This document shows, one piece after another, positions 1 through 42,170 of a DNA stretch of 42,170 bases; the stretch's first letter is position 1, and the number at the start of each line of letters is the position of its first letter. Source of the stretch: Rhodobacter sp. (GTDB taxonomy: Bacteria > Pseudomonadota > Alphaproteobacteria > Rhodobacterales > Rhodobacteraceae). The stretch lies in assembly GCA_013821825.1 (NCBI GenBank), contig PNJK01000028.1, positions 1 through 42,170 on the forward strand, given 5' to 3'. The notes beneath the pieces are model-generated. The model searched no databases and was not told where the DNA came from. It saw nothing but the letters and a program-made list of their open reading frames with translations. Position numbers and translations under genes: made by a program.

Positions 1-825
1 AAGACCGTTCGCGATGCGGCGATCATGCTGGAGGCGATGTCCGGTCATGACCCGAAAGATTCGACCAGTGCCGATCTGGCCGTGCCGGATTTCGAGGCCG
101 CGCTGACCGGCGATATCCGGGGCAAGGTCATCGGCATCCCGCGCGAGTACCGGATGGACGGCATGCCGGTCGAGATCGAGGCGCTGTGGCAGCAGGGCAT
201 CGCGATGATGCGCGATGCCGGGGCCGAGGTGCGCGACATCAGCCTGCCGCACACGAAATACGCGCTGCCCGCCTATTACGTCATCGCCCCGGCCGAGGCG
301 TCCAGCAACCTCGCCCGCTATGACGGGGTGCGCTATGGCCACCGGGCGAAGCTGGCGGCGGGCGACGGGATCACCGAGATGTATGAAAAGACGCGCGCCG
401 AAGGTTTCGGGCCGGAAGTTCAGCGGCGAATCATGGTTGGGACCTATGTGCTGTCGGCGGGCTTCTACGACGCCTATTACAACCGCGCCCGCAAGGTGCG
501 CGCCCTGATCAAGCGCGACTTCGACAATGTCTTCGCCGATGGCATCGACGCGATCCTGACCCCCGCCACCCCATCCGCCGCCTTCGGCCTTGGCGAGATG
601 TCGGATGCCGACCCGATCCAGATGTATCTGAACGATGTTTTCACCGTGACGGTGAACCTTGCGGGTCTGCCCGGCATCTCGGTGCCGGTGGGGCTGGATG
701 CGCAGGGCCTTCCGCTTGGGCTGCAACTGATCGGCCGCCCGTGGGACGAAGCCGCCTTGCTCAATCACGCGCATGTTCTTGAAAACCGTGCAGGCTTTGT
801 GGCCAAAGCCGAAAAATGGTGGTAA
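1..825 (+). CDS. gatA: Aspartyl/glutamyl-tRNA(Asn/Gln) amidotransferase subunit A, 3' part
   Basis: The frame is open from base 1 to TAA at 823-825, so the gene starts upstream; 274 C-terminal residues are present. GatA hydrolyses glutamine and, in the GatCAB complex, passes ammonia to Glu-tRNA(Gln) or Asp-tRNA(Asn) in the cytoplasm. The visible part has the GatA pattern of the C-terminal half of the amidase fold: a VIGIPREY strand, the block around [38 protein letters not shown], and a late [11 protein letters not shown] / [11 protein letters not shown] segment. GatA is usually about 490 residues, so roughly 215 residues including the Lys-Ser-Ser catalytic triad lie outside the window. A generic amidase is the alternative, but the '[13 protein letters not shown]' block is typical of GatA. 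Confidence 0.92.
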
Positions 826-855
826 GGGGCGCAAAACAACCCTGTCGAGGCAGCA

Positions 856-1599
856 ATGATCCGTCTTCCTTTCGGCCCCGCCACCGCTGCGGTCCTAGCC
901 GCGCTTGCCTTGGCCGCCTGCACCCCCACCACCTCTGACAACGGGGCTGGCGTCGGCTTTCAGGACTACAACGGCTATGTCCGCGGTGCGCAGCCCGGCC
1001 CGGTCCCGACAGGACCCGTCGTCGTGCCGCCGCCCTCGGGGACGTTCGACCCGGCCGCTGCTGCCGCCGCCATTGACCGCGCCGAAGGCGTGGCACCGGA
1101 CGGAGCAACTGCCCCTGCCACAGCCCTCCCGCCAGTGACCGACAGCTCCAGCCGCCCGCGGGGCGGTGCCCCCGCCGGGATCCGCGAGGAATCGGGCGAA
1201 GTTGCGGCCTATGCCGGCATCTCGGACGAACAGGACTTCGCAGCCGTCGCCGCGCGCGAGACGATTGAAAGCGATGCAGCCCGGATCGAGCAGAACCGGT
1301 CGGAATACGTGATTGTCCAGCCGAAAGACCTGCCGCAGCGTCCCGGCGATACCGGGCCGAACATCGTGGAATTCGCGCTGGCCACCGAACATGCGCCGGG
1401 CGTGCAACTGTACAAGCGCGGCGGCCTTGGCATCCGCGACCCGAACGCCGCCTGCGCCAAGTTCGCCTCGCCCGACCAGGCGCAGCAGGAGTTTCTGGCC
1501 AAGGGTGGCCCCGAGCGTGACCGGATGGGTGTCGACCCCGATGGCGACGGCTTTGCCTGCTCGTGGGATCCGCGCCCGTTCCGCACCGCACTGCAGTGA
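856..1599 (+). CDS. Lipoprotein with C-terminal excalibur-like Ca-binding motif
   Basis: The 247-residue product starts with a lipoprotein signal peptide (hydrophobic run ending in LALAAC, lipid-acceptor Cys about residue 21). The middle is rich in Ala, Pro and Gly and low in complexity. The last 50 residues carry two Cys about 40 apart and a DPDGDGFAC segment, which matches the DxDxDGxxC core of excalibur calcium-binding domains. I infer an envelope-anchored protein that binds calcium near its C-terminus; the exact role is unknown. Its stop overlaps the GTG start of the next gene, a peptidoglycan amidase, which suggests joint translation and a cell-wall role. gatA ends only 30 bases upstream. 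Confidence 0.75.
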   Translation: MIRLPFGPATAAVLAALALAACTPTTSDNGAGVGFQDYNGYVRGAQPGPVPTGPVVVPPPSGTFDPAAAAAAIDRAEGVAPDGATAPATALPPVTDSSSRPRGGAPAGIREESGEVAAYAGISDEQDFAAVAARETIESDAARIEQNRSEYVIVQPKDLPQRPGDTGPNIVEFALATEHAPGVQLYKRGGLGIRDPNAACAKFASPDQAQQEFLAKGGPERDRMGVDPDGDGFACSWDPRPFRTALQ

Positions 1600-2264
1600 C
1601 GCCAAGCCACCCGTCGCCGAACTTCGGGGACCGGCGGGGCGGCCAGCGGCCTGAACTGGTCGTGCTGCACTATACCGCGATGGCCAGCTGCGCCGAGGCG
1701 CTGCAGCGCCTGTGCGACCCCTTGGCCGAGGTGTCGGCGCATTACCTGATCGACACTGACGGCACCGTCTTGTCGCTGGTGGCTGAAAAGGCCCGCGCCT
1801 GGCATGCCGGGGCGGGCAGTTGGGCCGGGCGCGGCGATGTCAATTCGCGCTCGATCGGGATCGAACTGGCGAACCCCGGCACAGAGCCTTTCGCCGCCCC
1901 GCAGATGGCGGCACTGGAAGACCTGCTGGGCGGCATCCTGATGCGCTGGGCGCTGCCGCCGCAGGCGGTGATCGGCCACAGCGACATGGCCCCGGGCCGC
2001 AAGGGCGACCCCGGCCCCCGCTTTGACTGGCGCCGCCTTGCATTGGCGGGGCTGTCGGTCTGGCCGGAACCCGCCGCCCCTGGCGATTTCATTGCCGACC
2101 TGCGCGCCTTCGGCTACCCGGATCTGCCGCCGGAAACCCTCCTGCCCGCGTTCCGCCAGCGCTTTCGCCCCTGGGCCACCGGCCCGCTGGACGACACCGA
2201 CCGTGCCCTTGCTGCTGATCTTTGCCACCGCTTTCCCATTGACGTAGCAGCCCCGCAAGCATAA
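1596..2264 (+). CDS. N-acetylmuramoyl-L-alanine amidase, AmpD-like (Amidase_2)
   Basis: Zinc amidase of the AmpD/PGRP fold, cleaving the bond between N-acetylmuramic acid and L-alanine in peptidoglycan or recycled anhydro-muropeptides. The zinc-ligand pattern is visible: His in LVVLHYTAM near residue 25, His in VIGHSD, and Asp in KGDPGPRFDW; NSRSIGIELAN is the usual central strand. The C-terminal 60 residues resemble the small peptidoglycan-binding-like tail of longer AmpD proteins. I chose GTG at 1596 (222 residues), which overlaps the upstream stop as GTGA; an upstream in-frame start at 1563 would add 11 unlikely residues. No signal peptide is seen, so a cytoplasmic recycling role is more likely than secretion. 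Its 3' end contains the promoter of rnpB. Confidence 0.85.
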   Translation: MTPSHPSPNFGDRRGGQRPELVVLHYTAMASCAEALQRLCDPLAEVSAHYLIDTDGTVLSLVAEKARAWHAGAGSWAGRGDVNSRSIGIELANPGTEPFAAPQMAALEDLLGGILMRWALPPQAVIGHSDMAPGRKGDPGPRFDWRRLALAGLSVWPEPAAPGDFIADLRAFGYPDLPPETLLPAFRQRFRPWATGPLDDTDRALAADLCHRFPIDVAAPQA

Positions 2265-2267
2265 CTC
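2239..2267 (+). promoter_or_regulatory. Predicted sigma-70 promoter of rnpB
   Basis: A TTGACG -35 box (2239-2244) is followed by a 17-base spacer and a weak TAACTC -10 box (2262-2267). The predicted start, about 7 bases on, falls at 2274, exactly the 5' base of the RNase P terminal helix. The promoter lies within the last codons and stop of the amidase gene. Confidence 0.5.
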
Positions 2268-2273
2268 GAACCC

Positions 2274-2684
2274 GCGCGGAGGGCTGGATGGCCGCGGCCC
2301 CAGACGAAGGTCCGGGGTCGAGGAAAGTCCGGACTCCAGCTGGCAAGGGTGCCGGGTAATCCCCGGCGGGGGCAACCCCAGGGAAAGCGCCACAGAGAAG
2401 AGACTTCCCTTGTTCGCAAGGGTAAAGGTGAAACGGTGGGGTAAGAGCCCACCGCGGACTTGGCGACAAGGACGGCACGGCAAGCCCCACCCGGAGCAAT
2501 GCCAAATAGGGGCCTCGCGGCGAGGCTGGTCCCGGATCTCGGTCCGGGATACCGCTCGCCAGGGACGCCAGCGCCCGAGAGGCCCGGGTTGGCAGCTTGA
2601 CCGCCGTGGCGACACGGTCGGCAGAGGAATGGTCATCCAGGGCCGCAAGGCCTGGACAAAATCCGGCTTACAGGCCCTCCGCGC
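2274..2684 (+). ncRNA. rnpB: RNase P RNA (class A, alphaproteobacterial type)
   Basis: About 411 bases, the catalytic RNA that trims tRNA 5' leaders together with RnpA. The universal block GAGGAAAGTCCGGACTCC begins at about 2319, and the matching late block with ATCCGGCTTA is at 2661-2670 (helix P4 strands). The ends are set by a perfect 10-bp terminal helix: GCGCGGAGGG at 2274-2283 pairs with CCCTCCGCGC at 2675-2684. An internal GGTGAAACGGTGGGGTAAGAG block at about 2427-2447 is also a conserved RNase P segment. Open frames through here are not genes. No clear T-rich terminator follows, so the RNA end is probably formed by processing. Confidence 0.96.
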
Positions 2685-2827
2685 AATATTTCTGACAACT
2701 TTCCCGGCAGGGGTTGCCAGCCTGCAGATTGATCCCGGTCAACGTGGCAGGTTCCCCGATTGGATAAGAACATGTGTGGGGGGGCGGATCATTCGCGACC
2801 CGCAATCCCCGCAAAGGAGTAGTGACG

Positions 2828-3439
2828 ATGAGAAAACTGGTGATGATTTCTGCCATCGCTGCGGCGATGTCTTCTACGGCGTTTGCCCAGGGCCAGCCCG
2901 GCGGCGGTTGGTGGGATGGCTGGGGCATGGGTCCCGGCTGGGGCGTATGGCAAGGCGGTCCGGGGATGATGCAGCCCGGCTTTGGCGGCGGCCCCGGTTG
3001 GGGTGGCGGTGGCTGGGGTAGCGGCTGGGGGCCGGGAATGCCTCCAGGCGCCGGACCGGGAGGTTGGCCCGGAATGGGCGGCGGTGGCATGGGCATGGCC
3101 GCCATCGACGCCAATCAGGACGGCGCGATTTCCGCCGAGGAAGCAGCCGCACATGCCGAGTTCATGTTCGAGGTCATGGACGCCGATCAGGATAGCCTGC
3201 TTGTTGCCAGCGAACTGGGTGGCGGTCGCATGGACATGATGCGTGTGATGAACCCGGCGATGTCGGCGGTCATGCAGGAGCGCCACGCCGCGCGGTTTGC
3301 GGCGCGCGATGGCGACGGCGACGGCAAAGTCACGATGGCCGAGTTCCTGGCCGCCGAAAAGGCGCAGTACGATGCCGCCGATGCCGATGGCGACGGCACC
3401 GTGACACCTTGGGAGTTGCGCAGCCAGATGTGGCAATGA
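2828..3439 (+). CDS. Secreted EF-hand protein with Gly/Trp-rich linker
   Basis: A 203-residue exported protein. ATG at 2828 is preceded by AAAGGAG (2813-2819) at good spacing and opens a clear signal peptide ending ...SSTAFAQ. Residues about 22-90 are a low-complexity Gly/Trp/Pro/Met-rich region. The rest holds four EF-hand-like loops in two pairs: DANQDGAISAEE, DADQDSLLVASE (the second has Ser where the fixed Gly is usual), DGDGDGKVTMAE and DADGDGTVTPWE. I infer periplasmic or extracellular calcium binding. The function of the family is not known to me. It stands alone between rnpB and rpmG, with about 140 bases of leader. Confidence 0.85.
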   Translation: MRKLVMISAIAAAMSSTAFAQGQPGGGWWDGWGMGPGWGVWQGGPGMMQPGFGGGPGWGGGGWGSGWGPGMPPGAGPGGWPGMGGGGMGMAAIDANQDGAISAEEAAAHAEFMFEVMDADQDSLLVASELGGGRMDMMRVMNPAMSAVMQERHAARFAARDGDGDGKVTMAEFLAAEKAQYDAADADGDGTVTPWELRSQMWQ

Positions 3440-3540
3440 AGCCGCGCATTTGCGGTTGACTCTGCCAGCCCCGCGGCTAAAAGGCGGGCTTCAAGGATTT
3501 CACCGGGGGCCTTTGGTTTCCCGATGCAGGAGAAGCGACC

Positions 3541-3708
3541 ATGGCGAAGCCGGCCACCATCAAGATCCGCCTGAACTCCACTGCGGGGACCGGCCACTTC
3601 TACGTGACCAAGAAGAACGCCCGCACGATGACCGAAAAGATGGTCGTCAAGAAGTATGACCCGGTCAAGCGGGAGCATGTCGAATACAAGGAAGGCAAGA
3701 TCAAGTAG
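3541..3708 (+). CDS. rpmG: 50S ribosomal protein L33 (C-minus form)
   Basis: A 55-residue basic protein beginning [20 protein letters not shown] and containing [21 protein letters not shown], the L33 signature. It binds 23S rRNA near the E site of the large subunit. The zinc-binding CxxC pairs of the C-plus paralogue are absent, so this is the zinc-independent form, usual in Proteobacteria. AGGAG lies about 8 bases before ATG 3541. The gene is monocistronic: a strong terminator follows 25 bases after its stop. Confidence 0.96.
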
Positions 3709-3733
3709 GATCCTGTCCGTCCTCAAGGTTCAG

Positions 3734-3768
3734 GGGCCGTGCCGGAAGGCGCGGCCCTTTCCTTTTCT
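3734..3768 (+). terminator. Rho-independent terminator of rpmG
   Basis: A 10-bp stem, GGGCCGTGCC (3734-3743) with GGCGCGGCCC (3748-3757), one G-T wobble, a GGAA tetraloop, and a pyrimidine tract TTTCCTTTTCT after it. Confidence 0.85.
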
Positions 3769-3792
3769 TGCCCGGAACGCCATATCCGTCGG

Positions 3793-4320
3793 GTGACAGC
3801 CCGCATCCTGACGCTTCGTCGTGCCGTGCCGGAGGATCTTTCCGCCGTCGACCGGCTGCTGTCGCGCAGCTATCCGCGGCTGCTTGCGGCGGATTACCCG
3901 CCGTCAACCCTTGTGCTTGCGGTGCCGCGTATCGCCCGTGCCCGGCCGGAACTGCTGGCTTCCGGCACCTATTTCCTGGCCGAGGGGGCCGACGGCGCGC
4001 TGCTTGCCGCCGGTGGCTGGACCCATGCCACGCCCTCGGGCGGCACGGTGGCCGACACCGGTCATGTCCGCCATGTGGCGACCGACCCCGACGTGGTGCG
4101 GGGCGGCATCGGCCGCGCGCTGATGGCCAAAGTGATGCAGGACGCACATGCGGAAGGGATGCTGTGGCTGGACTGCCTGTCCACCCGCACCGCCGTGCCG
4201 TTCTACACTGCCATGGGCTTTCGCGTCCTTTTCCCGATCGAGGTGCAGCTTGCCCCCGGCATCAGCTTTCCGGTCGTCCGGATGATGGCGGATCTGAGCC
4301 GGCTGCCGCAGCGGGGCTGA
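3793..4320 (+). CDS. GNAT family N-acetyltransferase
   Basis: Predicted acetyl-CoA-dependent N-acetyltransferase of about 175 residues; substrate unknown. The core motif A is visible as VRHVATDPDVVRGGIGRAL (R-x-x-G-x-G-type pyrophosphate loop), followed by the helix LMAKVMQDAHAEG and the strand MLWLDCLST; the C-terminal TAVPFYTAMGFRVL is the usual motif B. I placed the start at GTG 3793 because the longer frame beginning at 3739 would run through the rpmG terminator hairpin. It ends 70 bases before the convergent membrane protein gene, with a bidirectional terminator between. Confidence 0.8.
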   Translation: MTARILTLRRAVPEDLSAVDRLLSRSYPRLLAADYPPSTLVLAVPRIARARPELLASGTYFLAEGADGALLAAGGWTHATPSGGTVADTGHVRHVATDPDVVRGGIGRALMAKVMQDAHAEGMLWLDCLSTRTAVPFYTAMGFRVLFPIEVQLAPGISFPVVRMMADLSRLPQRG

Positions 4321-4344
4321 GCCCTGCACGCCCGGTGCAAATGA

Positions 4345-4372
4345 AAAGGGCCGGTCCAAGGACCGGCCCTTT
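4345..4372. terminator. Bidirectional intrinsic terminator between convergent genes
   Basis: A perfect 13-bp stem, AAAGGGCCGGTCC (4345-4357) with GGACCGGCCCTTT (4360-4372), two-base loop, with A- and T-rich flanks so it can act in both directions. It separates the GNAT gene (+) from the Bax-inhibitor-1 gene (-). Confidence 0.85.
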
Positions 4373-4391
4373 CCGCATTCTTCCTACCGGC

Positions 4392-5129
4392 TTATTCGCG
4401 GTTGCCCATGAATTGCAGCAGGAACATGAACATGTTGATGAAGTCGAGGTACAGATTCAGCGCGCCCATGATGGCGGCCTTGCCCAGCCATTCCTGATCC
4501 ATCGACTGCGCATGAGCAACGTACTCGGCCTTGATCTTCTGCGTGTCATACGCGGTCAGACCGGCGAAGATCAGCAGGCCGATCACCGAGATGGCGAAGG
4601 CAAGCGCCGAAGACGCAAGGAAGATGTTCACCACCATCGCGACAATCAGGCCGATCAGGCCCATCAACAGGAAAGTGCCCATGCCCGACAGGTCGCGCTT
4701 GGTGACGTAGCCGTACAGCGACAGCCCCGCGAAGGCGATCGAGGTGATCAGGAAGGTCTGCGCGATGGAGACGCCGGTGAAGACCTTGAAGATCCAGGCC
4801 AGCGACAGGCCCATCACCGCCGCGAAGGCGTAGAAGAACACCTGAGCGGCCGCAGCCGACATGCGGTTGATCAGCGCGCCAAAGGCGAACACCATGGCAA
4901 GCGGGGCGAACATGATCACCCAGCCCAGGATATTCGGGCGCAGCGTCAGCGGGTCGCGGAAGATCTGCAGCAGGACGTCGGACGTGCCGACCGACCATGC
5001 CACGCCTGCCGTGACCAGCATTGCCACGGACATCAGCCCGTAGACCTTGTTCATATGGGCACGAAGCCCTTCGTCGATCTGCGCGCGGGCGCCTACGCCT
5101 GCGGTGCGGACCGTTTCATACTGAGCCAT
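4392..5129 (-). CDS. Bax inhibitor-1/YccA family membrane protein
   Basis: A 245-residue inner-membrane protein of the BI-1/YccA (TMBIM) family. After a short N-terminal tail (MAQYETVRTAGVGARAQID) there are six to seven hydrophobic segments, including VYGLMSVAMLVTAGVAW, WVIMFAPLAMVFAF and FLITSIAFAGLSLYGYVTKRDL, and it ends with ALNLYLDFINMFMFLLQF, the family's conserved C-terminal helix. Bacterial members are linked to FtsH modulation and calcium leak; which applies here is not shown. ATG at 5129 is preceded by a strong GGAGG; a start at 5159 would add ten residues lacking support. A promoter is predicted at 5191-5219. Confidence 0.9.
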   Translation of the reverse strand: MAQYETVRTAGVGARAQIDEGLRAHMNKVYGLMSVAMLVTAGVAWSVGTSDVLLQIFRDPLTLRPNILGWVIMFAPLAMVFAFGALINRMSAAAAQVFFYAFAAVMGLSLAWIFKVFTGVSIAQTFLITSIAFAGLSLYGYVTKRDLSGMGTFLLMGLIGLIVAMVVNIFLASSALAFAISVIGLLIFAGLTAYDTQKIKAEYVAHAQSMDQEWLGKAAIMGALNLYLDFINMFMFLLQFMGNRE

Positions 5130-5190
5130 TGACGCCTCCGATGTTATCCTTAAGGGCACCGCCGGGAAACCGGCGCGGCCTCACGCACTG

Positions 5191-5219
5191 AATATCGTCA
5201 TTGCGTCCCGTGATTTCAA
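5191..5219 (-). promoter_or_regulatory. Predicted promoter of the BI-1 gene
   Basis: On the minus strand TTGAAA (5214-5219), a 17-base spacer and GATATT (5191-5196), placing the transcript start about 55 bases before ATG 5129. Confidence 0.4.
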
Positions 5220-5259
5220 GCGTCTTGACTGGTTTACCCGCGGTTTACCCGTGCTTCGG

Positions 5260-5475
5260 TCAGCATCTCCAATGCGCAGGAGCATCCCAGACCGGGCGCG
5301 TCGCCTCGGCCTCGGCCTGCGCCCGGGTCAGGCCGATATCGCGTAGGATGTGGTCGTCCAGCCGGGCCAGCTGCCCGCGTGACCGGGCAAGGGTGAGAGC
5401 ACACTTCAGGGCTGCCCAGATCTGCATCGGGGCCTGTCGCCGGGGGCGGCTTTGGGGAAGGGTCCGGGGGGTCAT
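5260..5475 (-). CDS. DUF1127 domain small protein
   Basis: A 71-residue basic protein. The C-terminal block LARLDDHILRDIGLTRAQA is the DUF1127 (YjiS-like) signature: a short amphipathic helix with arginines and a conserved D-I-G-L turn. Family members in alphaproteobacteria have been tied to RNA turnover, phosphate or envelope stress; no function can be assigned here from sequence. ATG at 5475 has AAAGGAGA just upstream. It is divergent from a LysR-type regulator 126 bases away, which may control it. Confidence 0.82.
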   Translation of the reverse strand: MTPRTLPQSRPRRQAPMQIWAALKCALTLARSRGQLARLDDHILRDIGLTRAQAEAEATRPVWDAPAHWRC

Positions 5476-5601
5476 GACAATCTCCTTTGATCTGAATTCG
5501 TGATGGGGCTTCTGGTTTCCATCACCATGCTTGAACAGATCGCCCAACTCTGCGCATAATGGAAACGAATGATTGTGACGCGATTCATCAAGGAACGTGA
5601 T

Positions 5602-6453
5602 ATGCCCCGCAACCTCGACCTGACTGCCGTGCGATCCTTTGTAACCGTGGCTGATGTCGGTGGGGTGACAAGGGCGGCAGGCTATCTGAACCTGACGCAA
5701 TCCGCCGTCTCGATGCAGATCAAGCGTCTGGAGGAGTCGCTGGGCATGCAGTTGTTCCTGCGGGCGGCGCGCAAGCTGGCGCTTTCACCCGAAGGCGAGC
5801 AGCTTTTGTCCTACGGTCGCAGGATGCTGGCCCTTAACGACGAGGCGCTGTCGCGCTTTGCCGCTACCGCCTGCGGGGGCGAGATCCGGCTGGGCGTGCC
5901 GCATGACGTGGTCTATCCGGCGATTCCCGGCATTCTGAAGCGAATGTCGCAAGCCTGGCCCTGCGTGCGGATCAACCTGGTGTCGTCTTTCACCGTCCTG
6001 ATGAAGGAGGACTTCGCCAAGGGCGGGTTCGACGTGATCCTGACGACCGAGGAAGCCCCGGACCCCGGGGCCGAGGTTCTGGGCGACCGTCCGCTGGTCT
6101 GGATTGGGGCGCCCGACGGCAACGCGTGGCAGCGCAGGCCTCTTCGGCTGGGCTTCAAGGACACCTGCATCTTCCGACCGCGTGCTCAGGCCGCGCTGGA
6201 GGCGGCCGGCATCCCCTGGGAACTGGCAACGGGCGGCGAAAGCGAACAGGCGGTCGAGGCGACGGTGGCCGCCGATCTGGCAATCACCGCGCGGATGGCT
6301 GGCAGCATTCCCGATGGAACCGCCATCATCGCCTCCGAAAACCAGTTGCCGCTGCTGGGCGACATGAAGCTTGCCCTCTACCGCGCCAACACCCGCAAGG
6401 ACGAAGCGGTCGAGATGCTGATGGCCGAACTGCGCTGCGCCTACGCCTGCTGA
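5602..6453 (+). CDS. LysR family transcriptional regulator
   Basis: A 283-residue LTTR. The N-terminal winged helix (LDLTAVRSFVTVADVGGVTRAAGYLNLTQSAVSMQIKRLEE, residues about 4-45) contains the expected recognition helix, followed by LGMQLFLRAARKLALSPEG. The substrate-binding half starts near residue 90 (GEIRLGVPHDV). ATG 5602 follows AAGGAA by about 8 bases; a start at 5569 without a clear ribosome site would add 11 residues. It is divergent from the DUF1127 gene, the likely target or autoregulation site, and overlaps the convergent oxidoreductase gene by 13 bases at the 3' ends. Confidence 0.9.
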   Translation: MPRNLDLTAVRSFVTVADVGGVTRAAGYLNLTQSAVSMQIKRLEESLGMQLFLRAARKLALSPEGEQLLSYGRRMLALNDEALSRFAATACGGEIRLGVPHDVVYPAIPGILKRMSQAWPCVRINLVSSFTVLMKEDFAKGGFDVILTTEEAPDPGAEVLGDRPLVWIGAPDGNAWQRRPLRLGFKDTCIFRPRAQAALEAAGIPWELATGGESEQAVEATVAADLAITARMAGSIPDGTAIIASENQLPLLGDMKLALYRANTRKDEAVEMLMAELRCAYAC

Positions 6454-7412
6454 TCCACCCGGATCACCACCTTGCCAGTCGCGCGACGGGTTCGCAGCAG
6501 GTCCAGCCCTTCGGGGAAATCCTCAAACGGCAGGACCTGGCCGATATGCGGCCGCAAGGCACCCTCGGCCCGCCAGCGCAGAAGTTCGGCCATGCTGGCC
6601 GCGACCAGTTCCGGCGCATGCGCCTGATAGCCGCCATACCAGAAGCCTGACACCGTCAGGTTCTTGACCAGTAGCAGGTTCGCCGGAATCTGCGGCACCT
6701 GCCCCGAGGCAAAGCCGATGGCCAGAAGCCGTCCATCCGGCTTGCAGGCGCGTAACGCCTCGTCGAAAGCCGGGCCGCCAACGGCATCATAGACCACATC
6801 CACCCCGCCAAGGGCGCGCAGCGCGTCTTTCAACCCGGGCGCCTCGCTGTCAATCAGGTGGTCCGCTCCCGCTGCCCGCGCCACCTCCAGCCGCGAGGCA
6901 GTTCTGGCGGAAGCGATCACTCTCGCCCCCAGTCTTTTGCCGATCTCGATTGCAGTCAGACCCACGCCGCCTGCGGCCCCGGTCACGAACAGCGTCTCGC
7001 CGGGTTGCAGTCGCGCCTTGTGGGCCAGCGCCAGATGCGAGGTGCCGTAGGCGATCGGAAATCCCGCCGCCTCGTCAAAGCCCATTGCGTCGGGAATCTG
7101 CGAAAGCCGGTCCGCCGGAATACAAAGTTCCTCTGCGAGCGCACCGGTGCCGGATACGCCCAGCACCCGGGTTCCGGGGCGTGGGCCGTCAGTATCCGGC
7201 CCCAGGGCCTCGACCACGCCGGAGAACTCCATTCCCGGCACGAACGGCAAGGGCGGACGGACCTGGTATTTCCCTTCAATCATCAGAAGGTCGGCGAAGT
7301 TCAGCCCGGCAGCCACCACCCGCACCCGTGCTTCGCCTTTGCCAGGTAAAGGCCTTTCCCAGCGGTTGTGTTTCGGTTGGCTTCCCAGGGACACGACTTC
7401 CCAAACCTGCAT
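6441..7412 (-). CDS. Zinc-free NADPH:quinone oxidoreductase, MDR superfamily
   Basis: A 323-residue medium-chain dehydrogenase/reductase of the quinone oxidoreductase branch. Features: a GroES-like N-terminal domain with GLNFADLLMIEGKYQ and PFVPGMEFSGVVEALG; the Rossmann loop GAAGGVG at residues 145-151 followed by IEIGKRLGARVIASART, which suggests NADPH; no catalytic-zinc Cys/His pattern. It would reduce quinones or enones, or act on CoA-linked enoyl substrates (the FQNKXYLP-like NADPH:quinone group is common in these bacteria). ATG 7412 is preceded by GGGAGTG. Its last codons overlap the convergent LysR gene by 13 bases. Confidence 0.88.
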   Translation of the reverse strand: MQVWEVVSLGSQPKHNRWERPLPGKGEARVRVVAAGLNFADLLMIEGKYQVRPPLPFVPGMEFSGVVEALGPDTDGPRPGTRVLGVSGTGALAEELCIPADRLSQIPDAMGFDEAAGFPIAYGTSHLALAHKARLQPGETLFVTGAAGGVGLTAIEIGKRLGARVIASARTASRLEVARAAGADHLIDSEAPGLKDALRALGGVDVVYDAVGGPAFDEALRACKPDGRLLAIGFASGQVPQIPANLLLVKNLTVSGFWYGGYQAHAPELVAASMAELLRWRAEGALRPHIGQVLPFEDFPEGLDLLRTRRATGKVVIRVDQQA

Positions 7413-7512
7413 GTCACACTCCCGTTTCGGCGGTTCCGCAACCCACTTTTGCTACCTTTTTTTCCGAGTAGTGCACAATATGCGGTCTTCTAAAGGACTG
7501 TATCTTTGCAAA

Positions 7513-7568
7513 ATGCAACAAGATGCCCTGGGAGTTGCATTATGCATTGCATCTTGGGACTCTCCCAG
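7513..7568. promoter_or_regulatory. Nested inverted repeats, candidate upstream activator site
   Basis: Three overlapping dyads: ATGCAA (7513-7518) with TTGCAT (7535-7540); CAAGATGC (7519-7526) with GCATCTTG (7549-7556); CTGGGAG (7528-7534) with CTCCCAG (7562-7568). ATGCATTGCAT at 7542-7552 is itself a dyad. They sit 150-210 bases before the sigma-54 promoter, the usual distance for an enhancer-binding activator. Role is inferred only. Confidence 0.4.
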
Positions 7569-7720
7569 AAGGCGAGCAATTTGGCCGCTGAGCCCGTAAA
7601 GGATGCTCAAGCGAACAACCGCACCGTGTTTTGAGCGATTGTATAATTCACCCTGTATAAAAGGATAGGTTTTCGACCCCGGAAGTCTTTTTTTGGGAGA
7701 AGTTCTGGACTCGCCGGTAC

Positions 7721-7737
7721 TGGCACGGAACTTGCTT
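7721..7737 (+). promoter_or_regulatory. Sigma-54 (RpoN) promoter
   Basis: TGGCACG (7721-7727), four bases, then TTGCTT (7732-7737): a match at every fixed position of the -24/-12 consensus TGGCACG-N4-TTGCW. The transcript should begin near 7747, about 33 bases before ATG 7780. Confidence 0.75.
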
Positions 7738-7779
7738 ACAAATCTATGAGGGGACTGAATACTGTAGTTGGAGTGAAGA

Positions 7780-8142
7780 ATGAAGCATCCCGTAGACGCA
7801 CACGTCGGCAAACGCATCCGCCATCGCCGCTGGATGGTGGGCATGACGCAGCAGCAGCTTGCAGACAAGGTTGGAATCAAGTTCCAGCAAATCCAGAAAT
7901 ATGAGACCGGCATGAACCGTGTCAGCGCTTCGCGTCTTTGGGATGTCGCGGATGCACTGGGCGTCACCATCTCGTTCTTCTTCGAGGGCCTTGCCGACGG
8001 GCAGGCCGCGGCAGCCCAGGCGCAGGGCGATATGATGGCCGACAAGGAAGCACTGGAACTGGTGCGCTCCTACTACGCCATCCCGGAAGCACAGCGCCGC
8101 CGTCTGTTCGATCTGGCCCGGGTTCTGTCCGAAGTCGCCTGA
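7780..8142 (+). CDS. XRE family HTH transcriptional regulator
   Basis: A 120-residue DNA-binding protein with a Cro/C1-type helix-turn-helix at residues about 8-65 (VGKRIRHRRWMVGMTQQQLA, DKVGIKFQQIQKYETGMNRV) and a short C-terminal helical region with FDLARVLSEVA. It resembles the small alphaproteobacterial XRE regulators of the PhrR/PraR type that act in stress or quorum control; that assignment is by resemblance. TGGAG lies about 7 bases before ATG. Its leader carries a sigma-54 promoter, unusual for this class. Confidence 0.9.
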   Translation: MKHPVDAHVGKRIRHRRWMVGMTQQQLADKVGIKFQQIQKYETGMNRVSASRLWDVADALGVTISFFFEGLADGQAAAAQAQGDMMADKEALELVRSYYAIPEAQRRRLFDLARVLSEVA

Positions 8143-8226
8143 ACTCGACCTTGACCTTGTCCCTGCGAGCCTTTAGCGCCCGCAGGGCAGGCCTTCTTGC
8201 CTGACAAGGCAGGAGAGGGTTCGGGA

Positions 8227-9024
8227 ATGCGGGTATCCGTAGCGCTGGCGTCAGACCTGATTTCGACTGCGCATGAACTGGCGGATGTGGCGCGGGGAGC
8301 GACACTGACGTGGTTTCGCAGTCGTGACCTTGCAGCTGACACCAAGGAAAGCCAGCGCTTTGACCCCGTCACAGCGGCTGATCGCCTGTCCGAAGAACGC
8401 ATGCGCGTGGTGCTGGCCCGCCGCCGCCCGGATGACGGGATTCTGGGTGAAGAATTCGGTTTCCACGACGGCACCTCGGGCCTGACCTGGGTGCTTGATC
8501 CGATCGACGGCACGCGCGGCTATCTGTCTGGCACCCCGACCTGGGGTGTGCTGATTTCGGTCCGCGACGCGGAAGGCCCGCTTTTCGGGATCATCGACCA
8601 ACCCTATATCGGCGAACGCTTCGAAGGCGGACTCGGTCGCGCGCAGATGAAGGGTCCCATGGGCGAACTTGCCCTGAGCGCCCGCAGCCCGCGCCCGCTG
8701 TCGCAATCGATCCTCTTTTCCACCTTCCCGGAAGTCGGCACGCCCGAGGAAGGCGCCGCGTTCCGCCGCGTAGCCAGTGGGGCCAAACTGGTCCGCTACG
8801 GCACCGACTGCTATGCCTATGCCCTGATCGCCGCCGGGCAGATCGATCTCGTGATCGAGGCGGGGCTTCAGGCCTACGACGTGCAGGCCCCGATTGCGGT
8901 GATCGAAGCCGCAGGTGGCATCGTGACCGATTGGCAAGGCCGCCCGGCGCATGGCGGCGGCCAGATCCTTGCTGCCGCAAACAGCGTCGTTCATGCCGAA
9001 GCGCTGGCGCTGCTGAACCGCTGA
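8227..9024 (+). CDS. hisN: Inositol-monophosphatase family phosphatase, histidinol-phosphatase (HisN) type
   Basis: A 265-residue Mg-dependent phosphatase. Metal-site motifs are in order: FDPVTAAD (45-52), GEEFG (74-78), DPIDGT (91-96) and a C-terminal YDVQAPIAVIEAAGG with the third metal Asp. The DPIDGTRGYLSG form with 'TRGY' after the motif is typical of the HisN histidinol-phosphate phosphatases that replace HisB-type enzymes in many actinobacteria and alphaproteobacteria, so histidine biosynthesis is the best guess; inositol-1-phosphatase or CysQ-like activity are alternatives. ATG 8227 has AGGAGAGG upstream; a TTG at 8197 would add ten residues. It follows the XRE gene by 84 bases, which contain a 7-bp hairpin (8161-8187). 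Confidence 0.82.
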   Translation: MRVSVALASDLISTAHELADVARGATLTWFRSRDLAADTKESQRFDPVTAADRLSEERMRVVLARRRPDDGILGEEFGFHDGTSGLTWVLDPIDGTRGYLSGTPTWGVLISVRDAEGPLFGIIDQPYIGERFEGGLGRAQMKGPMGELALSARSPRPLSQSILFSTFPEVGTPEEGAAFRRVASGAKLVRYGTDCYAYALIAAGQIDLVIEAGLQAYDVQAPIAVIEAAGGIVTDWQGRPAHGGGQILAAANSVVHAEALALLNR

Positions 9025-9220
9025 CCAAGCGTCCGGATTTGCGATTCTTGCAAGGCCGCGGCGAGCAGGCCCTTGATTTTGCGGCAGATCACTGAACCGA
9101 TTGTCCTGAAGTGCGTTGAACCATCAATTTGCGCGCCTGCAGGCATCCACGCTCTTGTCGTGTCCCTTGCTCCTACGTTATGCTGAGCGGGTCGACCGTG
9201 TCCTTCTCCCTTCTGACGGT

Positions 9221-9254
9221 GGGCTTTGGTTTTTCCGAAAACCGAAGGGTGCCC
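9221..9254 (+). promoter_or_regulatory. Leader hairpin before the 8-oxoguanine deaminase gene
   Basis: CTTTGGTTTT (9224-9233) pairs with AAAACCGAAG (9238-9247), one wobble, loop TCCG, and GGGC/GCCC extend the base. It ends a few bases before the AAAGGAG ribosome site, so it could affect translation or transcript stability. No T tract follows in the right place for a terminator. Confidence 0.35.
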
Positions 9255-9267
9255 GAAAGGAGCACCG

Positions 9268-10608
9268 ATGCCTGACCTTCTGATCCGCAACGCTGAAGTC
9301 GTCGTGACGATGAACAAAGCCCGGGCCGAACTGGCCGGGGCCGACATCTTGATCCGGGATGGCGTTATCTTCGGCGTCGGGCAGGGCCTTCTCGCCCAGG
9401 GCGCGACAGTGATCGAGGCGCGGGGCGCAGTCGTTACCCCGGGTCTTGTCAACACGCACCACCATCTCAGCCAGACCCTGACCCGGGCCGTGCCGGGCGG
9501 GCAGGACGCGCTGCTCTTTGGCTGGTTGAACACGCTGTACCCGATCTGGTCGCGCTTTGGCCCGGAAGAGATGTTCACCTCGGCCCAGGTCGGGCTTGCC
9601 GAACTGGCGCTGTCGGGCTGCACACTTACTTCGGACCACCTGTACCTTTACCTGAATGGCGCGCGGCTGGATGACACCATCGCCGCCGCAACCGAGGTTG
9701 GCCTGCGCTTCCACCCAACCCGGGGCGCGATGAGCATCGGCGAAAGCGCCGGCGGTCTGCCCCCCGACGCCCTGGTCGAACGCGAACCCGTGATCCTTGA
9801 AGACATGATCCGCGTGGTGGACCGGTTCCATGACCCGCGCCCCGGCGCCATGGTCCGGGTGGGGCTGGCGCCCTGTTCGCCTTTCTCGGTCAGTCGGGAT
9901 CTCATGCGCGATTCTGCGCTTCTGGCGCGCGACAAGGGCGTGATGCTGCACACCCACCTGGCCGAGAATGACGAGGATATCGCCTATTCCCTTGCCCATT
10001 TCGGCTGTCGTCCCGGGCAATATGCCGAAGACCTTGGCTGGACCGGCCAGGATGTCTGGCATGCGCATTGCGTGAAGCTCGATAGTTCGGAAATTGAACT
10101 TTTCGCCCGGAGCCAGACCGGGGTTGCCCATTGTCCATGTTCGAATTGTAGACTCGGGTCGGGTATCGCGCCGGTCCGCGCGATGCGGGATGCCGGGGTT
10201 AATGTTGGTCTTGGCGTCGATGGCTCGGCCTCGAACGATGCCGGAAACCTGATCGCCGAGGCGAGGATGGCGATGCTGTTGCAGCGTGTGGTGAACGGGG
10301 CCGATGCCATGTCCGCCCGCGAGGTGCTGGAGATTGCCACCTTGGGCGGTGCGCGGGTGCTGGGGCGGGATGACCTTGGGTCGATCGAACCCGGCAAGCG
10401 CGCGGACCTTGCGATCTGGGACCTCTCGGGGGTCGAGGCTGCGGGCAACTGGGACCCGGTCGCCGCCCTTGTCCTGTGCGGCCCGACCCGGGTGCAGTCC
10501 CTGATCGTCGAGGGGCGCGAGGTGGTGCGCGACGGGCAGATGGTGACGCTGGACATGGCCTCTCTGATCGAACGGCAGAACCGGCTGGCCCGCAAGCTGG
10601 CCGGTTAG
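9268..10608 (+). CDS. 8-oxoguanine deaminase (amidohydrolase superfamily)
   Basis: A 446-residue cytoplasmic metal-dependent deaminase of the AtzA/TrzN branch. Metal ligands are visible: HxH in NTHHHLSQ (His64/His66), His in LHTHLAEND, His in WHAHCVKL, and Asp in GLGVDGSASND; HCPCSNCRLGSG is the block that marks the 8-oxoguanine deaminase / hydroxydechloroatrazine ethylaminohydrolase (AtzB-like) group. The reaction would be 8-oxoguanine to urate plus ammonia, a purine salvage or catabolic step. ATG 9268 follows AAAGGAG; the longer frame from 9226 would translate the leader hairpin. A guanine deaminase is encoded nearby at 11823-13106, which supports a purine role. Confidence 0.85.
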   Translation: MPDLLIRNAEVVVTMNKARAELAGADILIRDGVIFGVGQGLLAQGATVIEARGAVVTPGLVNTHHHLSQTLTRAVPGGQDALLFGWLNTLYPIWSRFGPEEMFTSAQVGLAELALSGCTLTSDHLYLYLNGARLDDTIAAATEVGLRFHPTRGAMSIGESAGGLPPDALVEREPVILEDMIRVVDRFHDPRPGAMVRVGLAPCSPFSVSRDLMRDSALLARDKGVMLHTHLAENDEDIAYSLAHFGCRPGQYAEDLGWTGQDVWHAHCVKLDSSEIELFARSQTGVAHCPCSNCRLGSGIAPVRAMRDAGVNVGLGVDGSASNDAGNLIAEARMAMLLQRVVNGADAMSAREVLEIATLGGARVLGRDDLGSIEPGKRADLAIWDLSGVEAAGNWDPVAALVLCGPTRVQSLIVEGREVVRDGQMVTLDMASLIERQNRLARKLAG

Positions 10609-10684
10609 GCGTCCGGAATTCCGGCCCTTTCGCACCCGCAGATTTGACGCCATGGTCGGGTCAAACCTGCAAATGGAGCCGCCG

Positions 10685-11281
10685 ATGCGCCGCCTGACCG
10701 CCCCGAGCCTGACTGCCCTGAGCCTGACCCTTGCCCTGACCCTTCCCGCCTTTGGACAGACGCTGCTGTCCGAAGCCACCGGCAACTGGGCGGGCGCCTC
10801 GAACCAGGGGTTCTACTTTCGCGCGCAGCTGAGCCAGAACGAAGACAAGGCCCGCCTGACGATCTGGGGCGGTCGCACGGATGGCGTGCCCGATGCCTCT
10901 GGCGACCCGGAGTTCGACAACGACCAGATCGCGCTTGGCGCCTCCGCGACACGGCAGGCGCTTGAGGTGCTTGAGACTGGCAACGGCAGCGTCCTGCAAG
11001 TGGTGACTGAATTCGCCAATGAGGAGGCCGAGGGGCGGTCGGTGGTGCAGATCCAGTACCTCGACAACCAGTATACCGTGGTCGGCTATTACCATCTGTC
11101 CAGATCTTACAATCCGGGCGGCGAGCCTGAGATCTATGAGTGTGACGTGGATCTTTGGAACATGGTCACTATCGACAACGGCCAGGAACGCCAGCTGCAG
11201 CCGGTTGCGTCCGAAGAACTGAACGCAAGCGACTGGACCTTCAGCGCCGCCTTTGACCGGGGCTACTGCACCCGGACCTAG
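10685..11281 (+). CDS. Exported protein of unknown function
   Basis: A 198-residue protein that I do not recognise. A signal peptide is clear (MRRLTAPSL then a Leu-rich core, cut near LPAFGQ). The mature part is acidic, with many Asp/Glu, probably beta-rich, and contains two Cys near the C-terminal half (ECDVDLW and GYCTRT) that could form a disulfide in the periplasm. ATG 10685 has GGAGCC upstream; an earlier ATG at 10652 would break the signal peptide. It follows the 8-oxoguanine deaminase by 76 bases and precedes the RraB-like gene by 46, all on the same strand. Confidence 0.7.
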   Translation: MRRLTAPSLTALSLTLALTLPAFGQTLLSEATGNWAGASNQGFYFRAQLSQNEDKARLTIWGGRTDGVPDASGDPEFDNDQIALGASATRQALEVLETGNGSVLQVVTEFANEEAEGRSVVQIQYLDNQYTVVGYYHLSRSYNPGGEPEIYECDVDLWNMVTIDNGQERQLQPVASEELNASDWTFSAAFDRGYCTRT

Positions 11282-11327
11282 CGGGGCGGCGGGGCTTGGG
11301 GTAGAACGGCGGCCAAGGAGACCCCCG

Positions 11328-11645
11328 ATGGACCACAACTTCGAAACCCAGCGTCGCGACACCTATGATACGTTCAAGCAGTCAAAGGGGGTCAGCCTGC
11401 CCAAGACAGCCGTGGTCGAGTATGCCTTCTTCATCGAAGAGCTTGATGCCAGCTGGCCCGCCCTGGAACGGGCTCTGCGGCTGGAGGGGTTCCAGACCCG
11501 GCGGGCCAAGGACGGAGAGACGCTGATCGCCTCGATCGGGCCGATCCCGGTTACGCCCGAGGATATCTGGCATCACGAAAGGATCGCGACCTCGATCGCG
11601 TTGAAGCATGATTTCTACCCGGATGGGTGGGAACTGGCCGAGTGA
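11328..11645 (+). CDS. RraB-like regulator of ribonuclease E
   Basis: A 105-residue acidic protein resembling the short alphaproteobacterial form of the RraB family. RraB in E. coli binds RNase E and alters which transcripts it cleaves. The visible likeness is the middle ferredoxin-like unit (ALERALRLEGFQTRRAKDGE) and the C-terminal KHDFYPDGWELAE, which corresponds to the conserved 'YDGW' ending. AAGGAG lies 8 bases before ATG 11328. The family assignment is by pattern and is moderately sure. Confidence 0.65.
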   Translation: MDHNFETQRRDTYDTFKQSKGVSLPKTAVVEYAFFIEELDASWPALERALRLEGFQTRRAKDGETLIASIGPIPVTPEDIWHHERIATSIALKHDFYPDGWELAE

Positions 11646-11665
11646 TGTCCAGGGCAGGGACATCA
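11643..11665 (+). terminator. Hairpin at the stop of the RraB-like gene
   Basis: TGATGTCC (11643-11650) pairs with GGACATCA (11658-11665) around a 7-base loop. The stem begins on the stop codon. There is no T run, so an intrinsic terminator is only possible. Confidence 0.35.
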
Positions 11666-11822
11666 TTGTAACTAGTGGAAATATATGGGTTAAGACCGAC
11701 CGTCAGAGGTTTCCCGACGGGTTGATCCGCCCTTTCCGACCGCCGCTGCCATTCGCGTCGCCGCTCTGCCGCCACGGCGCCAAACTGTCTGGCGGGCAGG
11801 GTCGCCTTGGGCGATACCTTGC

Positions 11823-13106
11823 TCAGGTCGTGGGCGGCAGGGGTTTGCCGCCGATCCAGACCTGCGCCACGGCACGGTCGTCGCCCATCATGATCGTCGG
11901 GAACAAGGCTTGCCAAAGATCATCGGCCCGCGCCGCCGCCTGTGCGATGGCCGGAGTCGAGGCGAGGTCGATCACCACAAGATCCGCCTCCATCCCCGGT
12001 GCGATGTTGCCGATCTTGTCTTCGCAGCGCAGCGCCCGGGCCGAACCTTGCGTCGCCAGCCACCAAAGCTGCGACGGGTGCAGCGACTGGCCGCGCAGTT
12101 GCGCCACCTCATAGGCCGCCGCCATGGTGCGCAGCATCGAAAACGATGACCCACCGCCGGTGTCGGTCGCCAGCCCGACCCGAAGGGACCGTGCCAGCCC
12201 CATGTCGAAAAGGCCCGAGCCGATAAAAGTGTTCGAGGTCGGGCAATGCACAAGGCTGGCCCCGGCCTCGATCAGGCGGGATCTTTCCCGGTCGGTCAGG
12301 TGGATCGCGTGGCCGTAAACCGCGCCTTCCCCCAGCAGGCCCTGCGCCTCATAGGTGTCGAGATAGTCGCGGGACTGGGGGAACAGGTCCTTGACCCAGG
12401 CGATTTCGTCCAGCTGTTCCGATAGGTGGGTCTGCATCAGGCAATCCGGGTATTCCCGCCAGAGGGCACCAAGCGCCGCAAGCTGTTCCGGCGTCGAGGT
12501 CGGCGAAAACCGGGGGGTGATGACATACGAGAGCCGGTCTACCCCGTGCCATGCCTCCAGCAGGTGCTTTGAATCGTCATAGGCCGATTGAGCGGTATCC
12601 CGCAGACCTTCGGGGGCGTTGCGGTCCATGCAGGTCTTGCCGGCAAAAACCCGCATCCCCCGCGACCGGGCCGCGTTGAAGATGGCATCCACGCTTTCAG
12701 GGTGGATGGTGGCATAACTGCAGACCGTCGTCGTCCCCCGCGCCAGCACAAGGTCAAGGTATCGCCCTGCGATTTCATCGGCATAGGCGCGGTCGGCAAA
12801 ACGCATCTCCTCGGGGAAGGTGTAGGTGTTCAGCCAGTCGATCAACTGCTTGCCCCAGGAGGCGATGATCGCGGTCTGTGGATAGTGGACATGCGCGTCG
12901 ATGAACCCCGCCGAGATCAGCGCGCGGCCATAGTCATGCACCTTTGCCGCAGGGACCATGGCACGCAAGGTGGCGGCTTCGCCCACGGCGACTATCCGGC
13001 CGTCTTCGACCAGAACGGCGCCCTGCGACAGGGTGCGCGCTGCATCAAGCGTATCAAAGGGGTCACCCTGGAAGCGGATCACCTGCCCTAGAAGTAGATC
13101 GGTCAT
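11823..13106 (-). CDS. guaD: Guanine deaminase
   Basis: A 427-residue zinc amidohydrolase converting guanine to xanthine and ammonia. Ligands in order: HxH in FIDAHVHYPQ (His72/His74), His in MQTHLSEQ, His in YGHAIHL, and Asp in LATDTGGGSSFSML; the PQTAIIASWG and HCPTSNTFIGSGLF blocks are characteristic of bacterial GuaD and separate it from the related chlorohydrolases. Length fits the family. It is convergent with the RraB-like gene and divergent from mgtE 123 bases away. With the 8-oxoguanine deaminase it gives the cell two guanine-base deaminases in one region. Confidence 0.93.
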   Translation of the reverse strand: MTDLLLGQVIRFQGDPFDTLDAARTLSQGAVLVEDGRIVAVGEAATLRAMVPAAKVHDYGRALISAGFIDAHVHYPQTAIIASWGKQLIDWLNTYTFPEEMRFADRAYADEIAGRYLDLVLARGTTTVCSYATIHPESVDAIFNAARSRGMRVFAGKTCMDRNAPEGLRDTAQSAYDDSKHLLEAWHGVDRLSYVITPRFSPTSTPEQLAALGALWREYPDCLMQTHLSEQLDEIAWVKDLFPQSRDYLDTYEAQGLLGEGAVYGHAIHLTDRERSRLIEAGASLVHCPTSNTFIGSGLFDMGLARSLRVGLATDTGGGSSFSMLRTMAAAYEVAQLRGQSLHPSQLWWLATQGSARALRCEDKIGNIAPGMEADLVVIDLASTPAIAQAAARADDLWQALFPTIMMGDDRAVAQVWIGGKPLPPTT

Positions 13107-13141
13107 TGCGTCGCCCCTGTTCTTGCCGGTGCAGCCTACGG

Positions 13142-13190
13142 CTTTTCAAAGGAAGGGTAAATTTGCCTCTGGCCCCTGTTTCCTTGAAAG
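13142..13190. promoter_or_regulatory. Imperfect dyad in the guaD-mgtE divergent region
   Basis: CTTTTCAAAGGAA (13142-13154) is nearly the reverse complement of TTCCTTGAAAG (13180-13190), with two bulged bases. It lies 40-90 bases before the mgtE start and 36 bases before guaD. It could be an operator or a leader hairpin; it does not look like a known magnesium riboswitch. Confidence 0.3.
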
Positions 13191-13229
13191 AGCTTTCGAT
13201 AAGGTTCAGGTAATCGGCACGGAGGCACC

Positions 13230-14600
13230 ATGGCGGAAGATCTGGCGGAACCGGACGACGAAGTGCTGGATCAGGACCGTATTGACGCGGTGCTGCAGGC
13301 CGTCGAGGCAGAGGATAGCGCTGGCCTTGAAGCGCTGCTGGAGCCGCTGCACGCTGCCGACATCGCCGACCTTCTGGAACAGATCGGCGGAGCTGACCGG
13401 CGGGCGCTGCTGGCGCTGTGGTCGCATGAGATTGACGGGGACATCCTGTCCGAAATCTCGGACGCGATCCGGGAAGAGGTGATCGAAGGCCTGTCGCCAG
13501 AAGTGCTGGCCGAGGCGGTGCGGGATCTGGAAACCGACGATGTCGTCGACATCCTGGAAGACCTCGATCAGCCGCAACAATTGCTGATCCTTGGCGCGCT
13601 GGAAGATGCCGACCGCTTCGCCGTTGAACAGGCGATGGCCTATCCGGAATACTCCGCCGGTCGCCTGATGCAGCGCGAGGTCGTCGTTGCGCCGGAACAC
13701 TGGACGGTGGGTGAGGCCATCGATTTCCTGCGCGGTGCCGACCATTTGCCGGACCAGTTCTACCATGTGATCCTTGTCGATCCCCGGATGCAGCCGCAGG
13801 CCTATGTCACCTTGGGGCGGGTCCTGTCATCGCCACGCGACGTGGCGCTAAGCACCATCGCCGAGGACAGTTTCCGCACCGTGGAGGCGACAGAGCCAGA
13901 GGCCGACGTGGCCTATCTGTTCAACCATTATCACCTGATTTCCTGCCCGGTGGTCGATGAAGGCGGGCGCCTGGTCGGTGTGATCACCATCGACGATGCG
14001 ATGAACGTGCTGGACGAGGAACACCAGGAAGACATGCTGCGTCTGGCCGGTGTCGGCGACGAAAGCTCGATTTCCGACCGGGTGCTGGAGACGACGCGGC
14101 AGCGTCTGCCTTGGCTGTTCGTGAACCTTTTGACGGCGATTCTTGCCAGCATGGTGATTTCCCAGTTCGAGGAAGCGATCACCCGACTTGTGGCGCTGGC
14201 GGTGCTGATGCCGATTGTCGCCTCGATGGGGGGGAACGCGGCGACGCAGTCGCTGACGGTTGCGGTGCGGGCGCTGGCGACGCGCGATCTGACCGGGGCA
14301 AACGTGGCCCGGGTCATCCGGCGTGAAACGGTCGTGGGGTTGTTGAACGGGGTGTTCTTCGCGGTGGTGATGGGGTTGGTCAGCTGGGTCTGGTTCGGCG
14401 ACCCGACGCTGGGCCTTGTGATCGCGGCGGCGATGGTGATCAATCTGGTGGTGGCGGGGATGGCGGGCATTCTGGTGCCGGTGATGATGGAGCGGGCCGG
14501 GGTGGATCCCGCGCTCGCCTCGGGGACGTTCGTGACAACGGTAACGGATGTGGTCGGGTTCTTCGTGTTCCTTGGCCTCGCCGCTTTGGTGCTGCTATGA
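13230..14600 (+). CDS. mgtE: Magnesium transporter MgtE
   Basis: A 456-residue inner-membrane Mg2+ channel. Domain order is complete: acidic MgtE N domain (residues about 30-130, ALLEPLHAADIADLLEQ and later EDLDQPQQLLIL), a CBS pair (about 135-260, YPEYSAGRLMQREVV and HYHLISCPVVDEGGRLVGVI), a plug helix, then five membrane segments. PIVASMGGNAATQSLTVAVR is the family signature, and the last segment has the TTVTDVVGFF block containing the Asp that lines the Mg2+ selectivity filter. CGGAGG precedes ATG 13230. The stop overlaps the next gene's start (ATGA), so the two are translationally coupled. Confidence 0.95.
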   Translation: MAEDLAEPDDEVLDQDRIDAVLQAVEAEDSAGLEALLEPLHAADIADLLEQIGGADRRALLALWSHEIDGDILSEISDAIREEVIEGLSPEVLAEAVRDLETDDVVDILEDLDQPQQLLILGALEDADRFAVEQAMAYPEYSAGRLMQREVVVAPEHWTVGEAIDFLRGADHLPDQFYHVILVDPRMQPQAYVTLGRVLSSPRDVALSTIAEDSFRTVEATEPEADVAYLFNHYHLISCPVVDEGGRLVGVITIDDAMNVLDEEHQEDMLRLAGVGDESSISDRVLETTRQRLPWLFVNLLTAILASMVISQFEEAITRLVALAVLMPIVASMGGNAATQSLTVAVRALATRDLTGANVARVIRRETVVGLLNGVFFAVVMGLVSWVWFGDPTLGLVIAAAMVINLVVAGMAGILVPVMMERAGVDPALASGTFVTTVTDVVGFFVFLGLAALVLL

Positions 14601-15142
14601 GCGACATCAAGGCCTTGGCTCGCGAAGCCGCCTTTGCGGCGCGCAAGGTGGCATTTGCGGCGGGGCAGGGACAGGCGGCCGAGATATTGGCGGATTATCT
14701 GGCGGGGCAGGGGGGCAAGGTCCTGTCCGGCTATATGCCGATGCGGACCGAGATCGACCCCTTGCCAGCGATGGCGGCGCATCAGGGGCCGGTCGGGGTG
14801 CCTGTGATCATCGGCAAGGGCCAGCCGCTGCGGTTCCGGGAATGGACGCCCGGTGTGAAGCTGGTCGAAGGCGCGTTCAAGGCGTTGATCCCGGAGGAGG
14901 GGGCCTGGGTCGAACCGGAGGTTCTGATCGTGCCGCTTCTGGCTTTTGATGCGCGGGGGTTCCGGCTCGGCTATGGCGGCGGATTCTACGACCGCACGCT
15001 GGAAGGGTTGCGGGCGAGGGGGCCAGTGCTTGCGGTGGGCTTTGCCTTCGCGGCGCAGGAGGTGGCGAAAGTGCCGACTGACGCGACTGACCAGCGGCTG
15101 AATGCCATTGTGACGGAAAAGGGCGTCACGATCTTCGCGTGA
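14597..15142 (+). CDS. 5-formyltetrahydrofolate cyclo-ligase
   Basis: A 181-residue ATP-dependent enzyme converting 5-formyl-THF to 5,10-methenyl-THF, returning the storage folate to the one-carbon pool. The family motif GYGGGFYDR is present near residue 128, with the earlier SGYMPMRTEIDP strand and LIVPLLAFDARGFRLG. It starts on the last bases of mgtE (ATGA overlap). Unlike in many gammaproteobacteria no 6S RNA was recognised in front of it. A hairpin overlapping its stop and two palindromes follow. Confidence 0.9.
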   Translation: MSDIKALAREAAFAARKVAFAAGQGQAAEILADYLAGQGGKVLSGYMPMRTEIDPLPAMAAHQGPVGVPVIIGKGQPLRFREWTPGVKLVEGAFKALIPEEGAWVEPEVLIVPLLAFDARGFRLGYGGGFYDRTLEGLRARGPVLAVGFAFAAQEVAKVPTDATDQRLNAIVTEKGVTIFA

Positions 15143-15192
15143 CGCCCCAAATTCCTTGCAAGGAATTTGCAAAACTTTTCGAAAAGTTTTGC
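15121..15192. terminator. Three consecutive hairpins between convergent genes
   Basis: GGGCGTCAC (15121-15129) pairs with GTGACGCCC (15139-15147) across the stop codon; then a perfect 20-base palindrome (15149-15168, arms AAATTCCTTG/CAAGGAATTT) and a perfect 24-base palindrome (15169-15192, arms GCAAAACTTTTC/GAAAAGTTTTGC). The last has T runs on both strands. Position between convergent genes suggests bidirectional termination. Confidence 0.6.
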
Positions 15193-15199
15193 GCCTCCC

Positions 15200-16516
15200 T
15201 CAGTGCGCGATTTCTTCCTGGCGGACGAACATGTTGCCCCAGGCGCGGTCGATCAATTCGGGCGTCATCTGGTAGGGGATGTTCTCGAAGTCGCAGACCG
15301 CGATCATCTGGTCGATCAGGAAGACCGGCATGTAGTTCGCGTAGACGTTCTCGATCGTCGGGAACTTGACCTTCATCAGGTGCATCAGCGCGGTCTCATC
15401 AAGCGGAATCTTCTTCTTCCGCGCCACCATGGCGAAGATCTTCAGGAAGTTCTCCTGGCTTGGGCCGTCGATCTTGATCTTGAAGAAGATACGGCGAAGT
15501 GCGGCGCCGTCGAAGATCTGGTTCGGGTGGAAGTTGGTCGAGAAGATGACCAGCGTGTCGAATGGCACGGTGAACTTTTCGCCCGATTGCAGGGCCAGAA
15601 TGTCGCGGCTTTCTTCCAGCGGCACGATCCAGCGGTTGACGATCTTCTGCGGCGGTTCTTGCTGGCGGCCAAGGTCGTCGATGATGAAGATGCCGCCGGT
15701 GGCCTTCAACTGCAGCGGGGCCTGATAGGTTCGCGCAGTGGGGTTGTAGTTCAGGTCGAGCATTTCAAGCGACAATTCACCGCCGGTGATGACCGAAGGA
15801 CGCTCACAGTAGACATAGCGATTGTCGAACTTGTTCGAGGTGCGGCGCAAGCTGTTCGGATCGTCCACCGCCGCTTCGGCGGCCGAGTGCACGATCGGGT
15901 CATAGACCGTGATGATCTGGCCGGAGTATTCGATGGCGCGCGGGACATAGACCTTGTCGCCAAGGGCGGCCCGGATGCCGTGGCTGATCGAGGATTTGCC
16001 GTTGCCGGGCGGGCCGTAAAGCAGGATCGACCGGCCTGAGGTTACCGCCGGGCCAAGGTTGTCGATCAGGTCGGGCGGCAGGATCAGGTGGCCCATGCCG
16101 GACAGAAGCTGGTCCTTGTTCAGCCGGATGTCGCGAACCGACTGCCGTTTGATCTGGACCTGATACTGGTCCAGCGGCACTGGCATCGCGCCGTAATATT
16201 CCGACTGGCTGAGCGCATCGAGCGCCCGCGCCTTTCCGGCGTCGGTCAACTCATAGCCCATCTCGTTGCCCGCAGTCGCGTGCATCGTGCCGGTGGCGGT
16301 GACCAGCTTCTGGGTCCGGGCCAGATCGACGAGCTCCTGCGTCAGCGGCACCGGAAGCGAGATCACCTTGGAGAGGGCGCTGACCTGATCCTGGTTGGTG
16401 CGGAACATCGACTTCAAAAGGATGTCGCGCATCATGACGATGGACAGGCCGGTATCGGCAAGTGAACGGGGCGAGGGCGGCGGTTGTACGCCCGACACCG
16501 GGGCTTCAGCGTTCAT
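15200..16516 (-). CDS. AAA+ ATPase at the end of the tad locus
   Basis: A 438-residue ATPase without a named function. Walker A is GPPGNGKS (168-175), Walker B FIIDD (276-280), followed by a sensor-like LVIFSTNFHPNQ and an arginine-finger-like ALRRIFFKI. Residues about 55-105 (LTQELVDLARTQKLVTATG, GYELTDAGKARALDAL) look like a winged helix, so the protein may sense or bind a ligand, nucleic acid or protein before the motor domain. It is the last gene in the tad direction, 63 bases after the peptidase gene, so a role in pilus assembly is inferred from context. MoxR-type chaperone is the alternative. ATG 16516. Confidence 0.75.
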   Translation of the reverse strand: MNAEAPVSGVQPPPSPRSLADTGLSIVMMRDILLKSMFRTNQDQVSALSKVISLPVPLTQELVDLARTQKLVTATGTMHATAGNEMGYELTDAGKARALDALSQSEYYGAMPVPLDQYQVQIKRQSVRDIRLNKDQLLSGMGHLILPPDLIDNLGPAVTSGRSILLYGPPGNGKSSISHGIRAALGDKVYVPRAIEYSGQIITVYDPIVHSAAEAAVDDPNSLRRTSNKFDNRYVYCERPSVITGGELSLEMLDLNYNPTARTYQAPLQLKATGGIFIIDDLGRQQEPPQKIVNRWIVPLEESRDILALQSGEKFTVPFDTLVIFSTNFHPNQIFDGAALRRIFFKIKIDGPSQENFLKIFAMVARKKKIPLDETALMHLMKVKFPTIENVYANYMPVFLIDQMIAVCDFENIPYQMTPELIDRAWGNMFVRQEEIAH

Positions 16517-16579
16517 TCGACAAGCTCCGTGGACAATCGCAGCAAAGCGCTTTGATTTGAGTCGTAAACGCGACTTGTG

Positions 16580-17077
16580 TCAGACTTGAGGCCAGATGGC
16601 GGCAACAAGATAGATCACGACGATCCCGGACAATGCAAACCCCAAAGGAAAATAGCGCCGTTCCGTCCAGCTTTGCCAGTCCGGCGTCATGCGGCGGACC
16701 GCCGGTATCGCCCGCATCACCCGGTGGGTGACCAGCGCCCCGATCAGGCAGGCTGCAAGCAGCAGCATCAGAGGGCCCACATCAGTGCCGACAAAGATCG
16801 GTGCCATGGCTGCGGCATATTTCGCATCGCCGGCGCCAAAAGTGCCGGTCGTGTACAGCAGATAGCCTGCGACCAGAACGATCGCCATCAGGGCAAAGCC
16901 CCAGAACCATGCGGTCCAGGTTGCCACCGCCAGCCAGCCAAGCGCGGGCCAGACGGCGGCAAGTGCCAGAACGGCGTTGTTCGGGATCTTCATCCGCTTC
17001 ATGTCGCTGACGGCCGCCCAGATCGCTATCGGCAGGACAGGGACAAGAAGTATCAGGGCGCCATTGGACGTGATCAT
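16580..17077 (-). CDS. cpaA: Prepilin peptidase CpaA/TadV (A24 family)
   Basis: A 165-residue inner-membrane aspartic protease that cuts Flp prepilins and pseudopilins. The two catalytic aspartates are in SDMKRMKIPN (about residue 25) and GAGDAKY (the GxGD motif, near residue 84). About six hydrophobic segments are present, and the methyltransferase domain of PilD is absent, as expected for TadV. Its ATG overlaps the tadD stop by one base (TGATG), so it is translated with it. The conserved position next to tadD fits the role. Confidence 0.88.
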   Translation of the reverse strand: MITSNGALILLVPVLPIAIWAAVSDMKRMKIPNNAVLALAAVWPALGWLAVATWTAWFWGFALMAIVLVAGYLLYTTGTFGAGDAKYAAAMAPIFVGTDVGPLMLLLAACLIGALVTHRVMRAIPAVRRMTPDWQSWTERRYFPLGFALSGIVVIYLVAAIWPQV

Positions 17078-17934
17078 CAGAGCTGCACATTCGCATCAAT
17101 TGCCTCAAGGCTGCGCGAGGCGGCCTCGAAAAACTTGGGATGGGTTTCGATGGCTTCCTGAAGCAGCCCGCGGCCCACGGCGACATCGCCCTGCTTGATC
17201 GCGGCAAGTGCCATGGAATACAGCAGCTCCGCCCGCTCGATCTGCGTCATTCGCACCACGGGCAGGTCATACTTGCGCTGGGCAGCCCGGGCCAGGACCA
17301 GGTTGTTCTTCGCGGTGAACATCGAGGGATCGTAGGTCAGCGCCTCGATAAACAGCTTTTCCGCCGCCGCAGGCTCACCGCGCGTCAGCTTGGAGAAGCC
17401 CCAGTTGTTCATCACGCTTGCGGGTTTCGTGGTCAGCCCGGCCGCGATTTCATAGAAGCTGTCGGCCTTCTTCCAGTTCTTGTCAGAATCGGCGACCATC
17501 GCCTCAAGCCGGTAGCGGTCAAAGGTTTCATGCGTAGGCGGGATCTGGTTCAGTTCGGCCTTGGCCGCGTCCCACTGGTTCGACCGGATCAGCGCATCCG
17601 CCAGCATCACGCGGTCTTCCAGCGTGCCTTCCGGGTGATTGATGGTCTGCCTCCAGATATCGGCGGCTTCGGTGGGTTTCTGGGCCCGGATCAGGGACTT
17701 GGCCAGACCGCGCATCAGGTCGATGCGATCGGGATTCTCCTGCAGGGCTTTCGTGAAATAGTTCACCGCCTCGCCCGGATCGGCAACGGTCAGCATCACA
17801 TCGTTGAGGTTCGACTCGTCAATGACATTGATGTCCTTGAGAGCGCGTTCGACCTGTGCGTCGGAATTCATCTGACAGGCCGACAACAGAACCGTGCTGC
17901 CAAGGCTCAGCACAACAAGACCAGGATGGCGCAT
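17077..17934 (-). CDS. tadD: TPR lipoprotein TadD
   Basis: A 285-residue protein with a lipoprotein signal (LSLGSTVLLSAC, Cys about 20) and several tetratricopeptide repeats, e.g. AVNYFTKALQENPDRIDLMR, AADIWRQTINHPEG, AAEKLFIEALTYDPSMFTAKNNL. TadD is thought to be a pilotin-like outer-membrane partner needed for secretin assembly in the Tad system. Start ATG 17934. It sits between a second TPR lipoprotein gene (55 bases upstream) and the prepilin peptidase (one-base overlap). Confidence 0.82.
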   Translation of the reverse strand: MRHPGLVVLSLGSTVLLSACQMNSDAQVERALKDINVIDESNLNDVMLTVADPGEAVNYFTKALQENPDRIDLMRGLAKSLIRAQKPTEAADIWRQTINHPEGTLEDRVMLADALIRSNQWDAAKAELNQIPPTHETFDRYRLEAMVADSDKNWKKADSFYEIAAGLTTKPASVMNNWGFSKLTRGEPAAAEKLFIEALTYDPSMFTAKNNLVLARAAQRKYDLPVVRMTQIERAELLYSMALAAIKQGDVAVGRGLLQEAIETHPKFFEAASRSLEAIDANVQL

Positions 17935-17989
17935 CTTTCGCGTCCTTTTTTCTAGACTGCCCGATTTCAGACTGCTCGGAGCCCGTTCC

Positions 17990-18544
17990 TCAAAGCTGCG
18001 TCAGGAGGACATACTTGCCCTTCTCACGCCGCACGAGGCGGAACTCGCCCTTTTCTTGGGTAGGATCATACACACTCGCCTCGGTTGCGGCGATAGCGAG
18101 CTTCAGATTTTCGCGGATCGAGTCCGTTTGGCCACTATCCTGCGCAAAAGCCTGCTGGAAAATGACACGCGCCTCGCCGATCTTGCCGCTTTCCATCAAG
18201 GCGACGCCAAGGTTGTTGAGGGCGGGAACAAAGGTCGGGTCTTCTTCTGTCGCGCGGCGCAGGATCTTTTCGGCCTGACCCAGACGACCCAGCGCCAGAT
18301 TGGCCGAACCGATCGCCGACAGCGTGTCAACGCTCACTCCGTCGGTCGCGGCGGCGCGGTAATAGGCCTTTAGCGCGAGTTCATATTCCCCCGCCTCCAT
18401 CAGGCGATGGCCAACGATCAGGGGGTCAACCGCCTGCCCGCGCGCATCGATGCCATACGGGGCATCCCGGGAAACGCCGCCGGTCGGGGTGCAGGCTGCA
18501 AGAGCAACTGCCAGAGCAAGAAGCGAAAAAACCTTGAAACGCAC
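17990..18544 (-). CDS. Second TPR lipoprotein of the tad locus
   Basis: A 184-residue lipoprotein (LALAVALAAC, Cys about 18) with about three TPR units (YELALKAYYRAAATDG, AEKILRRATEEDPTFVPALNNLG, ARVIFQQAFAQD). It resembles TadD but is shorter and is not a duplicate of the neighbouring gene at sequence level. Alphaproteobacterial tad loci often carry such a pair. It is likely in the outer membrane facing the periplasm and may help secretin assembly. It follows tadC by 21 bases. Confidence 0.78.
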   Translation of the reverse strand: MRFKVFSLLALAVALAACTPTGGVSRDAPYGIDARGQAVDPLIVGHRLMEAGEYELALKAYYRAAATDGVSVDTLSAIGSANLALGRLGQAEKILRRATEEDPTFVPALNNLGVALMESGKIGEARVIFQQAFAQDSGQTDSIRENLKLAIAATEASVYDPTQEKGEFRLVRREKGKYVLLTQL

Positions 18545-18565
18545 ATCAACCCTTGTCTGCCGTCG

Positions 18566-19552
18566 TCAGCCCCCGGGCCGCATGTTCCCCAGCATCGTTG
18601 CGATGCCATAGACAGACGGGCCGATCAGAATGATCAACAGTGGCGGCACTGTGAACAGCATAGTGCCAAGGGTCAGTTTCGTAGGCAACATGTTTGCCTT
18701 TTCTTCCGCCCGCATGATGCGTTTGTCGCGCATATCGGCGGAATAGACACGCAAGGCGTCCGCGACCGAGGTGCCGAAGGTCGCCGATTGGACCAATGTG
18801 GTCACGAAGGATGCCACGTCCGGCACGCCGACCCGTTCCGCCATGTCTTTCAGAACCGAGATCCGCTCCTTGCCGGCCTTCACTTCCTGCGCGATCATGT
18901 CGAATTCATCAGCCAAAGAGGGATAGCCGATGCGACTTTCCCTGCCGACACGGATGATCGACTGGTCAAGCGATTGCCCGGCCTCGACGCAGACCAGCAT
19001 CATGTCAAGCGCGTCCGGGAAGCCCTCGATGATCTCGGTCTTGCGCTTTTCGACGCGCTTATCCACCCAGTAGCGCGGAATGTAATAGCCGACGGCACAC
19101 GGCAGCAGCGCATACATCAGCATGGAACTGGTGGTCAGTTCGCCGTTGATCGACTTGATCAGCGCATAGATCAGACCCAAGACAAGGAACATGATGCCAA
19201 GCAGGAACTGCATCGCGTGGAACATGCGCACGGCGTTCTTCGAGGTGTAGCCCGCGCGCAGCATCTTCAGCTTTGCGGCCGAAAGTTCGTCTTTCTTCTG
19301 CGGTTCAAGGAACTGCGCAAAGCGCTCCAGCTTGTCGACCTTGTCTGTCCGCCGCAGCGCCCGTTTCTTGTCGCCGGAACCCGCGTCGGGCTGGAGCTCC
19401 TTCAGTTCAAGAAAGCGGTCACGCTGACGCTTCATCACCGTGGGAAGGGCGATTAGGATCAGCAGAAGCCCAAGAATGCCGACCGCCATGAGCGGGCCCA
19501 AGGGGCCCAGGTAGTCGGTCAGCAGGGTGTTGATGCTGGAAAACGGGTTCAT
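18566..19552 (-). CDS. tadC: Tad platform protein TadC (GspF domain)
   Basis: A 328-residue inner-membrane platform protein. One N-terminal hydrophobic segment, a charged cytoplasmic stretch, paired hydrophobic segments near residues 110-160, then the T2SSF/GspF domain (EGFPDALDMMLVCVEAGQSLDQSI and later ERVGVPDVASFVTTLVQSATFGTSVADALRVY) and a final hydrophobic segment. It works with TadB as a heterodimeric base on which the CpaF ATPase drives pilin insertion. It starts 7 bases after tadB. Confidence 0.9.
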   Translation of the reverse strand: MNPFSSINTLLTDYLGPLGPLMAVGILGLLLILIALPTVMKRQRDRFLELKELQPDAGSGDKKRALRRTDKVDKLERFAQFLEPQKKDELSAAKLKMLRAGYTSKNAVRMFHAMQFLLGIMFLVLGLIYALIKSINGELTTSSMLMYALLPCAVGYYIPRYWVDKRVEKRKTEIIEGFPDALDMMLVCVEAGQSLDQSIIRVGRESRIGYPSLADEFDMIAQEVKAGKERISVLKDMAERVGVPDVASFVTTLVQSATFGTSVADALRVYSADMRDKRIMRAEEKANMLPTKLTLGTMLFTVPPLLIILIGPSVYGIATMLGNMRPGG

Positions 19553-19559
19553 GGTCGCC

Positions 19560-20528
19560 TCACACCTTGATGTTGGTCATCACCTTCATGAAGATGATGT
19601 TGATGATCAGGAACACGATCACGAAAAGCGCCGCCGGGATGAAGGCGGGCGTTTCTTTGACGCCGTCATAGTAGTCGGGCTTGATCACCTGGATCATAAG
19701 CAACGCCGCGATCGGGAAGCCGGACAGGAACATGCCGGACCACTTCGCCTCGGCGGTGATGGCGGCCACGCGGCGGAACAGCTTGAACCGGGCCCGGATC
19801 ACCTTGGACAGGCCGTCCAGGATCTCGGCCAGGTTGCCTCCGGATTGCTGCTGGATCGAGACCGCAACCGCAAGAAAGCGCAAATCCTGGCTGTCCATCC
19901 GTTCGGCAAAGGCCTTGAGCGATTCCGTCACGTCACGGCCATAGGCTGCCTCGTCCGCGATGACGCCGAATTCCGATCCCAGCGGATCAGGTATTTCCTT
20001 GGCCACGATGCCGATTGCCGTGGAAAACGGATGGCCGACCCGCAGTGACCGGACCATAAGCTCAATTGAATCAGGCAGTTGCTCTTCCAGAAGCGACATC
20101 CGCTTCTTGGCCTTCCGGTTAACCCAGTGATAGACCCCGCCGATCCCCATGCCAATGGCAAGCAGGATCCGGACCGAGATATCCGCGCCGGTCATCACGG
20201 TCAGCATCAGGAACGCGAAGACCGCCACGATCCCCATGACCCCGATCAGGGCCTTCGGCGAAAAGGCGATGTTTGCCCGCTGGGCCTTCTTGGCGAAGAC
20301 AGAGTAAAGCGGGATGTTCTTCGAATTCAGGTGCTGGTTCATCTCTTTGCGGAGCTGTTCCAGAACCTGTTCGCGGTTCGCGTTCTTTTCCAGCAGCGTC
20401 AAGCGCCGGCTGAGACGGTTGTTCAGGCTGATCGACTTGCCGAAGACCGTGAGGTAGATGCCCTCGACGATCACCACGACGGCGACGAAGATCAGGATGT
20501 AGATCAGGGGTGCGGCACTGATTTCCAT
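19560..20528 (-). CDS. tadB: Tad platform protein TadB (GspF domain)
   Basis: A 322-residue partner of TadC. An N-terminal membrane helix (LIYILIFVAVVVIVEGIYL), a cytoplasmic part, two hydrophobic segments at about 95-135, the GspF domain (EEQLPDSIELMVRSLRVGHPFSTAI, then AVAVSIQQQSGGNLAEILDGLSKVIRARF) and two C-terminal hydrophobic segments. It lies 8 bases downstream of the cpaF gene and is presumably co-transcribed. Confidence 0.9.
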   Translation of the reverse strand: MEISAAPLIYILIFVAVVVIVEGIYLTVFGKSISLNNRLSRRLTLLEKNANREQVLEQLRKEMNQHLNSKNIPLYSVFAKKAQRANIAFSPKALIGVMGIVAVFAFLMLTVMTGADISVRILLAIGMGIGGVYHWVNRKAKKRMSLLEEQLPDSIELMVRSLRVGHPFSTAIGIVAKEIPDPLGSEFGVIADEAAYGRDVTESLKAFAERMDSQDLRFLAVAVSIQQQSGGNLAEILDGLSKVIRARFKLFRRVAAITAEAKWSGMFLSGFPIAALLMIQVIKPDYYDGVKETPAFIPAALFVIVFLIINIIFMKVMTNIKV

Positions 20529-20536
20529 GTCGGGCC

Positions 20537-21967
20537 TCAGACGATCGGTTCGTAGATCGAGGCGGGCAGGTCATAGCCCCACTGGCGGAACCGATCCGAG
20601 AAGGATGACCGGATCCCCGTGGCATTGAAGCGGCCGATGATCCGACCCGACGGCTCGATCCCAAGACGCTCGAAACGGAAGACTTCCTGCATCGAGATGA
20701 CTTCGCCTTCCATCCCGGTGATTTCGGTGATCGAGGTCATGCGGCGCGTCCCGTCCTGCAGGCGGCTGGCCTGCACCATCAGGTTGACGGCGCTGGCGAT
20801 CTGGCTGCGGACAGCCTTCAGCGGCATCTCGATCCCGGCCATCGCCACCATGTTTTCCAGACGGCTGATCGCGTCGCGCGGGTTGTTGGCGTGGATCGTG
20901 GTCATCGACCCGTCGTGACCGGTGTTCATCGCCTGCAGCATGTCGATGACCTCCTCACCCCGGGTTTCCCCCACGATGATGCGGTCAGGACGCATCCGCA
21001 GCGCGTTGCGCAGGCAATCGCGCTGCGAGACCGCGCCCTTGCCTTCGACGTTGGCCGGGCGGCTTTCCATCCGGCCCACATGAACCTGCTGAAGCTGGAG
21101 TTCGGCGGTATCTTCGATCGTCAGCACACGTTCGTGGTTGTCGATGAACGAAGACAGCGCGTTCAGCGTCGTGGTCTTGCCCGAACCGGTACCGCCCGAG
21201 ACGACGATGTTCAGCCGACAGCTGACGGCGGCCTGCAGATAGGCGGCCATCTCGTCGGTGAAGGCGCCGAAGCGGACCAGATCGTCGATCCGCAGCTTGT
21301 CCTTCTTGAATTTCCGGATCGAGACCAGCGAGCCGTCGACCGCGATCGGCGGGATCATGCAGTTGAAACGGCTGCCATCCTGCAAACGGGCGTCGCAATA
21401 GGGGTTGGATTCATCGACCCGGCGGCCTACGGCGGACACGATCTTGTCGATGATGCGCAACAGGTGGCGTTCATCGCGGAAAGTGACGTCGGACAGTTCC
21501 AGCTTGCCCGCGCGTTCCACGAAGATGCGCTTGGGGCCGTTCACCAGAATATCGTTGATCGTCTCGTCCTTCAGCAGCGGCTCAAGAGGGCCAAGGCCCA
21601 TCACCTCGTCGTAAAGCTCCTGGGTCAGCGCAAGGCGGTCTTCCTTGTTCAGGGCGACCGACATCTCGTCCAGAGCTTCCGAGGCCAGCGACGTGATTTC
21701 CTGACGCAGGTTCTGTTCGGTCGCCGATTCCAGCGCCGACAGGTTGAGATCTTCCAAAAGCCGCTTGTGAATCTCGACCTTAAGCTCGGTCAGGCGTTCC
21801 TTGCGCTTCTTCTCGCGGTCCGCGGCCAGGGCTTCGGCAGGGGATTTCTGTGCGACAGGGGGCGCCATCCGTGCGGAATGGCCGGGTTTCTCGACTGCGG
21901 CGGCTGGCAAAGGTGCGGGGGCGCCTGCGCGTCCGGGCGGCGTGGTCTTTGAGAAGCGAGTAAACAC
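20537..21967 (-). CDS. cpaF: Tad secretion ATPase CpaF/TadA
   Basis: A 476-residue hexameric ATPase that powers Flp pilus extension and retraction. Residues 1-50 are Pro/Ala-rich and variable. The core has the CpaF N domain ([24 protein letters not shown]), Walker A GGTGSGKT (258-265), the Asp box around [10 protein letters not shown], Walker [12 protein letters not shown], and the His box [13 protein letters not shown]. All catalytic motifs are intact. The gene lies between cpaE and tadB with short gaps. Confidence 0.95.
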
Positions 21968-21987
21968 GGTTCACACCCCTGATAGCG

Positions 21988-23247
21988 TCACGTTCTGGCG
22001 ACTTCGGAAGATTTACTCAAATCGTACAAGGACTTGGCAAGCTTTTGCAGTTCCTTGCGCAGCGGGTTCTTCGGGGCGTTCTCGGCAATCGGCAGGCCGT
22101 GGTCGTTGGCCTGGGTTACCTGTTCGCCGCCATCCGGCAGTTGCACCTCGATGTCGATATCAAGGCTTTCCGCCATGCGCTTGACCCGGGCCTTTGCCGA
22201 GAGGTCAGTGAACTTGGGCGCGCGGTTCAGCACGTAGCGCACCTTTTCATGCGGCAGCGCCTCGGCCTTGAGGGCGCGGATGAAGCGCAGGATGTTCTGC
22301 GCCGACCGCAGGTCCAGCTCCAGCAGGGCAAAGTAGACATGCGCCCGGGCCAGCACCGCCTCGGTCCAGGCAACCACGGCCGAGGGCATGTCGACGATCA
22401 CGAAATCGAAATTCGCTTGCGCCATGTCCAGGATTCGGCCCACGTCGTCCGGGGTGATCATTTCCAGCGGCAGCATGTCGGACGGAGCGGTCAGGACATA
22501 CAGCTTGTCGTTGAAGGTCAGCATCGACTTGATCAGGCTGTCGCTGTCCAGACCGGCGGTGTCGCTCAGGACCTCCAGCACGGCTTCCTTGCGCGGCAGG
22601 TCCAGATAGGTGGCAATCGACCCGAACTGCAGGTCCAGATCCAGGATGCAGATTCGGGTGCCTTCAGAGCCGGGAATGTTGCACAATTCCCAGGCCAGGT
22701 TGGCCGCGAAGGTCGAAGCTCCCACGCCGCCCGCCATGCCATGCACCGGCAGGATGACGCCGTTGCGATCGCCCTTTGGCTTCGGAGTTCCCGAGAAGAT
22801 TCCGGTCGCCGGGTCATAGCCTTCCGGCATGACCGGGCTGGGCTTGCGCAGGCGTTCGATGGATTCGTGCAACGCGCCTTCGGGCAGCGGGTAGGGTACG
22901 AAGTCATCGGCCCCCAGCTTCAGCATCTGGTGCAAAACCGACGGGCTGACCTGATTGGCGATGAGCAGAACCTTGATCTTCTTGGCTTTTGCCGCCTTGA
23001 TCACTTCGTTCATCTTCGTCAGTTCGCTCTCGTCCTCGCTGTCGACGGCGATGGCGACGAACTGCATGCCCGAGCTGTCAGGCTGCTTCAGGAAGACCAG
23101 GGCATCCTCGAAGTTAAGGTCGCCCCATGCCTCGCCAAGTTCCTGTTCCATATCGTCGATCAGCAGATCGAATCGCTGCACATCGCGTGAGATCGTGCAG
23201 GCCAGAATTGGCGCGGGGTCACTTTGTACCATGGCTTTGCTCGTCAT
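21988..23247 (-). CDS. cpaE: CpaE/TadZ pilus localisation protein with degenerate P-loop
   Basis: A 419-residue MinD/ParA-superfamily protein that places the Tad machine in the cell. Residues about 14-135 form a receiver-like domain without an obvious phospho-acceptor set. The ATPase half starts near 162. Its deviant Walker A reads GMAGGVGAST (170-179): both lysines of KGGxGKT are replaced by Ala, while ILDLDLQFGS and FVIVDMPS, the later motifs, are retained. Atypical P-loops are known in TadZ, so binding may persist with weak or no hydrolysis. AAAGGAC precedes ATG 23247. A terminator-like hairpin lies upstream, so it may begin a second transcript. Confidence 0.88.
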   Translation of the reverse strand: MTSKAMVQSDPAPILACTISRDVQRFDLLIDDMEQELGEAWGDLNFEDALVFLKQPDSSGMQFVAIAVDSEDESELTKMNEVIKAAKAKKIKVLLIANQVSPSVLHQMLKLGADDFVPYPLPEGALHESIERLRKPSPVMPEGYDPATGIFSGTPKPKGDRNGVILPVHGMAGGVGASTFAANLAWELCNIPGSEGTRICILDLDLQFGSIATYLDLPRKEAVLEVLSDTAGLDSDSLIKSMLTFNDKLYVLTAPSDMLPLEMITPDDVGRILDMAQANFDFVIVDMPSAVVAWTEAVLARAHVYFALLELDLRSAQNILRFIRALKAEALPHEKVRYVLNRAPKFTDLSAKARVKRMAESLDIDIEVQLPDGGEQVTQANDHGLPIAENAPKNPLRKELQKLAKSLYDLSKSSEVART

Positions 23248-23440
23248 CTCGCGTCGCGTCCTTTCAGTGTGGGAGCGTAAGTGTCTGAACTGTCAAAGGA
23301 TTGTGGCAAGTAACGCCAGGTTCAATCCCCTTGAGACGGCAAGCTCCAAACTTCTCCGACGATGTCGACCTTGGTCAGGAATGGTGGCGATATTTGGGCT
23401 AAAACTGCTTGATTCTAGGATTATCACCGAACTGGAAACG

Positions 23441-23466
23441 AAAAGGCCGGGCAGCGGGCCCGGCCT
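23441..23466 (-). terminator. Intrinsic terminator/attenuator between ompA-like and cpaE
   Basis: On the minus strand, a 9-bp GC stem AGGCCGGGC/GCCCGGCCT (arms at 23458-23466 and 23444-23452) with a 5-base loop is followed by TTTT (23441-23444). It lies just after the ompA-like stop and about 195 bases before the cpaE start. Confidence 0.7.
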
Positions 23467-23488
23467 CTTGGGATTATTTTCGGCCAGA

Positions 23489-24142
23489 TCAGTCGCTGCC
23501 GCCCTCAAGTTGCACTTCGGCAATGGTGGGCGCCGGGACCGCGCTGGCAACATATTCGCGCCAGATGATCGCGGCATACTTGCCGTTCAGCACCAGAGGA
23601 TGCGAGTCAACGAAGCCCGAAACCTCGGTCACCGTGCGGCGGTTGCGTACTTCCGGCTCGTTGGTCTGGATGATCGGGCGGGTCTTGCCATAGGATACCA
23701 CCGCCTCCAGCCGCGACGTCGACACGCCGAGAGTGGACAGATAGGCGACCGCAGCTTGCGCCCGGCGCAAGCCAAGCCGCTGGTTGTATCCGACCGACCC
23801 GACGAGGTCTGTATGGCCGAAGACGCGGAACCGCACTTCCGGGAACTTACGGATGAAATCCGCCTGCTTCTTCAGGATCACCCGCGCCTCTTCGGAAAGT
23901 TCGGCGCTGTTGAACTCGAAGTTGATCGTGTCGGGAACCTCGGCCGAGAAACGTTCGGCGAGGGCCACGGTGTATTCGATCTGACCCGTCTGGATCAGGG
24001 TATTGTTCATCGTGGCGTTGCCGAACTGGCCCTTGTCCACTTCGGAACCCAGCTCTTTGTCCCAGCTGGTCGAAGTTTCGCCGCACGCGCCCAAGGTCAG
24101 GAGGGCCGAAGCGGCGAGCAGCTTTGTAAGCATACCGATCAT
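23489..24142 (-). CDS. OmpA-like lipoprotein in the cpaD position
   Basis: A 217-residue lipoprotein (LLTLGAC, Cys about 20) with an OmpA C-terminal-like domain at about 70-150: INFEFNSAELSEEARVILKKQ, FRVFGHTDLVGSVGYNQRLG, LRRAQAAVAYL. The Asp and Arg that bind diaminopimelate are visible (FGHTD, and the LGLRRA block). It should tether the outer-membrane Tad secretin to peptidoglycan. In Caulobacter the gene at this position is cpaD. GGAG lies 7 bases before ATG 24142, 4 bases after the cpaC stop. Confidence 0.82.
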   Translation of the reverse strand: MIGMLTKLLAASALLTLGACGETSTSWDKELGSEVDKGQFGNATMNNTLIQTGQIEYTVALAERFSAEVPDTINFEFNSAELSEEARVILKKQADFIRKFPEVRFRVFGHTDLVGSVGYNQRLGLRRAQAAVAYLSTLGVSTSRLEAVVSYGKTRPIIQTNEPEVRNRRTVTEVSGFVDSHPLVLNGKYAAIIWREYVASAVPAPTIAEVQLEGGSD

Positions 24143-24146
24143 CGTC

Positions 24147-25505
24147 TCACTCCATCACATAGCCATAGGAGGTGCTGAAGTCCTGCCGGGCGACTTCGCC
24201 GACTGCACCGCCTGGGTTTTTGGCAACATCGCCGTAAAGAAAGAGCTCGCGTTCCGTCGGGATCCGTATCCGATCGGTCGGCAGCGCCAGGGCTTCGCCG
24301 GAAACCGGGGTTACAAGGTGCGGCGTTACGATGATCACGAGTTCGGTCTGGTTGCGCTGATAGTCGGCGCTGCGGAACAGGGCCCCCAGGATCGGCACGT
24401 CACCCAGCCACGGCACTTGCGAGCTGAGGTCGGTGAAGTCGTCCTGCAGCAGGCCGGCGATAGCGAAGCTTTGCCCGTCGCGCATTTCGACCGTGGTCGA
24501 GGTTTCGCGGCGTTTGAAGCCAAGTATCGTCAGGTCGCCCTGGGAATACGTCAGCGTCGGGTCAACTGCCGACACGGCCGCGTTCATGGTCAGGTTGATG
24601 ATGTCGCCATCGACCACCACGGGCGTAAAGTTCAACTCGACGCCGAAGGGTTTGAATTCGATGGTGATGGTGTCGTTATCCTGGGCGACTGGAAGCGGGT
24701 ATTCGCCACCCGCCAGGAACTTCGCCTCTTGGCCGGATAGAGCGGTAAGGTTCGGTTCTGCAAGTGTGCGGACCATGCCCTTCGATTCCAGCGCTTCCAG
24801 CATCACTTCGAAGCCGACATCGCCGATCGTGAAGTCCACACCGATGCCACCGACGGCCCCGGCAAGACCCCCGCCGCCGCCAGCGATGACCGATCCATCC
24901 GTTCCGGAAGCGTCGATCAGCAGCCCGCCGCTAAGCGCTTTGCCGACCGAACGCTGCATCTCTGCGAAGCGCACTTTCAGCATGACCTGCTGTGTGCCAC
25001 CCACGACCATCAGGTTCGACACCCGATCCGGCGCGTAGCGGTTGGCCAGATCCAGTGCCCGGTCCAGCTTGGCGGTCGAGGACACCTGTCCCGACAGCAC
25101 GATGCCGTCGTTTGCGGTGCGAACCTCGATGTTCTCGCCAGGAAGAATCTGCTGAAGACGTTCCTTGAACTCGGCGATGTCGGGCGTGACATTCACGTCG
25201 ACGTTCGAGATCAGTTGACCGTCCGGAGACAATAGCGTGAGTGTTGTGCGCCCGGGAGCTTTGCCAAGAACGTAGATCGAGCGGTCCGACAAAGTGGAAA
25301 TGTCGGCAATGCCTGGGTTTGCAATCGACAGTTCCGCAAACGGAACGTCGCTTTCAACCACAACGGCCCGGTTCATCGGGACGTTCAATGCGCCAGAGGC
25401 CTGACCTTGCAGGACACGCAGGACTTCGGCCGAAACCGGTGTCAGTGCCGTCGATGCAAGGATCGAACCAAGATAGCCTGCTACTAGGAGTCTTTTCATG
25501 TTCAT
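24147..25505 (-). CDS. cpaC: Tad secretin CpaC/RcpA
   Basis: A 452-residue outer-membrane secretin through which the Flp pilus passes. Signal peptide, then the pilus-formation N domain (AVVVESDVPFAELSIANPGIADISTLSDRSIYVLG is spread over about 28-80), a BON-like unit (IEVRTANDGIVLSGQVSST), and the secretin domain ending with RDGQSFAIAGLLQDD, PWLGDVPILGALFRS and TELVIIVTPHLV, the classic secretin finish. ATG 25505 follows AAAGGG; ATG 25499 is a close alternative. A 207-base gap separates it from cpaB. Confidence 0.93.
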   Translation of the reverse strand: MNMKRLLVAGYLGSILASTALTPVSAEVLRVLQGQASGALNVPMNRAVVVESDVPFAELSIANPGIADISTLSDRSIYVLGKAPGRTTLTLLSPDGQLISNVDVNVTPDIAEFKERLQQILPGENIEVRTANDGIVLSGQVSSTAKLDRALDLANRYAPDRVSNLMVVGGTQQVMLKVRFAEMQRSVGKALSGGLLIDASGTDGSVIAGGGGGLAGAVGGIGVDFTIGDVGFEVMLEALESKGMVRTLAEPNLTALSGQEAKFLAGGEYPLPVAQDNDTITIEFKPFGVELNFTPVVVDGDIINLTMNAAVSAVDPTLTYSQGDLTILGFKRRETSTTVEMRDGQSFAIAGLLQDDFTDLSSQVPWLGDVPILGALFRSADYQRNQTELVIIVTPHLVTPVSGEALALPTDRIRIPTERELFLYGDVAKNPGGAVGEVARQDFSTSYGYVME

Positions 25506-25712
25506 GTGATCTGCCCTTTCGACCACGCCTCGGTAGGGTCTTGGATGCCCTTATCCTGGGCAGAATGCAGTAGGTGCAGTTTATTTGCAATAATCAATTG
25601 GTTGGAAGGTATTGTTGATGTGGGTAAAGTGCAACAGACCGCAAAGGGTTGGAATAAGAAAGGAGCGCGGCCCCATATGCAGTGGCTGCGCCCCCCAAAT
25701 TTCCAGGCTTGA
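25506..25712 (-). other. Intergenic gap between cpaB and cpaC
   Basis: About 207 bases with no gene. An AT-rich patch (about 25575-25625) stands out from the GC-rich surroundings and contains TTGCAA-17-CATTCT and TTGATT-type boxes on the minus strand, so it may hold a separate cpaC promoter. Nothing stronger can be said. Confidence 0.35.
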
Positions 25713-26567
25713 TCAATCGCGGCAGGGAATGACCGTCTCGATTTCCTCGCCGCCTTTGCGCGACTTGATCGTGCAGACCTTTTCGACTTCCTTCGGGGCT
25801 TCGACCACCGCTTCTTCCCGCACGATCCCCAGCATGGAATCAGTATTTACCTCAATCCTTTCAGTCACTACCTGGGCTCCCGCGCCGACCAGCGACATCG
25901 AAAGCTGGCCCGAGGATTGGGCCTGCGCCAGCCGGGCGACCTGCTCGGGCGTTGCGGCCACTGTCACCGTTCTGGCATCAGTGCTGCCGCTGACCTGACC
26001 CTCATTGAAGGCATTGTCGACGGCGATGATCTGGATCGAGCTTTCGATCAGGCGGGTTGCCTCGCCGACAATGTCTGACACCTGTCCGGTCCAGTAGATG
26101 TCGATGAAGTCATCCGGCTTGACGAAACCTGACACGCCCGAGGCAACGCCGACCTTGATGGCGAAGGCCCGCTTCCCCGGTTCAAGCTTGGCGGTGAGCC
26201 CTGCAAGTTCGCCCGGTTCGGTCACGCGGCTGGCCAGAACCGGCTCGTATGCTTCGGTCGGGCGGATGATATAGCGCGGACCCGGAGCGTTTTCCGGGAA
26301 CAGCAGTGCCTGGTCGCGGAAGATCGTCTCGGGCAGCGTCTTCTCTGGCCAATAGATCAACTGCACGTCTTCCGGTGTCAGTTCGTCACCGTACTTGAGG
26401 GCCTTGGCAAAGACGAAGACCTCGACCAGCTTGCCGGCCCTGGCGTTGAACTCCCGCTCTTTCTGAAGCAGGACTTCAGTCTGCTTGATGTAACCCTGGA
26501 TCATGTAGACAGCCGCGCCCGCAAGGGCCATGCCGACGACGAGAACCAAACCGAATACTGCTCTCAT
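25713..26567 (-). CDS. cpaB: Tad periplasmic protein CpaB/RcpC
   Basis: A 284-residue protein with one N-terminal membrane helix (VFGLVLVVGMALAGAAVYM) and a SAF domain (VEVFVFAKALKYGDELTPEDVQLIYWP and later EPVLASRVTEPGE), then the RcpC/CpaB domain with RAFAIKVGVASGVSGFVKPDDFIDIYW. It binds the secretin and is needed for Flp modification or pore assembly. Two Cys near the C-terminus (KVCTIKS, VIPCRD) may form a disulfide. First main gene after the two pilins. Confidence 0.9.
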   Translation of the reverse strand: MRAVFGLVLVVGMALAGAAVYMIQGYIKQTEVLLQKEREFNARAGKLVEVFVFAKALKYGDELTPEDVQLIYWPEKTLPETIFRDQALLFPENAPGPRYIIRPTEAYEPVLASRVTEPGELAGLTAKLEPGKRAFAIKVGVASGVSGFVKPDDFIDIYWTGQVSDIVGEATRLIESSIQIIAVDNAFNEGQVSGSTDARTVTVAATPEQVARLAQAQSSGQLSMSLVGAGAQVVTERIEVNTDSMLGIVREEAVVEAPKEVEKVCTIKSRKGGEEIETVIPCRD

Positions 26568-26630
26568 TTTCTTTTCCCTTACGCTCTGCGGCTCAGGCTG
26601 TGACGCCCGAAGGTACTTGTAATATCAGAA

Positions 26631-26662
26631 GGGCGCCCCTTCAAGCCAATGGCCGGGCGCCC
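26631..26662 (-). terminator. Hairpin after the second pilin gene
   Basis: GGGCGCCC occurs at 26631-26638 and 26655-26662; being self-complementary, the copies can pair across 16 bases. On the minus strand TTCT follows. It lies between the pilin stop (26689) and the cpaB start, suggesting partial termination. Confidence 0.4.
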
Positions 26663-26688
26663 GAACGGAGCAACTGGATGTGCTGCGG

Positions 26689-26868
26689 CTACTGCAGGAA
26701 CTTGCGATACTCGGTCACCGTTTCACCGATGTAGGCCGCCATGTCCACGATCGCCGTCTGAATCGGGGGCATCACGATCACGGCCAGCACGACCACACCG
26801 GCTGTCAGAACGACCCAGTCTACCGTGACGGCGCCGGACTCATCGTCGAGAAAGAGTTTGCAGCACAT
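26689..26868 (-). CDS. Flp-type pilin-like protein 2
   Basis: A 59-residue protein: short leader MCCKLFLDDESG, predicted cut after Gly12, then AVTVDWVVLTAGVVVLAVIV and a short polar tail. The layout is that of Flp/Fap type IVb pilins, with Asp instead of Glu at position 5 of the mature form. It shares AVTVDWVVLTA with the next pilin but differs elsewhere, including the CC pair in the leader. GGAG is 9 bases before ATG 26868; an upstream start at 26913 would give an unnaturally long leader. Perhaps a minor pilin. Confidence 0.75.
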   Translation of the reverse strand: MCCKLFLDDESGAVTVDWVVLTAGVVVLAVIVMPPIQTAIVDMAAYIGETVTEYRKFLQ

Positions 26869-27105
26869 CTTTGGCGTCTCCGTCCAGTGGCGCCTTGCGC
26901 CCGTCTTATACAACCCTGCCGGGCGATTGCGGCGAAAGTTTAGCCAAGATCGGACAATTCATGGCTGATCGGGTGAACTTCAGCCCTTGCTTGCCGCCAA
27001 GATCGGCTGCTGGCCAGGAGATGGGCCCGCTGGCCGGTGCCATCCGGTCAAGAGCAGCCTTGCCGTGTTCGACCTTGCCCATTCAGGCGAGGCCGGGAAT
27101 GGAAT

Positions 27106-27133
27106 AGGCCGCATGCAGATCTGCATGCGGCCT
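27106..27133 (-). terminator. 28-base perfect palindrome after the flp gene
   Basis: Arms AGGCCGCATGCAGA (27106-27119) and TCTGCATGCGGCCT (27120-27133), 27 bases downstream of the flp stop. A strong hairpin at this place commonly protects or terminates abundant pilin mRNA. The following minus-strand bases (ATTCC...) are only moderately T-rich. Confidence 0.55.
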
Positions 27134-27159
27134 GAATTCCGTTTCGATCCGATCAGAGA

Positions 27160-27351
27160 TCAGTTGGCAGCTTGCATTGCCGAGCCAGCAGCGTCGACTT
27201 CGTCGCCGATGTCAGAAGCCAGGGTCGAGATTGCCGGCTGGATATAGGTGAAAACAACGAGGCCCAGGCCGACGACAGCGGCGGTCAGGACCACCCAGTC
27301 AACGGTCACGGCGCCAGCTTCGTCTTTCAGGAAGGCGGAGAACTTAGTCAT
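27160..27351 (-). CDS. flp: Flp-type major pilin
   Basis: A 63-residue prepilin: MTKFSAFLKDEAG, predicted CpaA cut after Gly13, mature AVTVDWVVLTAAVVGLGLVV and a small-residue, acidic C-terminal tail (SDIGDEVDAAGSAMQAAN). It would form the fibre of the adhesive Tad pilus. Typical Flp has G/xxxxEY; here it is G/AVTVDW, with Asp at +5 and Trp at +6. AAAGGGA precedes ATG 27351; an earlier start at 27384 is unlikely. It is first in the tad direction, with a long AT-richer promoter region upstream. Confidence 0.8.
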   Translation of the reverse strand: MTKFSAFLKDEAGAVTVDWVVLTAAVVGLGLVVFTYIQPAISTLASDIGDEVDAAGSAMQAAN

Positions 27352-27693
27352 GGTCTTGTCCCTTTCAAAGATGCTCAGGTTCACTCAACCGCGTCGACTG
27401 GCTATCAACTTCGCCGCTGCCGTTCGGTATGCCTCCATATGCCCCCCCAATCATGGCATCAGTTTGGACAGCCCCGAAAGTTTTTGCCCAAACGCAGAAA
27501 GCACGATTAGTTCAACTTAACCCATTGAAAATGAACGAAAGAAATCTTAACCAAATCTTGAGAATCCTGGAATAAAGCGTGCTCTTTCGGTCAATTTTGG
27601 CGGAATTGCCATGATTCACCATTGAAAGTGCTGGCCCGGACGGGGCGAAGCTGCGACTCTCTGGCCAAGGCAACAAAAGAGCAGGCGCCGCAA
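27352..27693. other. Divergent control region between flp and the transglycosylase gene
   Basis: About 340 bases with no supported gene. It is AT-rich from about 27475 to 27620. It includes a C-tract near 27436-27443, several TTAA motifs, and a CtrA-like site at 27547-27561. It should hold the strong flp promoter (minus) and the promoter for the transglycosylase (plus). Confidence 0.6.
27547..27561. promoter_or_regulatory. CtrA-like binding site
   Basis: TTAA (27547-27550), seven bases, TTGA (27558-27561): one mismatch to the CtrA consensus TTAA-N7-TTAA. A TTAACCC half-site lies nearby at about 27517. CtrA controls pilin genes in Caulobacter, so the placement upstream of flp is meaningful, though the motif is short. 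Confidence 0.4.
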
Positions 27694-28554
27694 ATGCGGG
27701 ATATCCCCAGGTTGATCGCAGCGATTCTCTGCGCCACCGCCCCATTGGCGGCTGCGGCCCAGGAGACCAGCTTCAAGCGTGTCAAGGTGGGCGAGGGCCT
27801 GCCGGGCAAACGCATCACCGTCCAGATCGACCCCGAGGAACAGGCCCGCTATCTTGCGGCGCTGCCCAAGGTCAACCCCTACCCCAAGCGCAGCCCGGAA
27901 CCCGAAGCGCCCAAGGCCGAACGGGACGGACCGCTTTCTCCTTCGCCCGCGCCGCAGTCCTCGTATGCCTGGTTCTGGGATACCGTGCCGCCTGGGGTGA
28001 CCGATGTGTCGGGCCGGTTCGATCTGGCTCTGGCGACGCTATCGAACGGGCCCGATGGCAAGGCGGTCAACGCTCCCCGGATGCAGCACCTGCAGAACGT
28101 GGCCGAGACCTATGGCAAGGATATCCTGCGCGCCACCATTGGCACCGATGTCTCGCCGGCGCTGGTCCTGGCTGTGATCGGCATCGAAAGCGCCGGCCAG
28201 TCGGACGCGGTGAGCAGCGCCGGAGCGGTCGGGCTGATGCAGCTGATCCCGGCCACGGCCGAGCGCTTCGGGGTGACGGATTCCACCGATCCCGCCCAGA
28301 ACATCAAGGGCGGGGTGGCCTATCTGGACTGGTTGCTGAACGAATTCGACAATGACCCGCTGATGGTACTGGCCGCCTATAATGCGGGCGAACAGGCGGT
28401 GAGGGCCAATGCCGGCGTGCCGCCTTACGCCGAAACGCGCGACTATGTACCGAAGGTTCTGGCTGCTTGGCAGGTGGCGCAAGGCCTCTGCCTGAGCGCG
28501 CCGCAACTGGTGACGGATCCGTGCGTCTTCAAGGTGGTCGCGGCCGGCGGATGA
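27694..28554 (+). CDS. Lytic transglycosylase (SLT domain), exported
   Basis: A 286-residue periplasmic muramidase-type enzyme. Signal peptide MRDIPRLIAAILCATAPLAAAAQ, a Pro-rich linker (about 50-90), then the SLT domain: catalytic Glu in LAVIGIESAGQ, followed by SSAGAVGLMQLIPATAERFGV, NIKGGVAYLDWLL and VLAAYNAGEQAV. It cleaves glycan strands with 1,6-anhydro product. I chose ATG 27694 because the signal peptide starts there; a TTG at 27622 would put 24 residues in front. Being divergent from flp it may open the wall for the pilus, which is inference. Confidence 0.88.
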   Translation: MRDIPRLIAAILCATAPLAAAAQETSFKRVKVGEGLPGKRITVQIDPEEQARYLAALPKVNPYPKRSPEPEAPKAERDGPLSPSPAPQSSYAWFWDTVPPGVTDVSGRFDLALATLSNGPDGKAVNAPRMQHLQNVAETYGKDILRATIGTDVSPALVLAVIGIESAGQSDAVSSAGAVGLMQLIPATAERFGVTDSTDPAQNIKGGVAYLDWLLNEFDNDPLMVLAAYNAGEQAVRANAGVPPYAETRDYVPKVLAAWQVAQGLCLSAPQLVTDPCVFKVVAAGG

Positions 28555-28561
28555 TCCGCCG
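28545..28561 (+). terminator. Hairpin over the transglycosylase stop codon
   Basis: CGGCGGA (28545-28551) pairs with TCCGCCG (28555-28561) with TGA, the stop codon, in the loop. No T tract; possible terminator between convergent genes. Confidence 0.3.
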
Positions 28562-28578
28562 ACCTTCAGGCTATCCCT

Positions 28579-28866
28579 TCAGACGAAGACATCGGCCCAT
28601 TCGGGGTGCTTTTTCCGCGTCGCGTTGACGAACGGGCAGAGCGGCACGATCTTCACCCCTTCCGCCCGTGCATCCGCCACCAGCCGCATCACCAGCGCCA
28701 GCCCTGCACCGGTGCCGCGAAAGCTGTCCGGAACACCGGTATGATCGGCGATGATCAGGGTCGGCGTGGTGACCGAATAGGTCAATTCCGCCTCCTCGCC
28801 AGCCTTCTGGATGACATAGCGCCCCTTCGAGGCGCCATGCTCGCGGCGGATGTCGAATTCGGTCAT
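28579..28866 (-). CDS. Small GNAT-type N-acetyltransferase (YjdJ-like)
   Basis: A 95-residue protein of the short GNAT group (COG2388/YjdJ). Visible: an AELTYSVTTPTLIIADHTGV core strand pair, VPDSFRGTGAGLALVMRLVADARAEG (acetyl-CoA loop RGTGAG) and the ending LCPFVNATRKKHPEWADVF, which is diagnostic for this small family. Substrate unknown. AAGGA lies upstream of ATG 28866. It follows scoB by 13 bases and may be part of its transcript. Confidence 0.85.
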   Translation of the reverse strand: MTEFDIRREHGASKGRYVIQKAGEEAELTYSVTTPTLIIADHTGVPDSFRGTGAGLALVMRLVADARAEGVKIVPLCPFVNATRKKHPEWADVFV

Positions 28867-28879
28867 CGCCGAGCCTTCC

Positions 28880-29506
28880 TTACCCGACAATCGTCGCTTC
28901 GGTCGCGGTCCGCAGTTCCGCCTCGGTCACCCCATCCGCCAGTTCGACGATATGCAGGCCCTTGTGGCCGACATCGAGGACGCCAAGGTTGGTGATGATC
29001 CGGTCTACCACCGCCTTGCCGGTCAGGGGCAGGGTGCATTCGCGCAGGACCTTGCTTTCGCCGTGCTTCGAGGTGTGGTCCATCACCACCACCACCCGGC
29101 CCACGCCCGCGACCAGATCCATCGCCCCGCCCATGCCCTTGACCAGCTTGCCCGGAATCATCCAGTTTGCGAGGTCGCCCCTTTCGCTGACCTCCATCGC
29201 GCCAAGGATCGCCATCGCGATCTTGCCGCCGCGGATCATCGCGAAGGATTGGGCAGAATCGAAATAGGCGGTCTGCGGCAGTTCGGTGATCGTCTGCTTG
29301 CCGGCGTTGATCAGGTCGGGGTCTTCCTCGCCCTCGAAGGGGAAGGGGCCCATGCCCAGCATCCCGTTTTCCGATTGCAGCGTCACATGCACACCCTTTG
29401 GGATGTAGTTCGCCACCAGCGTCGGAATGCCGATGCCAAGGTTGACGTAAGTTCCGTCCTGCAGCTCTTTCGCAGCCCGCGCGGCAATCTGGTTACGGTC
29501 CCACAT
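28880..29506 (-). CDS. scoB: 3-oxoacid CoA-transferase subunit B
   Basis: A 208-residue beta subunit of a class I CoA transferase. The catalytic Glu lies in LQSENGMLGMGPFP, and the N-terminal GTYVNLGIGIPTLV and late DLVAGVGRVVVVMDHTSK are typical of succinyl-CoA:3-ketoacid and acetoacetyl-CoA transferases. It pairs with the A subunit to move CoA from succinyl-CoA (or similar) to acetoacetate, for ketone-body or short-chain acid use. The ATG at 29506 overlaps the scoA stop by one base (TGATG) and has AAGGAG upstream; GTG 29509 is adjacent. Confidence 0.92.
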   Translation of the reverse strand: MWDRNQIAARAAKELQDGTYVNLGIGIPTLVANYIPKGVHVTLQSENGMLGMGPFPFEGEEDPDLINAGKQTITELPQTAYFDSAQSFAMIRGGKIAMAILGAMEVSERGDLANWMIPGKLVKGMGGAMDLVAGVGRVVVVMDHTSKHGESKVLRECTLPLTGKAVVDRIITNLGVLDVGHKGLHIVELADGVTEAELRTATEATIVG

Positions 29507-30210
29507 CACACGGTCTCCTTCTTGCGCACGGTGCGCTGTTCGATCCGCTTCTCATGCCGCCCCTGCACGATGCGGTGGACATAGATGCCGGGCAGGTGGA
29601 TGCCGTCGGGGTCCAGTGACCCGAGCGGCACGATTTCCTCAACCTCGGCCACGCAGATGCGCCCGCAAGTGGCGGCGGGCACGTTGAAGTTCCGCGCGGT
29701 CTTGCGGAAGACGAGGTTGCCCGAGGGGTCAGCTTTCCAGGCTTTCACGATGGCCAGATCCGCCACGATCCCGCGTTCCAGGATATAGGTCTCGCCGTCG
29801 AAATCGTGGTGTTCCTTGCCCTCGGCGATCACGGTGCCGACGCCGGTCCTGGTATAGAAACCGGGAATGCCCGCGCCACCCGCCCGCATCCGTTCGGCCA
29901 GCGTGCCTTGCGGGTTGAACTCCAGCTCCAGTTCCCCGGCCAGATACTGCCGCATGAATTCTGCGTTCTCGCCGACATAGGACGAGATCATCTTCTTCAC
30001 CTGCCGGGTTTCAAGAAGCTGGCCAAGGCCGAACCCGTCCACGCCCGCGTTGTTCGAGGCGACAGTCAACCCCGTCGCCCCCGCGTCGCGAATGGCGGCA
30101 ATCAGCAGTTCCGGAATCCCGCACAGGCCGAAGCCGCCGGAGGCAATCAGCATGCCGTCCTTCAGCACACCCTCCAGCGCGGCGCCGGCGTCTGGATAGA
30201 CCTTGTTCAT
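29506..30210 (-). CDS. scoA: 3-oxoacid CoA-transferase subunit A
   Basis: A 234-residue alpha subunit. LIASGGFGLCGIPELLI is the glycine-rich CoA-binding motif, with LTVASNNAGVDGFGLG, KKMISSYVGENAEF and the ending VEEIVPLGSLDPDGIHLPGIYV characteristic of ScoA. ATG 30210 is preceded by GGAGGAG. Subunits are translationally coupled. A divergent PAS-LuxR gene and a dyad lie just upstream, so this operon is the likely target of that regulator. Confidence 0.93.
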   Translation of the reverse strand: MNKVYPDAGAALEGVLKDGMLIASGGFGLCGIPELLIAAIRDAGATGLTVASNNAGVDGFGLGQLLETRQVKKMISSYVGENAEFMRQYLAGELELEFNPQGTLAERMRAGGAGIPGFYTRTGVGTVIAEGKEHHDFDGETYILERGIVADLAIVKAWKADPSGNLVFRKTARNFNVPAATCGRICVAEVEEIVPLGSLDPDGIHLPGIYVHRIVQGRHEKRIEQRTVRKKETV

Positions 30211-30312
30211 TCCTGTTCTCCTCCCGGTACAACGGTGCCCGCGGTGCAGCGATTGCCGCAGGTGACCGGCCCATTGTTGCGCCGCTGATCCTGAAAGATT
30301 GCGCCCGGCGCT

Positions 30313-30338
30313 GCCATCCGTAAGAATACGTAGATGGC
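30313..30338. promoter_or_regulatory. Dyad between scoA and the LuxR gene, candidate operator
   Basis: GCCATC-CGTA (30313-30322), AGAA, TACG (30327-30330), TA, GATGGC (30333-30338): a 10-bp inverted repeat with a two-base bulge, in the 147-base divergent gap. A short TACGTA core is included (30327-30332). Plausible binding site for the PAS-LuxR protein. Confidence 0.5.
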
Positions 30339-30357
30339 TAAGTAGAAGGGGCCTGTC

Positions 30358-30924
30358 TTGCCCACACCCGATCACGAACGTCTGGCCTTCCGCCACGCGC
30401 CCGACGCGACGCTGATCCTGTCGGACCGGGTGATCCTGCGCGCCAGCCTGCGGGTCGAAGCGGTGTTCGGCTGGACTGCGAAAGAGCTGGAGGGCCAGCC
30501 GATCCGCATCCTCTACCCCGGCCAGACCGATTATGAGGTGATCGGCCAGCGCGCGCGCAAGGCGATGCAGGTGGCCGAGGTGTACCGCGACGAACGGTTC
30601 ATGCGCCGCAAGGATGGGCAGGCCGTCTGGATGGAGGGCCGCGGCACCGCGCTTGACCGCGATGACCCGCAACGCCTTGCGATCTGGACCTATCGCCCGC
30701 TTGAGGCCGAAGCCGGGCCGGAGGGTCAGCTGACCGCCACCGAAAAGCGCATCGCGCGCTATCTGGTCAACGGCTTCACTTCAAAGGAAATCGCCCTGGC
30801 CTTGGGCTGTTCGCCCCGAACGGTCGAAGTTCACCGCGCCAACATGATCCGCAAGATGAAGGTCCGCAACAGCTTTGAACTGGTCAGCCGCCTGTTGGCC
30901 GCGCCCGGCGCGGTCGAGACCTAG
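30358..30924 (+). CDS. PAS domain LuxR-type transcriptional regulator
   Basis: A 188-residue regulator. Residues about 8-115 form a PAS fold (PDATLILSDRVILRASLRVE, then FGWTAKELEGQPIRILYP, and a PAC-like RRKDGQAVWMEGRG), and 120-185 a LuxR helix-turn-helix (LTATEKRIARYLVNGFTSKE, CSPRTVEVHRANMIRKM). There is no receiver domain, so it is presumably a ligand or redox sensor fused to the output. It starts at TTG 30358 after AAGGGG. It is divergent from scoAB, likely its target. Confidence 0.88.
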   Translation: MPTPDHERLAFRHAPDATLILSDRVILRASLRVEAVFGWTAKELEGQPIRILYPGQTDYEVIGQRARKAMQVAEVYRDERFMRRKDGQAVWMEGRGTALDRDDPQRLAIWTYRPLEAEAGPEGQLTATEKRIARYLVNGFTSKEIALALGCSPRTVEVHRANMIRKMKVRNSFELVSRLLAAPGAVET

Positions 30925-30934
30925 CTCCGGGAAC

Positions 30935-31960
30935 CTATAGACACAGCCACAGGTTCAGGAATGCCGTGGCGTTGTGCTGTATATAGTCGATCTGCACCTT
31001 GTCGTCGTCATCGCCCTTCCAGAACTGACCGTCGGCATACCAGCGAAGCTGAAGGCCGAGGTTTTCATCCGTCACCCGCATGGCGGCGGCGCGCAAGGCT
31101 TCGGGGAACCGCCCCGGCCATTGGTCGCAAAGCCGGGCAAAGCGGGTCAGCGCCTCCGAGCGGCAAGCGATCGGGGTCGACATCCGGCGAGCGCGATAGG
31201 CGTCGTGTTCGACGATCGCTTCCATCAACTCGGTGATGTAGCCGGTGATCCGCGCTTCGCTGATCAGCCCGCGCGCAGCGGCCTCGCAGGACGCATAGGC
31301 CATCCAGTGGCTTTGTTCGGCCACTCCATAACGCCGCGCGACCAAAGCTTCGGTCGCCGCCAGTAGCGCCGGGTCGGTGTTGCCGGTGACGAAGAGGCCC
31401 AGAAGCGCCTCGCCCGTATAGAAGTCGCTGCGGAAGGGCAGGACGGTGCCGTCCGAGAACAGGCGCTTGTGCAGGAAATCGCCGCCTTCGATCTGGGCAA
31501 GAGCATAGGCCTGCAAGCCTGCGATCATTGTCTCCAACCCCAGCGGCAGCGCGGCTTCGTCCAGCCCGCGCGGCAGGGCGCGGCGGTATTCCTCCAGCAT
31601 CACCAGCGCCAGCCCGATGCCGCCTGTCTTGACCGCCCCTTTGGTGACCAGCGCCAGGCTGGGCGTCCGGATCCACAACGGCCGCTCAAACATGTTCGCC
31701 GCAAACTCGACCGCCCGGCCAAGTGCTGCACGCGCGTCGGGGGCAAGATCCAGATCCAGATCGTTCACTGCGCGCAGCATGAACCACAGCGTCCCGCAGT
31801 GGCGCAGCATGTTGTAGCCGTTCAAAGGCATCCTGGGTTGACCGGCGGGATGGGCATAGACAAACCGGCCGTTGGCCTGAACCAGCCGCAGAAGGTGCGA
31901 CAGGCTGGCTTCGACCACCGTTCGGCAATCGCTGCGCGACAAGGGTCCGGGGTGCAGCAT
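30935..31960 (-). CDS. Alpha-helical protein of unknown function, possible alpha/alpha-barrel
   Basis: A 341-residue cytoplasmic protein (no signal) that I cannot name. Repeated helical hairpins, with Gly/Tyr-rich turns such as LNGYNMLRHCGTLWFMLRAV, SDFYTGEALLGLFV, QSHWMAYASCEAAARGL and the ending VQIDYIQHNATAFLNLWLCL, recall the (alpha/alpha)6 toroids of six-hairpin glycosidases and terpene-cyclase-like proteins; conserved His, Asp and Tyr lie in the predicted loops. It ends 10 bases after the convergent LuxR gene. AGGAG precedes ATG 31960. Confidence 0.65.
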   Translation of the reverse strand: MLHPGPLSRSDCRTVVEASLSHLLRLVQANGRFVYAHPAGQPRMPLNGYNMLRHCGTLWFMLRAVNDLDLDLAPDARAALGRAVEFAANMFERPLWIRTPSLALVTKGAVKTGGIGLALVMLEEYRRALPRGLDEAALPLGLETMIAGLQAYALAQIEGGDFLHKRLFSDGTVLPFRSDFYTGEALLGLFVTGNTDPALLAATEALVARRYGVAEQSHWMAYASCEAAARGLISEARITGYITELMEAIVEHDAYRARRMSTPIACRSEALTRFARLCDQWPGRFPEALRAAAMRVTDENLGLQLRWYADGQFWKGDDDDKVQIDYIQHNATAFLNLWLCL

Positions 31961-32092
31961 GCATGTCTCCTTGCGCCACTGTTGCGAGGCCGGGACCCGT
32001 TGTCAAATCGGCGGAATGGTCGGCGGACCCTTTCGGCGCCCGGCAAAGCCGCTATGCTGCGCCTGCCGACCGACGTTCGAACCACCCCGCAT

Positions 32093-32178
<86 letters not shown>

Positions 32179-32770
32179 AAAGCATTCGGAAAAGTCTTTT
32201 GAATTAATATGTTGCCTGCATTCCTTTCTTATCCCACCCCCCAATTGTCTCCCCTTTGCCGCTCGTTTGGACCTTGCGGACGTGTCCAAGCAGTCCGGCA
32301 TTGATAAACAGCCCGGTCACCTATTTCTTGCTCTCCGCCCGGAGTGGCCGACAAACCGGACACTCTCGCTCCTCTCCGGTCGCCCACCTGCGGTGCCTCA
32401 GAACCATGTAGATTTACCTTCTCGCGCGCAAATTGACCGGTTGCCATGCCGCCATTCCGCTGATGTTTGCCGACGCTGACTGCAAAGGCGTAGCACGGCG
32501 AAGATGATACCAGGCAAGATCGATCGCCCGTGATGCCGGCAGGCACCTGGCTGGTCGCCTGTTCTCCCGAAGCAGCGAACGGTCGCGCTTTCCGCGCAAG
32601 CATCGGCCAAGGTGAGGGACGACCGCGGCCCAACGATCAAGCAGGGAAGCAATATGCTCAATCATCTGGTGACCGATGGCGTTGTGCATCCTGTTGATCT
32701 ACCGGCCGCAAAGCACTTCGACGCACATGGGCACTTCGATGAAACGTCATTTCAGGCAGCGCGGATTTCC
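32179..32770. other. 592-base region without a recognised gene
   Basis: Between tRNA-Leu and the LysR gene. Several open frames exist on both strands but none resembles a known protein or has convincing codon use. A small frame with weak AGGGA, 32654-32782 (+, 42 codons, starting MLNHLVTDGVVHP), would overlap the end of the LysR gene in antisense; support is low. The composition is less GC-biased than the surrounding genes. It may be a decayed element beside the tRNA, but no integrase fragment or repeated tRNA end was seen. Confidence 0.45.
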
Positions 32771-33676
32771 TTAGCTACCTGATCCAAGGGCAGTTGTAAT
32801 GAAGTTCCGGAACACTTGCGCCGAGGCTGAGAGTGGTATGGCATTGGGCCATGTCAGTCCCACATCCATTGAGGGCACTGGTTCGACTGTCTGGCGCTGT
32901 TCGATCCTTTGGCCTTCCAGCGACCATGGCCGGTAGACCATGTCCGAGAGGATCGTCACCCCCATGCCCGCGGCCACCATGGAGCGGACGGCCTCCACGG
33001 AGGACGTGCTGAACACCACCTCGGGCACAAGCCCATAATGATCCCAGTAGCGGCCGGCGGTGCGGCTGGCCTCGTCCACGGTCAGCATCACATAGGGTTC
33101 GCGGGCGACATCGGCCAAAGTGATCTGGGTTTTGCTCAGGAGGTGATGGTCAGACGGCAGCCACAGCCGCCGCCGTGACCGGAACAGCGTTTCCGAGGCA
33201 AGATCGCCAACATTGGCGAGGTTGGAGGTCAGCATCACCGCAAGGTCAAGCCCGCCGCTGACCAGCGCATTCTCGATGGCCGCGCGTGGCTGTTCGGAAA
33301 GTTCAAGCATGATGCCGGGGTAGATCCGGCGAAAGGCAGCGTAATGGCGTGCCATGAAATATCCTGCGACCGTATAAGTCAGGCCCAGGCGCAGCCGCCC
33401 GGATACTTGTGTCTCCTCACCCAAGGGGCTGCGCGTGGCCTCTTCCACCGCCGAGATGATCGCCTTGGCCCGCGACAGGAACCGCGCGCCCTGCGGGGTG
33501 ACCGAGACCCCGGTGGCGCTGCGCGTCAGAAGTCGCGCGCCCAAGCTTGCCTCCAGGCTTTGGATGCCCGTCGTCACGGCGGACTGCGAGATGTTCAGTT
33601 CCATGGCCGCATGGCTGACCTGTCCGGTTTCCGCGGCGGCAATGAAATAGCGCATGTGTTTGAGGGTCAGGGACAT
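32771..33676 (-). CDS. LysR family transcriptional regulator
   Basis: A 301-residue LTTR with the N-terminal winged helix (MSLTLKHMRYFIAAAETGQV, AAMELNISQSAVTTGIQSLE, about 1-50), a linker helix, and a periplasmic-binding-type effector domain from about 90 (GRLRLGLTYTVAGYF). It is divergent from pxpA with a 109-base AT-rich gap, so it most likely controls the pxpA-accC-pxpBC operon in response to a pathway substrate. AAGG lies before ATG 33676. Confidence 0.9.
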   Translation of the reverse strand: MSLTLKHMRYFIAAAETGQVSHAAMELNISQSAVTTGIQSLEASLGARLLTRSATGVSVTPQGARFLSRAKAIISAVEEATRSPLGEETQVSGRLRLGLTYTVAGYFMARHYAAFRRIYPGIMLELSEQPRAAIENALVSGGLDLAVMLTSNLANVGDLASETLFRSRRRLWLPSDHHLLSKTQITLADVAREPYVMLTVDEASRTAGRYWDHYGLVPEVVFSTSSVEAVRSMVAAGMGVTILSDMVYRPWSLEGQRIEQRQTVEPVPSMDVGLTWPNAIPLSASAQVFRNFITTALGSGS

Positions 33677-33785
33677 GGTCGATGCCTTATCAAGAATCTA
33701 GATATCGTATTGCAGAATTTCATATTTGAAAATGAAGCCGACTCGGTCCAGCCTCGTGTCAATTCGAACAACTTCGGGGGATGCG
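33677..33785. promoter_or_regulatory. Divergent LysR/pxpA control region
   Basis: AT-rich island at 33690-33745 within GC-rich flanks. It contains the palindrome ATCTAGAT (33696-33703) and several T-N11-A arrangements that would suit a LysR box. Boundaries and the binding site are not defined by sequence alone. Confidence 0.45.
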
Positions 33786-34508
33786 ATGCCAGTCACGGTG
33801 AACTGTGACATGGGCGAAAGCTATGGGCTTTGGCGCATGGGCGACGACGCGGGACTGATGCCCCTGATCCACATCGCCAATGTCGCCTGCGGCTTTCACG
33901 CCAGCGACTTCGACCACATGCGCGCGACTGTGCGTCTGGCGAAAAAGCACGGCGTCAAGGTGGGCGCGCATCCCAGCCTGCCCGACCTGCAGGGCTTTGG
34001 CCGGCGCGAAATGAAGATGGGCCGCGAGGAAATGGCCAACTGCCTGATCTATCAGATCGGTGCCTTGACCGGATTCCTGCGCGCCGAGGGGGTGGAACTG
34101 AACCACATCAAGCCCCACGGCAGCCTCTACGGCATGGCCGCGCGGCAGGAGGATATTGCGAACGCGGTTTGCGATGCGGCCGATGTGTTCAAGGTGCCGC
34201 TTCTGGGCATGACCGGCACCTTGCACGAAAAGATCTACCCTGCCCGCGGGCATGGCTTTGTCGCCGAGTTCTATGCCGATCTCGAATATCGCACCGACGG
34301 CAGCCTGATCGTGACGCGCGAGCATGACGCCAAGGACCCTGCGCTTATGGCCGCGCGCTGCTTGCGGGCGATCAGGGAAGGCAAGGGCACGGCCACGGAT
34401 GGGTCGGACATCTCCGTGCGTTGCGACAGCATCTGCATCCATTCCGACACGCCGAACGCCATCGACATCGCCCGCGCCGTGCGCGCCGCCGTTCAACCCT
34501 ATACCTGA
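33786..34508 (+). CDS. pxpA: LamB/YcsF family protein, 5-oxoprolinase subunit A
   Basis: A 240-residue cytosolic protein of the LamB/YcsF family. The N-terminal VNCDMGESYGLW, IANVACGFHASDFDHMR, KVGAHPSLPDLQGFGRRE and LNHIKPHGSLYG blocks are the family's metal/substrate-site signature. In E. coli PxpA works with PxpB and PxpC to open 5-oxoproline to glutamate with ATP. Here it begins an operon that also encodes a biotin carrier and a biotin carboxylase, so the true substrate may differ. ATG 33786 sits after GGGGG; an earlier ATG at 33726 falls in the AT-rich control region. Confidence 0.9.
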   Translation: MPVTVNCDMGESYGLWRMGDDAGLMPLIHIANVACGFHASDFDHMRATVRLAKKHGVKVGAHPSLPDLQGFGRREMKMGREEMANCLIYQIGALTGFLRAEGVELNHIKPHGSLYGMAARQEDIANAVCDAADVFKVPLLGMTGTLHEKIYPARGHGFVAEFYADLEYRTDGSLIVTREHDAKDPALMAARCLRAIREGKGTATDGSDISVRCDSICIHSDTPNAIDIARAVRAAVQPYT

Positions 34509-34517
34509 GAGGTTCCC

Positions 34518-34751
34518 ATGGCCCAGATCCACTCGCCGCTTCCCGGCACCTTCTACCGCTCTTCTGCCCCCGACAAGCCGCCCTTCAAGGCCGATGGCGA
34601 TGCGGTTGCAGCGGGAGATGTGATCGGCCTCATCGAAGTGATGAAGTCCTTCCACGAGGTGAAGTCCGAGATCGCGGGCAAGAACATCCGCTTTGAATGC
34701 GACAATGAGGAACCGGTGATGGCGGGCATGGTTCTGGCGCAGGTGGATTGA
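34518..34751 (+). CDS. Stand-alone biotinyl carrier domain (BCCP-like)
   Basis: A 77-residue protein, essentially a single biotinyl/lipoyl domain. The biotin-site Lys is K43 in LIEVMKSFHEV (family pattern E-x-M-K). It lacks the Pro/Ala-rich N-terminal half of housekeeping AccB, so it is a dedicated carrier. It should shuttle carboxybiotin between the biotin carboxylase encoded next and the PxpB/PxpC carboxyltransferase-like pair. Its stop overlaps the next ATG by one base (TGATG). GAGAGG precedes ATG 34518. Confidence 0.88.
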   Translation: MAQIHSPLPGTFYRSSAPDKPPFKADGDAVAAGDVIGLIEVMKSFHEVKSEIAGKNIRFECDNEEPVMAGMVLAQVD

Positions 34752-36127
34752 TGCTGAAGAAGCTTCTGGTCGCCAATCGGGGGGAGATTGCCGTACGGGT
34801 GATCCGCGCGGCGCAGGACCTTGGGATTGCAACCGTCGCCGTCTATTCGGATGCCGACCGCGATGCCCTGCACGTGCAGATTGCTGATGAGGCCGCGAAT
34901 ATCGGCCCGCCCGCGGCGAAGAAAAGCTATCTCAACGTCGCCAACATCCTGAAAGCCGCGGCTGATACCGGCTGTGATGCGGTGCATCCCGGCTACGGCT
35001 TTCTGGCCGAGAACGCCGATTTCGCCGATGCCTGTGCTGGCGCTGGACTGGCCTTTGTCGGCCCTTCGGGCGACGCGATCCGCACCATGGGCGACAAGGT
35101 TGCCGCCCGCTCTGCCGCGCATGCCGCTGGCGTCCCGGTGGTGCCGGGCTCGCTGGGGCGGATCGGCTCGATCGACGAGGCGCGGCATATCCTGATCGAC
35201 ACCGGGTTTCCGGTGATGATCAAGGCCGCCGCGGGGGGCGGGGGCCGGGGCATCCGGATCGCGAATGATCTGGCCGAGTTCGAAGCCGCCTTTCCCCAAG
35301 CCGCCGCCGAGGCGCTGGCGGCCTTCGGCGACGGCGGGCTCTACATGGAAAAGGTCATCGCAAAGGCGCGGCATATCGAAGTGCAGGTGTTGGGCGATGG
35401 CAGGGACGCCGTGCATTGCTTTGAACGCGAATGCAGCCTGCAACGCCGCCGTCAGAAAGTCTGGGAAGAGGCGCCTTCCCGCGCCCTCTCGCCCCGCATC
35501 CGCGACGAGCTTTGCGCCAGCGCCGTTCGGCTGACCCGGGCTGTTGGTTACTCGGGCGCGGGCACCATCGAGTATCTTTATGACGACGAAGCCGACCGCT
35601 TCTACTTCATCGAGATGAACACCCGCATTCAGGTGGAACATCCCGTCACCGAGATGATCACCGGCATCGACCTTGTGGCCGAGATGCTGCGCATCGCCGG
35701 GGGCGAGCCGCTGCGGCTGCGCCAATCCGACATCATCCCGCGCGGCCATGCCATCGAAGTGCGCCTGAACGCCGAAGACCCCAGCCGCGATTTCGCGCCC
35801 TTCCCGGGCACGGTTTCGGCGCTTCGGGTGCCCGGCGGACCGGGAGTGCGGTTCGAGTCGATGCTCTATGCCGGCTACACCGTGCCGCCGTTCTACGACT
35901 CGCTTCTGGCCAAGCTGGTGGTCCATGCCGAAACCCGCGAGGCCGCGATCACCCGCCTTGTCCGCGCCCTTTCGGAAACCCGCATCGAGGGCCTGCGCAC
36001 CACCAAACCGCTGTTTCTGGCGCTGGCCAAAGATGACGCGGTCAAGGCCAACGCCGTTCACACCCGCTGGCTGGAAGGCTGGCTGGCAACCCATTCCTCC
36101 CGGCTGGTGCCGGAACTGGAACCATAG
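34751..36127 (+). CDS. accC: Biotin carboxylase subunit
   Basis: A 458-residue ATP-grasp enzyme that carboxylates biotin on the carrier with bicarbonate and ATP. Motifs: KKLLVANRGEIAVRVIRAAQ, HPGYGFLAENADFA, K116 in GDKVAAR, the glycine loop KAAAGGGGRGI (158-168), RHIEVQVLGDG, ERECSLQRRRQKVWEEAPS, and FIEMNTRIQVEHPVTEMITG. Length matches AccC. It is embedded between pxpA/BCCP and pxpB/C rather than beside accB or accA, so it likely serves this operon and not fatty-acid synthesis. Start ATG 34751, coupled to the upstream stop. Confidence 0.93.
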   Translation: MLKKLLVANRGEIAVRVIRAAQDLGIATVAVYSDADRDALHVQIADEAANIGPPAAKKSYLNVANILKAAADTGCDAVHPGYGFLAENADFADACAGAGLAFVGPSGDAIRTMGDKVAARSAAHAAGVPVVPGSLGRIGSIDEARHILIDTGFPVMIKAAAGGGGRGIRIANDLAEFEAAFPQAAAEALAAFGDGGLYMEKVIAKARHIEVQVLGDGRDAVHCFERECSLQRRRQKVWEEAPSRALSPRIRDELCASAVRLTRAVGYSGAGTIEYLYDDEADRFYFIEMNTRIQVEHPVTEMITGIDLVAEMLRIAGGEPLRLRQSDIIPRGHAIEVRLNAEDPSRDFAPFPGTVSALRVPGGPGVRFESMLYAGYTVPPFYDSLLAKLVVHAETREAAITRLVRALSETRIEGLRTTKPLFLALAKDDAVKANAVHTRWLEGWLATHSSRLVPELEP

Positions 36128-36135
36128 GAGGGACC

Positions 36136-37011
36136 ATGTCGATCCGATTCAGCTTTGGGGGCGACGAGCACATCTTCGCGGAAGTCAGCGAGGAAATGTC
36201 GCTTGAGGCCTTCTTCACCTCGCTGTCGATGACCAACGCGGTCAAGGCAGCGGGCATCAAGGGCGTGACCGAGATTTGCCCGGCCAACGCCAGTTTCCAG
36301 ATCAAATTCGACCCGGACCGCATCCTCCCAAGCGATCTGATGAAGGAATTGCAGTCGATGGAAGGGGCGGCGTCCAAGTCGGATGCCAGCTTGCAGACCC
36401 GGATCATGGAAATCCCGGTGCTCTATCAAGACCCCTGGACGCACGAGACCCTGATGCGGTTCCGCGAGCGCCACCAGAACCCCAATGCGACGGACCTCGA
36501 ATATGCCGCCGAGGTGAACGGGCTGGGCACGGTCGAGAACTTCATCAAGGCCCATTCCAGCCAGCCCTGGTTCGTCTCGATGGTGGGCTTCGTGGCCGGG
36601 CTGCCATTTCTGTATCAGATGGTGGAAAGGAAGCGGCAGTTGCAGGTGCCGAAGTACCTGCGCCCCCGCACCGACACACCGAAGCTGACCATTGGCCACG
36701 GTGGCTGCTTTAGCTGCATCTACTCGGTGCGTGGCGCGGGCGGCTACCAGATGTTCGGCGTCACGCCCATGCCGATCTATGACCCGACCCAAAAAGTCAG
36801 CTACCTGCAGGACGAGATGTGCCTCTTCAAACCGGGCGACATCGTGAAATGGAAGCCCGTCACCCGCGATGAATACGACGCCGCGATCGAGGCGGTGGAG
36901 GCCAATCGCTTTGAGCCGGTGATCCGCCCCGCCACCTTCAGCCTGACCGCATTCAACAAGGATATGGCGGGCACCAACGCCAGGCTGATGGAGGCTTTGA
37001 ATGGCCGTTAA
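36136..37011 (+). CDS. pxpB: PxpB/KipI-type carboxyltransferase subunit (AHS1 domain)
   Basis: A 291-residue protein of the AHS1/KipI family, longer than E. coli PxpB (about 218). The core PVLYQDPWTHETL and WFVSMVGFVAGLPFLYQM, and GHGGCFSCIYSVRGAGGYQMFG match the family's cyclophilin-like active half. KipI plus KipA domains make the carboxyltransferase part of urea carboxylase, and also the PxpBC pair. The N-terminal 85 residues are extra. Start ATG 36136, 8 bases after the accC stop; the 3' end overlaps pxpC by 11 bases. Confidence 0.88.
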   Translation: MSIRFSFGGDEHIFAEVSEEMSLEAFFTSLSMTNAVKAAGIKGVTEICPANASFQIKFDPDRILPSDLMKELQSMEGAASKSDASLQTRIMEIPVLYQDPWTHETLMRFRERHQNPNATDLEYAAEVNGLGTVENFIKAHSSQPWFVSMVGFVAGLPFLYQMVERKRQLQVPKYLRPRTDTPKLTIGHGGCFSCIYSVRGAGGYQMFGVTPMPIYDPTQKVSYLQDEMCLFKPGDIVKWKPVTRDEYDAAIEAVEANRFEPVIRPATFSLTAFNKDMAGTNARLMEALNGR

Positions 37012-37969
37012 TGTCATTTCTCCCGGTCTCTCGACCACCGTGCAAGACCTTGGCCGGCCCGGTTACTATCACCTCGGCATTCCGATCTCGGGCGGGATGG
37101 ACCGTTTCGCCTTGCGCGCTGCCAACATGCTGGTCGGCAATGACGAAGGGGCCGCCGTGCTGGAAGCCGTCTTCATGGGGCCGGAGCTCGAGTTTACCTC
37201 GGCCGCGACCGTGGCTGTCACGGGGGGTGATCTGCCGCCGAAACTGAACGGCGACGAGCGCAACACCTGGGAGGCCTTCCCGGTCAAGGCTGGGGATCGG
37301 CTGTCTTTCGGCTATCTCAAATCCGGCGCGCGGGCCTATATCGCGGTCTCGGGCGGCATTGATGTGCCGATGAAACTCGGCTCGCGGTCCACCTATACGC
37401 TGGGAGCCTTGGGCGGTCACGAAGGGCGGGCGCTGAAGGCGGGCGACAGCCTGCCCCTCGGCAAGGGCGCGGGCGGCAAGGGGGCGGTCCCGGCCAACCT
37501 GCGGCGGATGCCGGGAAATCCTGCGGAATTGCGCATGCTGCCGGGGCTTTACTGGCACCGGATCACCGCAGCCGCCGGAAAGCAGTTCTTTGCCGATACC
37601 TGGAAAGTGGCGCCCGAGGCCGACCGCATCGGCTATCGCTTCAAGGGCGGCACGGCGCTGGACTTCGTGCCGCGCGAACAGCCCTTTGGCGCAGGCTCGA
37701 ACCCGTCGAACATCGTGGACGCCTGCTATCCCTATGGCTCGATCCAGGTGCCGGGCGGGACGGAACCGATTGTGCTGCACCGCGACGCGGTGTCGGGCGG
37801 CGGCTACATGATGCTCGGCTGCGTGATCAGCGCCGACATGGACCTGATCGGCCAGCTGCAGCCGCATTCCCCGGCGCGGTTCGTCGAGGTGTCGATGGAT
37901 CAGGCGCTGGCCGCCCGCGCCGACCGGCTGGCCGCCCTTGGCCGCTTGCGAGGGCATCTGGGGCGGTGA
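37001..37969 (+). CDS. pxpC: PxpC/KipA-type carboxyltransferase subunit (AHS2 domain)
   Basis: A 322-residue protein of the AHS2/KipA family: VISPGLSTTVQDLGRPGYYHLGI at the start, SGGMDRFALRAANMLVGNDEGAAVLE, then AYIAVSGGIDVPMKLGSRSTYTLGALGGHEGRALKAGD and GGYMMLGCVISADMDLIGQ. Such proteins pair with AHS1 partners. It starts inside the 3' end of pxpB (ATG 37001), an overlap of 11 bases. It is the last gene of this operon and is followed by a cruciform-like element. Confidence 0.9.
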   Translation: MAVNVISPGLSTTVQDLGRPGYYHLGIPISGGMDRFALRAANMLVGNDEGAAVLEAVFMGPELEFTSAATVAVTGGDLPPKLNGDERNTWEAFPVKAGDRLSFGYLKSGARAYIAVSGGIDVPMKLGSRSTYTLGALGGHEGRALKAGDSLPLGKGAGGKGAVPANLRRMPGNPAELRMLPGLYWHRITAAAGKQFFADTWKVAPEADRIGYRFKGGTALDFVPREQPFGAGSNPSNIVDACYPYGSIQVPGGTEPIVLHRDAVSGGGYMMLGCVISADMDLIGQLQPHSPARFVEVSMDQALAARADRLAALGRLRGHLGR

Positions 37970-37979
37970 TGGGAAGGAT

Positions 37980-38047
37980 CGCTCATCCTGCGCCTTTGGC
38001 TTCTCTTCGCTACGAAGCGAAGGGCGCACGAAGTGCGACGATGAGCG
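37980..38047. terminator. Branched inverted-repeat element between pxpC and the AraC gene
   Basis: Outer arms CGCTCATC (37980-37987) and GATGAGCG (38040-38047); next TGCGCC (37989-37994) with GGCGCA (38023-38028); inner CTTCGCT (38005-38011) with AGCGAAG (38016-38022); and a side hairpin CGCAC-GAA-GTGCG. It sits between convergent genes and could terminate in both directions. Confidence 0.55.
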
Positions 38048-38052
38048 GCGCT

Positions 38053-38997
38053 TCAGGATCGCCCGCGCGCCTCTTTCGGGGTCAACCCGAAGCGGGCACG
38101 GAAGGCGCGGGAAAACTGCGCCTGATCGGTGAAGCCGCGCGCATAGGCGATCTCGCCTATGGCGCGGCGGTCGGCGGGGTTTTTCAGGTCTTCCATGGCC
38201 GCCTGCAACCGCGTGTCGCGGATCCATTGGCCCAGCGTCATGTTGGTGTCGCGCAAAAGCTCGTGCAGATAGCGCACCGAAATCCCGCAACCTGCCGCCA
38301 CTTCTTCCGGCCCCAGATCCGGGTCGTCGATATGGCGGCGGACGAAGCTTTCGATCCGCGCCAGATGGGCCGTGCGCACGGACGACTGTCCCGACGTCAG
38401 CACCCGTTCGTCCGCCTGAATGGCCAGCGCCAGCAAATCCACCAGCTGCCTGCCCACAATACTGCGGGTCTCTTCGGTCATGCTGTCATAGCGCGCCGGG
38501 ATCAGGTGAACCATATCGACGAAAAGCCCGTTCGCGCCATTGGTCGCATCGAATTGCAGACTGCAAAAGCGGTCGGGCGCGCGGATGCGACCGCCCAGCA
38601 TTTCCTTCGACAGCTTCATTACCCACAGGTCAGCCTGTTCGGCATGGCTGAACTCGTATGGCTCGTGGCTGCGCTCGATGAAGAAGGCGCCGGGATTGGC
38701 CCGCACTTCCTTGCCGCCTTGCAAGAAGCGCAGTTCGGATTTGGCGGGCAGGGTAACCAGAAACTCCTCCGGCCCCGGTTCGCGGAAATGCTTGGGCAGG
38801 CGGCGGTAGATCAGCGGGTCCGAGGTCAGCCGCGACAGCGACACATCGCCCAGATCCCAGCTGGTCAACTCGCCGTCAAAGGCTTCGGGGCGCTGGAACG
38901 TCAGGTCCAAGGGGAAATAGGTGCGGGCAATGGTGTCATGCCAATGCCGACTGCGCCCCGACACATCAACCCCGCGCGTGGTGATCGTGGACTTCAT
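38053..38997 (-). CDS. AraC family transcriptional regulator
   Basis: A 314-residue regulator. The N-terminal two-thirds is an AraC-binding-like domain (LTFQRPEAFDGELTSWDLGDV, LPAKSELRFLQGGKEVRANPGAFFIERS), and the C-terminal 100 residues hold two helix-turn-helix units (GPEEVAAGCGISVRYLHELL and IGEIAYARGFTDQAQFSRAFRARFG). It is convergent with pxpC and divergent from hyuB, 253 bases away, so it probably controls hyuBA. I chose ATG 38997, 8 bases after GGGGA; ATG 39012 is five codons upstream and also possible. Confidence 0.88.
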   Translation of the reverse strand: MKSTITTRGVDVSGRSRHWHDTIARTYFPLDLTFQRPEAFDGELTSWDLGDVSLSRLTSDPLIYRRLPKHFREPGPEEFLVTLPAKSELRFLQGGKEVRANPGAFFIERSHEPYEFSHAEQADLWVMKLSKEMLGGRIRAPDRFCSLQFDATNGANGLFVDMVHLIPARYDSMTEETRSIVGRQLVDLLALAIQADERVLTSGQSSVRTAHLARIESFVRRHIDDPDLGPEEVAAGCGISVRYLHELLRDTNMTLGQWIRDTRLQAAMEDLKNPADRRAIGEIAYARGFTDQAQFSRAFRARFGLTPKEARGRS

Positions 38998-39250
38998 CGG
39001 CTGGTTCCCCATTTGCTTCAGAAGGCCACGGTCTGCACTTTGTGTAAAGCGGCGCGTTTCCCGCAGCCGGCCGACTGCACGGAAAGACAAAAGCCCGTGC
39101 ATCCGGCGCAAAGACGGAGCGCGCCTGCCGCGCATACGGTCCTTGTCACAAAGGCACAACAGATGCCGCGTGACAGGGAGAGCAATCGATTCGGACGGGC
39201 GATTGGCCCGGGCGATGCCCTTGGCGCGGCCCCAACCGGAGGGCTTCGTA
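38998..39250. promoter_or_regulatory. AraC-hyuB divergent control region
   Basis: About 250 bases without a gene, expected to hold both promoters and AraC half-sites. No clear dyad or consensus box could be picked by eye, apart from the hyuB ribosome site CGGAGGG at 39238-39244. An open frame through it on the plus strand is unlikely to be translated. Confidence 0.4.
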
Positions 39251-41032
39251 GTGGCCAGTAAAGCCAAACCAAAGGTCGAGGTTGACCCCATCACCCTGTC
39301 GGTGGTGCGCGGCATCCTTGAGACGACCCAGCGCGAGATGACGCTCAGTCTGGAGAAAACCGCGCGGTCCAGCGTGTTCAACCTGGCGCATGATTATTCG
39401 ACGGCGCTTTTCAACGCCACACCCGAGATGATCCTGCAAGGGCAGGACATTCCGATCCACCTCGGCTCCTTGATCCCGGCGATGAAGGTGGTGGCGGGAT
39501 ATTTCGAGGGTGACATCCACGAAGGCGACCTGCTGATCCACAACGACCCGGCCTGGGGCGGCAGCCATGCCATTGATACCTGCTTTTACAGGCCGGTGTT
39601 CTGGAAGGGTCGCCTGAAGTACTGGACCGTCTGCAAGGGCCACCTCACCGACATCGGTGGCCCGGTGCCGGCGGGTTACAACCCCAACGCCAAGGAAATC
39701 TATGCCGAATGCCTGCGCATTCCGCCCGTCAAGGTCTGGGACCGGGGGCAGCCGCGCAAGGATGTGCTGAACTTCATCTTCACCAACATGCGGGCGCGGC
39801 GTGATCAGGAAGGCGATTTCAACGCCCTGATCGGGGCCTGTCAGGTGGGCGAACGCGCCCTTCTGGCGATGCTCGAGAAATACGGCGAAGAAACGGTCGA
39901 TGCCTGCATCGAAACCCTGCTGAACATGGCTGAAAAGCAGATGCGCAGCCTGATTGCCGGGGTGCCGGACGGCACCTACGAAGGTAGCGCCATTCTGGAA
40001 GACGCCGGCCACGGCTTTGGCGATTTCGAGATCAAGGCGCGGGTCACCATCACCGGCGACAATTGCCACATCGAAATCTCCAGCCCGCCGCAGATCCCCT
40101 ATTTCATCAACAGCTATGAGGGGAACAGCTATTCCGGCGTCTATCTGGGCCTGATGATGTTCGCCCAGCTGCCGCCCCCCTATAACGAAGGGCTATACCG
40201 CTGCGTCAGCGTGAACATGGGCCCGAAGGGCACGATCTGCAACGCGGCAGAACCTGCGCCCCACATGAACTGCACCACGACGCCGATGGAAACCCTGACT
40301 GACGCCGTGCGGCTGGCCTTTGAAAAGGCGGTTCCGTCGAAGGTTTCGGCAAGCTGGGGTCATGCCAATGGCCTCAACATCGCCGGTTGGGACAAGCGCC
40401 ATGACGAGGAATATGTGACGATGGTGCTGGCCACCATCATCTCGGGCGCAGGCGCCACGCCCTCCCAGGACGGCTGGCACGCCTGCGGGCCGGAGTGCTG
40501 CTTTGGCGCGCTGACCTCGGGTGACGTGGAACTGCTCGAGTATTCCTACCCCATCATCATCCACCGCTATTCGCTGATGACCGACTCTGGCGGCGCGGGC
40601 AAATTCCGCGGCGGCTCAGGCACGGCCTGGGAAGTGGAGCCGCTGAGCGACGACATGACCTTCATCACCTTCGGCGAAGGCCGTCGCATCCCGGCAGTCG
40701 GCGCCGCAGGGGCTGCCAGCACCATGATCGACACCAAGGTGGGCCGTCTGGAACTGGTGGAAGGCGACCGTCAGGAGACCATCCGCGAGAACGTCATCAA
40801 GGTCATCAAGCCCGGTGACCGCGTTACCAACATGAACCCCGGCGGCGGCGGTTATGGCAATCCGATGGAGCGCCCGGTCGAGAAAGTCGTCTGGGATGTG
40901 AAGAACGGGCTCGTTTCCATCGAAGGGGCAAAGGAGGATTACGGCGTCATCATCAAGGACCCGACCACGCTGGACGTGGACATCGCAGCAACATCAGCCC
41001 TGCGCGCCAAACGCGCCGTGGCCGCGAGATAG
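39251..41032 (+). CDS. hyuB: Hydantoinase B/5-oxoprolinase family subunit
   Basis: A 593-residue protein of the HyuB family. KVEVDPITLSVVRGILE at the start, SSVFNLAHDYSTALFNAT, EGDLLIHNDPAWGGSHAID, GHLTDIGGPVPAG and MNPGGGGYGNP near the end are typical. With HyuA it makes enzymes such as N-methylhydantoinase, ATP-dependent 5-oxoprolinase, and acetone or acetophenone carboxylases. The strong CGGAGGG before GTG 39251 sets the start; longer in-frame starts from 38921 run through the regulator's leader. It precedes hyuA by 11 bases. Confidence 0.92.
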   Translation: MASKAKPKVEVDPITLSVVRGILETTQREMTLSLEKTARSSVFNLAHDYSTALFNATPEMILQGQDIPIHLGSLIPAMKVVAGYFEGDIHEGDLLIHNDPAWGGSHAIDTCFYRPVFWKGRLKYWTVCKGHLTDIGGPVPAGYNPNAKEIYAECLRIPPVKVWDRGQPRKDVLNFIFTNMRARRDQEGDFNALIGACQVGERALLAMLEKYGEETVDACIETLLNMAEKQMRSLIAGVPDGTYEGSAILEDAGHGFGDFEIKARVTITGDNCHIEISSPPQIPYFINSYEGNSYSGVYLGLMMFAQLPPPYNEGLYRCVSVNMGPKGTICNAAEPAPHMNCTTTPMETLTDAVRLAFEKAVPSKVSASWGHANGLNIAGWDKRHDEEYVTMVLATIISGAGATPSQDGWHACGPECCFGALTSGDVELLEYSYPIIIHRYSLMTDSGGAGKFRGGSGTAWEVEPLSDDMTFITFGEGRRIPAVGAAGAASTMIDTKVGRLELVEGDRQETIRENVIKVIKPGDRVTNMNPGGGGYGNPMERPVEKVVWDVKNGLVSIEGAKEDYGVIIKDPTTLDVDIAATSALRAKRAVAAR

Positions 41033-41043
41033 GGGGACATGAG

Positions 41044-42170
41044 ATGAAATCCGATTATCGTCTGGGCATTGACGCCGGCGGCACCTTCACCGACTTCGTT
41101 CTGGCCGACAAATCCGGTCAGGTCCGCCTGTTCAAGGCGCTTTCGACTCCGCAGGACCCGACCTTGGCCATCAAGAACGGGCTGGCTCTGATTTCCGAGG
41201 AACTGGGGGTTTCGGCCGAAACCGTGGTGTCGAACTGCGATCTGTGCATCAACGGCACTACTGTGGGGTTGAACGCGCTCATCACTCACAAGGGCGCCAA
41301 AACCGGGCTGATCTGCACGGCGGGCCATGAAGACAGCCTTGAAATCCGGCTGGGTCACAAGGAAGACGGCTACCGCTATGACCCGGAGTACCCGCCAGCC
41401 ACCATGCTGGTGCCGCGCTATCTGCGGCGCGGTGTGCGCGAGCGCATCCTGTCGGACGGCTCGATCCGTGAGCCTATGAACGAGGCAGACGTCCGTGCGG
41501 CCTGCGAATTGTTCAAGGCCGAAGGCGTGGAAACCGTGGCGATCAGCTTTGTCTGGTCGGTGCTGCGTCCTGAACACGAGGCCCGCGCCGGCGAAATCGT
41601 GCGGGAAATGATGCCGGGAGTGATACTCACGCTCGGGTCGGAACTTTATCCGCAGGTCCGCGAATACACCCGCACCTCGACCGCCGTGGTGAACGCCTAT
41701 CTGGCCCCGATCATGAAGCGCTATGTCGCGGCGGTGGACGCCTATTTCCAAAGCCTCGGAGCCAGGCAGCCTGTGCGCTATTACCAGTCGAACGGCGGGC
41801 TTGCCATCGGGCAGGCAATGACCGACCGCTCGGTCTATGCCATCAACTCCGGCCCCGCCTCGGCCCCGGCGGCTGGGCAATATGTCTGTGAGCCTTTCGG
41901 CAAGAAGGATGTCATCACCGTCGACATGGGCGGCACGTCCTTCGACATCACGCTGACCAAGGACGGGTCCACCAACATCAACAAGAACATCGACTTCCTG
42001 CGCTACCGGATCGGGGTGCCGATGATCCAGGTGGAAACCTTGGGTGCGGGCGGCGGGTCGATCGGCTGGATCGACGAGACGGGGCTGATGCAGATGGGGC
42101 CGCAATCTGCGGGGTCTGACCCCGGCCCGGCCTGCTATGGGCAAGGCGGCAAACTGCCCACCGTGTCGGA
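41044..42170 (+). CDS. hyuA: Hydantoinase A/5-oxoprolinase family subunit, 5' part
   Basis: Starts at ATG 41044 after AGGGGGA and remains open to the window end (375 codons). The phosphate-1-like motif LGIDAGGTFTDFVL, then NGTTVGLNALI, VREYTRTSTAVVNAYL, SNGGLAIG, SGPASAPAAGQ, TVDMGGTSFDITLT and ETLGAGGGSIGWID are the ASKHA-fold signature of HyuA, which binds and uses ATP to activate the substrate for HyuB. HyuA is usually about 690-700 residues, so nearly half lies outside. Order hyuB-hyuA rather than the more usual A-B. Confidence 0.93.
   Translation, partial: MKSDYRLGIDAGGTFTDFVLADKSGQVRLFKALSTPQDPTLAIKNGLALISEELGVSAETVVSNCDLCINGTTVGLNALITHKGAKTGLICTAGHEDSLEIRLGHKEDGYRYDPEYPPATMLVPRYLRRGVRERILSDGSIREPMNEADVRAACELFKAEGVETVAISFVWSVLRPEHEARAGEIVREMMPGVILTLGSELYPQVREYTRTSTAVVNAYLAPIMKRYVAAVDAYFQSLGARQPVRYYQSNGGLAIGQAMTDRSVYAINSGPASAPAAGQYVCEPFGKKDVITVDMGGTSFDITLTKDGSTNINKNIDFLRYRIGVPMIQVETLGAGGGSIGWIDETGLMQMGPQSAGSDPGPACYGQGGKLPTVS

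Follow-up and report, generated by a model that had tools for sequence, protein, structure and literature searches.

Five adjacent genes of a Rhodobacter sp. contig, pxpA, BCCP, BC, pxpB and pxpC, probably encode a split biotin-dependent carboxylase and a hydrolase that jointly open a cyclic amide (lactam), a reading to which we assign a probability of about 0.58. The genes lie in the window, which is the whole stretch of 42,170 nucleotides analysed here. The sequence evidence comprises the parts themselves with catalytic residues that are conserved, the relatedness of PxpB and PxpC to urea carboxylase, the co-inheritance of PxpA, and a link to the biotin transporter gene bioY.

Organisation and conservation of the five-gene set

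All five genes are on the forward strand. pxpA (33786..34508, ATG start), specifying a 240-residue LamB/YcsF-family hydrolase (LamB_YcsF, 300 bits), is followed after 9 bases by the gene for the 77-residue biotin carrier BCCP (34518..34751, Biotin_lipoyl domain), which shares one base (34751) with the gene for the 458-residue biotin carboxylase BC (34751..36127, all three BC domains). After a further 8 bases comes pxpB (36136..37011, KipI-type, 291 aa, CT_C_D), the predicted carboxyltransferase half with the proposed general base, and its last 11 bases (37001-37011) overlap pxpC (37001..37969, KipA-type, 322 aa, CT_A_B), the putative second half. The original prediction had described just such a tight operon, and its domains and both overlaps are all present.

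A survey of the phylum with the window's own PxpB as query placed a close PxpB clade in 19 of 397 genomes, and 16 of these 19, namely the window and 15 of the 18 others, carry all five genes in the same order. One of the remaining three is cut at a contig end, and two are without BC and BCCP. These two (genomes G290 and G198, loci L071 and L072) carry pxpA-pxpB-pxpC with Lys173 in PxpB; neither BC nor BCCP was found in the 18.9 kb fetched, and there was no BC match on the contig. Their lack of both genes despite Lys173 counts against a biotin-dependent opening of lactams. Beyond the clade, we compared 80 named loci, the best 80 of at least 572 confirmed and the nearest relatives, and operon order was found at 76 of them; in all four misses BC is cut by a contig end. 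A gene-neighbourhood survey of pxpA with BCCP had been suggested as a check on the original prediction; with the order kept in both samples, the gene association is more than chance. The counts are not independent, since the named loci are nearest relatives and those with a named family are mostly Rhizobiales or Rhodobacterales. Two haloarchaea and Rubrobacter have these parts clustered in different gene orders, and the five-gene set is widespread. A further locus, L077, has a split BC-KipI-KipA-BCCP arrangement, with no pxpA in the fetched stretch. No publication on the five-gene set, nor any biochemistry, was found in the open-licence literature, among the titles and abstract openings of the matches listed.

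Neighbouring genes vary between loci. A LysR-type regulator gene (32771..33676, reverse strand, Pfam LysR_substrate/HTH_1) diverges from the operon in the window and is likely its regulator; a LysR-like family occurs at 67 of the 80 named loci, not always upstream. On the other side lies an AraC/FeaR-like regulator gene (38053..39381, reverse strand, start uncertain), a neighbour that need not belong to the system and whose family occurs at 26/80. The same best 80 loci also have HyuB-type (30), HyuA-type (25), class III aminotransferase (27) and molybdenum hydroxylase (22) families; these are open reading frames picked by similarity rather than by a gene finder. Because one or a few members served to name each family, further relatives may be counted under HyuA, HyuB, LysR and aminotransferase. 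In Ruegeria TM1040, genes near the operon are annotated as 4-aminobutyrate transaminase and as succinate-semialdehyde dehydrogenase. In Mesorhizobium and relatives, an additional copy of PxpA is found next to an aminotransferase and a molybdenum hydroxylase. Such neighbours (HyuAB/CapAB-type proteins, aminotransferases, molybdenum hydroxylases and importers) are consistent with lactam breakdown.

Biotin carboxylase and biotin carrier

BC scored 743 bits against NF009471 (cut-off 686) and keeps all 13 of the 13 checked positions that we take to be catalytic in AccC. BCCP scored 115.5 bits against NF005457 (cut-off 87), and its EVMK motif, which includes the biotin lysine, is invariant in 77 of 77 named loci (from the best 80 of at least 572). 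In the window the predicted attachment site is Lys43 within EVMKSF (codon 34644..34646, forward strand). The models that BC and BCCP exceed (NF009471, NF006367 and NF005457) are named for acetyl-CoA carboxylase, and the cut-offs of TIGR00531 (BCCP) and TIGR00514 (accC) are not reached. A profile search of the operon found no AccA/AccD-type carboxyltransferase, the carboxyltransferase genes there being CT_C_D and CT_A_B. The host genome has one CT_A_B, one CT_C_D and one LamB_YcsF, as well as a separate accB-accC pair (locus L003); the operon's BC and BCCP thus have no other KipI/KipA partner in it. That they are the genome's sole acetyl-CoA carboxylase parts was considered and rejected, given the separate accB-accC pair.

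Relatives of PxpB, PxpC and PxpA

In a combined tree of PxpB and PxpC, 26 clade rows, nine urea carboxylases and two split forms make up one branch (SH-aLRT 100), with E. coli PxpBC and the other 40 rows outside it; the five-gene clade is its own sub-branch on the urea-carboxylase side. This tree and the PxpA tree below are quick trees without bootstrap, flagged for long branches and unusual residue composition. PxpB residues 5-268 align with the carboxyltransferase of Kluyveromyces lactis urea carboxylase (264 residues). PxpB position 173 is Lys in 37/37 rows on the urea-carboxylase side and Arg in 41/41 others. In the window, Lys173 (codon 36652..36654, forward strand) is by alignment the equivalent of Lys1605 of K. 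lactis urea amidolyase, which according to a passage of PMC5770610 "most likely serves as the essential general base" and whose K1605A replacement severely inhibits. All 41 Arg-type rows also have Trp in place of PxpB Y204 and Ser in place of PxpC D240, and the urea-carboxylase-like stretch of PxpC residues 231-243 (AGS-PSN-D-Y) is gapped or different in them. Lys is again found at position 173 in nine aligned plasmid loci, including haloarchaea, Rubrobacter and Thermomicrobium (ten were fetched; PLSDB annotation is incomplete and unlisted genes may exist).

Structural comparison pointed in the same direction for PxpB. The best fold matches of its model are urea amidolyase and urea carboxylase (TMq 0.74/0.73, E 6e-16), compared with TMq 0.52, TMt 0.72 and E 2e-9 for E. 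coli YbgJ; TMq here favours the longer target, and the model has pLDDT <50 at residues 175-203, beside the active site. PxpC taken by itself shows no preference for urea carboxylase over E. coli YbgK: phmmer gave 161.7 and 177.9 bits, respectively, and the fold search gave TMq 0.82 for both, with the best E for YbgK. Against the equivalog models, PxpB scored 72.7 bits (TIGR00370, cut-off 145.55) and PxpC 214.1 bits (NF045499, cut-off 500), both below the cut-off; PxpC exceeds the broader domain model TIGR00724 (263.4 bits, cut-off 230.2).

A second family also joins PxpA to a biotin carboxylase and carrier, as in the window, with KipI-KipA fused and BC-BCCP fused; the searches made found no name for it. 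It lies on separate branches for the carboxyltransferase (SH-aLRT 100) and for PxpA (99), and has Arg at the key position in 18/18 loci. Lys173 therefore marks a lineage and not biotin use as such, and its use as a general mark of biotin dependence was rejected.

The transporter gene bioY is directly 3' of pxpC in 13 of 77 named loci (10 kb flanks) and downstream in 2 of 18 phylum loci, and is also present in the Thermomicrobium roseum cluster; the base rate is 31 bioY in 41 genomes. It was found at none of the 18 fused-family loci (0/18) and none of 23 others (0/23), searched in shorter flanks (3-4 kb; 1.5 kb for urea carboxylases), and because of this difference the claim for bioY rests on its position directly after pxpC. 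From the shared tree branch with urea carboxylase, Lys173 and the bioY link, PxpB and PxpC of the five-gene set are most likely a biotin-dependent carboxyltransferase.

PxpA scored above the cut-offs of two subfamily models (NF003814, 272.2 bits, cut-off 226; NF003816, 228 bits, cut-off 213) and below those of three PxpA equivalog models. In the PxpA tree, the Lys-type loci tested, the window's PxpA among them, form one branch (46 of 86 rows, SH-aLRT 99). As judged from the trees, the history of PxpA is congruent with that of the carboxyltransferase, their lineages matching class by class. The split urea-carboxylase-like machine with a LamB/YcsF hydrolase that was originally predicted is therefore well supported by the trees, the lysine, bioY, the BC and BCCP residues and the PxpA history, together with the PxpB fold match. 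The further idea of that prediction, carboxylation of a cyclic amide on nitrogen, agrees with the neighbouring genes and stays inferential. One supporting argument did not hold: PxpB had been credited with an 85-residue extension indicating a distinct subclass. The real excess is 73 residues (291 versus 218 in E. coli PxpB), and the extra length is common to urea carboxylase; it points to the relative of PxpB and not by itself to a new subclass, and we rejected a subclass defined by PxpB length alone.

Proposed lactam opening and its alternatives

In the mechanism we propose, BC would carboxylate the BCCP-bound biotin from bicarbonate at the expense of ATP, and PxpB with PxpC would transfer the CO2 to the ring nitrogen of a lactam, Lys173 serving as base by analogy with urea carboxylase acting on urea. 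The N-carboxylated lactam would be easier to hydrolyse, PxpA would be the hydrolase cleaving the ring amide, and the resulting N-carboxy amino acid would lose CO2 to give a free omega-amino acid for transaminases. ATP would pay for the unfavourable ring opening, with CO2 merely borrowed. For 5-oxoproline, a section of PMC13274462 gives a Keq of about 0.035 for hydrolysis without ATP; opening rings of this kind therefore requires coupling to ATP.

That the carboxyltransferase instead acts on an open-chain amide, ureide or guanidine-like compound, PxpA hydrolysing the product with no ring involved, is unlikely. It would suit the urea carboxylase identity of the closest solved relative of PxpB, the L077 arrangement without pxpA in its fetched stretch, and annotated amidase genes near some loci; PxpA is, however, the constant partner at 76/80 named loci (best 80 of at least 572), its relatives belong to 5-oxoprolinase, and HyuA/HyuB-type neighbours are frequent. 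We consider quite improbable a conventional 5-oxoprolinase of the PxpABC kind, with ring phosphorylation by PxpBC and with BC and BCCP serving another enzyme, such as acetyl-CoA carboxylase, as their NCBI model labels, the two clade loci without them and the phosphorylation of 5-oxoproline assumed in part of PMC13274462 would have it. This is opposed by the genome's own accB-accC, the grouping of all five genes in 16/19 clade genomes, the different arrangements in which two haloarchaea and Rubrobacter cluster these parts, the PxpB (72.7 vs 145.55) and PxpC (214.1 vs 500) scores below equivalog cut-offs, and the branching of PxpB/C with urea carboxylase.

Most biotin-dependent carboxylases form C-C bonds, and the carboxyltransferase might likewise carboxylate a carbon atom of a metabolite, with PxpA acting on a different amide in two steps of one catabolic route; the second PxpA in Mesorhizobium and relatives would agree with this. 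We judge it very improbable, given the class-by-class match between PxpA and carboxyltransferase lineages and the fact that the KipI/KipA carboxyltransferase of known chemistry, that of urea carboxylase, acts on nitrogen, making allophanate from urea (stated in a portion of PMC5770610).

By analogy, the most likely account would be urea-amidolyase logic applied to a ring. We give even odds to a wider proposal, a biotin-dependent lactamase that puts biotin CO2 on the ring nitrogen solely to make it breakable and then releases it: the PxpBC family would be carboxyltransferases and not kinases, at least two lineages (the Lys type and the fused Arg type) would be linked to a biotin carboxylase, and those that stand alone might use the one of the cell. 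If true, this would be a new way of spending ATP to open unreactive amide rings, and would assign a role to a widespread gene set whose current labels are acetyl-CoA carboxylase, allophanate hydrolase subunit and carboxyltransferase domain protein. Since PxpB/PxpC phosphorylation of 5-oxoproline is described as an assumption in a passage of PMC13274462, the five-gene set also bears on how PxpABC itself works. Lactam-opening enzymes are relevant to nylon-type monomers.

Among known systems, urea carboxylase/urea amidolyase (TIGR02712; K. lactis 3va7, 5i8i) has in common with the window operon BC, BCCP, the KipA+KipI carboxyltransferase, the general-base Lys, the 264-residue PxpB match, the PxpC 231-243 stretch and the overall logic of carboxylation then hydrolysis. 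It is, however, a single polypeptide of ~1200 aa, whereas the window has five separate proteins scoring below the TIGR02712 cut-off of 1303.85 bits (BC 532.7, PxpC 229.7, PxpB 108.7, BCCP 17.8); the KipI part is 23-30% identical to urea-carboxylase-sized frames, and the hydrolase differs, being LamB/YcsF in the window. PxpABC 5-oxoprolinase (E. coli ybgJKL, B. subtilis, C. glutamicum), which opens 5-oxoproline with ATP and without biotin, has the same three protein families (identity to E. coli over aligned residues: PxpA 89/229, PxpB 61/214, PxpC 118/308), but the E. coli pxp genes lack an adjacent BC and BCCP, E. coli-type PxpB has Arg in place of Lys173, and its PxpA is on a separate branch. 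C. glutamicum grows on 5-oxoproline by means of PxpABC genes that have no BC next to them (an excerpt of PMC13274462), an observation that counts against the biotin-lactam reading.

The Mycobacterium smegmatis pair MSMEG_0435-0436 is a KipI/KipA pair bound to a biotin-dependent long-chain acyl-CoA carboxylase complex, according to the title of PDB 9yx5; it is Arg-type (VPRRAEP), unlike the Lys-type window PxpB. Caprolactamase CapAB of Pseudomonas jessenii (6yra) opens a lactam in an ATP- and bicarbonate-dependent manner, and one of the three mechanisms put forward for it in PMC8453981 involves a carboxyester of the lactim; that paper describes CapAB as not similar to PxpABC. Its protein families differ from those of the window set, and a CapAB homologue adjoins the operon: a capB-like gene for a caprolactamase beta subunit homologue (39281..41032, forward strand, true start slightly upstream), whose product scored 1091.1 bits against NF050157 (cut-off 1000) and 908 bits against 6yra_B (chain title: Hydantoinase), and, by sequence and position, a candidate capA-like (HyuA-type) gene (41044..42168, forward strand) truncated at the contig end.

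The operon and the kinship of its carboxyltransferase genes

The five genes pxpA, BCCP (biotin carrier), BC (biotin carboxylase), pxpB and pxpC occupy positions 33786-37969 of the plus strand, bearing out the operon of the original prediction. Two of the junctions are gaps of 9 and 8 bases, and at the other two the genes overlap by 1 and 11 bases. A divergent LysR gene lies upstream. Profile searches of the window genome gave a single match each to LamB_YcsF, CT_A_B and CT_C_D and five biotin carboxylase N-domain matches; an accB-accC pair (L003) is located on a different contig.

The window PxpB falls below the PxpB equivalog cut-off, with the urea carboxylase model giving a higher score, and PxpC falls below the PxpC equivalog cut-off; judged by the curated models tested, the operon does not qualify as a urea carboxylase or as a complete PxpABC 5-oxoprolinase. 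A tree of 78 PxpB and PxpC pairs grouped 26 rows of the clade to which the operon belongs, 9 urea carboxylases and 2 split forms into a single branch (SH-aLRT 100). The E. coli pair, the remaining standalone pairs and a BC-linked family of fused genes fell outside it. The best fold match of the predicted PxpB structure (mean pLDDT 75.5) was K. lactis urea amidolyase (TMq 0.74, E 6e-16), and the match to E. coli YbgJ was weaker (TMq 0.52, TMt 0.72, E 2e-9), with TMq biased toward the longer target in this comparison. PxpC had no preference for urea carboxylase, E. coli YbgK being slightly ahead by sequence and level by fold.

According to PMC5770610, Lys1605 of K. lactis urea amidolyase is most likely the general base, and K1605A is severely inhibitory. 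This residue aligns with Lys173 of PxpB, a position occupied by Lys in 37/37 rows on the urea-carboxylase side and by Arg in all 41 others. PxpB Tyr204 and PxpC Asp240 split the 78 rows likewise, with Trp and Ser, respectively, in 41/41 Arg-type rows. Lys was also present in 9/9 further plasmid loci aligned (all but L181 of the ten retrieved). Lys173 was rejected as a mark of biotin use as such, because the BC-linked fused family has Arg in 18/18 loci. The operon looks like a urea carboxylase joined to the hydrolase of PxpABC 5-oxoprolinase, and the split urea-carboxylase-like machine plus hydrolase proposed originally is supported by the tree, the PxpB fold match and Lys173.

Two intermediate split forms (L076 and L077; 38% and 34% identity) were observed: L076 reads pxpB-pxpC-BCCP-BC, with pxpA ~5.6 kb off, and L077, BC-pxpB-pxpC-BCCP without pxpA in the stretch retrieved, is possibly a split urea-type carboxylase.

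Distribution, gene order and co-inheritance of PxpA

With the window PxpB as query, 78 of 397 phylum genomes matched (E <= 1e-12). A clear identity gap separated 19 genomes, including the window's, at >=60% from single rows at 38% and 34%; below these came mostly ~1200-aa frames, the size of urea carboxylase, at 23-30% identity, with standalone ~250-aa PxpB interspersed from 5e-21 onward and also closing the list. The five genes follow the window order in 16 of the 19 clade genomes. One further locus (L065) is truncated by the contig end, and two (L071, L072) carry pxpA-pxpB-pxpC with Lys173; the stretches retrieved contain neither BC nor BCCP, and a search of the same contigs gave no BC match. 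A scan of named genomes confirmed at least 572 relatives; among the best 80, the order is the same in 76, and BC is truncated at the contig end in the remaining 4. PLSDB yielded 90 matching plasmid records, haloarchaea and Rubrobacter among them. Haladaptatus, Halostagnicola and Rubrobacter have all five parts in a cluster, in orders differing from that of the window; in Natribaculum, the BCCP gene lies ~2.6 kb from pxpB-pxpC, and PxpA and BC are not among the genes listed in the 20.9 kb stretch. A plasmid of Thermomicrobium roseum, from another phylum (L189, 1-11382), carries xanthine-dehydrogenase-type genes, a TorT importer, BCCP, KipI, KipA, PxpA and BioY in one row, and BC is not among the genes listed there.

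A tree of 86 PxpA proteins placed the 46 sequences of Lys-type loci on one branch (SH-aLRT 99) and the 18 of the fused family on a separate one (SH-aLRT 99); the other 22, including that of E. coli, fell outside both. These branches match the locus classes, so that carboxyltransferase and hydrolase were inherited together, class by class.

Other arrangements were also seen. The 18 fused-family loci (L054, L055, L160-L175), with pxpA, fused KipI-KipA and fused BC-BCCP, constitute a second biotin-linked family, with Arg at the Lys173 position and its own branches in both trees. A third arrangement (L178, 1887-6112), in which PxpB is of the Arg type, consists of consecutive genes for BC, pxpB, pxpC, pxpA and BCCP. 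At L046 (1212-5645), accB- and accC-like genes are directly followed by a standalone-type pxpB-pxpC-pxpA, whose PxpBC may use the housekeeping BC and BCCP. L097, L105-L110, L114, L116, L120-L122 and L154 each have a second PxpA gene on the minus strand, close to their right end, flanked at most of these loci by class III aminotransferase and molybdenum hydroxylase genes; four such copies formed a separate long branch in the PxpA tree.

Probable biotin use and the proposed reaction

The BCCP motif EVMK is kept in 77/77 sequences, and BC retains 13/13 of the AccC catalytic positions checked. A gene identified as bioY by Pfam PF02632, encoding a biotin transporter, as annotated in Thermomicrobium roseum, lies immediately 3' of pxpC in 13 of the 77 named loci with >=900 bases downstream (among the best 80 of at least 572), downstream of the operon in 2/18 phylum loci, and after pxpA in the Thermomicrobium cluster. 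The base rate was 31 matches in 41 genomes, on average less than one copy per genome. bioY was not found in the 18 fused-family and 23 other loci, where flanks were shorter than in the named loci; it is absent beside the operon in the window, whose genome carries a single copy on a different contig.

PMC13274462 gives a Keq of ~0.035 for 5-oxoproline ring opening, in line with no appreciable spontaneous opening of such ring amides, and terms 5-oxoproline phosphorylation by PxpB and PxpC an assumption. Urea amidolyase carboxylates urea to allophanate and then hydrolyses it (PMC5770610). By analogy, a lactam would here be carboxylated and then hydrolysed: BC would charge BCCP, PxpB/C would move CO2 onto the ring nitrogen, and PxpA would hydrolyse the carboxylated lactam, after which CO2 would be released. 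By its title, PDB entry 9yx5 is a mycobacterial biotin-dependent carboxylase complex with a KipI/KipA pair attached to it, consistent with a wider link between KipI/KipA and such carboxylases.

Neighbouring genes

Among the 80 named loci (the best 80 of at least 572), Liv-type importer permeases occur in 50 and either TorT-type binding proteins or the permease belonging to them in 29; HyuB-type genes occur in 30, HyuA-type genes in 25, class III aminotransferase in 27 and molybdenum hydroxylase in 22, with Mesorhizobium contributing eleven loci to each of the last two counts. In Ruegeria TM1040, genes annotated as 4-aminobutyrate transaminase and succinate-semialdehyde dehydrogenase adjoin the operon; on several plasmids of Rhizobium, Shinella and Agrobacterium the neighbours differ. 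The neighbours are consistent with a route in which an N-heterocycle would be imported and oxidised to a lactam, the ring then opened and the resulting amino acid transaminated. Downstream of the operon in the window (38053-42168) lie an AraC-type regulator and caprolactamase-like capB and capA genes, capA being truncated at the contig end. CapB scores above the cut-off of the NCBI caprolactamase model and at 908 bits against the solved P. jessenii chain 6yra_B, and capB/capA are possibly a second ATP-dependent ring-opening system alongside the biotin one.
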